Origin: Bernardetia sp.
Lineage (GTDB): Bacteria > Bacteroidota > Bacteroidia > Cytophagales > Bernardetiaceae
Length of the DNA stretch: 64,000 bases
Reading direction: 5' to 3'
Assembly (NCBI RefSeq): GCF_020630935.1
Contig: NZ_JAHDIG010000010.1
Span: 1 to 64,000 of the forward strand
Position numbers and translations under genes: made by a program. This document shows positions 1-64,000 of this stretch, in pieces (position 1 is the first letter of the stretch; the number at the start of each line of letters is the position of its first letter). A model generated the notes under the pieces. The model saw only the letters and a program-made list of their open reading frames with translations. It had not been told where the DNA came from and searched no databases.

Positions 1-635
1 GTGTGCTAGAAAAAGAACTCAAAAAACAGTTTCCAAATGCTACTGTCAAAGGAATTAGAGCAGATGTTACAAATAAAACAGACAGAGAAAAAGTAGCTAA
101 CTGGATAGATGAAAATTTCGGAAAACTAGATATTTTGGTAAATAATGCTGGAATAAATATCAGAAAATCAGCTTTAGAATATAGCGAAGAAGAATACAGA
201 AAAATAGTAGAAATTAATCTGATTGCGCCTTTTGAAGTTGCAAGAACATTGTATCCGTATCTCCAAAAGTCTGGAAAGGCTTCCGTGATAAATGTGGGTT
301 CGGTAGCAGGAAACCAAGACGTAAATAGTGGTTTGCCGTATGCCATGACGAAAGGAGGAATCAACCAGCAAACAAGAAGCCTAGCCACCGAATGGGCAAA
401 AGACAATATTCGTGTCAATACAGTTTCGCCGTGGTACACCAAAACGCCACTTACAGAAGCTGTTTTTGAGAATAAAGAGAAATTAGATAAGATAATTTCT
501 GCTACTCCTCTAAGAAGAATTGCAGAAGCAGAAGAAATGGCTGCTGTTATTGCCTTTTTAGCAATGGACAAATCGTCTTACCTCACAGGACAGAATATTA
601 CTGTGGATGGTGGAATGAGTGTGAGTGTTTTTTGA
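1..635 (+). CDS. SDR-family oxidoreductase, 5' end outside window
   Basis: C-terminal part of a short-chain dehydrogenase/reductase, an NAD(P)-dependent enzyme of the Rossmann fold. The visible 210 residues carry the NNAG motif (LVNNAGI), the catalytic Ser (VINVGSVAG) and the YxxxK pair (YAMTKGG), followed by RVNTVSPWYTKTPL and the C-terminal TGQNITVDGG signature. The N-terminal cofactor motif TGxxxGIG is missing because the gene starts before base 1; the GTG at 3 is internal, not the start. The NTVSPWYTKTPL stretch resembles the tropinone-reductase-like branch of SDRs. The substrate cannot be read from sequence. It ends just before the convergent HD hydrolase gene. Confidence 0.93.
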   Translation, partial: VLEKELKKQFPNATVKGIRADVTNKTDREKVANWIDENFGKLDILVNNAGINIRKSALEYSEEEYRKIVEINLIAPFEVARTLYPYLQKSGKASVINVGSVAGNQDVNSGLPYAMTKGGINQQTRSLATEWAKDNIRVNTVSPWYTKTPLTEAVFENKEKLDKIISATPLRRIAEAEEMAAVIAFLAMDKSSYLTGQNITVDGGMSVSVF

Positions 636-640
636 TAAAT

Positions 641-1879
641 TTATTTCATTTTAGGATAACAAAAGTAGTTTTTTGTAACAGGCTGTGTAAACGATTGAAG
701 ATAAGGAATATCAGAAGCATTGGTAATATCAATGACTTCTCCTGTTTTCCTCAAAATGCAAATCTCTTCGCCTGTGCCAAGAGCATACGCAGAGTTGGTA
801 ATATTTCCTTCACAGACTAAAAAAGATAAATCTTCATCTTTTATTCCAAAAGTAGCCTTTACTTTTTCTTTTATCTCATTTTTAAAATTTTGGTCTAGTT
901 CCTCGCTTGTAAGGTGTGTTTTGAAAAGACGACGACCTACAAGCATATTGCTAAGAGAAGATAGAATTTTGTCGCTATGGTTTGTCCAAACTTTTATACT
1001 TGCCCAAATATCATAATCGTCTAATTGAATGAAGTTTTCTAATACATTTTGCTGCTTTTCGAACTGATGAAGCGTAATCTCATTCTGAATAAAAAAGGAA
1101 AGCGAAGGCGTAGAGAATAGTTTTTCTCCGTTTTGTGTCAAATATCTTGCTCTACGAATGGTCTGAATAAGCATTTGTTCTGTCGAAACGGTAGTTTTGT
1201 GTAGGTACACCTGCCAATACATCATTCTACGAGCATTTAAAAAGTGTTCTATGCTATATACTCCTTTTTCTTCTACAACTAATTTATCATCACTCAAATT
1301 CAGCATTCTGATAATTCTTTCTCCTCCGATTGTCCCTTCCGAAACACCAGTAAAAAAGCAGTCTCTTTGCAAGTAGTCCATCCTGTCCATATCTAACTGC
1401 CCAGAAACTAGCTGATGAAAAAACGGACGATGATAATTCCCTTTAAAAATATCGATGGCTGTTCGAAGTCTTCCATTAAATTCTTTATCTAGTTTTTCCA
1501 TTATCAAGAGAGAAAGTTCTTCGTGATGGCAGTCTTTCAGAATAGTACATTCTAAAGCATGAGAAAAAGCTCCGTGTCCGACATCGTGCAGCAGAATGGC
1601 AATAAGAGCAGATTCGTATTCTTTATGAGAAATTTTGTGTTCTTTTAATCTCAAAGTATCTAATGCCATTCGCATAAGGTTCATAGCCCCCAAAGCGTGA
1701 TGAAAACGAGTGTGAAGCGCACCTGGATAGACAAATTCTGTCAGTCCTAGCTGTTTTATTCTTCTCAAACGTTGAAAGTATGGATGATTGATAAGTTGGA
1801 GAATGAGTTTTGAAGGAATACGAATAAAACCGTGAACAGGGTCGTTGATGATTTTGCGTTGTTGTGGGTAGTCGTTCAT
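641..1879 (-). CDS. HD superfamily phosphohydrolase (COG1078 type)
   Basis: 412-residue HD-domain hydrolase of the dGTPase-like COG1078 family, predicted cytosolic metal-dependent phosphohydrolase acting on nucleotides. Visible motifs: INDPVHGFI near the N terminus (typical of the family), HTRFHHALG around residues 55-63 supplying the first metal His, LLHDVGHGAFSH with the HD pair at His97/Asp98, and GQLDMDRMDYLQRD in the middle. The start at 1879 (MNDYPQQRK) is preferred over the upstream ATG at 1924 because the extra 15 residues are hydrophobic and lie outside the family core. It converges on the SDR gene with a 5-nt gap. Substrate unknown; in this family both dNTPase and other nucleotide substrates are known. 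Confidence 0.9.
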   Translation of the reverse strand: MNDYPQQRKIINDPVHGFIRIPSKLILQLINHPYFQRLRRIKQLGLTEFVYPGALHTRFHHALGAMNLMRMALDTLRLKEHKISHKEYESALIAILLHDVGHGAFSHALECTILKDCHHEELSLLIMEKLDKEFNGRLRTAIDIFKGNYHRPFFHQLVSGQLDMDRMDYLQRDCFFTGVSEGTIGGERIIRMLNLSDDKLVVEEKGVYSIEHFLNARRMMYWQVYLHKTTVSTEQMLIQTIRRARYLTQNGEKLFSTPSLSFFIQNEITLHQFEKQQNVLENFIQLDDYDIWASIKVWTNHSDKILSSLSNMLVGRRLFKTHLTSEELDQNFKNEIKEKVKATFGIKDEDLSFLVCEGNITNSAYALGTGEEICILRKTGEVIDITNASDIPYLQSFTQPVTKNYFCYPKMK

Positions 1880-1928
1880 CTGAAAATGGATAAGTCGGAA
1901 TAGAATTATACTGTAAAAATACAAACAA

Positions 1929-1965
1929 AAAAACTCTTCGAAGTTTTTGGCTTCAAAGAGTTTTT
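1929..1965 (-). terminator. Hairpin terminator upstream of the HD gene
   Basis: Inverted repeat AAAAACTCTT-c-GAAG / CTTC-a-AAGAGTTTTT with a short loop. On the minus strand it is followed by a T-rich run, so it most likely ends the beta-barrel gene at 1989-2615 before the HD hydrolase gene. Confidence 0.7.
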
Positions 1966-1988
1966 CAAAAAGGCTAGTGTGAAATAAT

Positions 1989-2615
1989 TTAGTTTTTTCT
2001 TGTAGGAACTTTATACATTATTGAAATATTTGCTGATAGTGTTCTATTTTGAGGCATAGCTATTAAACATTCATTAGGTAAAGGATTTACAATTCCATCA
2101 AAGCCTTTTTCGAATATAAATACTGGAGCGATATAAAATTTATCGCTTAATTTTATTCTTGTACCTACTTTAAAAACTACTCCTTTGTCAGTAGAGTTGA
2201 AAAAACCTTCTCTATAATCTCCATCCGAACGCATATCTAGTAAAAAACTATAATAAAAACCAGTTTGAATAAGAGGGCGAATTTTTACATTTTCTTTAAA
2301 GAACGAATAGTTTAGTAAGATGGCATTTCTAAAGTATTCTAAGTGCGTAAAGGTTTCATATTTTCCTTCCTGCCAGCTATTTCCTTGTTGAGAATATCCA
2401 TTTTCTAGTGAAAAACTAATTTTTGGAGTTAGCTGATAGGTCAAAACACTACCTAAATTGAATCTGACAACATCTTTTGAGTATTCGACATTAGGAAAAT
2501 GATTAGCACTGTTTATGCCTGTTTGGATGCCTACATGAATTTTTTGAGCAAAAACAGATACAAATACACAACTGAAAAATAGAGTTAAGAAAATAAATTT
2601 AAAATACTTTTTCAT
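1989..2615 (-). CDS. Outer-membrane beta-barrel protein, PorT-like
   Basis: 208-residue predicted outer membrane protein. It begins with a signal peptide (MKKYFKFIFLTLFFSCVFVSVFAQ, described here only by its hydrophobic core and FAQ cleavage site) and continues with alternating hydrophobic/polar strands typical of the outer membrane beta-barrel domain family of Bacteroidota (HVGIQTGINSA at the start of the barrel). The start at 2615 is chosen because it puts the signal peptide at the N terminus; the longer reading from 2642 adds nine residues before it. Function unknown; proteins of this size are often 8-stranded barrels. The gene is isolated between a terminator and a gene-free stretch. Confidence 0.75.
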   Translation of the reverse strand: MKKYFKFIFLTLFFSCVFVSVFAQKIHVGIQTGINSANHFPNVEYSKDVVRFNLGSVLTYQLTPKISFSLENGYSQQGNSWQEGKYETFTHLEYFRNAILLNYSFFKENVKIRPLIQTGFYYSFLLDMRSDGDYREGFFNSTDKGVVFKVGTRIKLSDKFYIAPVFIFEKGFDGIVNPLPNECLIAMPQNRTLSANISIMYKVPTRKN

Positions 2616-2768
2616 TTTTAAATGAATTAAGAAATAAGTCAATGCTATAGTATTCCGAAAAGGTTATTATTTCTTTACAAAGTACAAAATAAAATTCTAA
2701 TAACTCTTACGAGTTACATTTGTATCTGCTTATGACAATGCTTCTTACTCTGAAGAGTGAGCTACATA

Positions 2769-3527
2769 TTAAGCCTTAAAACGCTCTTCTACTTTCTCCC
2801 AGTTAATAACTTTATAGAAATTCTCAATATAGTCTCCACGTTTGTTTTGATAGTTGAGATAATAAGCATGTTCCCAAACGTCTAGCCCTAAGATTGGAGT
2901 TCCTGTTTCATCTACTAGATTTTTCATCAGTGGGTTATCTTGATTTGGTGTCGAAGTAATGAAGAGTTTTCCATCACCAGCTTTACAAAGCCACGCCCAA
3001 CCTGAGCCAAAAACACCTTTTGCCTCCTCTGTAAATGCTTTTTTGAAGGCTTCATACGAACCAAAATCTTTCTCCAAGGCAGATTTCAGATTTTCTGTCG
3101 GAACTTGATTTTTTGGAGATAAGGATTCCCAAAAAAGACTGTGGTTGTAGTGTCCCCCTCCATTGTTGCGAACGGCTGTATCGTTATCGCCTATGCTTTC
3201 CAAGATTTCTCTTAGATTTTGGGTAGAAAATTTTGTTCCTTCAATAGCTGCATTGAGTTTGTTTACATAGCCGTGATGGTGTTTTCCATGATGAATTTCC
3301 ATTGTTTGCTTATCAATATTGGGAGCAAGAGCAGCAAATTCATAAGGTAGTGCTGGCAACTCAAACGGAGATTTGAGTGTAAAAAGACCGTTTTCTGTGG
3401 CGACTGCTGTCGAATCTGCATTTACTTTTGAAGTATCTTTATTAGAGGAGTCGCAAGCAGAAAGAGGATTTAATATGATTCCGATAGTAGCTAAACTAGC
3501 TGTTTTGAGAAAAGTACGTTTGTCCAT
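2769..3527 (-). CDS. sodA: Superoxide dismutase, Mn type, predicted lipoprotein
   Basis: Converts superoxide to oxygen and hydrogen peroxide. The 252-residue protein has an N-terminal signal with lipobox PLSAC (Cys25), so it should be exported and lipid-anchored rather than cytosolic, followed by a polar linker of about 25 residues and a full-length Fe/Mn-SOD domain. Metal ligands by comparison with the E. coli enzyme: His79 (MEIHHGKHHHGYV), His129 (GGHYNHSLFW), Asp216 and His220 (LDVWEHAYY). The GGH motif and the Gln in TPNQDNP (Gln196) favour manganese over iron, though cambialistic forms exist. The start at 3527 (MDKRTFLK) is preferred; upstream codons to 3584 would precede the signal sequence. 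Downstream of an ABC pair on the same strand. Confidence 0.93.
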   Translation of the reverse strand: MDKRTFLKTASLATIGIILNPLSACDSSNKDTSKVNADSTAVATENGLFTLKSPFELPALPYEFAALAPNIDKQTMEIHHGKHHHGYVNKLNAAIEGTKFSTQNLREILESIGDNDTAVRNNGGGHYNHSLFWESLSPKNQVPTENLKSALEKDFGSYEAFKKAFTEEAKGVFGSGWAWLCKAGDGKLFITSTPNQDNPLMKNLVDETGTPILGLDVWEHAYYLNYQNKRGDYIENFYKVINWEKVEERFKA

Positions 3528-3599
3528 AAAAAAAAATAGAGTATAGTTGTAGTTTGATATTTCTATAATCCAAATACCAATCAAATAGTTTTGAAAAGT

Positions 3600-4334
3600 T
3601 TACCTTAACAAGGTATCAATTTTTTCTTGATTAGTTTTGCCAAATTTATTTTCTATAAATTCTTTTAAGCTTTCAAACTCATTTTGGGAGTAAGAATGAA
3701 TGATTTTTCCTTTCTCCAAAAAGCTAATTTTATCTGCGTGTCGAAAAACTGTTTCTAATATATGTGAGGAAAGTAATACAGTTTTGCCTGTGTTTTTGAG
3801 TTTTTGAATAATCAGATGTACAATTTCAGAAGTTTGTAAGTCTAAACCGTTGAAAGGCTCATCTAAAATGATGATTTGTTTCTCCAAAAGTAAAATACTC
3901 AAAAGACTTAATTTGCGTTTCATTCCTGTCGAATAACTGTGAGCAAAATCTTGCAAAGGAAGTTCGAAAAGCTCGTTCCAATCTTTTATTTTTTGCTCTA
4001 TTTCTTTTTGCTTTTCTTTGTTCTGACTAGCAAAATCAATACTTAAAAACAAATGTTCTTTCCCTGTGATGTAGGGATAAAAATAGTTTTCTGTTTGCAG
4101 GAATGCAATACTATTTTGAATGAGAGATACTCCCTTTGTAGGCTCTAAAAATCCAAAAATAAGATTAAAAAGTGTTGTTTTTCCTGCTCCATTGTCTCCC
4201 AAAATTCCGTGGATAGTTCCTTTTTCTACGTAAAGTGAAAGTTCATTTAAAATATTTTTGTTGGAGTTAGGATATTGAAAATTAATATTTTCTAATTCAA
4301 TAGCAAAGCTACTTTCCGATTGGCTTTCTTCCAT
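3600..4334 (-). CDS. ABC transporter ATP-binding protein
   Basis: 244-residue ATPase subunit of an ABC exporter. Walker A GDNGAGKTT at residues 46-54, signature YSTGMKRKLSL near 134-144, Walker B QIIILDEP at 153-160 and the switch His191 (LLSSHILE) are all present, so it should be active. The signature has STGM rather than LSGGQ, as in the CcmA/drug-exporter (ABC-2) class. Its start codon lies inside the end of the membrane protein gene (43-nt overlap), which points to translational coupling and a shared complex. The cargo cannot be read from sequence. Confidence 0.92.
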   Translation of the reverse strand: MEESQSESSFAIELENINFQYPNSNKNILNELSLYVEKGTIHGILGDNGAGKTTLFNLIFGFLEPTKGVSLIQNSIAFLQTENYFYPYITGKEHLFLSIDFASQNKEKQKEIEQKIKDWNELFELPLQDFAHSYSTGMKRKLSLLSILLLEKQIIILDEPFNGLDLQTSEIVHLIIQKLKNTGKTVLLSSHILETVFRHADKISFLEKGKIIHSYSQNEFESLKEFIENKFGKTNQEKIDTLLR

Positions 4335-5311
4335 GTCTGATAAAAAATAAAAAGTGAAACAGGTAAAAAGATAGAAATAAGAATGAAGATAGTGATGGGA
4401 AACATATTCAAAGTTTTTCCATTTTGATTATCTAAGCTAGAATATTTGTAAACTATCAACTGAAATAAAATCAAATTATAGAGAATAAAACAACCAGCTA
4501 GTATGCCTAAAAATACAAGAGGTGGAAAGTTAGCTGTAGAATAACTTATGTCAAAAAAAATAAATTTGATACCCAAAAGATTGAGAAAAGTGATTACATA
4601 ATGAGGTAGAAAAATTAGATTACCAAATAGAAAAGCTGATGAAAGTCGGTTGTTCCAAAATTTTTGCTTGGTTTGATAGGATTGTATGAGTTCTTTCGGC
4701 TCTAAATGATTGTAGATTTCAGTTAAAAAAAGAGCATAAAAAAGTAAAATATAAGGCAATGCTGCCCAAAAAACACAAATGATACATCCTAGAATGTAAA
4801 GCAGGAAAAAAACAGTATTCTTACGCAGCGTCATGCGCCACTCCCAAACACTTAGTGGAATGAGTAAGATTATTTTTTTGAAAAATAGCGCAAAATGGAT
4901 GCTTTTTACGTTTTTTGGAGAGTAAAATGCTAGAAAAACAGACAATATAAAAGAGATAAAAAAATAAATCAACTGATGCCAACTGATTTCCAATACAAAA
5001 AATAATGGAAAGTGGAAGAGGAAAAATAAAGAAGTGTATTCTACAGTACGGATTCTGAAACCACTATTTTTAGTTTGATTTTTTGAGAGATAAGATAGAA
5101 AATGATAGTCATTTCTATTTTGATGAAGAGAGAAAATAAGTGCTAAGAAAATCAGTTCAATTTGATAAGACTCTAAAACAAAAAACTTTTCATAAAAATA
5201 GCCTATTCCAACACCAACTAAAAGTAATAGTATAATGCCCCTTACCAGTCCAAACTCACTCAATACTCTGAAAAGCTGTTTGAAACGTAATTTTACCAAA
5301 AACAAAATCAT
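4292..5311 (-). CDS. ABC-2-like membrane protein, partner of the ATPase
   Basis: 339-residue polytopic membrane protein with roughly eight to nine hydrophobic segments spread over its length (for example residues 25-40, 90-130, 165-200, 225-275 and 305-325). No named family is recognisable by eye. It overlaps the ATPase gene by 43 nt and is transcribed first, so it is taken as the permease subunit of that ABC system. A first transmembrane helix after FGLVRG and a large number of Phe and Leu codons fit ABC-2-type permeases. Function unknown. Confidence 0.75.
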   Translation of the reverse strand: MILFLVKLRFKQLFRVLSEFGLVRGIILLLLVGVGIGYFYEKFFVLESYQIELIFLALIFSLHQNRNDYHFLSYLSKNQTKNSGFRIRTVEYTSLFFLFHFPLFFVLEISWHQLIYFFISFILSVFLAFYSPKNVKSIHFALFFKKIILLIPLSVWEWRMTLRKNTVFFLLYILGCIICVFWAALPYILLFYALFLTEIYNHLEPKELIQSYQTKQKFWNNRLSSAFLFGNLIFLPHYVITFLNLLGIKFIFFDISYSTANFPPLVFLGILAGCFILYNLILFQLIVYKYSSLDNQNGKTLNMFPITIFILISIFLPVSLFIFYQTWKKANRKVALLLN

Positions 5312-5372
5312 AGAAAACTGATCAAAATATAGTATTATAGATAACTCATCAGTAGTAAAAAACTAGATTTAA

Positions 5373-6041
5373 TTACAAAACTGTTTGAAGGTATAAATCA
5401 ATCTCTTTTAAATGTGTCAGAATCATAAAATGTGCTCCATCTTTTACTATAAAATGACAATTTTTTGGAGCAGGAATAATCATATCTTTATCGCCATGTA
5501 TTCTAAGGATAGAGTTTGTACGCTCCAAATGGTTGTCTTTCCAAGTCATAATCATCTTTATAAAAGATTTTGCCAACTTTGGGTTTGTATTTTTGATGAT
5601 TTGAGAAAGTTGTTTTCGTTCTTTTATGTATTTTTTGATACTTACTCCAAAAGCAAAACTAAGCAATCTGTTAGGTTTATTGAGAAGCAGTGTAGGAATG
5701 AAAAAATAAAGTTTCAACTTTCCTAATACCCTGTACAAAAATGGAAGCTCTTTTGGGGTAGATGCACTAGAAATCAAAATAACCTCTTCAGTTTTAATGT
5801 GCTTTGATAGCTCTGACACTAACATTCCTCCAAAAGACACACCTATCAAAATTACTTTTTGGGTTGTGTCTATCTGCGATGAAAGTTGTAAAGCATACTC
5901 TTCTAAAACCTTACTTTTTGGTCTTTCCCATTCTATGAATTTGTGTTTTCGATTATTAAGAAAAGAAAAGCCTTCAAATACAGACTTGTCTGCCCCCAAG
6001 CCAGAGAAAAGGTAGATGGTAGTATTATTAATGTCAGACAT
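5373..6041 (-). CDS. Small alpha/beta hydrolase
   Basis: 222-residue alpha/beta-hydrolase fold protein, cytosolic (no signal peptide). Visible elements: YLFSGLGADKSVF at the N terminus (oxyanion-hole turn), the nucleophile elbow GVSFGGM with catalytic Ser, a likely acid in RIHGDKDMIIP and the catalytic His in KDGAHFMI. All three triad residues are present in the correct order, so it is probably an active esterase, thioesterase or lipase-like enzyme. It starts one base after the stop of the FkbM methyltransferase gene, forming a two-gene operon with it. Substrate unknown. Confidence 0.85.
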   Translation of the reverse strand: MSDINNTTIYLFSGLGADKSVFEGFSFLNNRKHKFIEWERPKSKVLEEYALQLSSQIDTTQKVILIGVSFGGMLVSELSKHIKTEEVILISSASTPKELPFLYRVLGKLKLYFFIPTLLLNKPNRLLSFAFGVSIKKYIKERKQLSQIIKNTNPKLAKSFIKMIMTWKDNHLERTNSILRIHGDKDMIIPAPKNCHFIVKDGAHFMILTHLKEIDLYLQTVL

Positions 6042-6042
6042 T

Positions 6043-6879
6043 TTACTTTTTCAATCCCAAACGTTCTAAGATTCTATTTTTGAAATAACTAGCTTGTCTG
6101 TAAAATAGTGTTCTTTTAAAGGTTTTTATTTTTTCAGCAGTATAGGCTTTCAAAAAAGTATAATAAAATGCTATTTTGCCTCTTTTTGCTATATAAAATT
6201 CTTTTCTAGCATAAAACTGATCACCAGAAAGACCATTTGTAGTATCTAAAATTTTAAAAAAGCCTCGGGCATACATAAACTTTTCTACATCGGGCTTTAA
6301 GGGTTGCCCTTTGTATAACTCAACTTCTTCGACTTCCATCCAAATACAATCAATAGCATTGATAATTTGATTAGCTCCTTCAAATACCATCAATTCAGCT
6401 CCCTGTACATCTATATGAATAAAATCTATCTTTGAGATATTTTTTTCTTGACAGAAATCTGATAAAATTTGAGTTCTGACCTCTATTTTTTCTTCAAATT
6501 TCAGCCACTTGTGAGTGTCTGTGTGAAGCTCTGGAGAAAGTAAAGAGCTAGATTTATTTCCATAATTCACATTATCATCTTTACCTTCTGGAGTTCCTGA
6601 AGAAACATGAAAGGTTGCTGTACCATTCTCATTACTCAAAGCAATTTGAAAGGGATTAATGTTGTTGTACGAAGCTGTATTTTGTTTAACTAAACTAAAA
6701 TTTGAAGGAACAGGTTCGAAAGTGTACAAGGTTGCATTTGGAAAATGTTCTGAATAAAAAATGGAACTTTCTCCTTCACAAGCACCAATATCAAAGATAG
6801 TTAGCTTGTCTTGTTCGTTATATATATCATACAATAAAGCTATTGGATGATATATATCTTCAACTATTTTTTTACTCAT
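6043..6879 (-). CDS. FkbM-family SAM methyltransferase
   Basis: 278-residue methyltransferase. The SAM-binding motif FDIGACEGESSIFY lies near residues 29-42, followed by the acidic loop LYTFEPVPSNF, KIDFIHIDVQGAELMVFEGA (motif typical of FkbM proteins, which usually O-methylate sugars or glycans) and WMEVEEVELYKGQ. The C-terminal 60 residues are basic and unlike the core. It is first in a two-gene operon with an alpha/beta hydrolase. In Bacteroidota such genes often serve surface glycan or glycolipid modification; here that is inference, as no glycosyltransferase is nearby. Confidence 0.88.
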   Translation of the reverse strand: MSKKIVEDIYHPIALLYDIYNEQDKLTIFDIGACEGESSIFYSEHFPNATLYTFEPVPSNFSLVKQNTASYNNINPFQIALSNENGTATFHVSSGTPEGKDDNVNYGNKSSSLLSPELHTDTHKWLKFEEKIEVRTQILSDFCQEKNISKIDFIHIDVQGAELMVFEGANQIINAIDCIWMEVEEVELYKGQPLKPDVEKFMYARGFFKILDTTNGLSGDQFYARKEFYIAKRGKIAFYYTFLKAYTAEKIKTFKRTLFYRQASYFKNRILERLGLKK

Positions 6880-6901
6880 ATTTTAATGAAATAGCTTAAA
6901 G

Positions 6902-7039
6902 GTTATCACGGTTATTTACGTAGGTCAGACTTCCAGTCTGACGACAAAGACTAAAAAGACTTTATTTCAATCCAAAACTTATGTTTTGGATTTTACAGAC
7001 CAGTCTTCCAGACTGGTGTACAAAATTAACCGTGATAAC
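6902..7039. repeat. Palindromic inverted-repeat element with three internal hairpins
   Basis: 138-bp element with 13-bp perfect terminal inverted repeats GTTATCACGGTTA (6902-6914 and 7027-7039). Inside are three short perfect palindromes: GTCAGACT-tcc-AGTCTGAC (6924-6942), TCCAAAAC-ttat-GTTTTGGA (6971-6990) and ACCAGTCT-tcc-AGACTGGT (6999-7017). No ORF and no obvious target duplication. It fills most of the 311-bp gap between the divergent FkbM and M16 genes; the rest (7040-7190) holds only AT-rich leader. Confidence 0.75.
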
Positions 7040-7190
7040 ATTTCTTATTTGGAAATATTTAATTTGATAAAGGTACATAAAATACTTTACGAATACTTAT
7101 GCAACACTGAAATGACTTAGAAGATTAGACAAAACCAATACTTATTCGTTACTTTGTAAATTGAAAAATAAAAGACGATTTAAAATAGAG

Positions 7191-8471
7191 ATGAGTTTAG
7201 AAAATAATTCAGCAAATACATTAGACAATTATCAAGTTTATACATTCCCTAACGGTATTCGTTTGGTGCATTGTAGAGTCAATCATACAAAAATAGCACA
7301 TTGTGGTTTTAGTTTGGAAGTAGGAAGTAGAGATGAGAAGGCACACCAAGAAGGAATTGCTCATTTTTGGGAACACATGGCATTTAAAGGAACACAAAAA
7401 CGCAAAGCTTTTCACATTATCAATCGTTTGGATGCTGTGGGGGGAGAACTCAATGCCTTCACAACAAAAGAAAAAATTGTTTTTTATGCCTCTGTTTTAG
7501 ACGAACACACAGAAAAAGCCATTGATATTCTTTCTGATATTGCTTTCCGTTCTATTTTTCCAGATAAAGAAATTGAAAAAGAACGAGGTGTTATTTTGGA
7601 AGAAATGGCGATGTATAAAGACAATCCAGTAGATTTATTAGATGATGAGTTTGATGAGGTTGTTTTTGGAACACATGCTTTAGGAAAACAAATTTTAGGT
7701 ACGGCAGAAAGCGTAAAGCGTTTCAAACGTACTGACTTTGAAGAGTTTGTGAGTCAAAATTTGGATACAAGTCGTTTAGTTTTTTCTTCTGTAAGTCGTT
7801 TATCTTTTGAGAAAGTCAAGAAAATGGTAGAAAAGTATATTGCTGATATTCCAGTCTTTTCTTCTACTTTATATAGAAAGCCTGCTCCATTTGTAAAGGC
7901 ACAACATATTATCAAGCCAAAATCTATCTCACAGGCACATTGTATGATTGGAGGAGCATCCTATAATTTACATGATAAAAAACGTATTCCCTTTGCTCTT
8001 CTAATAAACTACTTGGGAGGTCCTGCCCTTAATTCTCGTCTCAACCTTTCGCTTAGAGAAAAATATGGTTTGGTATATTCTGTCGATGCTGGATTTTCTG
8101 CATATAGCGATTCGGGTATGTTTGCTATTTCATTTGCTACAGAAAAAAAGAATTTGAATAAAAGTCTGAATTTAGTATTAAAACAACTTGATTTACTAAA
8201 AGAAAAACCGTTAGGAAGTGGACTTTTTCATACAGCCAAACAGCAATTTAAAGGACAACTAGCTATGGCAAGTGAGAGTAATTCTGGATTGATGATAGGA
8301 ATGGGGAAATCATTTTTAGACTTTGGTAGAATGGTTACACTACAAGAGTTTTTTGATGAAATAGACGCACTAACTATTGCTGATTTACAAGAAATTGCAA
8401 GAGAAGTTTTCAGAGAAGAGAATTTACATCGTCTGATTTATATGCCTGATGGAACAGAAGAAGAGGGTTAG
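7191..8471 (+). CDS. M16-family zinc metallopeptidase
   Basis: 426-residue insulinase-type (M16) peptidase. The inverted zinc motif HFWEH is at residues 58-62, with the third ligand Glu in GVILEEM about 76 residues later, so the N-terminal domain is catalytic. The C-terminal domain keeps the Arg/Tyr substrate-binding pair (SLREKYGLVYSVDAGF). One chain carries both domains, as in the single-chain processing-peptidase class. No signal peptide is visible, suggesting a cytosolic or periplasm-independent role in peptide turnover. The start at 7191 (MSLENNSA) is preferred to the TTG at 7161. Its stop overlaps the stop of the convergent SpoIIE gene. Confidence 0.92.
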   Translation: MSLENNSANTLDNYQVYTFPNGIRLVHCRVNHTKIAHCGFSLEVGSRDEKAHQEGIAHFWEHMAFKGTQKRKAFHIINRLDAVGGELNAFTTKEKIVFYASVLDEHTEKAIDILSDIAFRSIFPDKEIEKERGVILEEMAMYKDNPVDLLDDEFDEVVFGTHALGKQILGTAESVKRFKRTDFEEFVSQNLDTSRLVFSSVSRLSFEKVKKMVEKYIADIPVFSSTLYRKPAPFVKAQHIIKPKSISQAHCMIGGASYNLHDKKRIPFALLINYLGGPALNSRLNLSLREKYGLVYSVDAGFSAYSDSGMFAISFATEKKNLNKSLNLVLKQLDLLKEKPLGSGLFHTAKQQFKGQLAMASESNSGLMIGMGKSFLDFGRMVTLQEFFDEIDALTIADLQEIAREVFREENLHRLIYMPDGTEEEG

Positions 8472-10465
8472 ATTTTCAATCCTAAAATAGTAATATCATC
8501 TCGCTGTTCTACTCCCCAGCTATATGTTTTTAGTTCGTCATAAAGTTCTTCTCTTTGGACTGAAAGTGGAAGAGTAGCTCTTTTTTCTAAAAATTCTAAA
8601 AGTTTTGTTGTTCCAAACTTTTTATTGTCAGAGTTTTGCTGATCACTAAAACCATCTGTCATTAAGTAGAGTATATCACCTTTCATAAGATATAAATCTT
8701 GTGTGGTAAAAGGTTTGTTTTTTCTGTCTCGTCCTCCAATAGATTTTGTATCTCCTTTCAAAGTTTGTAAAAATGAGTTTTGGAAATAATAAAGAGGACG
8801 TTTTGCTCCTGTAAATTGTACTTGTGCTGTCTCATCTGAATTGAAATGAATCGTACAAATACAAACATCCATACCATCATCGTTGGAGAGGTCATTTTGT
8901 TGTAAAGATTTTTTTACACCTTCGTTCAGACGAGTTAAGATTTGTGAAGTATCAAATATTTTTTCTTGGTTAACAATCTCATTCAAAAGTGTATTGCCAA
9001 TCATGGACATAAATGCACCTGGAACACCGTGTCCTGTACAATCAATTGCTGCCACAACTGTTTTTTGTCCTTCGGTGGTGTAGTGGTTTGCCATCCAATA
9101 AAAATCTCCAGAAACCATATCTTTAGGAGAGTAAAGTATAAAATGGTCTGCAAATCCCTTTTCAAACTCTATGTGTTGAGGTAAAATAGCTTCTTGTATG
9201 GTTTGAGCATAACGAATAGAGTCTGTAATTTTTTGGTTTTTGGTCGTAACTTCTTTATTCAGTTGTTGAATTTCATCAATTTTAGTTTCTAGTTCTCCCT
9301 TGGCTTGGTTGAGGTCGTGATTAGATTTTTCTAAATCTTCATTTTGCTTATTAATCTTGCGAGAAAAGAAATATGCACCTCCAGCCACTACCAAAAGCAA
9401 TAAGGCAACCACCCCTGCAATAATCATTTGAAGACGAGCCATTTCTTTCTCTTTTTCTACTTCTTCTATTTTTTCTGTGAAAGCTGTGGTAATAGAATCT
9501 TTTTCATAGAGAAGTCCTCTAATTTTGTCCATTAGCTTCCTAGTTTCGGCTTGCGCTGCTTCAAAAGCAGTTTCATTTTCTATAAGTTTATTGGCTAAGG
9601 CTTCCAATTCTCTTCGTAGTCTGCTTTTTTCTTGTGGTGTAACATTGCTTCCGTTGAGCTGATTAGCTATTTTTTCCATTTGGTCACGGATTTTATAGCC
9701 TTGCTCGGCAAGCAAACTTTTTTGTAGCTCCAAGTCATTTACTACCTTTTCTAAGTTGATGCGTTCTTGTTCAGTAGCTGTGGTATCAGGTATTTCTGTT
9801 TTAGTTTCTTCTTTCTTTGTTTTGTCTTCTTTTGGTTTTTTTTCTTTTAAGACAGGATTTGCCAAATCTCCTGATAAGACAATTTTTACTTCATTTTTTT
9901 TAGCATCATAAGAAAAAAACTTCCCATTAACACTTTTTCCGTTGATAATGAACTTAGAAGAAGCACTCACACTTTTGTCATTAGGAATTTCCATATAAAA
10001 ATTCCCCACAGCATCTGCTCTAACCGATTTTTCATAATTTACACCTTTCCAAATTACCTCTGCTCCTGCTAGTGGAGCATTTCTTTGTGCAAAGACTTGC
10101 CCTTTCAGCGTTCTGTTTACTTCTCTTAGCTGAATATTCAGACCATTTCTTGTCATTTCATAATCTACTAAAGAATAGCCTTCTTTCTCTACATTTACTT
10201 TCTTTGGAAATCCTTTGGCGGCTGGATATTCTATGGTAAAACCTCCATTACTATTACTTACCCCTTTTCCAATATTGGGAAGAATAACAGAAACTCCTTC
10301 GACTGGACTGCCTTTTGTGTCTTTAGTTGTACCTAGTATTATTTTTGTTTGTGCGAAAGCAGAGTTGAAAACGCAAAGCAAAAGGCACAAAAAAACAACA
10401 AGATTTATGATAAAGCGAGTAAAGTAAAAAGTATTTAGTGAAATAAAACTCAATTTGGATAGCAT
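8468..10465 (-). CDS. Membrane sensor with SpoIIE/PP2C phosphatase output
   Basis: 665 residues. Order of parts: signal peptide or N-terminal anchor ending FAQ near 39; a carboxypeptidase-regulatory-like beta-sandwich (TKDTKGSPVEGVSVILPN onward, to about 115) and a second related region to about 205; a charged coiled coil (about 230-340); one transmembrane helix (MIIAGVVALLLLVVAGGAYF, about 348-367); another coiled coil; then a SpoIIE-type PP2C Ser/Thr phosphatase domain from about 425 with metal-site motifs FYWMANH, AAIDCTGHGVPGAFMSM and LMTDGFSDQ. It probably senses something in the periplasm and dephosphorylates an anti-sigma-factor antagonist or similar partner. A paralogous output domain is at 25351-27582. 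Confidence 0.9.
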   Translation of the reverse strand: MLSKLSFISLNTFYFTRFIINLVVFLCLLLCVFNSAFAQTKIILGTTKDTKGSPVEGVSVILPNIGKGVSNSNGGFTIEYPAAKGFPKKVNVEKEGYSLVDYEMTRNGLNIQLREVNRTLKGQVFAQRNAPLAGAEVIWKGVNYEKSVRADAVGNFYMEIPNDKSVSASSKFIINGKSVNGKFFSYDAKKNEVKIVLSGDLANPVLKEKKPKEDKTKKEETKTEIPDTTATEQERINLEKVVNDLELQKSLLAEQGYKIRDQMEKIANQLNGSNVTPQEKSRLRRELEALANKLIENETAFEAAQAETRKLMDKIRGLLYEKDSITTAFTEKIEEVEKEKEMARLQMIIAGVVALLLLVVAGGAYFFSRKINKQNEDLEKSNHDLNQAKGELETKIDEIQQLNKEVTTKNQKITDSIRYAQTIQEAILPQHIEFEKGFADHFILYSPKDMVSGDFYWMANHYTTEGQKTVVAAIDCTGHGVPGAFMSMIGNTLLNEIVNQEKIFDTSQILTRLNEGVKKSLQQNDLSNDDGMDVCICTIHFNSDETAQVQFTGAKRPLYYFQNSFLQTLKGDTKSIGGRDRKNKPFTTQDLYLMKGDILYLMTDGFSDQQNSDNKKFGTTKLLEFLEKRATLPLSVQREELYDELKTYSWGVEQRDDITILGLKI

Positions 10466-10625
10466 AAATAGTAAGTAGGACAGATAATTTTAAAGTATAA
10501 ATCTCAAATATCTAAACTCTAAAGTTGGCTTTTACCATTCAAATATATAAAATCTACACTTATCTACCTATAAAAAAAGACTATAAAGAATCATTTTATT
10601 TTGAAAAATAGCTTTTTTACCAATA

Positions 10626-11408
10626 TTATTTTTTGAAGTAAACCTCTCTAGCTTTTTTTAGAGCATCACCAAAGGCTTTTTTTGACGAAAACATTTGTTT
10701 GAAAGCACTCTGATATGTCTTAGGAGAGTCTTCTGACGGCTGATTTTGTTCTTGATTAGAGATAGGGTTTGAGGCAGATGTTTCTTCTTTTTTAGCTTTG
10801 CTTTGAGCTTCTTTTTCTTCTTTTGGACTTATCTCTGTATCTGTTTTTTTACTGAGCATTTTGTCTTCTTTGCTTTGTTCTTCTCTAAGTCTATCAGCTT
10901 TCTCAAAACTTTTATTAGCTTTTTCTTGGTAGCCTACTTTTTCTTCCAAGAGTCCTAAGTTGTTGTGAGCAATGGCATCTGTTGGGTCTAGTTCAATCGC
11001 TTTTCTATAATCTTGCATTGCCAAAACATTCATTCCTGCTGCTGCACGTATATAAGCACGACTAGAATAACGATACGGATTTTCTGGCTCTAATTCTAAG
11101 GCAATATTCATATTGACAAGTGCCTCCGATAGTTTTCCAACAGTAAAATAAAGTACGCCACGTTCGCTATACGCATTTGGATTTTCAGCCTTTTGAATGG
11201 AAAGATTATAATCTGCTAAGGCTTTTTGAAATTCTTGCAATTTGAAATATGCATATCCACGTCGGAACAATACTTCTCCCTCTGAAATAGATTCTAATTC
11301 TTTGGCATTTGGGTTTTGAGTAAACAGATTTAATATATTTGTAGAAACCTTAACAGCTTTGTCGAAGTTACCTGCTTGAATGGCTGTATTTATAGTTTGA
11401 ATATTCAT
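10626..11408 (-). CDS. TPR-repeat protein
   Basis: 260 residues. Four tetratricopeptide repeats can be seen between about residues 40 and 180 (for example EVLFRRGYAYFKLQEFQKAL, PNAYSERGVLYFTVGKLSEA, AIAHNNLGLLEEKVGYQEKA), a scaffold for protein binding. The C-terminal 80 residues are low-complexity Lys/Glu/Ser/Gln and probably disordered, ending in a short basic helix (KKAFGDALKKAREVYFKK). No signal peptide, so likely cytosolic. It is divergent from the c-haem lipoprotein gene with 31 nt between starts. Partner unknown. Confidence 0.85.
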   Translation of the reverse strand: MNIQTINTAIQAGNFDKAVKVSTNILNLFTQNPNAKELESISEGEVLFRRGYAYFKLQEFQKALADYNLSIQKAENPNAYSERGVLYFTVGKLSEALVNMNIALELEPENPYRYSSRAYIRAAAGMNVLAMQDYRKAIELDPTDAIAHNNLGLLEEKVGYQEKANKSFEKADRLREEQSKEDKMLSKKTDTEISPKEEKEAQSKAKKEETSASNPISNQEQNQPSEDSPKTYQSAFKQMFSSKKAFGDALKKAREVYFKK

Positions 11409-11439
11409 TTTTTATAATTTTAAACAGTATATTTTACTA

Positions 11440-11943
11440 ATGGAAAAAGTAATTTTTGTAATGCTAGTGTTTTGTCTATTTTCTTGTGGCTTAAATGAGA
11501 GAAACAAAGAAGTATCAGTAGATAAAGAAAAAGGCATACTTCGAATAGAAGAAAACAATAATCATCTCATTAATGACCCTCGTTCTCCCAACCCTAGTAG
11601 CGAATTAGCAGTAGCGATGCGAAATATGTGGGAATATGCCGATACCATGAAAATGCAAATTTTAGATTCTACCTCACAAGATTTGTCAGAATATCGCTCC
11701 AAATTTGATGATATTTTGATAGCCAGACCCACAGATGAGCATACCAAGAAGCCAAGTTTTGATGCTATGGCAAAAATAATGCTCCAACGCTTAGATAGAG
11801 TATATCAAAATACAGGAAAAGAACAAAGTGTACAAGTAGAAGGTTTTAATTTATTTGTTCAAAGTTGTTTACAATGCCACCAACAGCAATGCCCTGGTCC
11901 TGTTTCAAAAATTTCAAAATTACTAATTCCGAAGGAAAAATAA
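11440..11943 (+). CDS. Lipoprotein with single CxxCH haem-binding motif
   Basis: 167 residues. The N terminus is a lipoprotein signal peptide with lipobox LFSC (Cys16). A helical, charged body follows and a single haem c attachment motif, CLQCH (Cys143, Cys146, His147), sits close to the C terminus. A C-terminal CxxCH after a helical region is the arrangement of class II (cytochrome c'-like) cytochromes, but the overall similarity is too weak to assign the family. Expected location: periplasmic face of a membrane. A third cysteine (Cys151) follows the motif. No oxidase or reductase genes are nearby, so its redox partner is unknown. Confidence 0.8.
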   Translation: MEKVIFVMLVFCLFSCGLNERNKEVSVDKEKGILRIEENNNHLINDPRSPNPSSELAVAMRNMWEYADTMKMQILDSTSQDLSEYRSKFDDILIARPTDEHTKKPSFDAMAKIMLQRLDRVYQNTGKEQSVQVEGFNLFVQSCLQCHQQQCPGPVSKISKLLIPKEK

Positions 11944-12188
11944 CTATTTTGAAAATAAATTCTTGAAAAAAATAACAACTCGCAACTGCTTATAAGTCAG
12001 TTTGTTAATCTTCTTAGAAATAGAATATGAAGAAAAAACGTTAAAAGTACCTTATCCTTTTTAACATTTTCTCCGTATAGAAAAGTAAAGAACTTCAAAT
12101 AGTTCTATTTCAAAAATATTTTCAAACTTCTGAAATTGTTTTATATTTCGGTACAAACTTATTTTTATTTTGTCATCTATAAAAAACT

Positions 12189-13259
12189 ATGTGGAAAAGA
12201 ATTAGCAAAATTTTACAAGCCAATGAAAATCATGCTCGTAGGGAAGAAGAGAAAGCTCAAAGAGGTGAAATCTTCAAGGTGGCTATGGTAAAAATTGAGC
12301 AAGCAATTTATAAAAACACTAGAATTTGGGAAAATGTCAGAAAAAATAAGGAAGAACTCTATCAAAAAATAGAACAAATAAAGTATGCTATTGAGCAAGA
12401 AGAAACAGCCTTACAATATGCTTTAAGAAGTAAAAATAAATCGCTGGCTAGTTCGCATATTCTTCAAAAAGAAAATTTAGAAAGACAGAAAAAAGAATTT
12501 GAAGCTCTATATGCCCAAGTATTACAAACTTGGCAACAGATGGAGCTTCAAAAGCAAAAACTAACACTTCAACTTCAAGAACTCAAAACAAAGGAAGTCT
12601 TGCTAACCAACAGACTTCAAAATGCTAAAAATCAAAGGGAATTACAGCTTGTTTTAGATGATTTGGAAATTTCTGATGAGATAGATTTGTTTGAAGACAA
12701 AGTAAATCAAGCACAAATAGAAGTTGATTTGGTAGATGGCGTATTAGACATCGAAAATCAAATGGAAGGCTTGCAAGCAAATTCATTAGACGAACTAGAT
12801 AAAAAATTTGATGCCTATCAGCAAAAAGAACAAGACAAAATTCAAGAAAAACAACGCAAAAGGGTAGAACAAATTTTTAGTAGAAATGAGAATAAAACGC
12901 AAGCACAGAAAGCTGATGAAAAAAAACAGCTGGAAGAAAAAAGAAAACAACTTTTAGAACAGTTTAAAGAAACGCATCACAAAACGGTAAACGAAAGCGA
13001 CAACCAAAAGCTACAAGATGACATAAAAGCTCATTTTGAGAAAGCTAACGCAAAAGAAGATAAAAGCAGTGTTTTGAATGATTTTTTTTCTCAAACAGAA
13101 AAGACAGAAAAAGAAGATACTTCAAAAAAATCTGTTATTGATGATTTTTTTAATCAAGATGAAAAACAACAGGGTGAAAAACCAACCCAACAAAAAAATC
13201 AGAAAACAGAACAAGAGCTAACTAAAGAAGAACAAATGAAAAAGTTTTTTGGGAAATAA
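12189..13259 (+). CDS. Coiled-coil protein, PspA/IM30-like, beside TerD genes
   Basis: 356 residues, almost entirely helical and charged. The first 230 residues resemble the PspA/IM30 (phage shock protein A) layout: MWKRISKILQANENHARR at the N terminus, then long heptad-rich helices with KNRELQLVLDDLE-like segments. PspA-family proteins bind membranes and preserve their integrity. The last 120 residues differ: a Lys/Glu/Gln-rich tail with two copies of a short motif, VLNDFFSQTEK and VIDDFFNQDEK, and a closing MKKFFGK. The gene lies 102 nt before a TerD gene on the same strand; PspA homologues commonly accompany TerD genes in tellurite-resistance/stress loci. Assignment to PspA is by pattern only. 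Confidence 0.7.
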   Translation: MWKRISKILQANENHARREEEKAQRGEIFKVAMVKIEQAIYKNTRIWENVRKNKEELYQKIEQIKYAIEQEETALQYALRSKNKSLASSHILQKENLERQKKEFEALYAQVLQTWQQMELQKQKLTLQLQELKTKEVLLTNRLQNAKNQRELQLVLDDLEISDEIDLFEDKVNQAQIEVDLVDGVLDIENQMEGLQANSLDELDKKFDAYQQKEQDKIQEKQRKRVEQIFSRNENKTQAQKADEKKQLEEKRKQLLEQFKETHHKTVNESDNQKLQDDIKAHFEKANAKEDKSSVLNDFFSQTEKTEKEDTSKKSVIDDFFNQDEKQQGEKPTQQKNQKTEQELTKEEQMKKFFGK

Positions 13260-13361
13260 TTCTATTAGCTTTTAATGCTAAAGGCTGACAGGAGCAAAAA
13301 TTTTTTAATATTTAACAACGTACGACAGTAAACTATTTTAATTTTTAAAACCACGAAAAAA

Positions 13362-13922
13362 ATGGCAATCTCGCTAAAAAAAGGAGGACGTTTCAACCTC
13401 TCTAAAAATGAACCTAGTTTGGAAAAAGTAATGGTCGGACTTGGCTGGGAAATGAAGTCTGGCGCAAAGCTAGACCTAGATGTTTCTGTTTTTATGGTCG
13501 GAGCTTCAGGCAAACTTCCTGCTGATGAATATTTTGTTTTTTATAACAATTTAAAATCTCCAGACGGCTCTATACAACATACAGGCGACAACCGAACAGG
13601 CGATGGAGAGGGAGATGATGAAATGGTTTTGGCAAACTTACCTCTAGTGTCTTCTGACGTAAAAGAACTTATTTTTGTGGCTTCTATCCACGAAGCAGCT
13701 ACTCGTCGTCATAACTTCGGACTTTTGAGAGATGCTTATATCAGAGTAGTAGATGTTAGTTCGGACAGAGAAATTTTGCGTTACGATTTGGATGAAGAAT
13801 TTGGTTCAAACACTGATGTAGAGTTTGGAAGGTTAGTTAGAGAAAATGGAGAATGGTCGTTTGTAGCGTCTGGAATGGGCGAAAATGGAGGTTTACAGAC
13901 CTTTGTAGATAAGTACGCATAA
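13362..13922 (+). CDS. TerD-family stress protein (first copy)
   Basis: 186-residue TerD domain protein, full length for the family. Recognisable blocks: LKKGGRFNLSKNEPSLEKV, VGLGWEMKSGAKLDLDVSVFM, EYFVFYNNLKSPDGSIQHTG, the calcium-binding loop DNRTGDGEGDDE, IHEAATRRHNFGLLRDAYIR and GEWSFVASGMG. TerD proteins bind calcium and act in tellurite/oxidative or envelope stress responses, probably at the inner membrane; the mechanism is not settled. It is the first of three TerD-family genes on the same strand, following a PspA-like coiled-coil gene. Confidence 0.95.
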   Translation: MAISLKKGGRFNLSKNEPSLEKVMVGLGWEMKSGAKLDLDVSVFMVGASGKLPADEYFVFYNNLKSPDGSIQHTGDNRTGDGEGDDEMVLANLPLVSSDVKELIFVASIHEAATRRHNFGLLRDAYIRVVDVSSDREILRYDLDEEFGSNTDVEFGRLVRENGEWSFVASGMGENGGLQTFVDKYA

Positions 13923-13943
13923 AATTCAATTCAGATTTTTGAA

Positions 13944-13986
13944 TGTAGATTTTAGATTAGATATATATTTCATTCTAAAATCTACA
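13944..13986 (+). terminator. Hairpin between first and second TerD-family genes
   Basis: Perfect 13-bp inverted repeat TGTAGATTTTAGA / TCTAAAATCTACA with a 17-nt AT-rich loop. The right side is not followed by a long T run, so it could be a weak terminator, an RNA-stability hairpin or a repeat remnant. Confidence 0.45.
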
Positions 13987-13993
13987 CTTCATA

Positions 13994-14018
13994 GTCAAAG
14001 GCAAGCCGTTTGACCTAC
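13994..14018 (+). repeat. 25-bp dispersed hairpin repeat, copy A
   Basis: Begins GTCAAAGGCAAGCCG and runs to CCTAC. The identical 25 bp occurs at 53895-53919. Both copies are followed within a few bases by TCTAAATTGGTTTT. The unit itself folds as GTCAAA-GGC-aa-GCC-g-TTTGAC. Confidence 0.7.
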
Positions 14019-14079
14019 GATTAATTCTAAATTGGTTTTCAATTCTAAAATCTTAAATCACAACTCTAAATTTATATAA

Positions 14080-14715
14080 ATGAGCATATCACTAAATAAA
14101 AAAACAGGCATCAATCTTAAAAAAGGAAGTTCAATTTCTTTAGAAAAAGCAGGAAAAACCTATGACCGAATTTGTATTGGCGTAAACTGGGGGATGATAA
14201 AAACAAAACAACTTTTTGGTTTAGTTTCTAGCAATGAAAGTGTAGATTTAGATGGTAGTGTTGCCGTTTTTGATGCAGAAGGAAACCGAATAGATTTGGT
14301 ATATTATTCTTCACTTATTTCAAAAGACAAAGCCATTGTGCATAGTGGCGACGACAGACAAGGCGATAGCAAGGCTGATGATTTTGATAATGAAGTTATT
14401 GAAATCGAACTCAACAAAATTGATGTCCGTGCTACCCAATTAATCTTTTTCCTAAATTCCTATAAAGGACAAGATTTTGCTGAAATTCCTTATTCTAAAA
14501 TCCGAATTTTTGAAGGTAATAAGAGAGAGGTAAGAGAAGTTTTGGCAACATTTAATCTTTCTTCTGAACCCAAATTTGCAGGACATACTTCTATGGTAAT
14601 GGGAAAAATGATGCGCCATGCATCTGGAAAATGGGAGTTTAAAGCCATTGGAGAAGCGATTCGTGCGCCACACATGAGCCAAACTTTAGATATTATTGCC
14701 AACGAATATTTATAA
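14080..14715 (+). CDS. TerD-family protein, divergent (second copy)
   Basis: 211-residue diverged member of the TerD family. It keeps the frame of the fold: ISLNKKTGINLKKGSSISLEKAG, IGVNWGM, VDLDGSVAVFDAEGNRI, the loop HSGDDRQGDSKADDFDNE in place of the calcium loop, and a C-terminal GKWEFKAIGEA. It is longer than its neighbours and lacks the canonical DNRTGDGDGDDE, so calcium binding may differ. The pattern is closer to the TerZ/TerA-like branch than to TerD itself. It lies between two more typical TerD genes, which suggests that the three products act together. Confidence 0.88.
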   Translation: MSISLNKKTGINLKKGSSISLEKAGKTYDRICIGVNWGMIKTKQLFGLVSSNESVDLDGSVAVFDAEGNRIDLVYYSSLISKDKAIVHSGDDRQGDSKADDFDNEVIEIELNKIDVRATQLIFFLNSYKGQDFAEIPYSKIRIFEGNKREVREVLATFNLSSEPKFAGHTSMVMGKMMRHASGKWEFKAIGEAIRAPHMSQTLDIIANEYL

Positions 14716-14770
14716 CCAAGTCAAATTATAGCCATTTAATTATTATTTCAATAACTAATCTCGTAAAATT

Positions 14771-15331
14771 ATGTCAATAAGACTTTCAAAGGGAAGCACC
14801 CTCAACCTTACCAAAAAAGAACCCAGCCTAGAAAAAATAATGATAGGATTGGGCTGGGAAATGAAAACCTCCAACAAATTAGATTTAGATGTTTCTATGT
14901 TTATGATTGGAGAAAATGGAAAACTTATCTCTGATGAATACTTGGTTTTCTATAACAACTTAAAATCTCCAGATGGTGCGGCGCAACACTTGGGCGACAA
15001 CCGAACAGGAGACGGAGATGGAGACGATGAAATGATTTTGGTAAATTTAGCCACTATAAACCCAGCCGTAACAGAACTTATTTTGGCTGTTACAATTCAT
15101 GAAGCTGAAACACGTCGCCATAACTTTGGACTATTGAAAGATGCTTATATTCGAATTGTGGATGTCAAAACTGACAGACAGGTTCTTATCTATGACCTTG
15201 ATGAAGAATTTCCAACCGATACAAATGTAGAGTTCGGAAGGTTAGTAAAACAAAATAACGAATGGTCTTTTGTGGCTTCTGGTGTAGGAGGTAAAGAAGG
15301 TTTACAAGGGTATGTGGATAGATATGCTTAA
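14771..15331 (+). CDS. TerD-family stress protein (third copy)
   Basis: 186 residues, the same length as the first copy and closely similar to it throughout (LSKGSTLNLTKKEPSLEKI, IGLGWEMKTSNKLDLDVSMFM, VFYNNLKSPDGAAQHLG, DNRTGDGDGDDE, IHEAETRRHNFGLLKDAYIR, VEFGRLVKQNNEWSF). The full calcium loop is present. First and third copies look like a duplication separated by the divergent second copy. It is followed directly by a strong terminator, which closes the TerD group. No terB, terC or tellurite-reductase gene is in the window. Confidence 0.95.
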   Translation: MSIRLSKGSTLNLTKKEPSLEKIMIGLGWEMKTSNKLDLDVSMFMIGENGKLISDEYLVFYNNLKSPDGAAQHLGDNRTGDGDGDDEMILVNLATINPAVTELILAVTIHEAETRRHNFGLLKDAYIRIVDVKTDRQVLIYDLDEEFPTDTNVEFGRLVKQNNEWSFVASGVGGKEGLQGYVDRYA

Positions 15332-15343
15332 AAAAATGAGTAG

Positions 15344-15383
15344 AAACAGTTTGTAGTGTTTTGATTCTACAAACTGTTTTTTG
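15344..15383. terminator. Terminator after the TerD genes, possibly bidirectional
   Basis: Perfect 13-bp inverted repeat AAACAGTTTGTAG / CTACAAACTGTTT followed by T runs on the plus strand. The right arm contains the stop codon of the small minus-strand ORF at 15367-15495, so the hairpin could end transcripts from both sides. Confidence 0.8.
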
Positions 15384-15495
15384 TTTTGGACTCAGTTTGT
15401 TTCTTGTAGTTGTAACGAGATATAAATTCAAGTCCCTTAAAGAAACTAAATAGTATGGTAAGACCAATAAAAAAGAATAGGATATAAATTAGCAT
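15367..15495 (-). CDS. Small single-pass membrane protein, 42 aa (putative)
   Basis: A 42-codon ORF in the otherwise empty 366-bp gap between the third TerD gene and the NUDIX gene. The translation starts MLIYILFFFIGLTILFSFF, one hydrophobic helix, and continues with a short polar, basic tail (RYNYKKQTESKTKNSL). A box matching the Bacteroidota -7 consensus, TAGTTTTG, lies on the minus strand at 15543-15550, 48 nt before the ATG, and the ORF ends in a hairpin terminator. These signals support expression, but I recognise no homologue. Could be a small membrane stress protein; function unknown. The rest of the gap (15551-15697) shows only AT-rich sequence. Confidence 0.5.
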   Translation of the reverse strand: MLIYILFFFIGLTILFSFFKGLEFISRYNYKKQTESKTKNSL

Positions 15496-15542
15496 AGGAA
15501 TATGATATTTTTTTGGCAATAATTTTTATATCATTCCAATTC

Positions 15543-15550
15543 CAAAACTA
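15543..15550 (-). promoter_or_regulatory. -7 box for the 42-aa ORF
   Basis: Minus-strand TAGTTTTG fits TAnnTTTG exactly. No good TTG at -33 was found at the usual distance, so it is a partial match. Confidence 0.4.
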
Positions 15551-15697
15551 AATCCAATTTTTAATTTATTTTAATAAAACACACTAAACTGCTTGTTTTC
15601 AGTGATTTGTTGTTTTTATCTCTTGAAGCATTAGCTTAATTATTATCCAAAATGAAAATGATTTTTTTCAAAATGAAGTAAAAAAAGAAAATTTTAT

Positions 15698-16240
15698 TCA
15701 CTTCTCTAGTGCTATTTTTACTCTCAAAATCCCTGCAACACTAATCGCATCTGTGATGTCTCCTCTCAAAACCATCTGATAGACTTCTTCAAAAGGTAGT
15801 TTTCTGATAGCTAAATTTTCTGTTTCTTCAGGCTGCATTTCTCCTTGTTCTAGTTCTTGTGCCAAAAAAACATATCCTACTTCATCACAAATAGAATTAG
15901 AAGTATGAAGCTTCATAAGTTTTTGCCATTTTTTTGCTTTTAATCCTGTTTCTTCTTCTAGTTCTCGTTGAGCGTGCAATAAATAATCCTCTGTAGGTGC
16001 GCCTCCCATCGGAATTTCCCAAGAATATTCGTTGAGGGCATAACGCCATTGTCCTACCAAATAGGTGTTGTTGTCTTTATCTAAGGGCACAATTCCGATA
16101 GCTGCATTTTTAAAATGTACTACACCATAGATTCCATTATTTCCACTTGGATTAATGACTTTATTTTCTTCTACATGAATCCAGTTGTTTTCATAAACCG
16201 TTTCCGTAGAGAGTGTTTTCCAGTCGTTTTTTTCATTCAT
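15698..16240 (-). CDS. NUDIX hydrolase, ADP-ribose pyrophosphatase-like
   Basis: 180-residue NUDIX enzyme. The NUDIX box is readable as GGAPTEDYLLHAQREL then EEETGL; it keeps RExxEExGx but the loop before the first Glu is one residue shorter than the textbook spacing. Around it are VGQWRYALNEYSWEIPMGG, as in ADP-ribose/nucleotide-sugar pyrophosphatases, and an EWxxL-like N terminus (WKTLSTETVYENNWIHVEENKV). It should hydrolyse a nucleoside diphosphate linked to another moiety in the cytosol. It is divergent from sufC. Exact substrate unknown. Confidence 0.88.
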   Translation of the reverse strand: MNEKNDWKTLSTETVYENNWIHVEENKVINPSGNNGIYGVVHFKNAAIGIVPLDKDNNTYLVGQWRYALNEYSWEIPMGGAPTEDYLLHAQRELEEETGLKAKKWQKLMKLHTSNSICDEVGYVFLAQELEQGEMQPEETENLAIRKLPFEEVYQMVLRGDITDAISVAGILRVKIALEK

Positions 16241-16326
16241 AAACTTATATTTTTTTTATAACACATAGAAACATAGTACCACAGAGGGAAATACCATAGA
16301 TTTTTTGGTTATCTAAACTACAAAAA

Positions 16327-16357
16327 TTGCATTTCCTTCAATTCTTTACGAACTTTG
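16327..16357 (+). promoter_or_regulatory. Promoter upstream of sufC
   Basis: A TTG at 16327-16329, a 20-nt spacer, and GAACTTTG at 16350-16357 match the Bacteroidota -33/-7 arrangement (one or two mismatches to TAnnTTTG). It lies 122 nt before the sufC start, giving a leader of roughly 115 nt. Confidence 0.55.
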
Positions 16358-16479
16358 CAGCCTAATTTATTTAGTTTGTAATTAGTCTAAATAATCTCAA
16401 ACAATTAGTTATAATTTCAGATTATCAGAGTTAGATATTTTGTTACAAACATAAAATCGAAAAGAAACAAACAACAGCA

Positions 16480-17259
16480 ATGCTAAATATAAACAACTTA
16501 CAAGCTAGTATCGATACAGGTGCAGGCGAAAAAGAAATCTTGAAAGGACTTAATCTTGAAGTAAAGGCTGGCGAAGTTCACGCTATTATGGGACCTAATG
16601 GTTCTGGAAAAAGTACGTTAGCTTCAGTTTTAGCAGGAAGAGAAGACTATGAAGTTACAGGAGGAAGCATCGATTTTGAAGGAAAGGATTTGTTAGAACT
16701 TGCTCCTGAAGAGCGTGCTGGCGAAGGAATATTTTTAGCATTTCAACACCCAATAGAAATACCAGGAGTGAGCAATGCTACTTTTATGAAAACGGCTGTC
16801 AATGAAATTCGTAAATACAAAGGACAGGAAGAACTAGATGCAGTTTCATTCTTAAAATTGATGAAATCAAAAGCTGCTGAAATGGAATTAGATTCTTCAC
16901 TTCTGACAAGAGCTTTAAACGAAGGTTTTTCTGGTGGAGAGAAGAAAAAGAATGAGATTTTCCAAATGGCTATGTTAGAACCAAAATTAGCTGTTTTAGA
17001 TGAGACAGATTCAGGATTAGATATTGATGCACTCCAAATTGTAGCCAGTGGAATAAATCGCTTCAAAAGCAAAGATAATGCTGTAATTATAGTTACGCAT
17101 CATCAGCGTTTGCTAGATTATATAGCACCAGATTTTGTACATGTTTTATATAAAGGGCGTATTGTAAAATCGGGTACAAAAGAGCTTGCTTTAGAGCTAG
17201 AAGCAAAAGGATATGGTTGGATAAAAGAAGAAGTGGATTCAGTTACCAGTAATCAGTAA
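16480..17259 (+). CDS. sufC: SufC, Fe-S cluster assembly ATPase
   Basis: 259-residue ABC-type ATPase of the SUF iron-sulfur cluster scaffold SufBC2D. Motifs: Walker A GPNGSGKST, EERAGEGIFLAFQHPIEIPGV (the conserved Q-loop region of SufC), signature FSGGEKKKNE, Walker B LAVLDETDSGLD and the switch His pair VTHHQRLL. All are intact. sufD follows 89 nt downstream on the same strand. Unusually, sufB, which normally sits directly before sufC, is absent from the upstream gap and from this window. Confidence 0.97.
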   Translation: MLNINNLQASIDTGAGEKEILKGLNLEVKAGEVHAIMGPNGSGKSTLASVLAGREDYEVTGGSIDFEGKDLLELAPEERAGEGIFLAFQHPIEIPGVSNATFMKTAVNEIRKYKGQEELDAVSFLKLMKSKAAEMELDSSLLTRALNEGFSGGEKKKNEIFQMAMLEPKLAVLDETDSGLDIDALQIVASGINRFKSKDNAVIIVTHHQRLLDYIAPDFVHVLYKGRIVKSGTKELALELEAKGYGWIKEEVDSVTSNQ

Positions 17260-17348
17260 TCAGTTACCAGTTTTTATTCTGTTTTATCTTTCTTATGATA
17301 AAGTGTATTTCAATTAATAATTAATCACTTATCACTAATCACTACCTC

Positions 17349-18683
17349 ATGACAACACTACTAGACGATATAAAATCTACTTTTTTAGCTCCTTTTGAAG
17401 AACTGGCTGAAAAGTTGAGCGATAATACAAATACAGACAAAATTTCTCAAGGCAAAAAGGCAGCTTTAGAAGCCATTAAAAGAAATCAGTTTCCTACTAC
17501 GAAAAATGAAGAATGGAAATATACAGATATAAAACCAATTACTTCCAATAAATTTGATTTGCAAAGTAGAGAAGACTCTTTAAATGCAGATGTAGATTTA
17601 AACGACTTTGATTATTTTTTGAATAAAAATACAGCGTTAAAGTCTCATGTATTGGTTTTTATAAATGGCTATTTTTCTGCAAAACATTCATCTATTAAAG
17701 AAACAAGTAGTAAAATTTCTATAAAACCTCTTACAGAAACACATCCAAGCGACGAAGTTTTTGAAAAATTTCTCATTGATTTGAATAACGATTCTGTCAG
17801 TATTTTTTCAGACATAAATACAGCTTTTGCTACCGACGGTTATGTTATTGAAGTAGCAAATAATGAAGAAGTAGAGCTTCCTGTTTTTGTGTATTTTGTA
17901 AATGATGCAAGCCATAAGAATACGCTCACTCAAGTCAGAAATTATATTTCAGTAGGAGAAAACAGCCGTTGTACAGTTGTAGAAAATTACATTACGAAGG
18001 GAGAAAATCCTAACCTTACTAATATTGTAACATCTGTAAATGTTGAGAAGTATGGAAATGTAAAGCATTACAAAATACAGGCAGATGCAAAAAGTCAGTT
18101 TCAAGTAGGTAGCACGCACGCTAAACAAGCTGATAACAGTAGCTTTACCAATACAACTATTTCTCTTGCAGGAAAACTTATTCGTAACGATTTGAGAATC
18201 ACTTCGGGTGAACATTGTGAATCGTATATGAATGGTCTTTATCTTTTGAATGAAAAAACACATGTAGATAATCATACTGTTATTGACCATCAAAAGCCAA
18301 ATTCGTACAGCAATGAAATCTATAAAGGCGTTTTGGATGAGAAATCAAGAGCTGTTTTTAATGGAAAAATATTTGTTCGTCAGCCAGCTCAAAAAACGAA
18401 TGCATTTCAGTCTAACAAAAATATTTTACTTTCAGATGATGCCATTCTGAATACAAAACCACAATTAGAAATTTGGGCAGATGATGTAAAATGTTCGCAC
18501 GGCGCAACGACGGGAAAACTAGACGAAGAAGCTCTATTTTATTTACAAGCTAGAGGTATTCCAAAACAAAAAGCAAAATCACTACTTCTTCAAGCCTTTG
18601 CTGAAGAGGTTTTGGAAAGTATAGAAATTGATGTTTTGAGGGAGTTTTTAGTAAGTGAAATTGAAAATCGTTTGAGTGTGTAG
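17349..18683 (+). CDS. sufD: SufD, Fe-S cluster assembly scaffold subunit
   Basis: 444-residue subunit of the SufBC2D complex that assembles Fe-S clusters. N-terminal part: LEAIKRNQFPTTKNEEWKYTD, the motif typical of SufD. C-terminal beta-helix: SYSNEIYKGVLDEKSRAVFNGKIFV, then DDVKCSHGATTGKLDEEALFYLQARGIP, which holds the conserved Cys-Ser-His, and a helical end FAEEVLESIE. Usual family length. It is co-oriented with sufC and its transcript probably ends at the hairpin at 18714-18769. No sufS, sufE or sufB gene follows. Confidence 0.96.
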   Translation: MTTLLDDIKSTFLAPFEELAEKLSDNTNTDKISQGKKAALEAIKRNQFPTTKNEEWKYTDIKPITSNKFDLQSREDSLNADVDLNDFDYFLNKNTALKSHVLVFINGYFSAKHSSIKETSSKISIKPLTETHPSDEVFEKFLIDLNNDSVSIFSDINTAFATDGYVIEVANNEEVELPVFVYFVNDASHKNTLTQVRNYISVGENSRCTVVENYITKGENPNLTNIVTSVNVEKYGNVKHYKIQADAKSQFQVGSTHAKQADNSSFTNTTISLAGKLIRNDLRITSGEHCESYMNGLYLLNEKTHVDNHTVIDHQKPNSYSNEIYKGVLDEKSRAVFNGKIFVRQPAQKTNAFQSNKNILLSDDAILNTKPQLEIWADDVKCSHGATTGKLDEEALFYLQARGIPKQKAKSLLLQAFAEEVLESIEIDVLREFLVSEIENRLSV

Positions 18684-18713
18684 TATTTTGCTAAACACTA
18701 AGAATAGAAGATG

Positions 18714-18769
18714 AAAAATCCTTTTTGAATAAATTGCCTAAAACAGTTTATACAAAAAGGATTTTTTTT
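18714..18769 (+). terminator. Terminator after sufD, twin hairpin copy 1
   Basis: Perfect 14-bp stem AAAAATCCTTTTTG (18714-18727) / CAAAAAGGATTTTT (18753-18766) followed by T residues. The 25-nt loop AATAAATTGCCTAAAACAG... is nearly the same as in the hairpin at 19296-19347, although the stems differ by a compensated base pair. Confidence 0.85.
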
Positions 18770-18802
18770 GCTAATTTTAAAAACACAAATCAATTTTTGC
18801 TT

Positions 18803-19294
18803 ATGAAGCCCAAGACCTATTTTTCTAAAACAGAATTACTAAAAAATACTATCCTTTCTTTTGAAGTTTTAATATTGATTATTGTAGGAACGATTGGTAT
18901 TATTCTAATTTTTAATAAAGAAACTTCTACAACAACGGATATTCTAGGATTGAGTATTGCTTTTTTGATTTTGATAATAATATGGACGTTAGTTCTCTTC
19001 TTTTATAGAAATTATGTTTTGAATGATATATTGAAACAATTACAAAAAAATAATTTTGAGGTGTTAGAGTTTACGCTTGCACCTACAAAAATAGAATTCC
19101 AAAAAAATCAAAAATCTTATCTCTTAACAACAGAAGACATAAGTTTGAGAAATATTGATTTTGTGCTAGAGCCAACGGATAGAGTAAAATCGAAACATAA
19201 GCAACAAAATAGCTGGAAAAGAGAATCAAGAACCTATTTTTATACGTCAAAGGTTATCCAAAAACTTCTTGATTTTGCAGAAAGTCAAAAATAA
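18803..19294 (+). CDS. Two-helix membrane protein of unknown function
   Basis: 163 residues. The start at 18803 (MKPKTYFSK) is chosen because the longer frame from 18725 would read through the sufD terminator hairpin. Two adjacent hydrophobic helices are visible (about 14-40, ILSFEVLILIIVGTIGIILI, and 50-75, LSIAFLILIIIWTLVLFFY), followed by a soluble C-terminal half with mixed strands (EVLEFTLAPTKIEFQK, YLLTTEDISLRNIDFVLEP), somewhat like small membrane proteins with a PH-like cytosolic domain. I do not recognise the family. It is framed by two homologous hairpin terminators. Confidence 0.7.
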   Translation: MKPKTYFSKTELLKNTILSFEVLILIIVGTIGIILIFNKETSTTTDILGLSIAFLILIIIWTLVLFFYRNYVLNDILKQLQKNNFEVLEFTLAPTKIEFQKNQKSYLLTTEDISLRNIDFVLEPTDRVKSKHKQQNSWKRESRTYFYTSKVIQKLLDFAESQK

Positions 19295-19295
19295 G

Positions 19296-19347
19296 AAAAA
19301 ACCTTTTTGAATAAATTGCTTAAAACAGTTCTTTCAAAAAGGTTTTT
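19296..19347 (+). terminator. Terminator, twin hairpin copy 2
   Basis: Stem AAAAAACCTTTTTG (19296-19309) / CAAAAAGGTTTTT (19335-19347), at least 13 bp, immediately after the stop of the membrane protein gene. The loop AATAAATTGCTTAAAACAG... matches copy 1 with one change. Confidence 0.85.
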
Positions 19348-19385
19348 AAAACTGATTACTGGTAATTACTTACTGGTTACCGTTT

Positions 19386-20960
19386 CTATTTCGCCTCTAG
19401 TTCAATAAACGGAATTATCATTTCCTCTAACGAGATACCTCCGTGCTGAAAAGTATCTTTGTAGTATTTGACGTAGTGATTATAATTGTTCGGATAAGCG
19501 AAAAAATAATCTTCTGTTGTGAATACAAAGCTCGTCGATACGTTTTGGCGAGGTAAGAAGAATTTTTCTGGGTCTTTGGCTACCAAAACATTTTTAGGGT
19601 TATAATTTAGGTTTTTACCTTGCTTGTAGCGCAAATTGGTGTTTGTGTTTCTGTCTCCTATGATTTTGTAAGGACGCTTCGTGCGAATTGTTCCGTGGTC
19701 AGTAGTAATAATCAAACGACCATTTACCTCTGCAATTTTCTTCAACATATCCCATAAAGGAGAGTGTAAAAACCACGACTTTGTAACCGAACGATAAGCT
19801 GCTTCGTCTGGCGCAAGTTCACGCACAAAAGCAGTATCCGTACGTGCGTGTGAGAGCATATCTACAAAGTTATAGACGATGACGTTGAGTTCGTTTTGTT
19901 GGAGATTACTAAAGTTTTCTACCAGTTGTTTTCCTTGATGATTTCTAAGGATTTTGTTGTAAGTTGTTTTTGTGTCTCCAAAACCAAATTCTTTCATTTG
20001 TCGGCGCAAAAACTCTTCTTCGTGGTTGTTTTTACCCTCATCATCTTGGTCTTCTACCCAAATATCAGAATGGTCTTCTGCCATTTCCAAAGGTAAAAGT
20101 CCAGAAAAAATAGCATTACGAGCATAAGCCGTAGTGGTTGGCAAGATAGAACAATATACTTTCTCTTCTTTGACTGTAAAGTATTCAGCTAAAAGCGATT
20201 CTACTATTTTCCATTGGTCGTAGCGTAAATTATCTATCAAGATAAAGAATAGAGGACGTTCTTCGTTGAGTTTTTTGTCTTCTAAAAGTGGAAAAACCCA
20301 TTCGCCCATAATATCGTGAGACATCATTGGGTATTCGTCTTCAGTAGCGTCATTGAGCCAATATTCGTAATTGTTTTGAATAAATTTAGCAAAACTGATG
20401 TTAGCCTCTTCCTTTTGAGATTCCAAAATCTCTTGCATACTTTGGTTTTCGGTGTCTTCGATTTCAAGTTCCCAATAAATCAGTTTTTTATAGGCTTCTA
20501 CCCACTCATCAAAATCTAAATCATCTTGAAAGGTCATGGAAAGATTCCTAAAATCTTGTTGGTAGCTCAGATTTGTCTTTTCAGTAACCAATCGTTTTTG
20601 GTCTAAAATCTTCTTTATAGAAAGCAAAATCTGATTTGGATTAACAGGCTTGATAAGATAATCAGCGATTTTTGCCCCAATGGCATCTTCCATAATATGC
20701 TCTTCTTCGCTCTTAGTTATCATAATAGCTGGAAGTGATGGACGAGTTGTTTTGATTGCTGTTAGGGTTTCTAAACCAGACATACCTGGCATATTTTCGT
20801 CTAAAAATACAATATCAAAGTTATTTTCTTCTACTGCTTCTAACGCATCTGTACCACTATTGACTGCCGTTACATCGTAGCCTTTCTTTTCTAAAAATAA
20901 AATATGAGGTTTGAGGAGTTCTATTTCGTCGTCTGCCCAAAGGATGGAATATCGTTGCAT
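19386..20960 (-). CDS. porX: PorX, response regulator with PglZ/alkaline phosphatase domain
   Basis: 524 residues. N-terminal receiver domain with acidic pocket Asp10/Asp11, phospho-acceptor Asp54 (VFLDENMPG) and Lys104 (LIKPVNP); a helical linker; and a C-terminal PglZ domain of the alkaline phosphatase superfamily from about 235, with metal-site residues around LIDNLRYDQ (Asp243), SILPTTTAYARN (candidate nucleophile Thr) and TTDHGTIRTK. Length and domain order match PorX, which with the sensor PorY controls type IX secretion and gliding genes; its effector domain is reported to cleave oligonucleotides. A full -33/-7 promoter is visible upstream at 21083-21112. Neither porY nor sigP is in the window. 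Confidence 0.95.
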   Translation of the reverse strand: MQRYSILWADDEIELLKPHILFLEKKGYDVTAVNSGTDALEAVEENNFDIVFLDENMPGMSGLETLTAIKTTRPSLPAIMITKSEEEHIMEDAIGAKIADYLIKPVNPNQILLSIKKILDQKRLVTEKTNLSYQQDFRNLSMTFQDDLDFDEWVEAYKKLIYWELEIEDTENQSMQEILESQKEEANISFAKFIQNNYEYWLNDATEDEYPMMSHDIMGEWVFPLLEDKKLNEERPLFFILIDNLRYDQWKIVESLLAEYFTVKEEKVYCSILPTTTAYARNAIFSGLLPLEMAEDHSDIWVEDQDDEGKNNHEEEFLRRQMKEFGFGDTKTTYNKILRNHQGKQLVENFSNLQQNELNVIVYNFVDMLSHARTDTAFVRELAPDEAAYRSVTKSWFLHSPLWDMLKKIAEVNGRLIITTDHGTIRTKRPYKIIGDRNTNTNLRYKQGKNLNYNPKNVLVAKDPEKFFLPRQNVSTSFVFTTEDYFFAYPNNYNHYVKYYKDTFQHGGISLEEMIIPFIELEAK

Positions 20961-21082
20961 AAAAAATGGTTTTTAATTGATAATGGACAATTAAAAATGA
21001 ATAATTGAATGAAAGTTTAATAAATTATTTTGGGTAGAAGTATTTCGTATTTGAAGTGGGGTTATTATCCTATAAAGTCTAG

Positions 21083-21112
21083 CAAATATACATTTTTTTG
21101 AACGCATAGCAA
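21083..21112 (-). promoter_or_regulatory. Promoter of porX
   Basis: On the minus strand, TTG at 21112-21110, a 19-nt spacer, and TATATTTG at 21090-21083: an exact match to TAnnTTTG with standard spacing. It lies 123 nt before the porX start, so the mRNA has a leader of about 115 nt. Confidence 0.65.
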
Positions 21113-21136
21113 TTTAAAGAACGATAAAACTGGGTT

Positions 21137-22273
21137 TTAGTTTTTTCTGATAATAAAATAAATTATAAGTAAAACAATAACGACTATAAAAAGCCCTAAA
21201 AATGGATAATTGATTCCTCCATGAATAAATTTCTCTTTTATCGCAGGTTCATACTTATTTTTATCTGTGTCTATTTCAACATCTTTTGGTTCGTTATTTT
21301 CGGTTGTAGTGGTTTTATCTTGAATAGATTTTGGCATTTTTTTTAGTTTAGCTAGAGAAAGTAAAGAGTCTGTATCAGTATTAATTTTATTCCAATTTAT
21401 CTTTATTTGAGGAAATTCTTGTAGAAATTGTTTGTAAGAAAGATATGTTAGTCTGTCGTGATTAGTTTCCCTAGAAGTATCAGCAGGGTTTTCTATCTTT
21501 TCTTTAGCATATTTTTGTTTCAATTTTTGAGTTTCTTTTATTTTTTCATCAAGATAATCTGAATCATATTTGTAATAATTTTTGACCATCTTGTATAGAG
21601 CATTAGCGTACTCTACTGATTCTACATTTTCTGAACATTCGGCTAGTTCTATTAAAAGATGAGCCATTACATCATTAGGTGGAGAACTAAAAGGAAAACG
21701 CTCACGAAGTTGAATATTAATCTGTGTATAAACTTCTTTATCATTTTTTTGAGTTTCTGAAAGTGCTAAAATAGAATTTTGAGATAAGTAAGAAGGATTT
21801 TGAGTAATTTTTTGTTTTGCTTCCAATATTTTTACGTGTATCCATTCGCTTCCTCCGTGTGAGTTAGGATTGAGCTTAATTCCTTTTTTTATATACTTCA
21901 ATGCGCTGTCTAATTCTGAATTGAGTTCATACGCTGTTCCCAAGTTTGCTACAATTTTATAATCATTAGGATAGTGATAATGCAATACTTGTAAAATATC
22001 TACAGCAATATCAGTTTTTCCTAGCTTCATTAAGGTAACTGAGTAATCAGATAAATATTTATAAGAATGCTCTTTTTCTAACTTTTTGTTAAGCTCACGC
22101 AGACTATTAAGGTGTTTTTGAGTATTGAAATTTTTATAAAAAAAATCTTTCAAAACATAAGTCATCTCGTGAGTATGTCCGTCTTTATCTGTGCCATAAA
22201 AATAATTTAAACAAGCCATAGAAGGATTGTAAAGCATACAGAGTATTAATAACAGCGAAAATAATTTCTTCAT
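21137..22273 (-). CDS. Exported TPR protein with C-terminal membrane anchor
   Basis: 378 residues. Signal peptide at 1-20 (LFSLLLILCMLYNPSMA); TPR-like helices between about 50 and 240 (LKLGKTDIAVDILQVLHYHYP, ANLGTAYELNSELDSALKY, IKKGIKLNPN are the clearest); a charged, low-complexity segment around 300-350; and a single transmembrane helix at the very end (YPFLGLFIVVIVLLIIYFII). The body should therefore be periplasmic and tethered by its tail. No catalytic motif seen. Close upstream lies the divergent tetR gene; it precedes porX on the same strand but porX has its own promoter. Confidence 0.75.
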   Translation of the reverse strand: MKKLFSLLLILCMLYNPSMACLNYFYGTDKDGHTHEMTYVLKDFFYKNFNTQKHLNSLRELNKKLEKEHSYKYLSDYSVTLMKLGKTDIAVDILQVLHYHYPNDYKIVANLGTAYELNSELDSALKYIKKGIKLNPNSHGGSEWIHVKILEAKQKITQNPSYLSQNSILALSETQKNDKEVYTQINIQLRERFPFSSPPNDVMAHLLIELAECSENVESVEYANALYKMVKNYYKYDSDYLDEKIKETQKLKQKYAKEKIENPADTSRETNHDRLTYLSYKQFLQEFPQIKINWNKINTDTDSLLSLAKLKKMPKSIQDKTTTTENNEPKDVEIDTDKNKYEPAIKEKFIHGGINYPFLGLFIVVIVLLIIYFIIRKN

Positions 22274-22446
22274 AACATGACTTTTAAAGTAAGGGAGTAT
22301 TGATAAATATAATCAATTTTTTGTTCTACTTTTTATTTTGTATCCGAAGTTGTTTAATGTTTAAGAAGCTATGTTATTCGGTACTGACCTATCTGTCTAA
22401 CATTGGTTTATTTAGGTCAGTTCATCAGATAGGACAATAAAAAACA

Positions 22447-22466
22447 TACTTACTTAGTAGTAAGTA
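22447..22466. promoter_or_regulatory. Likely TetR operator 1
   Basis: Perfect palindrome TACTTACTTAGTAGTAAGTA: 8-bp arms, 4-bp spacer. It ends 12 bp before the -7 box TAGTTTTG (22479-22486) of the tetR gene, so a bound repressor would block RNA polymerase. The same arms occur at 23215-23232 and 24106-24123. Confidence 0.75.
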
Positions 22467-22478
22467 AAATATTTTTTG

Positions 22479-22486
22479 TAGTTTTG
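22479..22486 (+). promoter_or_regulatory. -7 box of the tetR gene
   Basis: TAGTTTTG, an exact TAnnTTTG match, 42 nt before the tetR ATG and just after operator 1. The -33 position falls within the operator. Confidence 0.55.
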
Positions 22487-22527
22487 CGTTATGATACTAT
22501 ATCTAACTCAAAACATCTTTTTATTTT

Positions 22528-23163
22528 ATGTCTAATATTGTTATAGCATCTCAATCTTATTCTTTAGATTACTTGGATAATAAACTAGCTACACTAGATA
22601 CTAGAGAAAAAATAATCTATTTAGGAGAAGCTCTGTTTCAGCAGTTCGGATACAATGGTTTTAGTTATAAGCATATTGCCCAAAAATTAGGAATTAAAAA
22701 TGCTGCCATTCATTATCATTTTCCATCGAAGGAAGATTTGGGAATAGCTATCATAGAACATGCAAGAGGTAAGTTACAACGTTGGAAAACAAAAACTGAC
22801 GAATTACCTATTTCTGCTACTGAAAAACTGGAAAAATATATTGATGGTATGTATGGTTGGCAGATAGACAAAGGAAACAGAGTATGTTTGATGGCTGCTT
22901 CTGGAACAGATTTTTTTTCTATTCCCCCAACAATGCAAGAGAAAGCTCAATCTTTAGGATATTTTATACGTAATATGTATAGTGAAATATTGAAAGAAGG
23001 TAGAGAGAACAATGAGTTTTATTTTGAAGGTGAGCCTAAACATCAAGCTCTTAATATTTTATTTGCACTTCAAGGCTCTTTACTGAGTGCCAGACTACAT
23101 GGCAAAGAAGTATATCAGATAGCTAAAAATCAAGTTTTTCTGAATTTGAAGGCTAAAAAATAA
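22528..23163 (+). CDS. TetR-family transcriptional regulator
   Basis: 211 residues. The N-terminal helix-turn-helix is clear: TREKIIYLGEALFQQFGYNG, FSYKHIAQKLGIKNAAIHYH, FPSKEDLGIAIIEHARGKL (residues about 25-85). The remaining 125 residues are helical, as expected for the ligand/dimerisation domain, but match no specific subfamily by eye. It very likely represses itself and the hydrolase gene downstream, because identical-arm palindromes lie before both genes. The hydrolase starts 86 nt after its stop. The inducer may be a substrate of that hydrolase (inference). Confidence 0.92.
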   Translation: MSNIVIASQSYSLDYLDNKLATLDTREKIIYLGEALFQQFGYNGFSYKHIAQKLGIKNAAIHYHFPSKEDLGIAIIEHARGKLQRWKTKTDELPISATEKLEKYIDGMYGWQIDKGNRVCLMAASGTDFFSIPPTMQEKAQSLGYFIRNMYSEILKEGRENNEFYFEGEPKHQALNILFALQGSLLSARLHGKEVYQIAKNQVFLNLKAKK

Positions 23164-23214
23164 ACACAAGGATTTTATAACAAACGACACGTTCAAATAA
23201 ATTTTTCTTAATCA

Positions 23215-23232
23215 ACTTACTTATTAGTAAGT
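23215..23232. promoter_or_regulatory. Likely TetR operator 2
   Basis: Palindrome ACTTACTTATTAGTAAGT (7-bp arms, 4-bp spacer) ending 16 bp before the ATG of the hydrolase gene. It shares both arms with operator 1 and is identical to operator 3. Confidence 0.72.
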
Positions 23233-23248
23233 ATAAATTTAAAAATCT

Positions 23249-24118
23249 ATGAATATCATTTTGCAACAGCTACTTAAAAAGCCTTTTTTTGGTAATTTCT
23301 TTGTTCAGAATTGGGAAAATCCATTACCAAGCATAGAACAAGAACAATGGAAGGAAATTAATTTCTTAAATCCAGACGGATTTATTTTGAAAGGTCTGTT
23401 TGCTCCTGCTCTTACACACGAACCCAAGGCAAGTATTTTGTGTGTTCCTCCAATGCTTAAATCTTCAAAAGGCTATTTTTTGAGCAGTGGTATTGCCAAT
23501 TTTTTAAGAAAAAATGGTTACAATGTTTTTTTAATTGATTTGAACGGCTTTGGAGAAAGTCAGAATGGAAGTTTTGATTTTCCAGCTGATGTTTTGGCTG
23601 CAACAAAAGTTTTAGAAGAGCTTACACCATCTTTGCCCTTGGGATATTTTGGTATATCGCAGGGAGCAGCTTGGGGAATTTGTGCTTTAGCAAACCCTAC
23701 TCATAGTTTCGAAACGGCTATTTTTGAAGCTCCTCTTACCTCTCTTCCAGAGTTTTGGAAACATTATCCTTTAGCTGCAAAAGTCTTGAAAGTGATGCAG
23801 TTTATAGACCCTGTAACAGAAAAAGAAAAATTAAGACCCATCAATAAGATTTCACATCTAAAAAATCTCAAAAATATACTTTTGATGTATGGCGATAAAG
23901 ACATTCATACACCTATTGAAATGGGAAAACGCTTTAAAGACAAGGCAAATGTAGATACAGAACTTTTTATTTTTGAAAATGCAGCACATTTAGAACCTAT
24001 TAAAAAATATCAAGGGCTTTATTTTGAAAAAGTAGTGAATCATTTTGATACAACTTTTGCTCCTTCAAATACTATTCGCTCTGAAGAGTATTATTTTGAT
24101 ACCGAACTTACTTATTAG
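23249..24118 (+). CDS. Alpha/beta hydrolase under TetR control
   Basis: 289-residue serine hydrolase. Visible: DGFILKGLFAP and ILCVPPM (HGxx-like oxyanion region), nucleophile elbow GYFGISQGAAWGI, a cap-like insert (LPEFWKHYPLAAKVLKVMQFIDP), acid in LLMYGDKDIHTP and catalytic His in ENAAHLEP. No signal peptide. The last residues, ELTY plus stop, are encoded by operator 3, so the end of the gene overlaps a regulatory palindrome. Together with the TetR gene it forms a compact self-controlled pair, probably for detoxifying or using an ester or lipid-like compound; the substrate is unknown. Confidence 0.88.
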   Translation: MNIILQQLLKKPFFGNFFVQNWENPLPSIEQEQWKEINFLNPDGFILKGLFAPALTHEPKASILCVPPMLKSSKGYFLSSGIANFLRKNGYNVFLIDLNGFGESQNGSFDFPADVLAATKVLEELTPSLPLGYFGISQGAAWGICALANPTHSFETAIFEAPLTSLPEFWKHYPLAAKVLKVMQFIDPVTEKEKLRPINKISHLKNLKNILLMYGDKDIHTPIEMGKRFKDKANVDTELFIFENAAHLEPIKKYQGLYFEKVVNHFDTTFAPSNTIRSEEYYFDTELTY

Positions 24119-24123
24119 TAAGT
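24106..24123. promoter_or_regulatory. Likely TetR operator 3, overlapping a stop codon
   Basis: Same 18 bp as operator 2 (ACTTACTTATTAGTAAGT), extended identity ATA on the right. It covers the final codons and the TAG stop (24116-24118) of the hydrolase gene. Confidence 0.65.
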
Positions 24124-24247
24124 ATATTCTTTGCTTCTTCTACCTTGTTTAACGCAGGGTAGGAGGATTTTTTTTATAAACTTTAAGGTGGTGTTACACA
24201 GAATATGATGACTATTTATATTTTATAGCTTGGTACAGACTATCGTA

Positions 24248-24296
24248 GGTGAGACACCAACAATGGCGAAAATAAGCCTTTGTTGGTGTCTCCACC
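24248..24296. repeat. GGTGAGACACCAACAA inverted repeat
   Basis: Arms 24248-24263 and 24280-24296 (TTGTTGGTGTCTCCACC) pair over 16 bp with one bulged base. The right arm recurs at 29645-29661. Weaker outer arms reach about 24190 and 24330. It lies in the 223-bp gap between the convergent hydrolase and HDAC genes and may serve as a terminator. Confidence 0.6.
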
Positions 24297-24341
24297 AACG
24301 ACCAATATAATCTATCATACTTTGTTACAATCTCATCAACT

Positions 24342-25244
24342 TTAAAAATAAATATTCTGTGCCAAACGATACGTATTGGCGTGTGCTTCTACAATATCAG
24401 CAATTTTAGGCGAATAGCCACCTCCCATACTAACCGAAACAGGAATATTATTTTCCTTGCATTCTGTAAAAACAAATAAATCTCGCTCTCGGCAGCCTTG
24501 TAAAGTCATTCCTAAACGTCCTAACTTATCAGTCTCTAAAACATCTACACCTGATTGAAAGAATATAAATTGAGGTTTTTGTTCTTCAATAAGTTTAGGT
24601 AGGGTTTCTTTCAGAATTTTGAGATAGGTTTTATCATCTGTTCCATCTTCTAATTCAATATCTAAATCTGAATTTTCTTTTTTGTAGGGATAATTTTTTT
24701 CTCCGTGCATACTGAATGTAAAAACTCTCTCGTTATTTTCAAAAATCTCTGCCGTTCCGTTGCCTTGATGTACATCCAAATCTACGACCAAAATTTTATC
24801 AAAATTATGTTCATCTATCAAATGATATGCACCTAGAGCAATATCATTGAGCAAACAAAATCCTTCGCCATGTTCTGTAAAAGCATGGTGTGTCCCTCCA
24901 GCTATATTCATACTAACACCATATTTTAAGGCAAATTCTGTGTTTTGAATTGTTCCTCCAGCAATCGTAATTTCTCTTTCTATTAGCTCGGCAGAAAGAG
25001 GAAAGCCTGTTCTTCGTTCTTCTTTTCTTGTAAGGGAAAGATTTTTTAGTTTTTTCCAGTATTCAGATGTGTGCGCTCTTAAAATTTTATCTTCAGAAAG
25101 AGGTATTGGTGTAAAAAAATTTTCTTCTTTTGCTGTTCCTTCGTAGATAAGTTGCTCTGGCAAAAGCTCATATTTTTGCATTGGAAAGCGATGATTTGCT
25201 GGCAAAGGATGAGCATAAATGGGAGCAAAGGCAATTTTGAGCAT
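24342..25244 (-). CDS. HDAC-family deacetylase (AcuC/HDAH-like)
   Basis: 300-residue zinc-dependent deacetylase of the arginase/deacetylase fold. Visible: RTGFPLSAELIEREI, the active-site GGTHHAFTEHGEGFCLLND (His-His pair), zinc ligands in VVDLDVHQGNGT and the third Asp in SGVDVLETDKLGRL, then SMGGGYSP. All catalytic residues are present. Bacterial members remove acyl groups from small amines or proteins such as acetyl-CoA synthetase; the substrate here is not evident. A -7-like box TAGTTTTG on the minus strand (25324-25331) lies about 80 nt before the start. Confidence 0.92.
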   Translation of the reverse strand: MLKIAFAPIYAHPLPANHRFPMQKYELLPEQLIYEGTAKEENFFTPIPLSEDKILRAHTSEYWKKLKNLSLTRKEERRTGFPLSAELIEREITIAGGTIQNTEFALKYGVSMNIAGGTHHAFTEHGEGFCLLNDIALGAYHLIDEHNFDKILVVDLDVHQGNGTAEIFENNERVFTFSMHGEKNYPYKKENSDLDIELEDGTDDKTYLKILKETLPKLIEEQKPQFIFFQSGVDVLETDKLGRLGMTLQGCRERDLFVFTECKENNIPVSVSMGGGYSPKIADIVEAHANTYRLAQNIYF

Positions 25245-25323
25245 TCTTCGAAAATGAACAGTTAAAAATTAACAATGGAAAATTATGTAGCTTAGTAAGC
25301 TCTCTCTTCTCATAGAATCTAAA

Positions 25324-25331
25324 CAAAACTA
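25324..25331 (-). promoter_or_regulatory. -7 box upstream of the HDAC gene
   Basis: Minus-strand TAGTTTTG, exact TAnnTTTG. No TTG at the proper -33 distance, so moderate support only. Confidence 0.4.
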
Positions 25332-25350
25332 AGACATTGTATTTTTGTTT

Positions 25351-27582
25351 TTAAATTTCTGCTCCTATCACTAACACATCATCTACTTGTTTATTGAATC
25401 CTTTCCAGTTTATAAAAGTGTTTCGAATAATTTTGTATTGTTCTTTAACGTCCTTATCGTGCATAGAAAAGAGTAACTCTCTGAAATTTTTTACCATAAA
25501 TTTTTTATTTTTTTCTCCTCCAAATTGGTCTTGAAAACCGTCTGTACAAAGCCAAAAGTTAGTTTTATATCCTTCCAATTGTATAGTATGTTTTTCAAAT
25601 TTTCGTATTTCGTTTTGCTTTGTTTTTCCTCCTATTGTATTTTTGGTTGCTTTTATAGATGTACAAACAAGTTCAGTTGTTACACTTGCATCTAGTGGAG
25701 TTTGAACATAGTAAAAAGGGTTCATAGCTCCTGCATATTCTAGTGTTTCAAATTTTGCTTTACCCTTCTCTGTTTTATTTTTTTTAATAGATACAATTGC
25801 TCCATCCATTCCATCACGGTTTTGGGTTTGTTCCTGTTGTAAGGACGAATAAACTTTGTTGTGTAACTCTTCTAAAATTAAGTCTGGAGAATATATTTTT
25901 TTTACATTGACAATATCGCTCAATATTTGATGAGCTATCATAGACATAAATGCCCCCGGAACGCCATGTCCTGTACAATCAAATGCACCAAAAATTATAT
26001 GTGTTTTTTTCTCCTCAAAGAAATAAAAGTCCCCACTTACAATATCACGAGGTTTGTAAAAAACAAAAAATGCATCTAAAGCATGAGAAATCCTTTCTTG
26101 AAAAGGTAACATTGCTCTTTGGATGGTTTTTGCATAATTTATACTAGAGAGAATGTCTGTTTTTTGCTTGTCTAATTCTTTAACAGTTTTCTCTAAATCT
26201 GTTGTTGTATTTGATAAGGCATCCCTTTGTGCTTTAATTTCTTCACTCTTTTGATGTATTTCTTGATTCAATGTGGCAAGTTCGTTATTGGCTTGTTGGA
26301 GTTCTTTGGTTCTTTCTGTTACTTTCTTTTCTAGTGTTTCTTTTGCATTTTTTTCCATTTCAAGAAACGTTTTTTGTGTAGCTTCTTTTTGTGTTTTGTA
26401 GATGTTGTATCTATCACTAAGAGCAAAAGAAAGAAATAAAACCTCCAAACTAGCACCTATTTCACCTGCATTACTCGTTAGGAAGTTTGAAGGAATAACA
26501 CCTAAATTTTTGAGAATCAGAACCACAATACCAACAATGTAAAACGAAAATGCTACAATAAAAAAACGTGATGCCTTGTGTCCTTTTTTAAAGCAATAAA
26601 TACTTGAAGTCAATACAATAATTGATAAGAAGAGTCCAAATAGGTTAGTGAAAAAAATTACTCTACCATATAAATTAGGTAACAACAGACTAGCTAGTAG
26701 TGTCGCTATTCCTACAAAAAAAGCAAACCAAAGTAAGTAATACAAAATAAGATGGTGCTTTCTTACTTCATTAAAATAAGCAGTAAAGAGTGATATGCCC
26801 ATCATAATAAATGCAGAACCACAGGGTACAAGCTGATTAGCAAAAAGAGGAGAGTTAGGAAGTAGATACTGACTTTGGTGACCTGCTAATGAGAAAAATA
26901 ATAATAATGAACCACTAATACTGATGATATAGTAAACGTAGTTGAAGTCTTTTAGGGAAACAAAGATAAAAAAGTTATAGGCTATCATTATTAACAAAAT
27001 ACCATAAAAAATACCAAAGCCTAGTTCTTCTGCTGTTATTTTTTTTTGGAATTCTGATGTCGTAATAATCTTAAAAGGTAATTGTAGAGTAGCCTTATTA
27101 GCTGCTCTTATATAGAGCGTATGCAGGCTTGTATCTTGGAAAGAGAGTGGAAATATATATTTACGATAATCTACCATTCTTTCTGTGAAAGGTGTTATAT
27201 CTCCTGTTTTATAAACGACCGTTTCTTGGGGCGAAACAAAATAAAAATCTACTTCATCAAGTACAGCAAAATCCATTAAAGCCAAGTAATCATTTTTTTG
27301 AAGATTGGTATTTTTAATTTTGATTTTTAGCCAAATAGCAGAGCCTGTAAAGCCATAGTTGAGAGGTTCTTTTGTAGAAGACTCAAACTTTGAAGCAAAT
27401 GTTTCTTTTTGTATTTCCTCAAAAGTAAGATTTCCTGTTTGGTCTTCATAAAAAAGTCTATTTTGAGTGAGGTCAGTAGTAGTTGTAATAGCTAAATCTA
27501 ATACAGATTGAGCATTTATTTTAGGGATTGTCATAAAAAAACAACCCATAAAAATTAGAAAAAGAACTATTTTTTTAGACAT
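25351..27582 (-). CDS. 7TMR-DISM receptor with SpoIIE/PP2C phosphatase output
   Basis: 743 residues. Signal peptide to about 24 (ending INAQ); a 7TMR-DISMED2 periplasmic sensor domain (about 30-165, with YGFTGSAIWLKIKI and YRKYIFPLSF); seven transmembrane helices (about 185-390); a coiled coil (400-480, EKKVTERTKELQQANNEL); and a SpoIIE-type phosphatase from about 485 with FYFFEEK, FDCTGHGVPGAFMSM and LCTDGFQDQFGG. It should relay an extracellular, perhaps carbohydrate, signal to a cytosolic phosphoprotein. The phosphatase domain is clearly homologous to that of 8468-10465. Confidence 0.93.
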   Translation of the reverse strand: MSKKIVLFLIFMGCFFMTIPKINAQSVLDLAITTTTDLTQNRLFYEDQTGNLTFEEIQKETFASKFESSTKEPLNYGFTGSAIWLKIKIKNTNLQKNDYLALMDFAVLDEVDFYFVSPQETVVYKTGDITPFTERMVDYRKYIFPLSFQDTSLHTLYIRAANKATLQLPFKIITTSEFQKKITAEELGFGIFYGILLIMIAYNFFIFVSLKDFNYVYYIISISGSLLLFFSLAGHQSQYLLPNSPLFANQLVPCGSAFIMMGISLFTAYFNEVRKHHLILYYLLWFAFFVGIATLLASLLLPNLYGRVIFFTNLFGLFLSIIVLTSSIYCFKKGHKASRFFIVAFSFYIVGIVVLILKNLGVIPSNFLTSNAGEIGASLEVLFLSFALSDRYNIYKTQKEATQKTFLEMEKNAKETLEKKVTERTKELQQANNELATLNQEIHQKSEEIKAQRDALSNTTTDLEKTVKELDKQKTDILSSINYAKTIQRAMLPFQERISHALDAFFVFYKPRDIVSGDFYFFEEKKTHIIFGAFDCTGHGVPGAFMSMIAHQILSDIVNVKKIYSPDLILEELHNKVYSSLQQEQTQNRDGMDGAIVSIKKNKTEKGKAKFETLEYAGAMNPFYYVQTPLDASVTTELVCTSIKATKNTIGGKTKQNEIRKFEKHTIQLEGYKTNFWLCTDGFQDQFGGEKNKKFMVKNFRELLFSMHDKDVKEQYKIIRNTFINWKGFNKQVDDVLVIGAEI

Positions 27583-27678
27583 GTTTTAGCAATAAAGGGA
27601 AAAATAACTGGGGAATGTTATCTTCTTAAATTTCCTAAAAAAATAGTTTATATCAAAATAATATTTGGACTATTTCGT

Positions 27679-29214
27679 TTAGCCTAAATTCTTATAATAA
27701 TATTTGAGTTTTTCTAGTTTAAGTTGAATATCATTTAGCTGATTTATAGAATCATTAAGGTTTGCCTTCACGATGGGCGCAAGACGAGCATCTACAAACA
27801 AGTTTTGGTCTAGCTCATACCATTCTTCTGGCTTTTCAGTGTCCAGTTTTTCTAAGTTTTCATTAACGTAAGCTAAAAGCTCCTCTAGTTTTTCATTCCA
27901 ATATTTTTCTATCAGATGATGCGCTTTTCTATAAATAATTTCGTCTTTTTCTACCTTGTGTGTGCGAAGGCGAAGAGGTAAAAGCTGTGCATTATGATAC
28001 AGATGAATTTCGTGCTGTTGCGCTGGTTTTTTAGCTTTTACTTTATAAGTTAGTTTAAAATTATCATCATAAACATTAATCGTACTTTCGTCTTTTGTAA
28101 GCCTATCAAAATCTGCACGTTTGATATACTTTCCATCCATTGAAGCCTCTAAGTTCAAAACTTGATAAAACTCTTGCTCTACTGGGTAGAGTTCTTCTCG
28201 TGTCGTAACGTGCTTTACTTTTGTTTCTTTCTCAATTTCGCTTTCCAGTTCTTTTATTTCTTCTCTAAGTCCAGATAGGTTCAGAGAAATAGAATAACCA
28301 TGTTTGCGTATCACTTCCGAAACTAAATGACGAACTTTATCCAACTGTTCTGGCTGATTCCAAACACAATGTGTAATGAGAAAACAATCCATCAGATTGA
28401 CTTTTTTTCTTCCATTTAAGAAAGCACAAGTTTTGAGAAGGCGTATAATTTTTTTCCACCTTCGGTCTGAAATATAATAGATATTTCCAATTTGGCTATC
28501 TGTCTCGTCAAGCTGTTTTTTGACAAGTTGAATCGTATTTAAAACTTCATTGGGTAGCTCTACTTTATCAATTTCTTTGCTCCACGTAGCATTTTCTTCT
28601 GCTGTGATTTTAAGTTCCTCCGAAACAGTATCCTCATAAACATCTTCTGAAGAAGTAAGCATTTTCAAAAAGTTTCCACTTTCTTTTATTTCAGAAATCA
28701 TATAACGCACCAAAAATCTATCCCAAAGAGCTTCCAAACCTTCATTTTTGGGTGGAAGTTCGTTTGAGGCTGCAATCAAGCCTTTGAGTTCTACTTTTAC
28801 ATCTTCTTCGCCATTTCTGTAAATTTTTTCATTCAAAACCGTAAGAAGTGCATTCTGAATAGATGGACTTGCTTTCCAAATTTCATCTAAGAAAACGACT
28901 GTCGCTCCAGGTAAATATTTTTCTGTGAGGCGTTCATATTTATCTTCATCTTTGAGTTTTTTGATAGAAACAGGACCAAAAACTTCGTCTGGCGTACTAA
29001 AACGATTCATCAAATACTCAAAGGATTGTCCTGCTGTAAAGGCAAATTTAAGTTTTCGTGCAATTAAACTTTTTGCAACCCCCGGTGCGCCAAGCATAAA
29101 AAGACTTTCACCTGCTACGGCTGTCAGAAGAGCAAGCTGTATGGGTTCTTGGCGTTCGTAAAGATTTTTATTGAGAGCAGAAAGTAAGTTTTTGATTCGT
29201 TCTTTGCGTTGCAT
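27679..29214 (-). CDS. ravA: MoxR-family AAA+ ATPase, RavA-like
   Basis: 511 residues, the size of E. coli RavA (498). Walker A GAPGVAKS near residue 38, FSTPDEVFGPVSI, Walker B VVFLDEIWKAS with the catalytic acids, sensor 1 LIAASNELPP, arginine-finger region LWDRFLVRY, sensor 2 region ISDRRWKKIIRLL. The C-terminal 200 residues contain the insert region seen in RavA. MoxR ATPases act as chaperones, normally with a von Willebrand A partner (ViaA); none is encoded next to this gene. A short AGACCCTAAGGGTCT palindrome lies 22 nt before the start. Confidence 0.88.
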   Translation of the reverse strand: MQRKERIKNLLSALNKNLYERQEPIQLALLTAVAGESLFMLGAPGVAKSLIARKLKFAFTAGQSFEYLMNRFSTPDEVFGPVSIKKLKDEDKYERLTEKYLPGATVVFLDEIWKASPSIQNALLTVLNEKIYRNGEEDVKVELKGLIAASNELPPKNEGLEALWDRFLVRYMISEIKESGNFLKMLTSSEDVYEDTVSEELKITAEENATWSKEIDKVELPNEVLNTIQLVKKQLDETDSQIGNIYYISDRRWKKIIRLLKTCAFLNGRKKVNLMDCFLITHCVWNQPEQLDKVRHLVSEVIRKHGYSISLNLSGLREEIKELESEIEKETKVKHVTTREELYPVEQEFYQVLNLEASMDGKYIKRADFDRLTKDESTINVYDDNFKLTYKVKAKKPAQQHEIHLYHNAQLLPLRLRTHKVEKDEIIYRKAHHLIEKYWNEKLEELLAYVNENLEKLDTEKPEEWYELDQNLFVDARLAPIVKANLNDSINQLNDIQLKLEKLKYYYKNLG

Positions 29215-29235
29215 TTGATGAGTTTTTCAGAGCCT

Positions 29236-29250
29236 AGACCCTAAGGGTCT
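29236..29250. repeat. CCCTAAGGG palindrome, copy 1
   Basis: AGACCCTAAGGGTCT, a 15-bp palindrome in the divergent promoter region of the ravA-like gene. Longer relatives are at 58267-58299 and 63594-63627. Confidence 0.6.
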
Positions 29251-29347
29251 GAATAATTTTAAAACTGCCTAACTTTTTATTATAGAATAAGGTTTTGAGA
29301 AAGTATTTGTAAATTTGCTTTAATTATGGAAAATAAATAACAAGATT

Positions 29348-29620
29348 ATGAAAAAACTAGAGGAATTAAAATATGATACTATCAAGATGATTATGATGCT
29401 GAGAGATTTTGATTTTTTAAACAAAGTTAATGCTCAACTCAAATCTTACTCTGCTCCTAAATTTATGGAAGGAGTACGCCCAATAAGAGAAAATGTGAGT
29501 TTTGAGCAGATTTTGGAAGAACAAAATTATAAGCCTATTTCATATCAAGAGTTTAGAAGACAAGCTGAACCTTTAGGTGATGAGCCAATAGACGAATTGT
29601 TGAATGTAACTTGTAAATGA
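29348..29620 (+). CDS. Small conserved-looking protein, 90 aa, unknown
   Basis: 90 residues, soluble, no cysteine motif apart from a penultimate Cys, mixed charge (MKKLEELKYDTIKMIMMLRD at the start). A -7 box TAAATTTG at 29310-29317 precedes it by 30 nt. I recognise no family. It is divergent from the ravA-like gene by 133 bp and followed at 60 nt by the flavoprotein gene, with which it could be co-transcribed. Confidence 0.6.
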   Translation: MKKLEELKYDTIKMIMMLRDFDFLNKVNAQLKSYSAPKFMEGVRPIRENVSFEQILEEQNYKPISYQEFRRQAEPLGDEPIDELLNVTCK

Positions 29621-29680
29621 TAAATAAACTAGGGAGAAGTGCCATTGTTGGTGTCTCCACCGACGATTTTTATATTAAAA

Positions 29681-30907
29681 ATGCAAAATAAAAAAGTAAT
29701 CATTATTGGAGGAGGTGCAGGAGGTTTTTTTGCAGCTATCAATATCAAAGAAAAAAATCCAAATTATCACGTAACGATATTAGAACAAACAAATACGCTA
29801 CTCAAAAAAGTAAAGATTTCGGGTGGTGGACGCTGTAACGTTACACATTCTTGTTTTGAGCCAGAAAAACTGACCAAAAATTATCCACGAGGAGAAAAAG
29901 AGCTTTTAGGTGCATTTTATCAGTTTCAGCCAAAAGATATGATAATGTGGCTTAAAAAGCGAGGCGTAAAAACAAAAACAGAAGCTGATGGACGTATGTT
30001 TCCTGTTTCAGATGATTCCCAAACGATTATAGATTGTTTTCTCAGAGAAGCTAAAAAACTGAACATTCAGATAAAAACAGGTTTTCCAGTTGAAAAACTA
30101 ATTCCTCCAATAGAAGAAAATCATAATAAATGGCAAGTTCAAATAAAAAATAAACCTAATTTGGAAGCCGATGCGATTGTGATGGCAACAGGAAGTCAGC
30201 CTAAATCATGGAAAATGCTAACCACTTTAGGACATTCGATTTCAAATCCTGTTCCTTCGCTTTTTACGATGACGATAAAAAATGATAGCCGTTTGAAAGA
30301 TATGGCTGGCGTTTCGGTAAATAATGGGACGGTTTGGGCAAAAGATACAAAACTCTCTGATGAAAATGGAGCTGTTTTAGTTACGCATTGGGGACTTTCT
30401 GCGCCTGCTGTCTTACGTCTTTCTGCGTGGGGGGCAAGAGAACTGGCAGATAAAAACTACAATTTTCAGATGGGTGTAAATTGGATAGATGAAAAACCGA
30501 AAAATGCCCTCAAAACTTTAAAGTTTCACAGAGAAGAATGGCGCAAAAAGCAAATTGGAACGCTATCGCCTTTCGAAATTCCGAACCGTCTGTGGAAAAA
30601 ATTGGTTGAAGCTTCCAACATAGACCTCACTACCAATTGGGCTTCACTATCTAATAAAGAACTAGAAAGCCTTTCAAATGAGCTAACACAAGGCGAGTTT
30701 CAAGTGGTGGGAAAAAGCACCTATAAAGATGAATTTGTAACTTGTGGAGGGATTTCTTTGTCAGAAGTAGATTTCAAGACAATGGAAAGCAAAATTTTGC
30801 CTAATTTGTATTTTACTGGCGAAGTCTTGGATATTGATGCTATTACTGGAGGTTTCAACTTTCAAGCTGCTTGGACGACGGCTTGGATTGTTTCGCAAAA
30901 CATTTGA
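29681..30907 (+). CDS. HI0933-family NAD(P)/FAD-dependent flavoprotein
   Basis: 408 residues. N-terminal FAD dinucleotide motif IIGGGAGGFFAAI with the acidic partner VTILEQTN about 20 residues later, then KVKISGGGRCNVTH (signature of the HI0933/BaiN family), YPRGEKELL, a middle ATGSQPKSW and the C-terminal GEVLDIDAITGGFNFQAAW that closes the FAD site. Predicted cytosolic oxidoreductase; the substrate of this widespread family is generally not known. The start at 29681 (MQNKKVIIIGG) is preferred over the upstream frame from 29639, which would include part of the dispersed TTGTTGGTGTCTCC repeat. Confidence 0.92.
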   Translation: MQNKKVIIIGGGAGGFFAAINIKEKNPNYHVTILEQTNTLLKKVKISGGGRCNVTHSCFEPEKLTKNYPRGEKELLGAFYQFQPKDMIMWLKKRGVKTKTEADGRMFPVSDDSQTIIDCFLREAKKLNIQIKTGFPVEKLIPPIEENHNKWQVQIKNKPNLEADAIVMATGSQPKSWKMLTTLGHSISNPVPSLFTMTIKNDSRLKDMAGVSVNNGTVWAKDTKLSDENGAVLVTHWGLSAPAVLRLSAWGARELADKNYNFQMGVNWIDEKPKNALKTLKFHREEWRKKQIGTLSPFEIPNRLWKKLVEASNIDLTTNWASLSNKELESLSNELTQGEFQVVGKSTYKDEFVTCGGISLSEVDFKTMESKILPNLYFTGEVLDIDAITGGFNFQAAWTTAWIVSQNI

Positions 30908-31122
30908 AATAATGAATAATGTAAAACGGATAATTTTTATTTCTCTTAGAACTCAAACAAATACTAAGTTATATGGTAATTAAATCAGCACAGATGTAAA
31001 AATTTCTCTATGATAAGGAAGAAGGCAAAATAATTTTTAACGGTCTATTAGCCATTATCAAACTATCTATTAAATTCACATTTTTTTAACTTGTTCTATT
31101 TTTACTCAAATTACATAATATC

Positions 31123-32655
31123 ATGAAAAACATTGTTAATTGGATTGGTACAAAAATATTCTCTACTCGTTTGGATAGTATAGAAAATTTTAAGAAAAAT
31201 CCTTTTCAAGTTCAAGAAAAGGTTTTCAAATATCTTATCGAAGAAGGAAAAAACACAGTTTGGGGAAAAGAACACAATTATCTTTCTATCAAAACACAAG
31301 GACAGTTTGCTGACAGAATTCCTATTTCTAGTTACGAAGAATTTTATCCTTATATAGAAAGAAGTTTGAAGGGAGAACAAAATCTACTTTGGAACAAGCC
31401 TATTATCGGCTTTTCAAAATCTTCTGGAACAACTAATGCACGAAGTAAATACATTCCTGTTTCGGAAGAAGGACTAGACAAAAACCATTACGCAGCAGGC
31501 AAAGATTTGATTGCTGTTTATGCTAATAATTATCCAGATACAGGTTTTTTCTCTGGAAAAGGACTTGGAGTAGGTGGAAGTATGCAGCCCAATCCAATTA
31601 CAGGCGAGAAAAATTGTGGTGATGTTTCGGCTTTGATTATGAATCATTTGCCAGCGTGGGCTGAATATCTCCGAACACCAAGTTTGGATATTGCACTGAT
31701 GGAAAACTGGGAGGAAAAAACAGAGGCAATGGCAAGAGCTAGTTCAAAAGAAAATGTTACAAGCATTCAAGGCGTTCCGACGTGGACACTTTTTATCATC
31801 AAAAAAATATTAGAAGTTACAGGCAAAAACTCAATTTTGGAGGTTTGGCCTAACCTAGAATGTTTTTTTCATGGAGCAGTTTCATTTACGCCGTATCGTC
31901 AGCTTTTCAAAGAGCTTATTCCTTCTGACCAAATGAACTACATGGAAGTGTATAATGCTTCTGAAGGATTTTTTGCGCTGCAAGACCAAAAAAATAGCGA
32001 AGATTTATTGCTTCTTTTAGATTACGGAATTTATTATGAGTTTATTCCGATGGATGAGTGGGACAAAGAAAATCCAAAAACGGTAAACCTTCAAGATGTA
32101 AAGTTAGGAGAAAAATATGCAATGATTATCTCTACCAATTCTGGACTTTGGCGTTACAATATTGGAGATGTTATTAAATTTACTTCGCTTAGTCCTTTCA
32201 GAATCCGAATTGCTGGCAGAACCAAACATTTTATCAATGCTTTTGGAGAAGAAGTCGTAGTAGAAAATGCTGATATTGCGCTGGCAGAAGCCTGTAAAAA
32301 AACAAATGCAAAACTCAAAGACTATACGGCTGCTCCTGTGTATATCAAAGGCGAAGAAAATGGAAGCCATAAACAAGGGGGACACGAATGGATTATAGAA
32401 TTTGACAAACAGCCAGAAAATGAAACACTGTTTGTAGAAACATTAGATAAGAAATTAAGAGAAATAAATTCAGACTACGATGCCAAGCGTGAGGCAAATA
32501 TTGCACTCGTAATGCCAAAAGTGCATTTTGCAGAGCCTAACACATTTTATAAATGGCTAGAATCCAGAGGAAAGCTAGGAGGGCAGCACAAAGTTCCACG
32601 TCTTTCTAATGACAGAGAATATGTAGATGCTATTTTGGAGATGATGGAGAGGTAA
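31123..32655 (+). CDS. GH3-family acyl-adenylating enzyme
   Basis: 510 residues, full length for the GH3 (auxin-responsive promoter) family. The adenylate-forming motif 1 SKSSGTTNARSKYIPV lies near residue 104, the second motif YNASEGFFALQ near 277, and the third YRYNIGD-like WRYNIGDVIKFT near 343; ATP-binding and hinge residues appear intact. Plant members join amino acids to acids such as jasmonate or auxin; the bacterial members' substrates are largely unknown. The gene stands alone, with 215 bp of AT-rich sequence before it and a GC-rich terminator after it. Confidence 0.9.
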   Translation: MKNIVNWIGTKIFSTRLDSIENFKKNPFQVQEKVFKYLIEEGKNTVWGKEHNYLSIKTQGQFADRIPISSYEEFYPYIERSLKGEQNLLWNKPIIGFSKSSGTTNARSKYIPVSEEGLDKNHYAAGKDLIAVYANNYPDTGFFSGKGLGVGGSMQPNPITGEKNCGDVSALIMNHLPAWAEYLRTPSLDIALMENWEEKTEAMARASSKENVTSIQGVPTWTLFIIKKILEVTGKNSILEVWPNLECFFHGAVSFTPYRQLFKELIPSDQMNYMEVYNASEGFFALQDQKNSEDLLLLLDYGIYYEFIPMDEWDKENPKTVNLQDVKLGEKYAMIISTNSGLWRYNIGDVIKFTSLSPFRIRIAGRTKHFINAFGEEVVVENADIALAEACKKTNAKLKDYTAAPVYIKGEENGSHKQGGHEWIIEFDKQPENETLFVETLDKKLREINSDYDAKREANIALVMPKVHFAEPNTFYKWLESRGKLGGQHKVPRLSNDREYVDAILEMMER

Positions 32656-32759
32656 AAAACAAAAACTTTGTCAGTAGTTGTTTTATTAATCCAAAATAAC
32701 TCTGACAATAGTTGTCTAAAAAACCAATACACAGCTGGAAGCCGAATACATATTGCTCA

Positions 32760-32786
32760 CTCGGCTTGAGCCGAGCGAGAGCCATT
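32760..32786 (+). terminator. GC-rich terminator after the GH3 gene
   Basis: CTCGGCT-tg-AGCCGAG (32760-32775), extended by GCTC/GAGC, followed by CATTTTTT. The stem is strikingly GC-rich against the surrounding AT-rich DNA. Confidence 0.7.
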
Positions 32787-32801
32787 TTTTGATAGTGTCT
32801 T

Positions 32802-33824
32802 TTACAAACAAGCACAACCAAATAAGTCCATACTATCTTTCCATAGATAAACGAAATCCCCATTTTGATTTATAAAAATTATGCCTCTTGATGGTGTATC
32901 TAGTTTATCATTTATTGGAAAAGTGTCTGCATAAATGAAATATACATTTGTTGTTCCTTTTAGGCGTGCAAACGTTTTTGATAAGTGTGAGCTACTAGGG
33001 CAATCGTAGTAACACTCTTTAGGAGAAAGACTGTTTCTAAGCAGACTGTCTATTTGCAAATTTCTTTCATATACCAAGTCTATTTTGAGTTTACTTCCAA
33101 GCAAAACACTATCTGCTAGATTAGGCTTTGCATCAAAAGGATAGAAATAATATGGTTCACATTGGTCTATGCCAACACCAAAGTTTGTTATCTTGGCTGA
33201 TTTGTGTCCTTTTGTAGTGTAATAATGAATAGTAGGTGTACCTTTGCCTTCATAAATAGAATCTAAAATGGTAGGATAAAATATAATTTTTTGGTTTTCG
33301 TCTGGAATATAATCTGTATCTAAGCCGTTTACTAACTGTCCTTCTAATGAAATATCTGTAAAAGGCTTCTCGTGGTCTCTATCGCTAAAGACTATATTTG
33401 CAACTACTCCAATATGAGATTTATCAAGACGAAATATTGGAAATATCGGTTGCTCAATAGTTAGCTCTGAGATATTGATTTTCTTTAGCTCCTCAATGAA
33501 AGCTTTATTATTCTCACTTAGCTGATTTGATTCAAGAATATTATCTAAATATTTTGAAATGACTTCTTGAGAAGGATAATGTAACTTCCTGTATTTTTCA
33601 CAGATATTACCTGTAGTATCAATGATGAGACTTTTTTCCTTTATTTTTTTAGTGTCTGCTGCTACTCTTGTAATAGACTTTTCATATTCTCTCTCAACAT
33701 CTTGAAAAGTAATGGTATCATTTGTTTTCTCTATTGTACTATCTGAATTATTCTTAGGTTGGCAAGAAGCTAACAAACAGCTAATTAGAATCAAGAAAGA
33801 TATTATATTTTTTGAATTAGTCAT
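32802..33824 (-). CDS. Lipoprotein of unknown function
   Basis: 340 residues. Signal peptide with lipobox LLASC (Cys21), then a Ser/Asn/Thr-rich linker and a soluble body with repeated Asp-Ser motifs but no recognised domain. A central region has beta-rich segments (VVANIVFSDRDHEKPFTDISL, given here in part) and the C terminus has several Tyr/Cys pairs (CYYDCPSS, DLFGCACL). Probably outer-membrane or periplasmic. It follows the Hsp70-like membrane protein gene on the same strand with a 19-nt gap, so the two are likely one operon. Confidence 0.75.
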   Translation of the reverse strand: MTNSKNIISFLILISCLLASCQPKNNSDSTIEKTNDTITFQDVEREYEKSITRVAADTKKIKEKSLIIDTTGNICEKYRKLHYPSQEVISKYLDNILESNQLSENNKAFIEELKKINISELTIEQPIFPIFRLDKSHIGVVANIVFSDRDHEKPFTDISLEGQLVNGLDTDYIPDENQKIIFYPTILDSIYEGKGTPTIHYYTTKGHKSAKITNFGVGIDQCEPYYFYPFDAKPNLADSVLLGSKLKIDLVYERNLQIDSLLRNSLSPKECYYDCPSSSHLSKTFARLKGTTNVYFIYADTFPINDKLDTPSRGIIFINQNGDFVYLWKDSMDLFGCACL

Positions 33825-33843
33825 GAGTTATTTTAGTAATAGT

Positions 33844-36006
33844 TTATTTCACAAAAACCTGTGTACTATCTTTCAAGTTTTCAAGTACGATGTCGCTTCT
33901 TCGGATTGTTCCATCAGCTTCTTTATAACTTTTCCTATAAAATCTATATTTAGTTACTCGGTGGCGAGCATTTTCAGGAGGCATAAAATCAATAATTTTT
34001 TCTTCTAAATTTATCTTGCCTTTCCACGTCGTGAAACGGTCTTGAGGAATAGAATACGTAAAAATATATTCTCCATTTTCTTCCCTAACAGCTAAAATTT
34101 CTATTCTACTGTTTTTTACTCGTTGAAGTTCTGTATGATATACTGTTCCTGCATACTTTCCAATGAGCTGTTCTACATTTTCTATTTTATCACTACTAAA
34201 ATCTTCTTGCTTTGTCTTCGAACTCATGCTAGGAAATGAAATAGGAGAGTTAGGAATTTGTGTCATTAAAATAATTCCGACAGCCAAAACAGCAAATATA
34301 ATCCCTGCTACCAAAAAAGCTCCTATTCCTTTAGGTTTACTGATTTTTATTTTACGTTTGTCTAAGAGAATTTCTATATCTGATTTTGAGTAATGGAGTT
34401 TATCGCCTACTTCCAAAATTTCTTGAAACTGTTCTTGAGAGAGCATTTTTCCTTTTAGTCGGTCTTGAAGCTCAAAGTCTAGAATTTCCTCTCTTGTTTG
34501 TAATTTTAAATTTCTCTGACGGAAAAAAATATTGAGTTCTTTTTCAGAAAAACCGTTCTGTTCTGCTACTGCCAAAAGTTGTGGATAGTATTCACTAGGA
34601 AAAAAACGCCCTACTTTGCGCCTATCTACATTAGTTTCTAAAAGTTCACGAAGAGGCAAAACTCGTATGCCTACAGTTTGTAAACGCTGTTCTAGTTCAG
34701 CCTCGCTAATGTCAAGTTCTCTTGCCTTAAGACGCAAATTTTTCATTTGGTCGGTAGAAAGTAGTCCATCTTTAGCAAGTTCTTGTGCATGTTGTAGCAA
34801 AATATCTAAAGCAGGCAAGACCTCTAAGCCATTTTGTTTGATAACTTTATCTACTGTTTCTTGATTCCAGTCTTGAGAATTAATGTGTAATGTCCATATT
34901 TTTTTTGGTAAATAATATTGATAGACCAAAAACTCTGGAATGGCTTCTTTTATGAGCGTTTCTTCTACCACCATAGGCTCATCTTTTTCTTGTTTGTCTA
35001 AGTAACTCTTCATTCCCCTCAAAGCAAAGCGTGTGGCTTCTTCATCAGTAAGAGTATGTACTATATAGCCTTTATGTGTAAGCAGTGCTTTTAATTCTGA
35101 CTGTAAAATCAAGTCTCCAATAAGATAGATTTCTGAATCATTGGGCGCATGTTCTACCACTCTTTCCGAAAGTTCTCGGCTCTGAATACGTAAGAGTTCT
35201 ACTTCTTGAGAGTTTATGGTTGCTGTTGCACTTGTTCCGTTGGAAAGCCGTACAGTAATAAAGCTTTGTTTTTCCTCTCTAATCTGATTGAGCCATTCTT
35301 CTGCTCTGTGTGAATGTAGCGCAACTTGCTCATCCAAATCTACACCTGTCGGGACTTGTCTCATCGCTCGTTGAAGAACAAACTTTACTAATTCTCTTTC
35401 AAAATCCCAATCAGAGACATCTTGTAGTTTGTTTTGGATAAATGTGCTGTCTTCTGTGCGAGTGAGCATAATTCTTTCTCCAAAGCTTTCTATAAAAGTA
35501 AGAGGAGATTTAGAGGCTTGTAATCTAAGATTTTTTCCATCTATGATAGCATCTAAATAAGATAGTGGAGCAAGTGGATGAAATCCTTTCTTTATAAAAT
35601 AAGCTGTAAACTTATCTATTATTTTTTGAGAAAAAGCAGGCGAAAAAACGCATAGAATAGGAATTACTCCTTGAAAATTGGGAGACAGACGTTCAAATTC
35701 TAATTTTATATTTTCAATAATACTGTCAAATAACTTTTCGTAAGGGTGCGAAGCTCCAAGCCAGTCAAAGGTCTTTTCTTTTTCCATTCCATACGCAGGA
35801 TGCCTTAAAGCATTGACAGAAGGAGGCAAACTCTCATAATATTTCTTTGAAATAGGTTTTATTTGAGTATCAATTTCAAAAAAAAGTTCTACACGTTCCT
35901 TTGCTTCATAAGGAATAGAAAGTAAGTTTTGAGAATTATAGAAAGCAGCACTACAATATTCTTCAGTAATGAGAAAGCAAATAGTAGAAGACGAATGCGT
36001 ATCCAT
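33844..36006 (-). CDS. Membrane protein with decayed Hsp70-like N-terminal domain
   Basis: 720 residues, not assigned to a named family. The first 345 residues follow the Hsp70/actin fold in order: FIESFGERIMLTR at the place of the second phosphate loop, DWDFERELVKFVLQ and VDLDEQVALHSHRAEEWLN as in the DFDxxLV...A-E-xxK stretch of DnaK, VRLSNG, and LIGDLILQSELKALL...DEEATRFALRG as in the adenosine motif GGxSRxPxV...PxEAVAxGAA. The Gly-rich phosphate loops are gone, so ATP use is doubtful. Then helical units near 435-545 (ELDISEAELEQRL, GFSEKELNIFFRQR, HYSKSDIEILLDKR), one TM helix (559-581) and a 139-residue tail. It precedes a lipoprotein gene by 19 nt. Confidence 0.75.
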   Translation of the reverse strand: MDTHSSSTICFLITEEYCSAAFYNSQNLLSIPYEAKERVELFFEIDTQIKPISKKYYESLPPSVNALRHPAYGMEKEKTFDWLGASHPYEKLFDSIIENIKLEFERLSPNFQGVIPILCVFSPAFSQKIIDKFTAYFIKKGFHPLAPLSYLDAIIDGKNLRLQASKSPLTFIESFGERIMLTRTEDSTFIQNKLQDVSDWDFERELVKFVLQRAMRQVPTGVDLDEQVALHSHRAEEWLNQIREEKQSFITVRLSNGTSATATINSQEVELLRIQSRELSERVVEHAPNDSEIYLIGDLILQSELKALLTHKGYIVHTLTDEEATRFALRGMKSYLDKQEKDEPMVVEETLIKEAIPEFLVYQYYLPKKIWTLHINSQDWNQETVDKVIKQNGLEVLPALDILLQHAQELAKDGLLSTDQMKNLRLKARELDISEAELEQRLQTVGIRVLPLRELLETNVDRRKVGRFFPSEYYPQLLAVAEQNGFSEKELNIFFRQRNLKLQTREEILDFELQDRLKGKMLSQEQFQEILEVGDKLHYSKSDIEILLDKRKIKISKPKGIGAFLVAGIIFAVLAVGIILMTQIPNSPISFPSMSSKTKQEDFSSDKIENVEQLIGKYAGTVYHTELQRVKNSRIEILAVREENGEYIFTYSIPQDRFTTWKGKINLEEKIIDFMPPENARHRVTKYRFYRKSYKEADGTIRRSDIVLENLKDSTQVFVK

Positions 36007-36120
36007 GCGAAATATCTAAAGCAGAAAATAAAAATTATTGAAAAAATATCTTTCAAAGATACGAAAAGATTGTTCTACTTATATGGCAAACGTGAAGTGA
36101 AGTCTAAAAATATGCTTATA

Positions 36121-36170
36121 CAAAACAAAGAAGATAACCTTTCTTTAAATTATCTTCTTTGTTTTGTTTT
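36121..36170 (+). terminator. Strong hairpin with no gene before it on this strand
   Basis: Perfect 17-bp stem CAAAACAAAGAAGATAA (36121-36137) / TTATCTTCTTTGTTTTG (36150-36166) followed by TTTTT. The T run is on the plus strand, yet no plus-strand gene lies within 3 kb upstream. It may end a small RNA or act in reverse for the 45-residue lipoprotein gene. Confidence 0.65.
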
Positions 36171-36229
36171 TCAAAATAGCTAAAACTTTTTCATTATGAC
36201 ATACTCTACTGATGAGCATGTTATACTAT

Positions 36230-36367
36230 TTATCTATTTGATGTAGGTAGAGTTTCAGATATAGAATCTTGTGTTGGCTTGTCAAAATCCATACAAGAAT
36301 TGAGGCTAAGGAAGCACAGAAGTAATAATAGTAAAAATACGAAGGCGAAAATATTAAAAGACTTCAT
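36230..36367 (-). CDS. Very small lipoprotein, 45 aa (putative)
   Basis: 45 codons in the 501-bp gap between the DUF5686 and Hsp70-like genes. The product begins MKSFNIFAFVF, has a run of leucines, and a lipobox LNSC with Cys24; the remaining 21 residues are polar (MDFDKPTQDS, SETLPTSNR). A basic start, hydrophobic core and lipobox in order make a chance ORF unlikely. Mature peptide of about 22 residues attached to a lipid, possibly an envelope peptide. It starts 141 nt downstream of the DUF5686 stop on the same strand. The other parts of the gap hold a strong hairpin (36121-36170) and AT-rich sequence. Confidence 0.6.
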   Translation of the reverse strand: MKSFNIFAFVFLLLLLLCFLSLNSCMDFDKPTQDSISETLPTSNR

Positions 36368-36507
36368 AGTTATTGACAAATAAAAAGTAAAAAAATGAGT
36401 TGTAATAAACTGTAAGTAAACTTTTCTAACTCAAATGAATTTCAAATTTGAAACCAATTTTTACTTTTAAAAAAGTGCCATGAAATATTATTTTGTCGTC
36501 ATAAGGA

Positions 36508-39219
36508 TTAAATACCAAACCTCAAGCGCACTCCAAAGTTTTTGCCTAATCCTGTTCTGATTTCATTCTGTAAACTTGGATTTACAGCCCAAACAGCATC
36601 TACCCTCAATATTTTGAAGACACGCTCAAAACCTATACTTACTTCTGTGTAGTTGGGTGTATTTGGTGTATGAAGATAATGCGCTCCAGCCACAAACTGC
36701 CATCCTAACTTTTTTATGAGTGGAATACGATTCATAATATAACCATTGAAATGATGCTCTGCGTGTGCCTCTATGAAATTATCTGTTGTGCTATATTGGT
36801 AATAAGGCAAGAGCAAAAACTGACGCAAACGGTTTTGTGCAAAAAGTATGGGCGAAGTTTGAAAGTGAAAATTATCAACAAAAGAAGTATAATCGTTCCA
36901 AAGAAACGTGCCTGCTTCTGCTTCATAGTCTAATGTTCCAACGATTCCCAAATTTAGATTATCTTTTACATTCAAAGTAAGCTGTCCAAAGTCTGTTTGG
37001 CTATCAAAAATTGAAGGAATACCTTGCTGATACGTTAGCGTAAAAGTAGGATATTTGCTACCTAAAGTAATACGCTGTTTTGGGCGCAACATATATTTTT
37101 CTCCAATGCGATAACGCAACTGTGCTTTCAAAATAAAGGCGTTGTGTTGTTCAAAAAATATTTCATTTGCATTAAAATCAAGGGGAATATTAGGTGAAAA
37201 AGTAATATTGTCCCTATCGATGAGAGGTTTTAGGGTTGGGTTGGTATTTTGGAGAGGAACACGCTGTTCAAAACTTCCTTGAATATGAAAAAATGCTCCA
37301 TCAAAAATACGAGTTCCAGCAGTGAGCATGGCAAAACGTTTTTCATAGAGTTTCATATAATTCTCTTCTCTAAAAAACGTATAGATTTCGTTAGCAAAAG
37401 GCGTAATGGCATTTTTATCAAATTGTTCTACAAAAGAACCTCCTTCTGCACGAATATATGTGCTACTCATCTGATTAAAACGATGGAAAAAATTAGCTTT
37501 TGCATAAACCTTATTACTGCTAAATCCATAACGCCCATCTATTCCGAATCGTGTTGTACTAAAATTACGTTCCCTAAACTTGGTAATATTTACGGATGGA
37601 TTTATGACAAATCCTTCTACTGTATTGGCTTGCAAGTTTTCAAGTAGTGAGCCAAAGTTGAAAGTAAGTTCTTTTTTTCTGTTTCTATACGTATAGCCCA
37701 AAATCAAATCGGTAGCTTTAAATTTATTGGCTTTTCTGTCCATTGAATCCAAATAGACAGGGTCGTTGTGGGCTTTCTCTACGCTGTCGCTTTTAGTATA
37801 ATGTCCACTCTCTTCGCTTGTCAGAGGCACAGGGCGAATACTCTCCCAATATTCTGCATCTTTTAGATTCGAACTATCTGAAATAACAGAAATATTTTTA
37901 TCAAAAAAATTACGCTCCAAAACCAGCTTTTCTAATTCATTTTTTTCTTCTGACAATGAATTTTGTTTTGTTTCTACGATATTTTCTGCTATATCTTCGT
38001 TCTTCTCGTCTTTATCGTCACTTTCTTTATTTTCTTGTGTAGGTTTCTTTTTTTCCTTTTTAGAAAAAGATTGAGTAGGTAATTTTTGCCCCTGTGTATC
38101 GGCTTTTAGCTGTGATGCTGTGAAGTTTGGTGTTACATCATAATTTGAAAAACTACCTGTATAGTTTCCATGTCCTGCTACTTTTGCCCCCATCATTGAC
38201 ACAGAGTAGCTGAAAGAAAAAGCTCTTGTACTGCAAAGCCAAATATCTTTGTTAGGAGTAACGGGAACGAAAGTTTGTTTGATATTTAGTTTGTCTATAA
38301 ATTCTAGTCCAACATCTTTTGAAACTTCTAAATCGGTGCTATGTACTCGCCAAGTGCTGTCTTGAATATAGATAAGTCCACTAAACAAAGGCTGCCCTTT
38401 TGAGCGAGGAAAAATACGAATCTTATGTACATTTACTCCCTTGTCTTCAAATTCGCCTTCGTGCTGATATTCATAATACATCATTGCACCTGCTGCAATT
38501 GGAGAAATAAATGAACGGTCGCCCACAGGAGCATCAATCGTGTTTTCATAAATATCAAAACTCAAATACAAGGCACTATTCCAAGAAAAACCACGACTAT
38601 CGCCACTTACTTTCGATGAAATAACAACTTCTTTGCGTTTGTTTGGAGCAAGAAAATAATATTTTGATACAGATTCAGAAAAATAGACAATTTTGTTTTT
38701 CTCCCATTCCTTACGAAATTCTTCTACCTCATCATTTGATAAGAGTTTTGGAACTTTAAACTCATCTAATTTCTGTACATTCTTAATATAGACATTGCAA
38801 GAAAAGGCTTTGTTTTGCGTTCTGTAAAATTCTCTTTTCTTTTGAGCAGCACGAATGACAGCATACGCTGGGTCTTCTCCGTCTGGCGTAACGACTACTT
38901 CTTTCAAACCTATCGTCGAAGATTTCATCACAATATCTAGTTCTACATTTTTTCCATTTTTTATAATTACGGTATGTGTTTGGGATTGAAAACCTACATA
39001 ACGAAATACAATTTGGTGTGTTCCTTCTGCTAATTCTAAAAAATAATTTCCTTCGGCGTTGGTGGTTGTGCCATACGTTGTACCTTCTTCATAGACGGTC
39101 AGAAAAGGCATAGCTTCTCCATCGGAGGAAGTTACTCTACCAAAAAGGCGAGCTGCATCAGCATTGAGGGAAAAAAAAGAAGAGATAAAAAACAGTAATA
39201 AAGTTAGTAAAGAACGCAT
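36508..39219 (-). CDS. DUF5686 outer-membrane protein with carboxypeptidase-like domain
   Basis: 903 residues. Signal peptide (1-22, ending ADA), a carboxypeptidase-regulatory-like beta-sandwich (ARLFGRVTSSDGEAMPFLTV, to about 105, as in the N-terminal parts of TonB-dependent receptors), then the DUF5686 region: YAVIRAAQKKREFYRTQ, helical and beta parts, a Lys/Glu/Ser-rich acidic insert at about 395-440, and a long C-terminal beta-barrel ending LGKNFGVRLRFGI. Widespread in Bacteroidota; an outer membrane role in surface assembly or transport is assumed. It is monocistronic and followed by a very small lipoprotein gene. Confidence 0.88.
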   Translation of the reverse strand: MRSLLTLLLFFISSFFSLNADAARLFGRVTSSDGEAMPFLTVYEEGTTYGTTTNAEGNYFLELAEGTHQIVFRYVGFQSQTHTVIIKNGKNVELDIVMKSSTIGLKEVVVTPDGEDPAYAVIRAAQKKREFYRTQNKAFSCNVYIKNVQKLDEFKVPKLLSNDEVEEFRKEWEKNKIVYFSESVSKYYFLAPNKRKEVVISSKVSGDSRGFSWNSALYLSFDIYENTIDAPVGDRSFISPIAAGAMMYYEYQHEGEFEDKGVNVHKIRIFPRSKGQPLFSGLIYIQDSTWRVHSTDLEVSKDVGLEFIDKLNIKQTFVPVTPNKDIWLCSTRAFSFSYSVSMMGAKVAGHGNYTGSFSNYDVTPNFTASQLKADTQGQKLPTQSFSKKEKKKPTQENKESDDKDEKNEDIAENIVETKQNSLSEEKNELEKLVLERNFFDKNISVISDSSNLKDAEYWESIRPVPLTSEESGHYTKSDSVEKAHNDPVYLDSMDRKANKFKATDLILGYTYRNRKKELTFNFGSLLENLQANTVEGFVINPSVNITKFRERNFSTTRFGIDGRYGFSSNKVYAKANFFHRFNQMSSTYIRAEGGSFVEQFDKNAITPFANEIYTFFREENYMKLYEKRFAMLTAGTRIFDGAFFHIQGSFEQRVPLQNTNPTLKPLIDRDNITFSPNIPLDFNANEIFFEQHNAFILKAQLRYRIGEKYMLRPKQRITLGSKYPTFTLTYQQGIPSIFDSQTDFGQLTLNVKDNLNLGIVGTLDYEAEAGTFLWNDYTSFVDNFHFQTSPILFAQNRLRQFLLLPYYQYSTTDNFIEAHAEHHFNGYIMNRIPLIKKLGWQFVAGAHYLHTPNTPNYTEVSIGFERVFKILRVDAVWAVNPSLQNEIRTGLGKNFGVRLRFGI

Positions 39220-39356
39220 TGTTGGTAGTTTGTTGAGTTTATGAGACAGAAATATAGTTTTTAAAATTCTGCTTTTTGTTAATTTGTCCTTTAGACTACA
39301 AAGAAGTTACAAGCGTTGCGTATTGTTTTTGATTTTTAAGGAAAATTAGGAAATAA

Positions 39357-39392
39357 AAAAAGAGTTTAGACTTCATTTTCTAAACTCTTTTT
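39357..39392 (-). terminator. Hairpin terminator of the acidic coiled-coil gene
   Basis: 14-bp perfect stem AAAAAGAGTTTAGA (39357-39370) / TCTAAACTCTTTTT (39379-39392). The A-rich left flank gives a T run on the minus strand, so it ends transcripts coming from 40363. A 95-bp inserted element now lies between it and the gene. Confidence 0.75.
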
Positions 39393-39402
39393 GTGAGAAT
39401 AT

Positions 39403-39513
39403 TTAGATTACTGGAGTTACGTAGATTAGTGTCCTATGTGTCACAGGACACAGTTTCAAATTTTACAAACCTGCTCAAACAGAGCAGCATGTTACGTAAG
39501 TCCAGTTAGATTA
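39403..39513. mobile_element. MITE-like element with 8-bp target duplication
   Basis: 95-bp element (39411-39505) with 13-bp terminal inverted repeats CTGGAGTTACGTA / TACGTAAGTCCAG (one mismatch), flanked on both sides by the direct repeat TTAGATTA (39403-39410 and 39506-39513). Inside are two hairpins, GTGTCCT/AGGACAC and CTGCTC/GAGCAG. No coding capacity. It is inserted one base after the stop codon of the acidic coiled-coil gene, between it and its terminator. Confidence 0.75.
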
Positions 39514-39514
39514 C

Positions 39515-40363
39515 TTATTTGAGGCTAATTTTTCTACTCATATATTTTGTTCCTTGTCTTACCACAAGTGTATAATTGTCTGCTCCATTTACTGCCAAAT
39601 CAATTTCGCCTTGATATGCACCAGAAAAATCTACTAAAGATTCAAAGTAAATTACATTATCATTAGAGTCATATACTTCAATATAGGTAGTTTTTTTGTC
39701 AGCTTTAGCTGCTGAAAGAGCAAAGCTAAGAGTAAACTTTCCTTCCTTTGTTTTGGGAGTTACTTTTACGGAGTTTTGTACAGTTTCATCAAATGTTGTG
39801 GTTGTGCCTTTCTTCATTTTATCAGAAAGTTCTGTATTAGAATCTACAGTAAGGTCAGAAAAGTTGCGCTCTATATTTCTTTTGTATGGACGGCTATTTT
39901 GTGTCATGATACGAATACGTGGAGAGCCTCCATTTATTTCCATACCTTCAAATTCTTCTCTGATTTCTTCTAGTTCTTCTTCAATCTCCATTTCAAAATC
40001 TTCATCAATTTCGATTCTGATATTAGCTAATTCTCTATTAGCTTCTGCAAGTCCTTGTTTAGCTTCTTCCATAGCGATTTCAATTTCTTCGTTTACTTCT
40101 TCCCAGTCCACGCCTTCAATTTCCTTGAAAGCACTTTTGAGTTCTCTTTTTAATTCTTTGAGGTCAATTCTGATTTCTTCTTTGATGTCGTCTAGCTCAT
40201 CTTGTTCAATAACAATAACTCTTGAACGTTTTTTTCGACGTTTTTCGTCCTTGTTTTTTTCTTTACTTGATTCTTCTATTTCAATCTCAACGTCTTGAGC
40301 AAAACTTAGTACAGGAAATAAGAAAAGGATTGAAAATACAATGGGAGTGATAAGTGATTTCAT
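39515..40363 (-). CDS. Secreted acidic coiled-coil protein with T9SS-like C-terminal domain
   Basis: 282 residues. Signal peptide to about 22 (PVLSFAQ); a strongly charged helical region rich in Glu, Lys and Ile, residues 25-145 (DIKEEIRIDLKELKRELKS is one part); a basic linker with RIRIMTQNSRPYKRNIERN; and an 80-residue C-terminal beta domain, EGKFTLSFALSA, TYIEVYDSNDNVIYFES, then NYTLVVRQGTKYMSRKISLK. The last segment has the pattern of type A type IX secretion sorting domains (YxVxVxxG...xKIxxK), which would send the protein across the outer membrane. That fits with porX in this window but is an inference from pattern. Confidence 0.78.
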   Translation of the reverse strand: MKSLITPIVFSILFLFPVLSFAQDVEIEIEESSKEKNKDEKRRKKRSRVIVIEQDELDDIKEEIRIDLKELKRELKSAFKEIEGVDWEEVNEEIEIAMEEAKQGLAEANRELANIRIEIDEDFEMEIEEELEEIREEFEGMEINGGSPRIRIMTQNSRPYKRNIERNFSDLTVDSNTELSDKMKKGTTTTFDETVQNSVKVTPKTKEGKFTLSFALSAAKADKKTTYIEVYDSNDNVIYFESLVDFSGAYQGEIDLAVNGADNYTLVVRQGTKYMSRKISLK

Positions 40364-40642
40364 TAGGGTATTTATTTATGTGATATAGTTCTAATTTATA
40401 AACAAAGACAGCTATCTTGGTAAAGGGTTGCACATAACAATAAAAAAAATGAAAGTTTAGAACTTCTATTTAACGTTTCTTATAAGGAATCTAATAAAAG
40501 TAAGACGACAGAACTAGCATCTGACACTTCTACTAGGAAGAGATAAACACACAAAGTTTGTTAAATTTCAACAAGATATTATTTTTGTTTATGTTTTGTC
40601 TTCAAAACGTAAACTGTAGTGCTTTAAAAGCTCACAGTAAAA

Positions 40643-40650
40643 TATTTTTG
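40643..40650 (+). promoter_or_regulatory. Candidate -7 box upstream of the 112-aa gene
   Basis: TATTTTTG, exact TAnnTTTG, 89 nt before the start; another copy lies at 40580-40587. The -33 element is not convincing. Apart from these the 375-bp gap 40364-40738 shows no ORF, hairpin or repeat. Confidence 0.35.
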
Positions 40651-40738
40651 TTTAATTAAGGTTTTGGATTGTGGTGTAAAAATTGTATCTTTATTAGCAA
40701 ATACAACGTCAAGAAAATCATTGAAAAACTATAAAATT

Positions 40739-41077
40739 ATGGGATATTATAATTCAAAACTATTTGCAGAACGATTAGATGAGTTCTTGAGAGGAAATAT
40801 TTGTCCCATCACAAGAAAACCAATGAAACCTTGTGATGTAAATTACAAATCAGGGTATAGCAGCTTTCATTATGTATGTGAAGCCATACATCCAGAAGTG
40901 AAAATTGCCCTTTCTGGCTCGCTCATCTCTAATGAAGATAATCTATATGATGAGCTAAAAAGTAATGCTGCTTTGCAGGAAAAAATAATTGGACAAATTA
41001 GACAGCACAAAGGAGAGGAATTTATGATTGCTACTTACACAGTACGAGAAGCACTAGCTGAAAAAAAAGATATTTAA
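40739..41077 (+). CDS. Small protein with CPIT..PC motif, unknown
   Basis: 112 residues, cytosolic. Starts MGYYNSKLFAERLDEFLRGN and includes CPITRKPMKPCDV, which could bind metal or form a knuckle together with the later HYVCEAIHP, although only three cysteines are present. The rest is mixed helix and strand, ending REALAEKKDI. I recognise no family. The ATG at 40739 is preferred over 40664. It converges with the histidine phosphatase gene with about 45 nt between the stops, which contain a hairpin (GTCCATAC/GTATGGAC, 41085-41113). Confidence 0.65.
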   Translation: MGYYNSKLFAERLDEFLRGNICPITRKPMKPCDVNYKSGYSSFHYVCEAIHPEVKIALSGSLISNEDNLYDELKSNAALQEKIIGQIRQHKGEEFMIATYTVREALAEKKDI

Positions 41078-41084
41078 TCAAAAA

Positions 41085-41113
41085 AGTCCATACAACATTA
41101 TTATCGTATGGAC
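41085..41113. terminator. Bidirectional terminator
   Basis: AAAAAAGTCCATAC / GTATGGACTTTTTT (near 41080-41117) between two convergent genes, with T runs on both strands. Confidence 0.8.
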
Positions 41114-41122
41114 TTTTTTATT

Positions 41123-41743
41123 TTATCTATTGGTAAATTCTACTTGCGTGTGTGTTTCAAAAACTTTTAGTTTACAAATACTTCCATAATCAATAGAAAT
41201 AGAAAAGGCTTTATACAGAGGAATTTCTAAAGCATGGCACAAGATAGAACGAATAACTCCTCCATGACAGATAATAAAAGCTATTTTGCCTTTTTCTGAC
41301 TTTATATTTGTCTGCCAAAAATGAGTTACTCGCTCGTGTAGATTTTCAAAACTCTCTCCGTTAGGCGTAAAAGCAGTTACAAAGTTGTCTGTCCATTTTT
41401 TAAGTTCCTTTTCTTTTATATCGCTCCACTTTTGTAGCTCCCAGTCTCCAAAATTCATTTCCTTTAGATTTTTATCTGTTTTTATAATGGAATGAAAATA
41501 ATCTTTTAGTGCTGTTTTCAAGTCTTTTGCCAAAATAGAACAACGTTGAAGTGGACTTGTATAGATGAGAAGCTCCTTTTGTTCTTTATTTTTTGATTTT
41601 TTTTTGTGTAAGAGTTGAAGCATCTTCTCTGACAAAGTTTGTAATTCTTCATTGTAAGAATCAGCTAATTCTAGGTCTGAAAAGCCATAACAAACTCCTT
41701 TTTCTATTTTTGGTATGGTGTGTCGGATGAGGTAAATTTCCAT
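41123..41743 (-). CDS. Histidine phosphatase, alpha-ribazole phosphatase-like
   Basis: 206-residue phosphoglycerate-mutase-like enzyme. Catalytic loop LIRHT at residues 5-9 (RHT in place of RHG), KGVCYGFSDLELADSY as in CobC, YTSPLQRC with the phosphate-binding Arg, LKEMNFGDWE with the catalytic Glu, and ICHGGVIRSI with the second His. The CYGxxD motif is typical of alpha-ribazole-5'-phosphate phosphatase, the last step but one of cobalamin nucleotide loop assembly. No other cobalamin gene is near, so the assignment rests on this motif alone. Confidence 0.85.
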   Translation of the reverse strand: MEIYLIRHTIPKIEKGVCYGFSDLELADSYNEELQTLSEKMLQLLHKKKSKNKEQKELLIYTSPLQRCSILAKDLKTALKDYFHSIIKTDKNLKEMNFGDWELQKWSDIKEKELKKWTDNFVTAFTPNGESFENLHERVTHFWQTNIKSEKGKIAFIICHGGVIRSILCHALEIPLYKAFSISIDYGSICKLKVFETHTQVEFTNR

Positions 41744-41854
41744 TTTTTTATGTATGAGAAGTTAAAAACACTATTTTGGAACAAAAAAAAGAAAGAGTTG
41801 TTTACACAGCAGGCATTCGGAATGTCTCATATTTTTTAATCTTATACTTTTACT

Positions 41855-42757
41855 ATGAATATAGCAGAAACTCTACAAGAAAAACTCTTATCTTATTGGG
41901 AAATACTCATTGAAAGTATTCCACGCATTGCTATTTCACTTATTATTACTACTGTTTTTATTCTCATTGCTATCGGACTGACCAAGCTCTTCCGAAAGAA
42001 AATGATGCAGAATGCACAAAATAAATTAGTGGTAGATTATGTAGTCAAATTAGTAAAGTTTTTCCTCATCTTGGCAGGCATTATTTTAGGCTTGCACACA
42101 ATGGGACTTACTGGAGTGGCTGGAGGGCTTTTAGCAGGTGCAGGCGCAGGTGCAGTTATTTTAGGTTTTGCCTTTAAAGAGATTGGAGAAAATTTTTTAG
42201 CTGGAGTAATTTTAGTCTTTGACCGTCCTTTCAACTTGGGAGACACCGTTACGGTAGAGGGAAATATGGGGAAGATTGTCTCACTAAATTTCAGAACCAC
42301 ACAAATGAAAACCTTCGACGGAAGAGATGTATATATTCCTAATATTTTGGTTATTACAAATGAGGTATATAACCATACACAAGATGGGTTTTTGCGCCTA
42401 GATTTTGTTATAGGCATAGATTACGACGATGATATACAAAAAGCTATAAAAGGAATTACAGAAATTGTGAATACAAACAAAGAAGTTTTGAAGAATGAAA
42501 AAACGATTGTTTTGATAGATGAGTTTGCAGCAAGTACAGTAAATCTGAAAGTGATGTTTTGGGTAAATACTTTAGACTATAAAGTTTCAGCACTTGAAAC
42601 AAAGACAGAAATCATGCGAACGGTTAAAAACTATCTTCTTGAAAATAAATTTGGTTTGCCTGCCAATATTCAAGAAATCAAGATGTATAAGCCAGAACCT
42701 ATTCCTATTATTCTCAAGAAAGAAAGCGATGCTATCAAGTTCACAGAAAACAATTAA
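41855..42757 (+). CDS. Small-conductance mechanosensitive channel, MscS family
   Basis: 300 residues. Three transmembrane helices (about 20-45, 65-85, 90-115); the third carries the Gly/Ala pattern of the MscS pore, LTGVAGGLLAGAGAGAVI, followed by LGFAFKEIGENFLAGV and FDRPFNLGDTV of the beta domain. The C-terminal part (residues 130-280) fits the MscS vestibule. It releases solutes on osmotic downshift. The last 20 residues are charged and likely cytosolic. It is 54 nt before the Ppx/GppA gene, with which it may be co-transcribed. Confidence 0.95.
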   Translation: MNIAETLQEKLLSYWEILIESIPRIAISLIITTVFILIAIGLTKLFRKKMMQNAQNKLVVDYVVKLVKFFLILAGIILGLHTMGLTGVAGGLLAGAGAGAVILGFAFKEIGENFLAGVILVFDRPFNLGDTVTVEGNMGKIVSLNFRTTQMKTFDGRDVYIPNILVITNEVYNHTQDGFLRLDFVIGIDYDDDIQKAIKGITEIVNTNKEVLKNEKTIVLIDEFAASTVNLKVMFWVNTLDYKVSALETKTEIMRTVKNYLLENKFGLPANIQEIKMYKPEPIPIILKKESDAIKFTENN

Positions 42758-42811
42758 TCTAATTATCAAAAATAATTAGTAAAAATCTTCAAAATCTGTT
42801 TTCTTTGAGTT

Positions 42812-43750
42812 ATGATAAATAAATCCAATCAAGATTTGCGTTTGGCTGCCATCGATATTGGCTCAAATGCACTCCGTCTGCATATTAGTAGAGTCCGTTT
42901 TTCTGAAAAAGACAGTTATCCTAGTTTTAAAAGAATAGAACAAGTACGCTTTCCGTTGCGCTTGGGTACAGATGTTTTTAGTCTTTCGCATAAGATTAGC
43001 CCTAAAAATGAGGCAAAATTTATTGAAGTGATGCATGCTTTCAAGAATGTTATGGAAGTTTTTGAAGTCAATGATTATATGGCTTGTGCTACTTCTGCAA
43101 TGAGGGAATCTAAGAATGGCAATTATATTGTAGAAAGAGTAAAAAGAGAAGTAGGAATTTCTATTGATATTATCAGTGGAGATATGGAAGCCGAACTTAT
43201 CAATAAATCTATTTTAAATTATGTTTCGACAAACAATTTTGTTCATATTGATGTGGGGGGAGGAAGTACGGAAGTAAATATTTATCATAATCTTCAAAAA
43301 ATAGATGCTCGTTCCTTCAATATGGGTTCGGTGCGTTCGATTGCCGATGATACAAAAAATGTAACAAAAGAATATATAGAAAGAGAAAATCAAATTTTAA
43401 AAGACTGGGTGCAAAAGGCAATAAAGCCTCTTTCTAGTCCTGTAAATGCTGTCGGAACAGGTGGGAATATCAATAAACTCTACGATTTGTCTAAACAATC
43501 GAAAAATAAAATATTAAGTTTTAGAGAGATAGAACGTTTGTATAAAGAGTTAAGCAAACGAAACTACCAAGAGAGAATTAGTGATTTCGGATTGAATGAC
43601 GATAGGGCTGATGTAATTGTTCCTGCTACAGAAATTTATCTAAAAGTGATGAAGGCAGCAGGAATAAAAGAGATAATAATTCCCAAAGTAGGGTTAAGAG
43701 AAGGTATAATTCAACATCTTTTTGATAAAAATAATATAGCCCAAAACTAA
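42812..43750 (+). CDS. Ppx/GppA-family phosphatase
   Basis: 312 residues, the short single-lobe-pair form without the C-terminal HD domain. ASKHA phosphate loops are visible: LAAIDIGSNALRLHIS at the N terminus and FVHIDVGGGSTEVNIY around residue 145; CATSAMRESKNG and IISGDMEAELI are the conserved Ppx stretches between. The third loop is NAVGTGGNINKL. It should cleave polyphosphate or pppGpp. The length fits the Bacteroidota type that lacks the HD part. It is followed after 11 nt by the DCC gene. Confidence 0.93.
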   Translation: MINKSNQDLRLAAIDIGSNALRLHISRVRFSEKDSYPSFKRIEQVRFPLRLGTDVFSLSHKISPKNEAKFIEVMHAFKNVMEVFEVNDYMACATSAMRESKNGNYIVERVKREVGISIDIISGDMEAELINKSILNYVSTNNFVHIDVGGGSTEVNIYHNLQKIDARSFNMGSVRSIADDTKNVTKEYIERENQILKDWVQKAIKPLSSPVNAVGTGGNINKLYDLSKQSKNKILSFREIERLYKELSKRNYQERISDFGLNDDRADVIVPATEIYLKVMKAAGIKEIIIPKVGLREGIIQHLFDKNNIAQN

Positions 43751-43761
43751 ATTTTTGTAAA

Positions 43762-44280
43762 ATGAATACTGTTTCAAAACATTCTGAATTTCAAAGTTTA
43801 ATCAAAACATCATCTCCTCCCAAAAAAACACTTTTAGTTTGGGATGGAGAATGTGGCTTTTGTAAATATTGGATTACCAAATGGGAAATGATTACAGACA
43901 ACAAACATATAGATTTACGTCCGTATCAAGAAGTTGCAAAGGATTTTCCAGATTTGGATGAAAAATTGTTTAAAAAAGCTGTTCGTCTTATTACTCCAGA
44001 AGGTATTGTTTATTCGGGTGCTTCGGCAGCTTTTAAAAGTTTAGAGCTTGGAGGTGCAACTCATTTGCCTATGAGTTGGTACAATCAAAACCCTACTTTT
44101 GCAGAACTTACAGAGTGGTTGTATGAAAAAGTAGCCGATAATCGTCCGTTTTTGCATGATGTTTCTCATTTCTTTTTAGGAGAAAATCCTAAAAAAATAT
44201 GCCCTTCTGTGTGGGTATGGGCTGGTTTAGGAGCAGTTATAGGAGGAACTCTTGCGATAAGATTGGGAAGAAAGAAGTAA
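43762..44280 (+). CDS. DCC-family (DUF393) thiol-disulfide protein
   Basis: 172 residues. The DCC motif VWDGECGFCKYWI (Asp-x-x-Cys-x-x-Cys) lies near residues 27-39, as in the thioredoxin-fold DCC family; LRPYQEVAKDFPDL and YSGASAAFKSLELGG follow. The C terminus ends in a hydrophobic stretch (WVWAGLGAVIGGTLAI), a possible membrane tail. Function in the family is generally unknown. Its 3' end overlaps the hairpin at 44259-44304, a terminator for this three-gene plus-strand group. Confidence 0.88.
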   Translation: MNTVSKHSEFQSLIKTSSPPKKTLLVWDGECGFCKYWITKWEMITDNKHIDLRPYQEVAKDFPDLDEKLFKKAVRLITPEGIVYSGASAAFKSLELGGATHLPMSWYNQNPTFAELTEWLYEKVADNRPFLHDVSHFFLGENPKKICPSVWVWAGLGAVIGGTLAIRLGRKK

Positions 44281-44304
44281 TTCTTCTCACTGCCCAATCT
44301 TTGT
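44259..44304 (+). terminator. Terminator overlapping the end of the DCC gene
   Basis: AAGATTGGG (44259-44267) / CCCAATCTT (44293-44301) with inner AGAAG/CTTCT pairs, followed by TTG and TTT. It separates the convergent DCC and phosphoesterase genes. Confidence 0.65.
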
Positions 44305-44322
44305 TTAAGAGCTTGTTTAAAT

Positions 44323-45747
44323 CTATCCTTTTACCATTTTGTCTAAATATTTGTAGCGAAGTCTTACCTCTTCATTGAACGTCTTACAAAGACTTGCATA
44401 AGGCTCTTTGCTACAATCTATCAGCTCTGAGAGCATGTTGAAAAATTCTGAATGACTATCGCTATCATATTTAGCTTCAGTTGTTGAAACTTTGTATGTT
44501 CCTTCATTGTACATTCGTACCGAAACACAGTCCAAATTATCATCTACTAAAATGATTGCTCCTCCGTGATATATTTGTTCTTGCATGGTATCCACGACCC
44601 AACCTCCATCGTTATATACTTTTACAGCTTGAGGAAAACCATCAAAAACCATCATCTTTTCAAAAGGCTTATGTGTATGTCCAAAAATAAAACTCAAATC
44701 AGAAGGTACTTGCCCTATTTCCCCTCTCATTTGCAGCAATAAAGGTTTTTCTACAAACTCTTTAAGTCCTTTTTTAGTCTTTTCATCTAATACATCAGTA
44801 GAAAACCCACGTTCGGAGTTAGCAACCTTTTGTGCTGCTTCGCCCAAAATCCATTTTAAGGAATGTTCTGTAATCATTTCTTTTACGGCATTTTTCTGCA
44901 TACGCTCTGCAATGCTTTCAGCCATATTGTTGGTAAGCCCCAACAAAGCCTCTTTGTCTTGCATCTTGTTGTAGATAATTTCTACATCTTTACCTACTTC
45001 TCCCGAACGTCCCATCGTCGACCAAAAAAAGTCTATCCAAGCAAAATTTTCGGCTTCAATATCCCATATATTTTGAGGTAAAAGACGATTTGGAAAAATC
45101 ATTGTTTTGAGTTCGCTCATCAGCATATATAAAGATTCTATATAATGTCCATGAGAAAATACAATACCTTTTGTCTTGTTTTCATTGGTTACCATATAGT
45201 TTGGATACATCGTCGATACACGCACATTGGCTTCTCTAAGATGTGCATGCCTGTGTATTACTCCATTCATAAATTCACAAGGAATAGAAGGAGGCGATTT
45301 ATACATATTGGTTACGTGCCAAGGAATAGGCAAACGCTGATCAACGGGCAGTGTTTTTATATGTTCTGTGTATTGTGTTTCTCTAGCCTTTTCCCATAGG
45401 TGGTGGTCGTGGTTACCAGGTAAGAAAACCATGTGAGGGTCAAACATCCAGTTTTCTTGACTTTCATTAGGTGGAAAAATCAATCTAATAAATTGGTCAA
45501 ATGACATGGCTGTTTCATTCGTGTTAGAAAGAGCAAGCTCCATAATGTCTCCATTCAAAATAAGTGTAGGCTTTGGGCTATCTTTAGAATTGGTTTTAGA
45601 AAGAATTTCCTTCAAACATTTTACCCATTCTATAAGTGCAGCACTAGATTTTTGTGGGTCAATTTTCAGACTTTCTGGATGAAGGTAAGTCATAAGGCTA
45701 GTAGCTGCCCCAAAATGTAGGTCAGAAACACAAACGTATTTTATCAT
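44323..45747 (-). CDS. Calcineurin-like metallophosphoesterase
   Basis: 474 residues. The five metal-binding blocks are in order: YVCVSDLHFGA (1), LILNGDIMELAL (2), VFLPGNHDHHLW (3), VFSHGHYIESL (4), FIFGHTHKPFEK (5). Between blocks 4 and 5 is a long helical insert (about residues 210-350). No signal peptide. Substrate could be a phosphodiester, nucleotide or lipid; the insert is not one I recognise. A TATTTTTG box on the minus strand at 45805-45812 lies about 60 nt before the start. It converges on the DCC gene. Confidence 0.9.
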   Translation of the reverse strand: MIKYVCVSDLHFGAATSLMTYLHPESLKIDPQKSSAALIEWVKCLKEILSKTNSKDSPKPTLILNGDIMELALSNTNETAMSFDQFIRLIFPPNESQENWMFDPHMVFLPGNHDHHLWEKARETQYTEHIKTLPVDQRLPIPWHVTNMYKSPPSIPCEFMNGVIHRHAHLREANVRVSTMYPNYMVTNENKTKGIVFSHGHYIESLYMLMSELKTMIFPNRLLPQNIWDIEAENFAWIDFFWSTMGRSGEVGKDVEIIYNKMQDKEALLGLTNNMAESIAERMQKNAVKEMITEHSLKWILGEAAQKVANSERGFSTDVLDEKTKKGLKEFVEKPLLLQMRGEIGQVPSDLSFIFGHTHKPFEKMMVFDGFPQAVKVYNDGGWVVDTMQEQIYHGGAIILVDDNLDCVSVRMYNEGTYKVSTTEAKYDSDSHSEFFNMLSELIDCSKEPYASLCKTFNEEVRLRYKYLDKMVKG

Positions 45748-45893
45748 AGGTAAGTTGTGGTTAGTTTAGTATATACATAAATGAGAGTAATTATTTGTAA
45801 AATCCAAAAATAAACTGAACTTCACAAATTTAATTTTGAAACAATTTTATTCTTTTTTCTATAGAAACACTCCTTTTTTTCAGTAAAAAACGC

Positions 45894-45901
45894 TACCTTT
45901 G
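45894..45901 (+). promoter_or_regulatory. Promoter -7 box of the yceD-rpmF unit
   Basis: TACCTTTG, exact TAnnTTTG, 28 nt before the GTG start of the DUF177 gene. The same octamer serves rplS at 50670-50677. The -33 region is only T-rich. Confidence 0.55.
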
Positions 45902-45928
45902 TGGTCTTAACCAAAAAGTTAAAAGCAA

Positions 45929-46534
45929 GTGAAAGACTTACGCACTTTCGAAATTGATATTATTGCACTCAAACTGGGTTCGCATTCTTTTACTTTTGAC
46001 TTAGACAATGATTTTTTTGATTATTTTAAAAATAATCAGAATGGATTTATTGAAAAAGGAAATTGTAAAGCAGAAGTCATTCTTGACAAAAACGAACAAC
46101 TTATTCGTGCTACTTTTATTGTCAATGGAGTTGTAGAACTTGTCTGCGACCGTTCTTTAGACGAATTTGATTATGAAGTAGATGTAGAAGAGACTATTCT
46201 CTACAAGTATAGCGAAGAAGAAAAAGAGCTTACCGAAGAGATTATCTTGATAACTCGTAAAACACCGAGCATAAATGTAGGTGAACTTTTACATGAGTTT
46301 TTGGTCTTGGATATTCCTATGAAAAGGTTACACCCTCGTTTTGAGGATGAAGACTATGCAGAAAGCGAAGACTTCGGCAACTTAGACGAAGAGAATCCAA
46401 ACAAGAAGGCAAAAATCAATTTTATCTATTCCTCTGATAAAGAGAAAGATGATACTAAAAAAACATCTTCTGAAGAGGAAAAAACAGACCCACGTTGGAA
46501 TATTTTGAAAAATTTGAAAAACAATCAGAACTAG
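45929..46534 (+). CDS. yceD: DUF177/YceD-family protein
   Basis: 201 residues, GTG start (VKDLRTFEIDIIALKLGSH in outline), which lies correctly behind the promoter box and matches the usual N terminus of the family. The family's conserved Cys (VELVCDRSLDEFDYEVDVEE) is present; other parts include the acidic C terminus ending DPRWNILKNLKNNQ, typical of YceD proteins. YceD genes almost always sit before rpmF, and the protein takes part in 23S rRNA/large-subunit maturation. Here rpmF follows at 198 nt, wider than usual. Confidence 0.9.
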   Translation: MKDLRTFEIDIIALKLGSHSFTFDLDNDFFDYFKNNQNGFIEKGNCKAEVILDKNEQLIRATFIVNGVVELVCDRSLDEFDYEVDVEETILYKYSEEEKELTEEIILITRKTPSINVGELLHEFLVLDIPMKRLHPRFEDEDYAESEDFGNLDEENPNKKAKINFIYSSDKEKDDTKKTSSEEEKTDPRWNILKNLKNNQN

Positions 46535-46692
46535 AGCGTTTTTTAAAAGAAAAATTTAGAATATAGAAACAGGTCTTTAAAAATATTGTTGAACTTTAAA
46601 TTAGAAAGAACTAGAAGAGTAAAGTAAAAACTGTTTTTGGCAGAATACTTAAAAAATTGTAGGCTAAATTCTGTTTTTACGCAAAAAATAAG

Positions 46693-46700
46693 CATCTTTG
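46693..46700 (+). promoter_or_regulatory. Possible second promoter before rpmF
   Basis: CATCTTTG, one mismatch to TAnnTTTG, 33 nt before the rpmF start. It could give L32 a transcript of its own; no clear -33 box. Confidence 0.35.
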
Positions 46701-46732
46701 CAATCTTTCTTTAAAAATTTAGTAAAAATCTT

Positions 46733-46945
46733 ATGGCACATCCTAAAAGTAGAATCTCTAAATCACGCCGTGATAAGCGTCGTACACACCACAAATGTGA
46801 AGAAAAAACAATCCTTACTTGTCAGAACACTGGCGAGGCACATTTGATGCACCGTGCTTACTATCACGAAGGCAATCTTTTTTTCAAAGGTAAAATGATT
46901 GCAGAATTTGAAAAAGAAGAAGTTATTGAAGAAGATGAAGACTAA
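46733..46945 (+). CDS. rpmF: 50S ribosomal protein L32
   Basis: 70 residues. N terminus MAHPKSRISKSRRDKRRTHH is the standard L32 start. The zinc ribbon is the cysteine-poor form: only TCQNTGEAHLMHRAYYHEGN remains where other phyla have four Cys, as is usual in much of the Bacteroidota. The C terminus is acidic (EKEEVIEEDED). It sits behind the DUF177 gene and before a terminator at 46970-47011. Confidence 0.97.
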   Translation: MAHPKSRISKSRRDKRRTHHKCEEKTILTCQNTGEAHLMHRAYYHEGNLFFKGKMIAEFEKEEVIEEDED

Positions 46946-46969
46946 TCTTTATTTTTCTGAAAAATGAAT

Positions 46970-47011
46970 AAAAATCTCTTTTTTATCCAAGCGATAAAGA
47001 AGAGATTTTTT
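46970..47011 (+). terminator. Terminator of rpmF
   Basis: AAAAATCTCTT / AAGAGATTTTTT with extra TTTATC/GATAAA pairs below the loop, followed by T residues. Confidence 0.82.
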
Positions 47012-47042
47012 AGTTTTGGACTTTTCTTAAAACAAGAGTGCT

Positions 47043-47642
47043 ATGAAAAAATATATCCTGTTGGTTTTGACTTTGGGCATTTTGCTAAAAAGTCATCATA
47101 TTTATGCTTTTGGGTTAGGAGATGAAACATATATTACTCCTTATGGCAACGAGATAGATAATTGGATGGGGAATGATTTGCATACTGGAGGAAAGCATCA
47201 TTTTTCAGGACTAAAAGAGTGGTATTATTATAAAGGTTTTATTGTAGGAAAGTGCAGATGTTTTGCTCCTTTTGATAATAAAGAAAGACAAGAGTTAGGC
47301 AATTATGTTGTTTTCAATGAAACAACTCACGAAACACATTTTTTTGAGGAAAAGAGTGAATGGAACGCTTTTTTGAATGGTAATGGACTACATCCCAAAA
47401 TTTGGACACGTTGGCACGATGGGGGAGATGGTAGTATTTTATACATATTTTTTCCACTCATCATGTTATTTCCTATTACTATTCCTGTTTTGATTTTATC
47501 TTTAGTTTTTCTTTTTAGAAATAGAAAGAAGATGCGACAAAAACTTAAGGCTTTGAAGTATTATCAAATCGTAGCTATTATTTCTCCTGTATTATTAATT
47601 TTTTTTATCTGGATTTTGGAACAATATCCTAGTAGTATTTAA
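47043..47642 (+). CDS. Exported membrane protein, unknown function
   Basis: 199 residues. Signal peptide to about 22 (ILLKSHHIYA), an extracytoplasmic part with many aromatic residues and His (WMGNDLHTGGKHHFSGL, WYYYKGFIVGKCRCFAPF, including a CRC pair), then two transmembrane helices (about 128-157 and 174-192) separated by a basic loop, FRNRKKMRQKLKALKYYQ. I do not recognise the family. It stands alone on the plus strand after the rpmF terminator. Confidence 0.7.
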   Translation: MKKYILLVLTLGILLKSHHIYAFGLGDETYITPYGNEIDNWMGNDLHTGGKHHFSGLKEWYYYKGFIVGKCRCFAPFDNKERQELGNYVVFNETTHETHFFEEKSEWNAFLNGNGLHPKIWTRWHDGGDGSILYIFFPLIMLFPITIPVLILSLVFLFRNRKKMRQKLKALKYYQIVAIISPVLLIFFIWILEQYPSSI

Positions 47643-47731
47643 TCAAAGTGAAATTTTTTATTCTAAAAAAATGAAGACTTTTTCGTATTTTGTAGTTTAT
47701 CCATTGTAGCATTCAAAATGATAAATTTTCC

Positions 47732-48670
47732 TTGTTTAAATATCATCTTCGTCTTCATTTTGTAATTTGGCTTTCTAGTCTTGTTCCTTTAGTTGTCAAT
47801 CAGATTGATTTGTCAGCTACTGAACTTGTCTTTTATCGGACACTTATGGCTGTTGCTTTTTTAGCCATTTGGCTTGTAGCAATAAAAAAGTTTAAGTGGG
47901 CAGGAAAGAAAACCTATTTTCTGATGGGAACAGGAATCTTGACATTTATCTACTGGACACTGATTGTCGTCTCTACAAAGTTATCTAATGAAGCTGTCTG
48001 TCTTATCGGACTAGCCACTATTCCACTTTTTGTCAGTATTCTACGACCCATTTTGGGAAAGGGAAAACTTTCTGTTGGGGAAATTATCACAGGATTAAAC
48101 GCAATTTTTGGAATCTATATCATATACAGTTCAGATTTTGATTATGGCTTGGGCTTTTTTTTGGCTCTTTTGGGTGCATTTTTTGGCGCATTAGTTACTA
48201 TTTTCAATGCTGACTTAGTTAAAGAAGAAGCTCCTCTGCTCATTACGTTTTATCAGATGGGAGGAGCTAGTCTGACAGCATTTTTACTCTTACTGTTCTC
48301 TACTTTTTTTGGAGGAGTGGTAGCAGATTTTATACCTGTAAAGTGGAGCATGACTTGGAATAGTTTCCTACTTATTTTTGGTTTAGCATTGGGTGTTTCT
48401 GTGTATGCATATAGCGAATCAGTACGACTAATGAAATACTTAAATCCTTTTACAGTAGCGATGGTAGGAAATTTAGTTCCTCTATATGGAATTTTAAGTG
48501 TTATTGTTTTGTCTTACTTTGTTGCAAAAGTAGAAGTTACTCCAATGGATATTTATTTTTATGCAGGTGGAATTATAGTAGTAGCTGCTGTGGTAGCTCG
48601 CCCTTTAGTAACTTGGTATTTTGAAGTATATGCTAAAGATGATGAGAAAAGTAGTGTCATGAAAAAATAA
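47732..48670 (+). CDS. DMT-superfamily (EamA) transporter
   Basis: 312 residues with ten predicted transmembrane helices in two EamA repeats. Recognisable: ELVFYRTLMAVAFLAIW in helix 2, GTGILTFIYWTLIVVSTKLSNEA, and the second repeat WNSFLLIFGLALGVSVYAYSESVRLMKYLNPFTVAMVGNLVP. The C terminus is charged (YAKDDEKSSVMKK). The start is taken as TTG at 47732; upstream ATGs (47671 and 47718) are out of frame. Substrates of EamA proteins range from amino acids to nucleosides and cannot be told here. Confidence 0.9.
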   Translation: MFKYHLRLHFVIWLSSLVPLVVNQIDLSATELVFYRTLMAVAFLAIWLVAIKKFKWAGKKTYFLMGTGILTFIYWTLIVVSTKLSNEAVCLIGLATIPLFVSILRPILGKGKLSVGEIITGLNAIFGIYIIYSSDFDYGLGFFLALLGAFFGALVTIFNADLVKEEAPLLITFYQMGGASLTAFLLLLFSTFFGGVVADFIPVKWSMTWNSFLLIFGLALGVSVYAYSESVRLMKYLNPFTVAMVGNLVPLYGILSVIVLSYFVAKVEVTPMDIYFYAGGIIVVAAVVARPLVTWYFEVYAKDDEKSSVMKK

Positions 48671-48884
48671 TGGCTACACTTCTTGACTAGAAGTCTAATA
48701 CTCTATTTTTTGACTTAATAAAATCGCAGAGATGTAAGATAAATGAAGTAATTATTTTTATTATATTACAAATCATTTGTATATTAATCTTCACATAGAT
48801 AAAGTTGTCTAAATCTAAAAGCAAATTAAGTTTTTAAATCTCATGTATGGCTAAAAAATATTTTTTAAACATAGATAAATTAGT

Positions 48885-49020
48885 CTAGAAGTTGTTTAAG
48901 AATGAAAAAATAACCGTCGTTGAGGCTCAAAATACAGCCGTCAACGAGGATAAACTCCCCTAAACGATGGTTTTAAACCTCGTTTACGGTTGAAAAATAC
49001 ACTCTTAAACAACTTTCTAG
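48885..49020. repeat. Inverted-repeat element in a 438-bp gap
   Basis: 136 bp bounded by CTAGAAGTTGTTTAAGA (48885-48901) and TCTTAAACAACTTTCTAG (49003-49020), i.e. 17-bp terminal repeats with one extra base. Internal arms AACCGTCGTTGAGG and CCTCGTTTACGGTT pair over 11 of 14. No ORF. The rest of the gap (48671-48884, 49021-49108) shows only a small ACTTCT/AGAAGT hairpin just behind the DMT gene. Confidence 0.7.
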
Positions 49021-49108
49021 TTAAGTTTTAGTTGTTTCTATAATATCAAAAAAACTTTTAACTTTCAAAGCCAAACATTTTACTCTCAACATCTGTATTT
49101 ATTTTTTA

Positions 49109-49993
49109 ATGCAAACAAAGAAACCTATTTTATTTACAGGCGCATTTTACTCTGAACAAGAATGGATAGAACCTATTTTATCTGTTTTTCCTTTTGTTCA
49201 TTATCTGCCTTATTTTTTTTCATCTCATACAGAAACAACAGAAGTGTTTTCATTCGAACACAAGTTTCCTTGTATGCATCCACAGGAGGATAATCCGTAT
49301 GCGTCATTTATTAAAGAGTTTTTTAGTGATAAAACTGAAGAAACCTCAAAAAATGCTTTTGGAAGTGGATTTAAGCAATTTTATCAGCGCATTAGAGAAA
49401 AATATCAAGTTAATAAGGAAATCAAGAGAGAAATTCGTCCTCTTATTTATGATAAATATGGTGTTTTTTTAGCAGAGTGGCTTCACAGGCACTACAAAAC
49501 AGATGTAGTAATTTTGATTCAACATCCTTTAAGTTTTGTCTTTGAGTGGATAGAAAAAAAAGAAAGTACAGATTTTGATAAACTGTTTTCAGATAAAGTG
49601 GCTAAATATGCCCCCAATGCTTTTGCACGTGTACAACTAGAACAACAGGAAAATATTTTTTCAAGTCTTCAAGAGTGGGAAAAAGCGATGAGAATATGGC
49701 TTGTTTTTGCTGAAACCATATTATATTATCAACAAAACTATCCTGATTGGCTATTTTTTAGATATGAAGATTTTAGAGAAACACCAGACCGAACACTCAT
49801 AGATATTTGTGATATGTTAGATTTGGGCTATACTCCAAATTTTTTAAATAAAATAGAAGAGACAAACACAGTGCGTGAAAAAGATGCAAAAAAAGTTACT
49901 GCTGATTATACAAGAAAACTGCTAGACGAAACGCAAGAATACTTAACTCATTTTTATCCTAGAACTAATATAGGAAAGAGCATGTTCCGATAA
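49109..49993 (+). CDS. Sulfotransferase-like protein
   Basis: 294 residues with the layout of PAPS sulfotransferases: an N-terminal strand and loop ILFTGAFYSEQEWIEPIL, a central VVILIQHPLSFVFEWIE (position of the 3'-phosphate-binding RDP...S motif, with QHP in place of RDP), WLFFRYEDFRETP and a helical C terminus. The usual 5'-phosphosulfate loop RSGTTxL is replaced by FYSEQEW, so activity is uncertain. Could alternatively be a related glycan-modifying enzyme. It ends at a bidirectional terminator shared with rplS. Confidence 0.7.
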   Translation: MQTKKPILFTGAFYSEQEWIEPILSVFPFVHYLPYFFSSHTETTEVFSFEHKFPCMHPQEDNPYASFIKEFFSDKTEETSKNAFGSGFKQFYQRIREKYQVNKEIKREIRPLIYDKYGVFLAEWLHRHYKTDVVILIQHPLSFVFEWIEKKESTDFDKLFSDKVAKYAPNAFARVQLEQQENIFSSLQEWEKAMRIWLVFAETILYYQQNYPDWLFFRYEDFRETPDRTLIDICDMLDLGYTPNFLNKIEETNTVREKDAKKVTADYTRKLLDETQEYLTHFYPRTNIGKSMFR

Positions 49994-49999
49994 ACAAAA

Positions 50000-50028
50000 A
50001 AGCCAATACTAAATTTTAGTATTGGCTT
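50000..50028. terminator. Bidirectional terminator between sulfotransferase and rplS
   Basis: Perfect 14-bp stem AAGCCAATACTAAA (50000-50013) / TTTAGTATTGGCTT (50015-50028), only one base between the arms. Flanked by A-rich and T-rich runs. Confidence 0.82.
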
Positions 50029-50053
50029 CTTATTTTTTCTTTTACTAAATAGA

Positions 50054-50440
50054 TTATTTAGCAGCTTCTGCTGAAGCATAGTTACCACGACGTTCTTTGA
50101 TACGAGCAGCTTTACCCATACGACCACGTAAGTAGTAAATTCTTGCTCTACGTACTTTACCACGACGAACTAAATCTACTCCTTCGATGTTTGGAGAAAG
50201 AAGTGGGAAAATACGCTCAACACCAACACCATTAGAAACTTTACGAACTGTAAATGTTTCACCGTTTGTATTTGGGTTTTTGCGTTGGATAACAACACCT
50301 TGATATTGCTGAATACGCTCTTTATCGCCTTCTTTGATACGTACTTTTACATTTACTGTATCACCAGCACGAAATTCAGGAAATTTCTTGCGAGCTTCTG
50401 CGTTAGAAGCCTCTACCATTTGGATTAATTTATTTCTCAT
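50054..50440 (-). CDS. rplS: 50S ribosomal protein L19
   Basis: 128 residues, normal length. Recognisable: [55 protein letters not shown] and [20 protein letters not shown] near the C terminus. It binds at the 30S/50S interface. In many bacteria it follows trmD; here it stands alone with its own promoter and a long leader upstream. Confidence 0.97.
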
Positions 50441-50662
50441 CAGAAATTAAATTGGTAAGTTTGAAATAAAGAGTTTGACAGACAATTAAATTCTTCAAAG
50501 TATATTTCAAAAACTTGGGTTAAAAATAATTTGAGTTTTGAATGATTGTCAGAATCATTTATTTAGTCATTGTCTAAATAAAGACAGTCCAAAGCTAGAT
50601 TTTATTATTCTTGTTAATGAAAACAAGACAAGTGAAAATGTTGGAGGCTGTACATTTCAAAA
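50441..50662 (-). ncRNA. Long 5' leader of rplS with three hairpins
   Basis: A promoter at 50670-50699 implies a leader of about 220 nt, unusually long. It contains three short perfect stems: CTTGT/ACAAG (50620-50637), TGTCT/AGACA (50571-50586) and AATGATT/AATCATT (50541-50559), and no ORF. L19 leaders that sense ribosomal protein excess are known from other bacteria; whether this is one is inference. Confidence 0.4.
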
Positions 50663-50669
50663 CGAACCA

Positions 50670-50699
50670 CAAAGGTAGTTTTTTTATTTGGCATTACAA
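50670..50699 (-). promoter_or_regulatory. Promoter of rplS
   Basis: Minus-strand TTG at 50699-50697, 19-nt spacer, TACCTTTG at 50677-50670. Both elements and spacing match the Bacteroidota consensus. Confidence 0.68.
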
Positions 50700-50730
50700 A
50701 AAACAACTCCTCTAAAAGTGCTATATAAAT

Positions 50731-51267
50731 CTAAATATCAATACTATCTTCACTATTTTCTCTAATTACTTTCCACGTTCGGTCGGCAAGGAGTTGTACT
50801 TCTGCCATAAAATGAAGCTTTGAACTTCTGCCCCATTGGTCTGGCGCAATCATAGAAAGAACTTTTTCGCCTGTTTTGGTGCGCTCGTAAAGAAAATAGT
50901 TGTGGTTTACAAGAGGTTCAAAACCCATATCTGCATTATAAATTTCCATCGAAATCTGTGTTCTAGATTGAATTTCTTTGGCTTGTTTGGCAAGCAGGTC
51001 TATTTGTTCTTTTATTTGATTAAGCTGCATTTCAGTTTGCTGTTCCATTGCAGCAAGAGCCTTACTCTTCATAATCCCCTTTTCAGTAGGAATAATTATA
51101 GCACCTCCAACAGTATGGGCATACGGCAAAAGTCCTGGATTTTTGGCTGTTTTATCAGCATCTATTGGATTGATGATATTTTCAAATTTTTCTTTCTGAT
51201 GTTTATCAAAAATAGATTGTTTTTTTTGCTTTTCTTTATGCTCTTCTAAATTTTCCTTATCACTCAT
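50731..51267 (-). CDS. DUF2452 protein
   Basis: 178 residues of the DUF2452 family, common in Bacteroidota and of unknown function. Visible: a charged N-terminal helix (KEKQKKQSIFDKHQKEK), INPIDADKTAKNPGLLPYAHT and GAIIIPTEKGIMKSKALAAM, a helix with Gln/Lys heptads, ISMEIYNADMGFEPLVNHNY, FLYERTKTGEKVLSMIAPDQWG and a C-terminal ADRTWKVI. Cytosolic. It lies upstream of rplS on the same strand but rplS has its own promoter directly after its stop. Confidence 0.85.
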   Translation of the reverse strand: MSDKENLEEHKEKQKKQSIFDKHQKEKFENIINPIDADKTAKNPGLLPYAHTVGGAIIIPTEKGIMKSKALAAMEQQTEMQLNQIKEQIDLLAKQAKEIQSRTQISMEIYNADMGFEPLVNHNYFLYERTKTGEKVLSMIAPDQWGRSSKLHFMAEVQLLADRTWKVIRENSEDSIDI

Positions 51268-51416
51268 AAGTACAGTAATTCTGACAAGTTTATAATTCTC
51301 GTCTTATTAAAAATGACTATAATATTTTTGTTTATTTTTTACAGCTACAAAGTTAAACAACTTGTGATAAAATCAACTTCTCAATGCTAATTTTGTTTTG
51401 GTAATTTTTCAAACTT

Positions 51417-51824
51417 TTAGTCTGAATTATTTAACCAATCTCTTATTTTTTCAATATCTGTAAAAAAATCTACTTTTATCTTACTCTTACGGTTGGCAAG
51501 CATTACAGCATCTTTAAATACCTCAGCTTCAAAGCCCATATTTTTTACCAAAAAAGCGTGTTTTTTCATTCCATATTCTTCTGCGTCTGGATACCACATG
51601 TGTTCAATATACATCAGAGCTTCTTCTGGAGGAAGGTTTATTTCAGTAAAATCATCAATCCACATCAATACGTTGTGTTTTCGCATAAACTGTAAGCCTG
51701 TTTTGTAAGCAGATAGAGCTTCTTCTGTCAAGACAGTTCCTCTCCAGTGGCAATGCAGATATTTTTTTTGTTCCTCAAAGTGAATTTCTATGTGAGATTC
51801 TTTATAGATGATTGAGTTTTCCAT
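51417..51824 (-). CDS. Small STAS/SpoIIAA-like protein
   Basis: 135 residues, cytosolic, alternating strand and helix: IYKESHIEIHFEEQKKYLHC, HWRGTVLTEEALSAYKTGL, NVLMWIDDFTEINLPPEEA, KKHAFLVKNMGFEAEVF, IKVDFFTDIEKIRDWL. The size and the WRG...WIDD pattern resemble the SpoIIAA/STAS-like fold found in stand-alone Bacteroidota proteins. No phosphorylatable Ser is evident, so it is probably not a classical anti-sigma antagonist. Function unknown. Confidence 0.65.
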   Translation of the reverse strand: MENSIIYKESHIEIHFEEQKKYLHCHWRGTVLTEEALSAYKTGLQFMRKHNVLMWIDDFTEINLPPEEALMYIEHMWYPDAEEYGMKKHAFLVKNMGFEAEVFKDAVMLANRKSKIKVDFFTDIEKIRDWLNNSD

Positions 51825-51943
51825 TGTGATAATTTTTTAAATGGCTATTTTTTCTACTGGATAATTGCTAGTTTTGAGATACGAAATTACACAACTCTAC
51901 ACAATTAAAAGAGTTTGACATCAAAAACTATTTTAACTTCTTT

Positions 51944-53101
51944 ATGCAACAGAAAAAAATCGGAATTTTAGGTGGTGGACAGCTTGGCAGAATGTTACTC
52001 TCTCCAGCTATTGATTTGGATATAGAACTTCATTTTTTGGAAAATGATTCGAATGCGCCTTGTTCAACTGTTTCAAGGAATTTTCATCAAGGAAATATTA
52101 CGAATTATGAAGATGTTTTGAGTTTTGGAAGACAAATGGACGTAATTTCCATAGAAATTGAGAAGGTTTCGGCAGATGCACTAGAACAGCTAGAAAAAGA
52201 AGGCAAAAAAGTTTTTCCACAGCCTACTATCATTCGTCTTATTCAAGATAAGAGATTACAAAAGCAGTTTTATAAAGATAATCAAATCCCTACTTCAGAT
52301 TTTGTTTTGATAGATAATAAAGAGGAACTAATTGATTATTTAGAAAAAAATGAAGGTAAATTGCCGATTGTTCAGAAGCTAGGAAAAGATGGCTATGACG
52401 GAAAAGGCGTACAGATTTTGAAGGACTTAGAAGACGCAAAACAAAATGGTTTTGAAGCTCCTTCTCTTTTGGAAGACAAAGTAGAAATAGAAAAGGAAAT
52501 TTCTGTAATTGTAGCAAGAAATGAGAACGGTGAAACAACAGTTTTTGATGCTGTGGAGATGGTTGTTAATGAAAAGTATAATTTATTAGATTATTTGCTT
52601 GCGCCTGCCAGAATTTCAGAAAATCAAAAACAAGAAGCTACAAAATTAGCTATTGAAGTCATTGAAAAATTAGGAGAAAATGGAATGGTCGGACTTTTGG
52701 CCGTAGAACTTTTTATCGATAAAAAAGGAAATATTTTGGTCAATGAAGTTGCGCCACGCCCACACAACAGTGGACACCACACCATAGAAGCCTGTACAAC
52801 TTCGCAGTATGCTCAACATTTGCGCTCTATTTTAAATCTGCCTCTAGGCAAGACAACTTTAAGAAGTTCGGCTGCTATTTTGAATCTGATTGGAGAAGAA
52901 AATCACACAGGAACACCTTTTTATGATGGATTGGATAAATTATTAGAGTTAGAAAATGTTTATCCACATATTTATGGGAAAAAGCAAACCAAACCAGCAC
53001 GCAAAATGGGACACATTACTGTTTTAGGAAATGACATAGAAAAACTAAAAGAAACAGTTGAGAAAGTAAAAGGAAGTATTCATGTGATTACGAAAGATTA
53101 A
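51944..53101 (+). CDS. purK: PurK, N5-carboxyaminoimidazole ribonucleotide synthase
   Basis: 385-residue ATP-grasp enzyme of purine biosynthesis: converts AIR, ATP and bicarbonate to N5-CAIR. N-terminal GILGGGQLGRMLLSPAI, IRLIQDKRLQKQFYKDNQIPT, the ATP-grasp loop QKLGKDGYDGKGVQIL, metal-binding LAVELFIDKKGNILVNEVAPRPHNSGHHTIE, and C-terminal RKMGHITVLG. All the usual PurK signatures are present. purE, the next enzyme, is not adjacent here. It converges on the TIGR02757 gene with three bases between stops. Confidence 0.96.
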   Translation: MQQKKIGILGGGQLGRMLLSPAIDLDIELHFLENDSNAPCSTVSRNFHQGNITNYEDVLSFGRQMDVISIEIEKVSADALEQLEKEGKKVFPQPTIIRLIQDKRLQKQFYKDNQIPTSDFVLIDNKEELIDYLEKNEGKLPIVQKLGKDGYDGKGVQILKDLEDAKQNGFEAPSLLEDKVEIEKEISVIVARNENGETTVFDAVEMVVNEKYNLLDYLLAPARISENQKQEATKLAIEVIEKLGENGMVGLLAVELFIDKKGNILVNEVAPRPHNSGHHTIEACTTSQYAQHLRSILNLPLGKTTLRSSAAILNLIGEENHTGTPFYDGLDKLLELENVYPHIYGKKQTKPARKMGHITVLGNDIEKLKETVEKVKGSIHVITKD

Positions 53102-53104
53102 CTT

Positions 53105-53881
53105 TTACTTACTCTCCACTCCTAACCCAAAAAGGGCAAAATCATATTTTACAGGGTCTTTTGGGTCAAATAATCTTAGGTTTTGAGTAAGTTCTTCGGC
53201 TGCTTTCCAATCAGTTTGTTTTCGTTCTAAAAGTCCAAGTTTTTTTGCCTGCCTTTCGACATGAATATCCAACGGGCAAATCAAAACTGATGGAGAAATG
53301 TTTTCCCAAATTCCAAAATCTACGCCTTTGTCATCTTTTCTTACGAGCCAACGCAAATACATATTTAACCTCTTGCAAGCTGATTTTCTTTCTGGCGTAC
53401 TGACATGTTTTTTTGTTCGCTGTAGGGCATAATCTATGGCAAAGAACGAGTTATGAAAATGAGCTAAATTTTCTTTTTGGGTAGATTTTGAAGAAAAAAG
53501 AATTTCTAAAGAATCATTTTCTGTATAAAAACGCTGTAAAAAATCTATGAAATAAAGTAAATCGGTAGAATTGAAAGTTCGGTGTTTAAATTCTTGAAAA
53601 CCTTTGTCTTTAAGGTCTGTGGGTTTATGATTCAATATAAAGTCGTGAGGAGATTCATCCATCAACTCCATAATTAGGTTACATTTATTGATGATGGTTT
53701 TGCGAAGTCCCCACGCCAGTGTAGCAGCAAAAAGAGCTGAAATTTCAATGTCTTGTTTTTTAGAAAATCTGTGAGGAATTTGGATAGGGTCGTTTTCTAT
53801 AAAGTCGGTGTGGTTGTATTTTTCGTGTTTTTCATCTAAAAATTCTTTTATTTTTTGGAAATTTTTTGTGTTTAGGTTCAT
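53105..53881 (-). CDS. TIGR02757-family protein
   Basis: 258 residues of a family found mainly in Bacteroidota and spirochaetes, function unknown. Visible: ENDPIQIPHRFSKKQDIEISALFAATLAWG near the N terminus, LHDF-like ESPHDFILNHKP, FKHRTFNSTDLLYFI, KKHVSTPERKSACKRLNMYLRWLVRKDDKGVDFG and PLDIHVERQAKKLGLL, with an ALFGLG end. The fold is likely related to DNA-glycosylase-like helix-hairpin-helix proteins. Start at 53881 (MNLNTKN) is chosen; upstream to 53905 would read into the 25-bp dispersed repeat (53895-53919). Confidence 0.88.
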   Translation of the reverse strand: MNLNTKNFQKIKEFLDEKHEKYNHTDFIENDPIQIPHRFSKKQDIEISALFAATLAWGLRKTIINKCNLIMELMDESPHDFILNHKPTDLKDKGFQEFKHRTFNSTDLLYFIDFLQRFYTENDSLEILFSSKSTQKENLAHFHNSFFAIDYALQRTKKHVSTPERKSACKRLNMYLRWLVRKDDKGVDFGIWENISPSVLICPLDIHVERQAKKLGLLERKQTDWKAAEELTQNLRLFDPKDPVKYDFALFGLGVESK

Positions 53882-53894
53882 TGATATTTTGTGT

Positions 53895-53919
53895 GTCAAA
53901 GGCAAGCCGTTTGACCTAC
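53895..53919 (+). repeat. 25-bp dispersed hairpin repeat, copy B
   Basis: Identical to 13994-14018 (begins GTCAAAGGCAAGCCG), followed by TCTAAATTGGTTTT as in the other copy. It lies in the 56-bp gap between the TIGR02757 start and the stop of the next minus-strand gene. Confidence 0.7.
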
Positions 53920-53937
53920 CAAAATCTAAATTGGTTT

Positions 53938-54795
53938 TTAAAAAGCATCTAAAGGAGCATTCTCATCACTGTAAAAATCACCACTAAAATTAGTTGAATG
54001 TCCGTTTTCTTTCAATAATTTTACATAGAGAAGAAAAGTAGCTGCAAAGGTAAAAGGGATAGTAAAAAGTGTTCCTATTCCCAAAAATAGCAAGCCCAAA
54101 ATATTTATAACAATAAAGGCGAGTACAAAACCAAACACACCAATATAGTTTGCTAACACCAACTTTCTACTTATTTCCATTGCCAGCCAAAAGTTTGTTT
54201 TTGAAACTACAATAATTATTGGAGTAAAAATATAAAGTGTAAAGATGGAGAGAGATGGAATGATAAAAAGCAGATAATAAAATACTGTAAAAGTTTCGTA
54301 AGTATTCGTATCAAAAATATCTACCGTTCTGTTTATTCCGAACTCTTGAGCAAGAAGAAATATTCCAACAAAAGGCAAAACAAGCATCAGAACAACTACA
54401 ATTTGGTGTAAGGCAAGCTGTCCGATAAACTGAAAACCATCCAGTAGATTTTGAAATGAGGACTCCTCTTTCAAGTATATTTTTTGGTAATAGGAATAAA
54501 AACCAGCTAACAACGCAGAAATAAGTGTTAGGTTTACTATTGCGCCTGCAACGTAGCCTAAGTTGCCTAACATACTTGTTGTTTGTGAGATAAAGAAAGA
54601 TAAAGAGAGGTCAGCAAAAAAACAAAAAAGCGTATAGAGTACTAATACTCCCAAATAGGGTCTAATAAAAGACCAGGCACTAGATATTGTTTTTCCAAAT
54701 TCTACACTATACCCTTGACTTCGGAGGTTAGCAAACTCATCTGTTGGAGTAAAACCAAAATTTTGGAGGTCGTCTAGTGTATTTTGTTCTGTCAT
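53938..54795 (-). CDS. Polytopic membrane protein, unknown function
   Basis: 285 residues with about six to seven transmembrane helices (about 45-70, 78-108, 128-150, 170-200, 215-240, 245-265), starting from a soluble N terminus of 35 residues (DDLQNFGFTPTDEFANLRSQ). The pattern of long aromatic helices and the NLTLISALLAGFYSYYQKIY stretch resemble GlpF- or DUF-type integral proteins but I cannot name the family. The C terminus is cytosolic and acidic. It is co-oriented with TIGR02757 but 56 nt apart. Confidence 0.7.
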   Translation of the reverse strand: MTEQNTLDDLQNFGFTPTDEFANLRSQGYSVEFGKTISSAWSFIRPYLGVLVLYTLFCFFADLSLSFFISQTTSMLGNLGYVAGAIVNLTLISALLAGFYSYYQKIYLKEESSFQNLLDGFQFIGQLALHQIVVVLMLVLPFVGIFLLAQEFGINRTVDIFDTNTYETFTVFYYLLFIIPSLSIFTLYIFTPIIIVVSKTNFWLAMEISRKLVLANYIGVFGFVLAFIVINILGLLFLGIGTLFTIPFTFAATFLLYVKLLKENGHSTNFSGDFYSDENAPLDAF

Positions 54796-54849
54796 ATAAT
54801 TAGTAAAAAGTTAAGTGTTTTTTTAGGTAATGGACATGACATAAAAGTT

Positions 54850-54877
54850 GTTGGTGTTGCTACGCTAAAACACCAAC
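54850..54877 (-). terminator. GTTGGTGTT hairpin
   Basis: 9-bp stem GTTGGTGTT / AACACCAAC with a 10-nt loop in the gap between the barrel-fusion gene and the membrane protein gene. A second imperfect hairpin TCACACAGAACA/TGTTCATGTGA follows at about 54899-54928. The stem belongs to the same GTTGGTGT family as 24248-24296. Confidence 0.45.
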
Positions 54878-54990
54878 GAACGGTATTTTTTCCGTGTTCA
54901 CACAGAACAACAAATATTTGTTCATGTGAGTACTTAGTGTTTTTTATAAAAATACAGAAATAATTGCTAGAACAAAATCAAAATATAAAC

Positions 54991-57900
54991 TTAAAAATCA
55001 TATCCTATACTCAAATAAAATTTTGCTCTGCCTCGTTCGTCGTCTTCTACTCCCCAAGCTGTATCAAAGCGAGTAAAATAGTTCAAAATTTTGGAACGTA
55101 TTCCAATGCCATATCCCCAAAGGAAAGGGTCTTTAAAGTTAGATACTTTTGCAAAAAATGGATTTCCTGCTTGCCCACCAATTTCTACTGTATTGAGTGC
55201 ATTTTCTCTGTTGAAAGGACTAATTCCTGTCCAAGCTGAACCAATATCATTGAAGGCAATAAATTGTAAGTTTTGGAAAAATGGAGAACGAATCGTACCT
55301 CTGTATAAAAGCTGTGCCACAGGAACACGAAGTTCAATATTTGTCAGTAAGAAATTGCTTCCTGAAAGTTTATTGTAATCAAAACCACGCATTGGCGTTG
55401 CATAGCGCAAAAATAAGTAATCGCTATAATCGTTCACGTAAGCTGTTGGCTCATCTGGGTCTAAATAAAATGGGTCTAGCTGTGAGAGTTCATCAGGTGA
55501 AGGTTGTTGTTGAAAAATCCAGTTATCTACACCACCCAAACGAAATGTTTTTGGTGCATTTCCAAATGACTTTCCATAAGCAAAACGAGTGGCTAGTGTG
55601 ACCTTTCTACCTAACGGAATATAATGGCGAGCATCAATAGAAATATTAGTAAAGGTTTCATCATTGAAATTCAAGCCTTGATAGTGGTCGATAGTAGCTC
55701 TAAATTTTGAACCTTCCAATGTATTTGGTCCTGTAATGGTGCTGTTATCAAAAACAAATTCTAAACTAGAACCTGCATAGCGAGTAATCTTATCTGGAAA
55801 GGCTTGCACCGCAGGATTGATTTCGCTTGTGGCAAAGAACTGTTTTTGAGCTAAAAATGGAGAAACTACAATTCTTGTCGTAACATTGAGTGGATAGGAT
55901 ATTTCTCCTGTAAGTTTACTCAAATAATATCTATGAATAAAAAATGGTGTGAGGAGTTCATAGCCCTGACGGTCAAACCTTGCTCCATAATCAATTCTGT
56001 TTTTCAAATATTTATATTCGGCAAAGAGCATCCCACTCTGAATATCAAAAAAACCACGGTTGAAAAGTCCAGCATTGAGTTTATGATTTTCCAAAGCATC
56101 ACTCATCGAAACTTCTAAAAGAACTCCAAAATTACGCAGTGGGTCTAGGGCAATCGTGGTAACACTTCTCTCAAAGGCAAATTTATTTTCATACTCTAAA
56201 GGTCCTCTGACAGTAATTTTTTTATTTTCCCTGTCTTTGGCTCGCTGTGCAAAGTAATCATAATCTTTTAAAAGACGTTTTTTTCGTGTTGGCTCTTCAT
56301 TATTATTATAGGTGTCAAACTCGTAGTTATCTTTTTCTGTATTTTCTTTACCATTTTCGTCCTCTGTACTTTCATTAGTTTCAGAACTGTCTTCTTCTTT
56401 GCTATTATCTGTATTCTGATTTTCTTCTTCTAGCTCTTGTTTTTTCAGTTCTTTAAAAACACGAGCATTTAAAATCTGACTTCTAGCTGTTTTTCCAGTA
56501 AAAGTCTCATGTTTTGGAGCAAGAGTAGTCATTAATAATTCTAATTGTTCTTGTTCACGAACTACAAAAGCTAATTTTTCCTTTTTTATATCATAATCAT
56601 AATCTTCAATACCAATAAAAAAGGTTGAAACTTGTGCATTTACGCCTGTTTTTACATCATCCTTTGGTAAAGTATGTAAAAATAAATGACGAATCCCTAA
56701 CTCTTCGGTGATATACAGAATACGAGTGGCATCGATAGAAATAGGCTTTTGTGCAATACTATTTTGATTCGTAAGCTGTGTTAGAAGTTCTTTTTCTGAT
56801 GGATTATAGATAAAAAGGTTAAAGTAAGGAGATTGCTCAGCAGAAGGAGAAACCTTTAAAGAGTCACTTTTTCGATTAGAACTAAAGACAATTTGATTGT
56901 TATTTCCCTTTAAAAAAGAGGGGTCAATATCATCACTGTTATCATTAGTGATTTTTGAAAGACGACTAGAACCTAAAGAAAAAGTAAAAATATCGGATTG
57001 TCCTCGCTGTGTTCCACTCAAAACAATGCTTCTGCCCTGCTCATCAAAGCTAAAACTTTGAATATTTTCTAGTGTCTTGATTTGGTAACTATTGGTTACT
57101 TTTCCATTCAAGTTATAAATTTTGAGAAAATATTTGTTTTTAGAATATGATAAAATTCCTAGCTCCTCATTACTTTTCCAAGACATAAGAGGCGAGTTTT
57201 CGTCATAACGCTGATTGATAACATATAGACCTCCTTTTATAAACTTCTTTGTCTTCTTTTTTGAGGAAATATTGTTAGTCTCTTCTACATAGATTTTAAA
57301 TTTACCTTGATTATTTTGAGCATAAGCCAAATAATTTCCATTTGGACTAAAACGAGGATGATGAATGTACTGTGATTCAACAGATGTTGCCACAGGATTA
57401 TTAGATTCAAGTTTAGAGTAGTTGTCTAGTTCTTTGTACTGATTTCTATAAAAGGCTTCCCATCTTTTTAAAAATGTAGCGTAATTGATGCCCAAAGTTC
57501 CTTGTATGCCTTCCTTTTCACTTCTGACAATGCGTGTGAGATTCAAAATATTGGAAACTGTAGTTTGTCCGTATTCCTCTACTATGAAATTCCAAATAGA
57601 CTGTCCTACCAGTTGTGCATTTTTTCCCTTAAAACTCTCTGGATAAGGAAATTTTTTAGCCATCAAATTACTTCTGACAAAATTATCCATTTCCGTATTC
57701 CATCCTTCTGCTGTGTAGGCTGCTGCGCCAGACATGAGCCAATCTGGAAGACTTAGCAAGAACGAACTTTGTAAAGTTTCTTTCAAATTTCCACCATACA
57801 TCATTTCTGAAAGTAAAGAAGCTGCAATTTCTCTCAAAAGCTCTTTGCGATAGGCTTCTCTATATTCTGAAAAGGCAATTTCGACAACATCTTTTCCTAA

Positions 57901-58251
57901 GTTGGTTTGTCCTCCAATGTTAAAATCTTGGTCATTGATGCCGATGTTGCTTTGCTGAAGTTCTCCAATAGAGCGATAAACAAAAATTTTGGTTTTGTTG
58001 TAAGGCGCAAATCCCAAAAACTGTGTCATTCTACCAAAGTCAGATTCAGCATAACGAGCTGTTAGGAGTGCCATTTCATAACCTCCTTCATAATAATAAA
58101 TTTCAAAATTATCAGAGGTTACATATTTCCAATCAAAGTTTTGATATTGCACACGGTTTTTTCCAAACTGGTCTTGGTCAGTTGGAAATTGCTGTGCAGA
58201 AGCTGAAAAAGTAAGTAAACAGAAAAAAGCTAAAAAAAATGTTCTTTTCAT
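54991..58251 (-). CDS. Outer-membrane fusion: inactive peptidase, propeller, beta-barrel
   Basis: 1086 residues. Signal peptide ending ASAQ (about 19); a peptidase-MA-like domain (about 35-275: WKYVTSDNFEIYYYEGGYEM, KTKIFVYRS) whose zinc site is lost (LLREIAASLLSEMM in place of HExxH, and LPDWLMSGAAAYTAEGW for the usual EGLAEY); a TolB-like propeller of PD40 repeats (HHPRFSPNGNYLAYAQNNQG, NQIVFSSNRKSD; about 295-590); an acidic low-complexity stretch at 610-665; and a C-terminal barrel related to bacterial surface antigen/BamA proteins (YLFLRYATPMRGFDYNKLSG, ending FYLSIGYDF). The combination recurs in Cytophagales and is of unknown function. Confidence 0.85.
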   Translation of the reverse strand: MKRTFFLAFFCLLTFSASAQQFPTDQDQFGKNRVQYQNFDWKYVTSDNFEIYYYEGGYEMALLTARYAESDFGRMTQFLGFAPYNKTKIFVYRSIGELQQSNIGINDQDFNIGGQTNLGKDVVEIAFSEYREAYRKELLREIAASLLSEMMYGGNLKETLQSSFLLSLPDWLMSGAAAYTAEGWNTEMDNFVRSNLMAKKFPYPESFKGKNAQLVGQSIWNFIVEEYGQTTVSNILNLTRIVRSEKEGIQGTLGINYATFLKRWEAFYRNQYKELDNYSKLESNNPVATSVESQYIHHPRFSPNGNYLAYAQNNQGKFKIYVEETNNISSKKKTKKFIKGGLYVINQRYDENSPLMSWKSNEELGILSYSKNKYFLKIYNLNGKVTNSYQIKTLENIQSFSFDEQGRSIVLSGTQRGQSDIFTFSLGSSRLSKITNDNSDDIDPSFLKGNNNQIVFSSNRKSDSLKVSPSAEQSPYFNLFIYNPSEKELLTQLTNQNSIAQKPISIDATRILYITEELGIRHLFLHTLPKDDVKTGVNAQVSTFFIGIEDYDYDIKKEKLAFVVREQEQLELLMTTLAPKHETFTGKTARSQILNARVFKELKKQELEEENQNTDNSKEEDSSETNESTEDENGKENTEKDNYEFDTYNNNEEPTRKKRLLKDYDYFAQRAKDRENKKITVRGPLEYENKFAFERSVTTIALDPLRNFGVLLEVSMSDALENHKLNAGLFNRGFFDIQSGMLFAEYKYLKNRIDYGARFDRQGYELLTPFFIHRYYLSKLTGEISYPLNVTTRIVVSPFLAQKQFFATSEINPAVQAFPDKITRYAGSSLEFVFDNSTITGPNTLEGSKFRATIDHYQGLNFNDETFTNISIDARHYIPLGRKVTLATRFAYGKSFGNAPKTFRLGGVDNWIFQQQPSPDELSQLDPFYLDPDEPTAYVNDYSDYLFLRYATPMRGFDYNKLSGSNFLLTNIELRVPVAQLLYRGTIRSPFFQNLQFIAFNDIGSAWTGISPFNRENALNTVEIGGQAGNPFFAKVSNFKDPFLWGYGIGIRSKILNYFTRFDTAWGVEDDERGRAKFYLSIGYDF

Positions 58252-58266
58252 AAAATTATATTTTCC

Positions 58267-58299
58267 AAACCCTAAGGGTCTTAAAGACCCTTAGGGTTT
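58267..58299. repeat. CCCTAAGGG hairpin, copy 2, in a leader
   Basis: Perfect 16-bp stem AAACCCTAAGGGTCTT (58267-58282) / AAGACCCTTAGGGTTT (58284-58299), ending 15 bp before the ATG of the barrel-fusion gene, so it would be part of that mRNA if the gene is transcribed from further upstream. It could also end the CHAT gene transcript. Confidence 0.7.
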
Positions 58300-58483
58300 T
58301 TTATATGTTGATTCTTAAAATCTTTACGTTATATAAATGCAAAACATTGCAAAAAGTTGTAGAAAATCCGTACAAAGTAGCAAAGAAATAGGGAAATAAT
58401 TTCCCATTACAACATAAAAATACTGAAAATAATAGCTCAAAAAGATAAACCTTTGTTAAAATTTTGTGGAAGAATTTGAAAAA

Positions 58484-60994
58484 TCACTCACCTGCCAAAA
58501 CAAAAGCTCCCCAATAGTAAGGATGTTCATATTTTTGCCTCATTTGATTCTGTGCATTTCTCAAAGCCTCTTGCTTCGTTTTGCCTTCAAACCATTCTTT
58601 GTAGAAAATAGTCATGAGTTCTTGAGTGGCTTTGTCATCTACTTGCCAAAGAGAAAGCAAAACATTTCTTGCTCCTGCTGCCCTAAAACCACGTTGCAAA
58701 CCATAAACTCCCTCCTGTGAAGCGATTTGTCCTAGTCCAGTTTCACAAGCTGAAATAACGACGAGTTCTGTCTTTTGTAAATCTAGTAAGGAAGCTTCAT
58801 ACGCTGTAAAAATTCCATCTTCTGCTTGGTTGTTATCTTTGGGTTGAGCAAGTACAATTCCAGCTCCTAGCATACTATTGAGGGGATTCTGATTATTAGT
58901 TTTTTCAAAATACCCATGTGTGGCGATGTGTAAAACAGTAGGATGAAAAACTTGTTTTAGTGTTTCTTCGGACGCATTAGATTTTAAAAATATTTCCGTT
59001 TTCCAACTCGTTTTTTTGAGCAGAGAGTCTATTTTTTTTATTTCGTATTCGGTTTGCTCTAAATCTGTAAAAATTTCGGTGGAAAGTTGTAGAGCTTCGC
59101 CTAAATTCGTTTCATCGTTATTTTCTTTGTCTTTTGTAGATAAATAATTGGGTCTGCCCATCAAAACGGCTGTTTTTTCTTTGTCTGTAAGGCTGTTTTG
59201 TTTCTTATCGATGACTTCTCGTAGCGATGTGATAGAATGTAAAATCCATTCTTTTGTAATATATTTTCCTGTATTCGGATTGTAGAAAGTATAGGGATTA
59301 ATAAAATTATAAATCCCATCAGCCGAAAAGTAAAGACGCTTTACCCAGCCAATTTCCCTTTGCAAAGGATACCACAGTTTATAATAACTTTCTGTGTTTT
59401 CTAATTGAAACTGAATCGTATTTCTGTAATATGCCAAATCGCCTGCTTCATCAATGTTTTCTATAATTACTGGCGTAACTTTATTTTTCTTGACTATTAT
59501 GGCAATATAAGTTTTGTCTTTCCCTTTTCCTGTGGTTACTATTTCGACAGCCGTTTCATTTTCGTCTAAACTATTTTGTAAATTGGCAAGTGTGTAATTT
59601 TCTAAGTTCATTTGATGAGAAGAAAGAAAATCATCTCGTTTGGAGAGTGCCGAAATCTGTTTCTCTAAGCCGTTGGCTGTATTTTTCAATTCTTCCAAAT
59701 TTAAGTTCAATTCTTTGCGTTTAGCTAGGTCAAGATTATTTCCTAACGCAATTTGATGTTTTATTTGTTTCCACTCTTCGTACTTTTCTATAAGTTTTGA
59801 ATTTTTACTAGAAAGAATTGCTTTCTGAATGCGCTGATTTTCACTAAGCAAAATTCCTTTTCGTGCCATTTGGATATTTATCATTGCTTCTAAAAGCTGC
59901 GTAAAACCTCTATAATCTGGCTTTTCCGTCATGATATGAACAAAAAAAGCTGCAAAATTATCAAAATAGACATCATTACTCTGAATATAGGAGAGTTTTT
60001 CTTTTTCACTTAGACTGTAAAAATTGTTTTGAAGTTCTTGTAATTTTATTTCTATTACTCTAATAAACAGAGGTTGAGCCTTATCGTAGAAGCCATATTT
60101 TTGGTAAAAAACAGCATAAGAATTGAGAAAAAATACATAATCTGGATGATTTTTTCCTAGCAACGAATTATAAATATATTCTACTTCTTTGAAGAGCGAA
60201 AGTCCTTTCTGATAGTTGTCTTGAAGTGTATAAAGATTGGCTAAACTCACACACGTATTGGCATAATCTAAATTTTGCTTGCTATAATTTTCTGCATAAA
60301 TCTGACGAGCTTTTTCTAATGCTGTTTCTGCCATTCCAAACCTATTTTTATACGTATGATAATCTGCCAAGCCGACTAAGGATTTTGCGTAGTCTGGATG
60401 TTTTCGCCCTAAAATATTTCCCAAAATATTGTTGGCTTCCATCAGATAACGTTCTGATTTGTCGTAGCGATTACCTATTCGGTAGAGTTCGGCAAGGTTC
60501 AGACACGAAGTTGCATACGGAATACTAAGTTTAGTCAGTTCTTTCTCTTGATTTTCTTTTGCTTTTAGATGTAGAAATTCTGCCTTTCTATAATTTCCTT
60601 CAAACCTAGAAACGACTGCCAAATCATTACAAACTTGTGCATATTCAAGGCTGTTTTCTCCAAATTTATTTTTATTAAAATCTAGACATTGAGAAAGTAA
60701 AATTTCGGCTTCGGCATAATTTCCTTTTTGTTGATAAAGGTTAGCCAACTGATTTTTGACATCAAAAAAATAAATACTGTCTTTGTTTTTTGTCTGCTCT
60801 AAGAGATTTTGATACGTCTGAATGGCATTTTTATAGTCGTAACGAGATTGTTGATAGTTGGCTTCATCTAAAAGCATATTCCACGCTAAAGAATCAGTAT
60901 TTTCCTCCTCTGAATAATTTATACTAGAGTTTTGAGCAGAGACAGAAGAGAAAAGTATAAAATACAATAAAAATGTAAGGTAAGAGTTGTTCAT
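58484..60994 (-). CDS. Exported TPR-CHAT protein, predicted caspase-like protease
   Basis: 836 residues. Signal peptide (1-20, SSVSAQ); nine or so TPRs of the nephrocystin/kinesin-light-chain type between about 35 and 330 (KNQLANLYQQKGNYAEAEIL, GRKHPDYAKSLVGLADYHT); a helical linker; and a C-terminal CHAT (caspase HetF-associated) domain from about 555. The catalytic dyad is present: His693 (LHIATHGYF) and Cys750 (VVISACETGLG). The end GALRNAQNQM/PYYWGAFVLAG is standard for CHAT. Exported TPR-CHAT proteins are common in Bacteroidota and cyanobacteria; no CRISPR, gingipain or partner gene is nearby, and the substrate is unknown. Confidence 0.92.
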   Translation of the reverse strand: MNNSYLTFLLYFILFSSVSAQNSSINYSEEENTDSLAWNMLLDEANYQQSRYDYKNAIQTYQNLLEQTKNKDSIYFFDVKNQLANLYQQKGNYAEAEILLSQCLDFNKNKFGENSLEYAQVCNDLAVVSRFEGNYRKAEFLHLKAKENQEKELTKLSIPYATSCLNLAELYRIGNRYDKSERYLMEANNILGNILGRKHPDYAKSLVGLADYHTYKNRFGMAETALEKARQIYAENYSKQNLDYANTCVSLANLYTLQDNYQKGLSLFKEVEYIYNSLLGKNHPDYVFFLNSYAVFYQKYGFYDKAQPLFIRVIEIKLQELQNNFYSLSEKEKLSYIQSNDVYFDNFAAFFVHIMTEKPDYRGFTQLLEAMINIQMARKGILLSENQRIQKAILSSKNSKLIEKYEEWKQIKHQIALGNNLDLAKRKELNLNLEELKNTANGLEKQISALSKRDDFLSSHQMNLENYTLANLQNSLDENETAVEIVTTGKGKDKTYIAIIVKKNKVTPVIIENIDEAGDLAYYRNTIQFQLENTESYYKLWYPLQREIGWVKRLYFSADGIYNFINPYTFYNPNTGKYITKEWILHSITSLREVIDKKQNSLTDKEKTAVLMGRPNYLSTKDKENNDETNLGEALQLSTEIFTDLEQTEYEIKKIDSLLKKTSWKTEIFLKSNASEETLKQVFHPTVLHIATHGYFEKTNNQNPLNSMLGAGIVLAQPKDNNQAEDGIFTAYEASLLDLQKTELVVISACETGLGQIASQEGVYGLQRGFRAAGARNVLLSLWQVDDKATQELMTIFYKEWFEGKTKQEALRNAQNQMRQKYEHPYYWGAFVLAGE

Positions 60995-61046
60995 ACGTTC
61001 TGAATGTTTTATCTTTTAGTAAAGATAACGATAATCAAACTTTTGT

Positions 61047-61054
61047 TATTTTTG
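61047..61054 (+). promoter_or_regulatory. -7 box before the RING-like/RDD genes
   Basis: TATTTTTG, exact TAnnTTTG, 61 nt before the start of the first RDD gene; no convincing -33 TTG. Confidence 0.4.
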
Positions 61055-61114
61055 AGAGTAAGTAGAATAAAAAATACTTAAAAACTATTTTTTTAAAGTA
61101 AGACAAAATTTAAG

Positions 61115-61831
61115 ATGAAGAATGCCTTAGTGATTACAGAAAAACAATCTGTATTTTTAAAGGAAAATCGCCAAGACCCCATTACAGGTGATGAGTTTTG
61201 TTTGGGCGATAAAGTGGTGTTTTGTGCTTCTTGCAAGTCTGCTTTTTTGGCTGATAGTTGGGAGTATATGAATGGAAAGCATTGTGGGCAAGTAGGAACG
61301 TTAAGAAAATTCCCTGTTGTTTCAAAACTCAAACTCTCCAAGCCAATCATTTTAGACTTTAGAAAAGCTGATAGTGGAAATCGTATTTTTGCTTATTTAA
61401 TAGACATTGGTATAGCTATCATTTTAGGCGTTTTGTTATACATAATTTTAGATAGTTTAGGCTTACATTATAATTATCGTAATGTTTTTCCATTCTTTGC
61501 AACAAGTCTTTATATGCTCTTTAGAGATATTTTTGGCGTAAAATCAAGTTTTGGAAAGCGCATTATGGGGCTTTACTTTATAAATACAGAAACCCACAAA
61601 ATTGCTCATCCTTTTAAGCTCATTTTTAGAAATGTTTTTTACTGGTTGTGTCTTTCTGCTCTGATTGCTTTTATTTCTTTTCTAGAGGCGATTACAGATA
61701 CTGGGGTTGTGGGAGGAATTTTGGGGTTTGTTCTCTTGATTGCTAATATTACCCATGTTATCATTGTTTTGGCAAATCAAAATCATATTTTTGATAGAAT
61801 ATTGAGAATAGAATTGGTAGAGAAAAAATAA
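61115..61831 (+). CDS. RING-like/RDD membrane protein, first copy
   Basis: 238 residues. The N-terminal 75 residues form a soluble, cysteine-containing module: DPITGDEFCLGDKVVFCASC, then SAFLADSWEYMNGKHC (Cys29, Cys37, Cys40, Trp49, Cys57), similar in layout to the Prok-RING/treble-clef families (GDxVVxCxxCxxxxHxxCW) but with the first Cys pair replaced by DPIT and the His by Leu. Residues 80-235 are an RDD domain with three to four transmembrane helices (FRKADSGNRIFAYLIDIGIA, FRDIFGVKSSFGKRIMGLYF). RDD proteins are membrane proteins, some acting as transporters; the function here is unknown. A close paralogue follows 47 nt later. Confidence 0.8.
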   Translation: MKNALVITEKQSVFLKENRQDPITGDEFCLGDKVVFCASCKSAFLADSWEYMNGKHCGQVGTLRKFPVVSKLKLSKPIILDFRKADSGNRIFAYLIDIGIAIILGVLLYIILDSLGLHYNYRNVFPFFATSLYMLFRDIFGVKSSFGKRIMGLYFINTETHKIAHPFKLIFRNVFYWLCLSALIAFISFLEAITDTGVVGGILGFVLLIANITHVIIVLANQNHIFDRILRIELVEKK

Positions 61832-61878
61832 AAGTTGGTAGTAAGTCATAATTGTTAAACTAGAAAGAGTGATTTGAA

Positions 61879-62598
61879 ATGAGAAATGCCCTAGTCATTA
61901 CAGAAAAACAATCTGTATTTTTAAAGGAAAATCGTCAAGACCCCATTACAGGCGATGAGTTTTGTTTGGGCGATAAAGTTGTCTTTTGTGCTTCTTGCAA
62001 GTCTGCTTTTTTGGCTGATAGTTGGGAGTATATGAATGGAAGGCATTGTGAACAAGTAGGAACACTAAGAAAATTCCCTGTTGTTTCAAAACTCAAACTC
62101 TCAAAACCAATCATTTTAGATTTTAGAAAAGCAAATACTGGAAATCGTATTTTTGCTTATGTTATAGATACAGTTATTGCTATTGCTTTGGCTGTTTTTA
62201 TGTATGCAGTACTAGATGAAATTTTAAGAGTAAGAGATGCTAGCGTCTATTCATTTTTTTCTGCGTGCTTTTATATGTTCTTTAGAGATATTTTTGGTGT
62301 AAGGTCAAGTTTTGGAAAACGAATTATGGGGCTTTATTTTATAGATACAGAAACTCATAAAATTGCTCATCCTTTGAAACTCGTCTTTAGAAATATTTTT
62401 TATTGGATTTGTCTTTTTGCTGCTATTTCACTTATTGCATTTTTAGAAGCTATCACAGATACTGGCATTGTGGGAGGAATTTTAGGAGTTGTATTGTTTA
62501 TTGCTAATATCGTTCACGTTTTTGTTGTTTTGGCAGATCAAAATCATATTTTTGATAAAATATTGAAAATAGAATTAGTTGAGAAAAATAAAACGTAG
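61879..62598 (+). CDS. RING-like/RDD membrane protein, second copy
   Basis: 239 residues, tandem duplicate of the gene at 61115. The first 85 residues are nearly the same (ALVITEKQSVFLKENRQDPI, VVFCASCKSAFLADSWEYMN), including all four Cys and the Trp, whereas the RDD region differs substantially, most in the first helical hairpin (VFMYAVLDEILRVRDASVYS versus VLLYIILDSLGLHYNYRNVF). The conserved FRDIFGVRSSFGKRIMGLYF loop is kept. It probably forms an operon with the first copy; perhaps a heteromer. It ends before the fabD promoter. Confidence 0.8.
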   Translation: MRNALVITEKQSVFLKENRQDPITGDEFCLGDKVVFCASCKSAFLADSWEYMNGRHCEQVGTLRKFPVVSKLKLSKPIILDFRKANTGNRIFAYVIDTVIAIALAVFMYAVLDEILRVRDASVYSFFSACFYMFFRDIFGVRSSFGKRIMGLYFIDTETHKIAHPLKLVFRNIFYWICLFAAISLIAFLEAITDTGIVGGILGVVLFIANIVHVFVVLADQNHIFDKILKIELVEKNKT

Positions 62599-62646
62599 AG
62601 AAAAGGCAGACTTTTTCCTTACGAGTGGACACAAAAATAAATTTCT

Positions 62647-62654
62647 TATTTTTG
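62647..62654 (+). promoter_or_regulatory. -7 box of fabD
   Basis: TATTTTTG, exact TAnnTTTG, followed by CCC; 47 nt before the fabD start. Confidence 0.5.
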
Positions 62655-62701
62655 CCCTAATTTTTATTTTTTAACCATATAGAAAACACAACACAATTTA
62701 T

Positions 62702-63586
62702 ATGAAGGCATACGTTTTCCCAGGACAAGGTTCGCAGTTTGTCGGAATGGGTAAAGAACTCTACGAAACTAACGAAGAAGCAAAAGAACTTTTTGAGAAA
62801 GGCAATGAAATTTTAGGTTTCAGAATTACTGACTTAATGTTTGAAGGAACAGCCGAAGACCTCAAACAAACAAACGTTACACAACCTGCTATTTTTCTTC
62901 ACTCTGTCATTTTGGCAAAAGTAACTCCAAATTTTACTCCTGATGCCGTAGCTGGACACTCTTTAGGAGAGTTTTCTGCACTTGTGGCTGCTGGTGCGCT
63001 TTCTTTTGAAGATGGACTAAGACTTGTTAAAGTTCGTGCAGAAGCTATGCAAAAAGCGTGTGAGGCAGAGCCTTCTACAATGGCTGCTATTTTGGCTTTA
63101 GATGATGAGACAGCCGAAAAAGTATGCAAAGGTGTGGCAAAAGAAAATGACGAGATAGTTGTTCCTGCAAATTATAACTGCCCTGGGCAGCTTGTTATTT
63201 CGGGTTCTATAAAAGGAATTGAAATTGCCTGTGAGGCAATGAAACAAGCAGGTGCAAAACGTGCCTTACCTCTCAATGTAGGTGGTGCTTTTCACTCTCC
63301 TTTGATGGAATCGGCTCGTGAAGAATTGGCTGCTGCTATCAACAAGGTAAACATTGAAGCTCCTTCTTGTCCGATTTATCAAAATGTAGATGCAAAGCCT
63401 TATACAGAACCAGCAAAAATCAAAGAAAATTTGATTGCTCAACTTACTGCTCCTGTGCGTTGGACACAAACTGTTCAGAACATGCACAACGATGGAGTTA
63501 CTACTTTTGTAGAATGTGGCGCAGGAAAAGTATTGCAAGGGCTTGTAAAGAAAATACAACGAAGTGCAGAAGTAGCTTCTGTTTAG
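62702..63586 (+). CDS. fabD: FabD, malonyl-CoA:ACP transacylase
   Basis: 294 residues, full length. It loads malonyl groups onto acyl carrier protein for fatty acid synthesis. Motifs: YVFPGQGSQFVGMGKELY, VTQPAIFLHSV, the nucleophile GHSLGEFSAL (Ser around 88), active-site Arg/His region VKVRAEAMQKAC, NVGGAFHSPLM with the catalytic His, and VECGAGKVLQGLVKKI. All key residues are present. The gene stands alone; no other fab genes are in the window. Confidence 0.97.
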   Translation: MKAYVFPGQGSQFVGMGKELYETNEEAKELFEKGNEILGFRITDLMFEGTAEDLKQTNVTQPAIFLHSVILAKVTPNFTPDAVAGHSLGEFSALVAAGALSFEDGLRLVKVRAEAMQKACEAEPSTMAAILALDDETAEKVCKGVAKENDEIVVPANYNCPGQLVISGSIKGIEIACEAMKQAGAKRALPLNVGGAFHSPLMESAREELAAAINKVNIEAPSCPIYQNVDAKPYTEPAKIKENLIAQLTAPVRWTQTVQNMHNDGVTTFVECGAGKVLQGLVKKIQRSAEVASV

Positions 63587-63593
63587 AGTTATC

Positions 63594-63627
63594 AAACCCT
63601 AAGGGTTTTTGAAAACCCTTAGGGTTT
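63594..63627 (+). terminator. CCCTAAGGG hairpin, copy 3, after fabD
   Basis: Perfect 16-bp stem AAACCCTAAGGGTTTT (63594-63609) / AAAACCCTTAGGGTTT (63612-63627) with a 2-nt loop, 8 nt after the fabD stop and 16 nt before the rhomboid start. Confidence 0.75.
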
Positions 63628-63643
63628 ATAAAACGAAAAAAAA

Positions 63644-64000
63644 GTGAATAAAAACATCCCTACTATTTGGCAATCTTTACGCTATATTCTACTCATAGCT
63701 TCGGTTTTTTGGGTAGTTTTTTTAATGCAATGGATGTGGGAACAAGACTGGGCGCATTGGGTAGGTTATCCTAGAAGTAAAGAAGGTATTGTAGGAGTTT
63801 TTTTAAGTGCGTGGTTACACGGCGACTGGTTTCACTTGGGGTCAAATTCTGTGGGTTTTATAATGCTTGGTACTGGACTTTTTGTGCTTTATCCATCGCT
63901 TTCTGAAAAAGTATTATGGATAAATTTCTTTCTAACAGGTATTGGTGTCTGGCTTTTTGCTCGTCAAGCATATCATATTGGAGCTAGTGGGTGGATTTAT
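63644..64000 (+). CDS. Rhomboid-family intramembrane protease, 3' end outside window
   Basis: First 119 residues of a serine protease embedded in the membrane. Start GTG at 63644 (upstream in-frame ATG absent). Helix 1 at about 13-32 (YILLIASVFWVVFLMQW); the WLHGDWFHLGSNSVGFI stretch is the conserved rhomboid HxxxxHxxxN helix; helices near 70-85 and 90-107; and the active-site loop AYHIGASGWIY with catalytic Ser115 in GASG. The partner His is beyond the window edge. Predicted GlpG/Rho-type enzyme, no function known. Confidence 0.85.
   Translation, partial: MNKNIPTIWQSLRYILLIASVFWVVFLMQWMWEQDWAHWVGYPRSKEGIVGVFLSAWLHGDWFHLGSNSVGFIMLGTGLFVLYPSLSEKVLWINFFLTGIGVWLFARQAYHIGASGWIY

Follow-up and report, generated by a model that had tools for sequence, protein, structure and literature searches.

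A maintained one-pass membrane protein of Bernardetia with a degenerate Hsp70-like domain: a candidate scaffold or receptor

What a membrane protein might do with an Hsp70-like domain that seems to have lost its loops for ATP is the question raised by a gene of Bernardetia sp. found in a stretch of 64,000 nucleotides (the window; contig NZ_JAHDIG010000010.1, positions 1 to 64,000), the features of which are collected in table 1. Among pseudoenzymes, kinases are well studied and Hsp70 proteins much less so. When searched as a single sequence against Pfam, NCBIfam, PADLOC and the PDB, the 720-residue protein, N-domain included, gave no match, the PADLOC search returning no model of a known anti-phage defence protein, and a limited literature search found no description of the family. 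Orthologues occur in each of the six further genus genomes (77–83% identity). The dN/dS values among them, which are rough due to the high dS, are approximately 0.1 overall and 0.05–0.17 by region (near 0.1 for the Hsp70-like domain, 0.05–0.09 for the helical part and 0.09–0.17 for the periplasmic part). With orthologues in every genome of the genus and low dN/dS, the gene is under purifying selection and is being maintained, not decaying.

Table 1. Features of the gene, of its neighbour and of related loci (positions refer to the window unless a locus handle precedes them).
Feature	Residues	Position	Strand	Basis
Whole gene: degenerate Hsp70 NBD, helical repeats, TM, periplasmic beta domain	1-720	33844..36006	-	720 aa ORF
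Hsp70 nucleotide-binding-domain homologue, ATP motifs lost	1-345	34972..36006	-	hhalign with controls, joint alignment, fold search of low-confidence model
Place of phosphate-1 loop (ICFLITEEYCSAA versus Hsp70 GIDLGTTNSCVAV), motif lost	9-21	35944..35982	-	joint alignment
Place of phosphate-2 loop (ESFGERIM versus DLGGGTFD), motif lost	173-180	35467..35490	-	joint alignment
DWDFERELV, aligned with Hsp70 GGxDFDxxLI	199-207	35386..35412	-	hhalign alignment
Place of adenosine motif (VGGxTRxP and DEAVAxGAA)	296-331	35014..35121	-	alignment
Three in-register 53-residue helical repeats	397-449, 450-502, 503-555	34342..34818	-	autocorrelation with shuffles
Single TM helix, positive-inside, N-terminus predicted cytoplasmic	~561-583	34258..34326	-	hydropathy and flank charges
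Predicted periplasmic beta domain	~612-720	33847..34173	-	sister-genera profile match, AF2 strands, fold search
Lipoprotein gene, 340 aa, lipobox LASC, 19 nt downstream of the target		32802..33824	-
Family f3 fusions: degenerate Hsp70-like domain, Hanks-type pseudokinase, TM, periplasmic beta domain		L048:2712-5039, L025:1155-3803, L026:954-3290, L027:1532-3343
Stand-alone Hsp70-like gene near Ser/Thr kinase, GtrA-like and PP2C genes, same layout (family f4)		L049:3-6268 and L113:3803-11161

The descent of the N-domain from Hsp70 was addressed by profile comparison. A profile of 18 N-domains of the family aligned from one end to the other with the nucleotide-binding domain (NBD) of a varied set of 13 Hsp70s, with DnaK, HscA, HscC and YegD of E. 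coli among them (hhalign in global mode, 1–355 to 1–393, E 9.5e-8). The score was 41.5, column shuffling (n = 100) giving 2.8 ± 1.9 (maximum, 10.3) and reversal of the profile 4.8; in local mode the corresponding values were 44.0, 15.1 ± 2.5 (maximum, 23.6) and 16.9. Leaving out the stand-alone relatives of family f4 (see below) gave a score of 25.1 (shuffle maximum, 13.0). The link is strong only when a diverse, enlarged family profile is set against a diverse Hsp70 set: genus-only and early profiles matched weakly, that of the genus alone not significantly, and the larger ones were colinear. No family member is above the curated Pfam cut-off for Hsp70, one f4 protein giving a sub-threshold, colinear match (261–332 to 267–338, E 0.11), and the family profile matched none of MreB, FtsA, GspL, HofM, Ppx and unrelated proteins with hhalign. 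In the alignments, DWDFERELV is opposite DnaK GGEDFDSRLI, the helix pair and VRLSNG fall in Hsp70 subdomain IIB, and residues 296–331, IGDLILQSELKALL...EEATRFALRG, are opposite VGGQTRMPMVQ...DEAVAIGAA. The stretches that a first-pass annotation of the window had read in DnaK order are, thus, at the right Hsp70 places, beyond what shuffling and reversal yield, and profile comparison with controls supports Hsp70 descent of the domain. A match to a mitoribosomal protein, obtained at 4.7e-4 when an early profile of the family was run against the PDB with hmmsearch, was rejected as spurious, involving a helical stretch.

Structure prediction adds less. The AlphaFold model of residues 1–346, obtained with three close sequences as input, has a pLDDT of 37, and its order of strands and helices is, at this low confidence, that of the Hsp70 NBD. 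In a fold search with this model, 49 of the 50 best PDB matches were Hsp70-family, MreB/Mbl or ciliary central-pair chains, the best of all having an E value of 8e-4 over 286 columns and a TM-score of only 0.2. The full-length AF2 model, also from three close sequences, is fair for the helices and for the beta domain at the C-terminus, while its N-domain has a pLDDT of approximately 25; the PDB search with this model returned no Hsp70 folds. Since the N-domain pLDDT is 25–37, the models do not establish the Hsp70 fold, and the search with the N-domain alone agrees with Hsp70 descent in a supporting, not decisive, way. As a check, the predicted structure of residues 1–345 put forward with the first-pass annotation neither refutes the reading nor proves it.

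The absence of the Gly-rich ATP loops, also claimed at first reading, is confirmed by the joint alignment. LITEEYC takes the place of the phosphate-1 loop DLGTTxS, the EPTAAA connector is lost and the Lys lobe deleted; of the adenosine motif GGxxR only the first Gly (G297) is kept, family-wide. At the place of the phosphate-2 loop a series of erosion is found, from DAIGGTY in L025, which is half-eroded with respect to DLGGGTF, to DALGKTY in L048, QSIGEQA in L026 and ESFGERI in the window protein. Thus, the N-domain resembles the Hsp70 family (DnaK, HscA, HscC, YegD) in aligning with the whole NBD, but differs from it in having neither phosphate loops, connector, Lys lobe nor most of the adenosine motif. 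Furthermore, the C-terminal substrate-binding domain of Hsp70 is missing, and the 53-residue helical repeats, a transmembrane (TM) helix and a periplasmic beta domain are found instead, with no Pfam match. From the loss of the motifs, normal ATP binding and hydrolysis would no longer be expected of the N-domain, while residual nucleotide binding is possible in some members, given that G297 is kept and that one relative has a GGT remnant. A bacterial family seems, therefore, to have been caught at several stages of the loss of the Hsp70 ATP site, yet under purifying selection, and this stepwise loss in maintained genes suggests that the fold is retained for a purpose different from chaperoning driven by ATP. 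In the homologue of genome G007 (L051:4555–6387) the whole IIB region is gone with the TM helix and beta domain kept, which appears to represent a further decay of the Hsp70 fold.

The remainder of the protein corresponds well to what had been read from the window. The three helical units are a tandem repeat in register, with an autocorrelation of 88 as opposed to a maximum of 11 in 500 shuffles; each repeat forms approximately three helices in the AF2 model (pLDDT ~60–78) and would be cytoplasmic, as would the N-terminus. The window protein has one TM helix, with approximately 137 residues outside, C-terminal to it; the 12 relatives of families f1 (that of the window) and f3 that were examined have one TM helix each. 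The annotated combination of an Hsp70-derived domain devoid of phosphate loops with a single TM helix is sustained by profile comparison with controls, by the joint alignment and, weakly, by the fold search. The periplasmic domain has AF2 beta strands (pLDDT ~50–75) and is common to the sister genera within f1 (hhalign Prob 92) and, weakly, to f3; its fold matches in the PDB search with the full-length model are weak and lipocalin-like, with E values of at least 0.05. The C-terminal beta domain and the one TM helix were seen in every examined member of f1 and f3.

Distant relatives were found by profile searches only within the same order, namely in genus g4 and genome G007 (both of f1), in four genomes of f3 and in six of f4; the remainder of a set of 395 genomes drawn from the class yielded none. 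The chain rests on profile E-values, being 4.6e-19 from the window protein to f3 and 9e-17 from f3 to f4. Two weak hits in the phylum, a ferredoxin/PAS-type protein in G822 and a transposase-like protein in G856, look like false positives. The f3 proteins carry a Hanks-type kinase domain after the Hsp70-like domain and before the TM helix, i.e. where the window protein, which has no PF00069 match in Pfam, has its helical repeats. PF00069 is matched above cut-off in three of them (L048, L025 and L027; E 1e-14 to 1e-18, best 1.3e-18) and below it in L026 (E 1e-5). In all four, YKTLKPENI-type and ASG-type motifs are found where HRD and DFG are expected; the beta-3 lysine is kept and the alpha-C glutamate seemingly so. 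With the HRD and DFG aspartates lost and the activation segment deleted, these domains are, by sequence, pseudokinases. PknB/PD-T4-6 matches in L010 were discarded, being at a low-complexity TM flank and not in a kinase domain. The Hsp70-like proteins of f4 stand alone and have no TM helix. Near that of L049 are genes for a kinase (PF00069, 1e-39) and a PP2C phosphatase (PF13672, 5e-16), an arrangement found again in L113, and the kinase is active-looking at both loci. The groups separate in the family tree, which fixes neither the root nor the sequence in which kinases were gained or lost. These pseudokinase fusions and kinase/phosphatase neighbours, invisible in a reading limited to the window, are the most telling context.

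Taken with the sequence of the window protein, they make it reasonably probable that the latter is a one-pass inner-membrane scaffold or receptor in which a dead Hsp70 NBD would act as a docking platform. As the ATP-binding motifs are lost and the counterparts in cousin species also contain a dead kinase, the protein is probably not a chaperone but a scaffold or signalling component assembled from former enzymes. With a Hanks-type pseudokinase between Hsp70-like domain and TM helix in the sister family, the architecture reads as that of a receptor Ser/Thr kinase with the enzymatic parts dead or replaced, and the 'adaptor or receptor' role attributed to a chaperone-derived protein in the first-pass annotation would be of this kind. 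In such a protein the periplasmic domain would sense or bind an envelope component, and the dead Hsp70 and repeat (or pseudokinase) part would offer a cytoplasmic platform for protein docking. The docked partner would probably be an active Ser/Thr kinase/PP2C pathway or a real Hsp70, switched or recruited without ATP turnover by the platform itself. Naming a kinase as the partner is guesswork, because no gene next to the target is conserved across the genus genomes and the kinase genes present in them above the Pfam cut-off are unlinked, none adjoining the target in the window genome.

It has also been considered, as a tentative extension, that a receptor class encountered to date in one bacterial order may have arisen from a YegD-YegI-like pair of Hsp70 and membrane kinase, the ATPase domain of an Hsp70 and a Hanks kinase, both dead, being fused as a signal-relay scaffold and helical repeats replacing the kinase in the Bernardetia-like genus. 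In E. coli, yegD (Hsp70), yegI (inner-membrane Ser/Thr kinase) and pphC (PP2C phosphatase) are clustered, as in the f4 neighbourhoods, and the f3 proteins join Hsp70-like and kinase-like parts in one membrane protein; however, YegD is a separate protein with its ATP motifs kept, and the window has neither a kinase part in the target nor a linked kinase or phosphatase of such type. The dead-kinase fusions and the f4 neighbours may, nonetheless, hint at the purpose of the poorly understood YegD-YegI-PphC association. L071, from an f4 genome (G013) in which a search found no degenerate form, encodes a 418-residue YegD-like Hsp70; its ATP loops are intact and it lacks a substrate-binding domain. 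A fusion of a Hanks-type kinase and an Hsp70 domain is on record for Pirellula (PMC1262709); in the available excerpt of that report the order is reversed, the Hsp70 domain being C-terminal, and neither lost ATP motifs nor a TM/periplasmic part is mentioned. The f3 relatives also resemble EssB/YukC of type VII secretion in being one-TM membrane proteins with a dead kinase domain (PMC12599244), although no Hsp70-like domain is reported for EssB/YukC and a kinase domain is absent from the window protein.

A platform of a different kind, or an assembly protein, could be envisaged, similar to GspL of type II secretion or to PilM/PilN of type IV pili; the protein would link machinery in the cytoplasm with a complex of the envelope and owe its Hsp70 resemblance only to the fold shared by the superfamily. 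GspL (EpsL) does combine a degenerate actin-superfamily cytoplasmic domain, a single TM helix and a periplasmic domain, and its cytoplasmic domain is cited as an unusual member of the actin-like ATPase superfamily that binds the ATPase GspE (PMC6233222). This explanation is unlikely, since no Pfam match to type II secretion families was obtained, Hsp70 matched the family profile whereas E. coli GspL and HofM did not, and the relatives carry a pseudokinase; moreover, the periplasmic domain of GspL is ferredoxin-like, and the genes near the target vary, look unrelated and include none for secretion or pili.

An atypical membrane Hsp70 or co-chaperone with a non-canonical nucleotide site, recruiting the DnaK of the cell, would account for the Hsp70 homology of the N-domain and for the half-kept phosphate-2 loop of L025. 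Precedents are Ssz1 and Sse1/Hsp110, Hsp70 homologues outside the ATP-driven substrate cycle, which bind ATP but hydrolyse it little or not at all (PMC8476630). They are, however, soluble eukaryotic proteins with ATP binding kept, whereas here phosphate-1, phosphate-2, the connector and nearly all residues of the adenosine motif are gone, the Lys lobe is deleted and there is no substrate-binding domain, so that this alternative, too, has a low probability. Convergent pattern matching by an unrelated alpha/beta fold, for which the lack of a significant match with single sequences and the genus-only profile and the poor AF2 confidence might speak, is very improbable in view of the full-length colinear profile alignment with its controls, the eroding phosphate-2 intermediates and, in the low-confidence model, an Hsp70-like order of secondary structures and a fold search selective for Hsp70/MreB.

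Returning to the scaffold or receptor, the lipoprotein gene had been proposed for phylogenetic profiling together with the target. The gene does lie 19 nt downstream in the window, but the adjacency is not conserved: it is found in only three of the seven genus genomes, the target being in all seven, and the identity of the lipoprotein is 45–48% as opposed to 82–83% for the target in the same genomes. The phylogenetic link fails, and an obligate partnership is ruled out on this distribution. The lipoprotein (window:32802–33824, L089:6769–7779 and L091) is fast-evolving and of no known family. Genes for 7TMR-DISM/SpoIIE-type phosphatases are often numerous and their proximity may be a coincidence; one is located 6 kb downstream of the target (window:25351–27582), and another directly precedes the homologue of genome G009 (L030:2899–5151).
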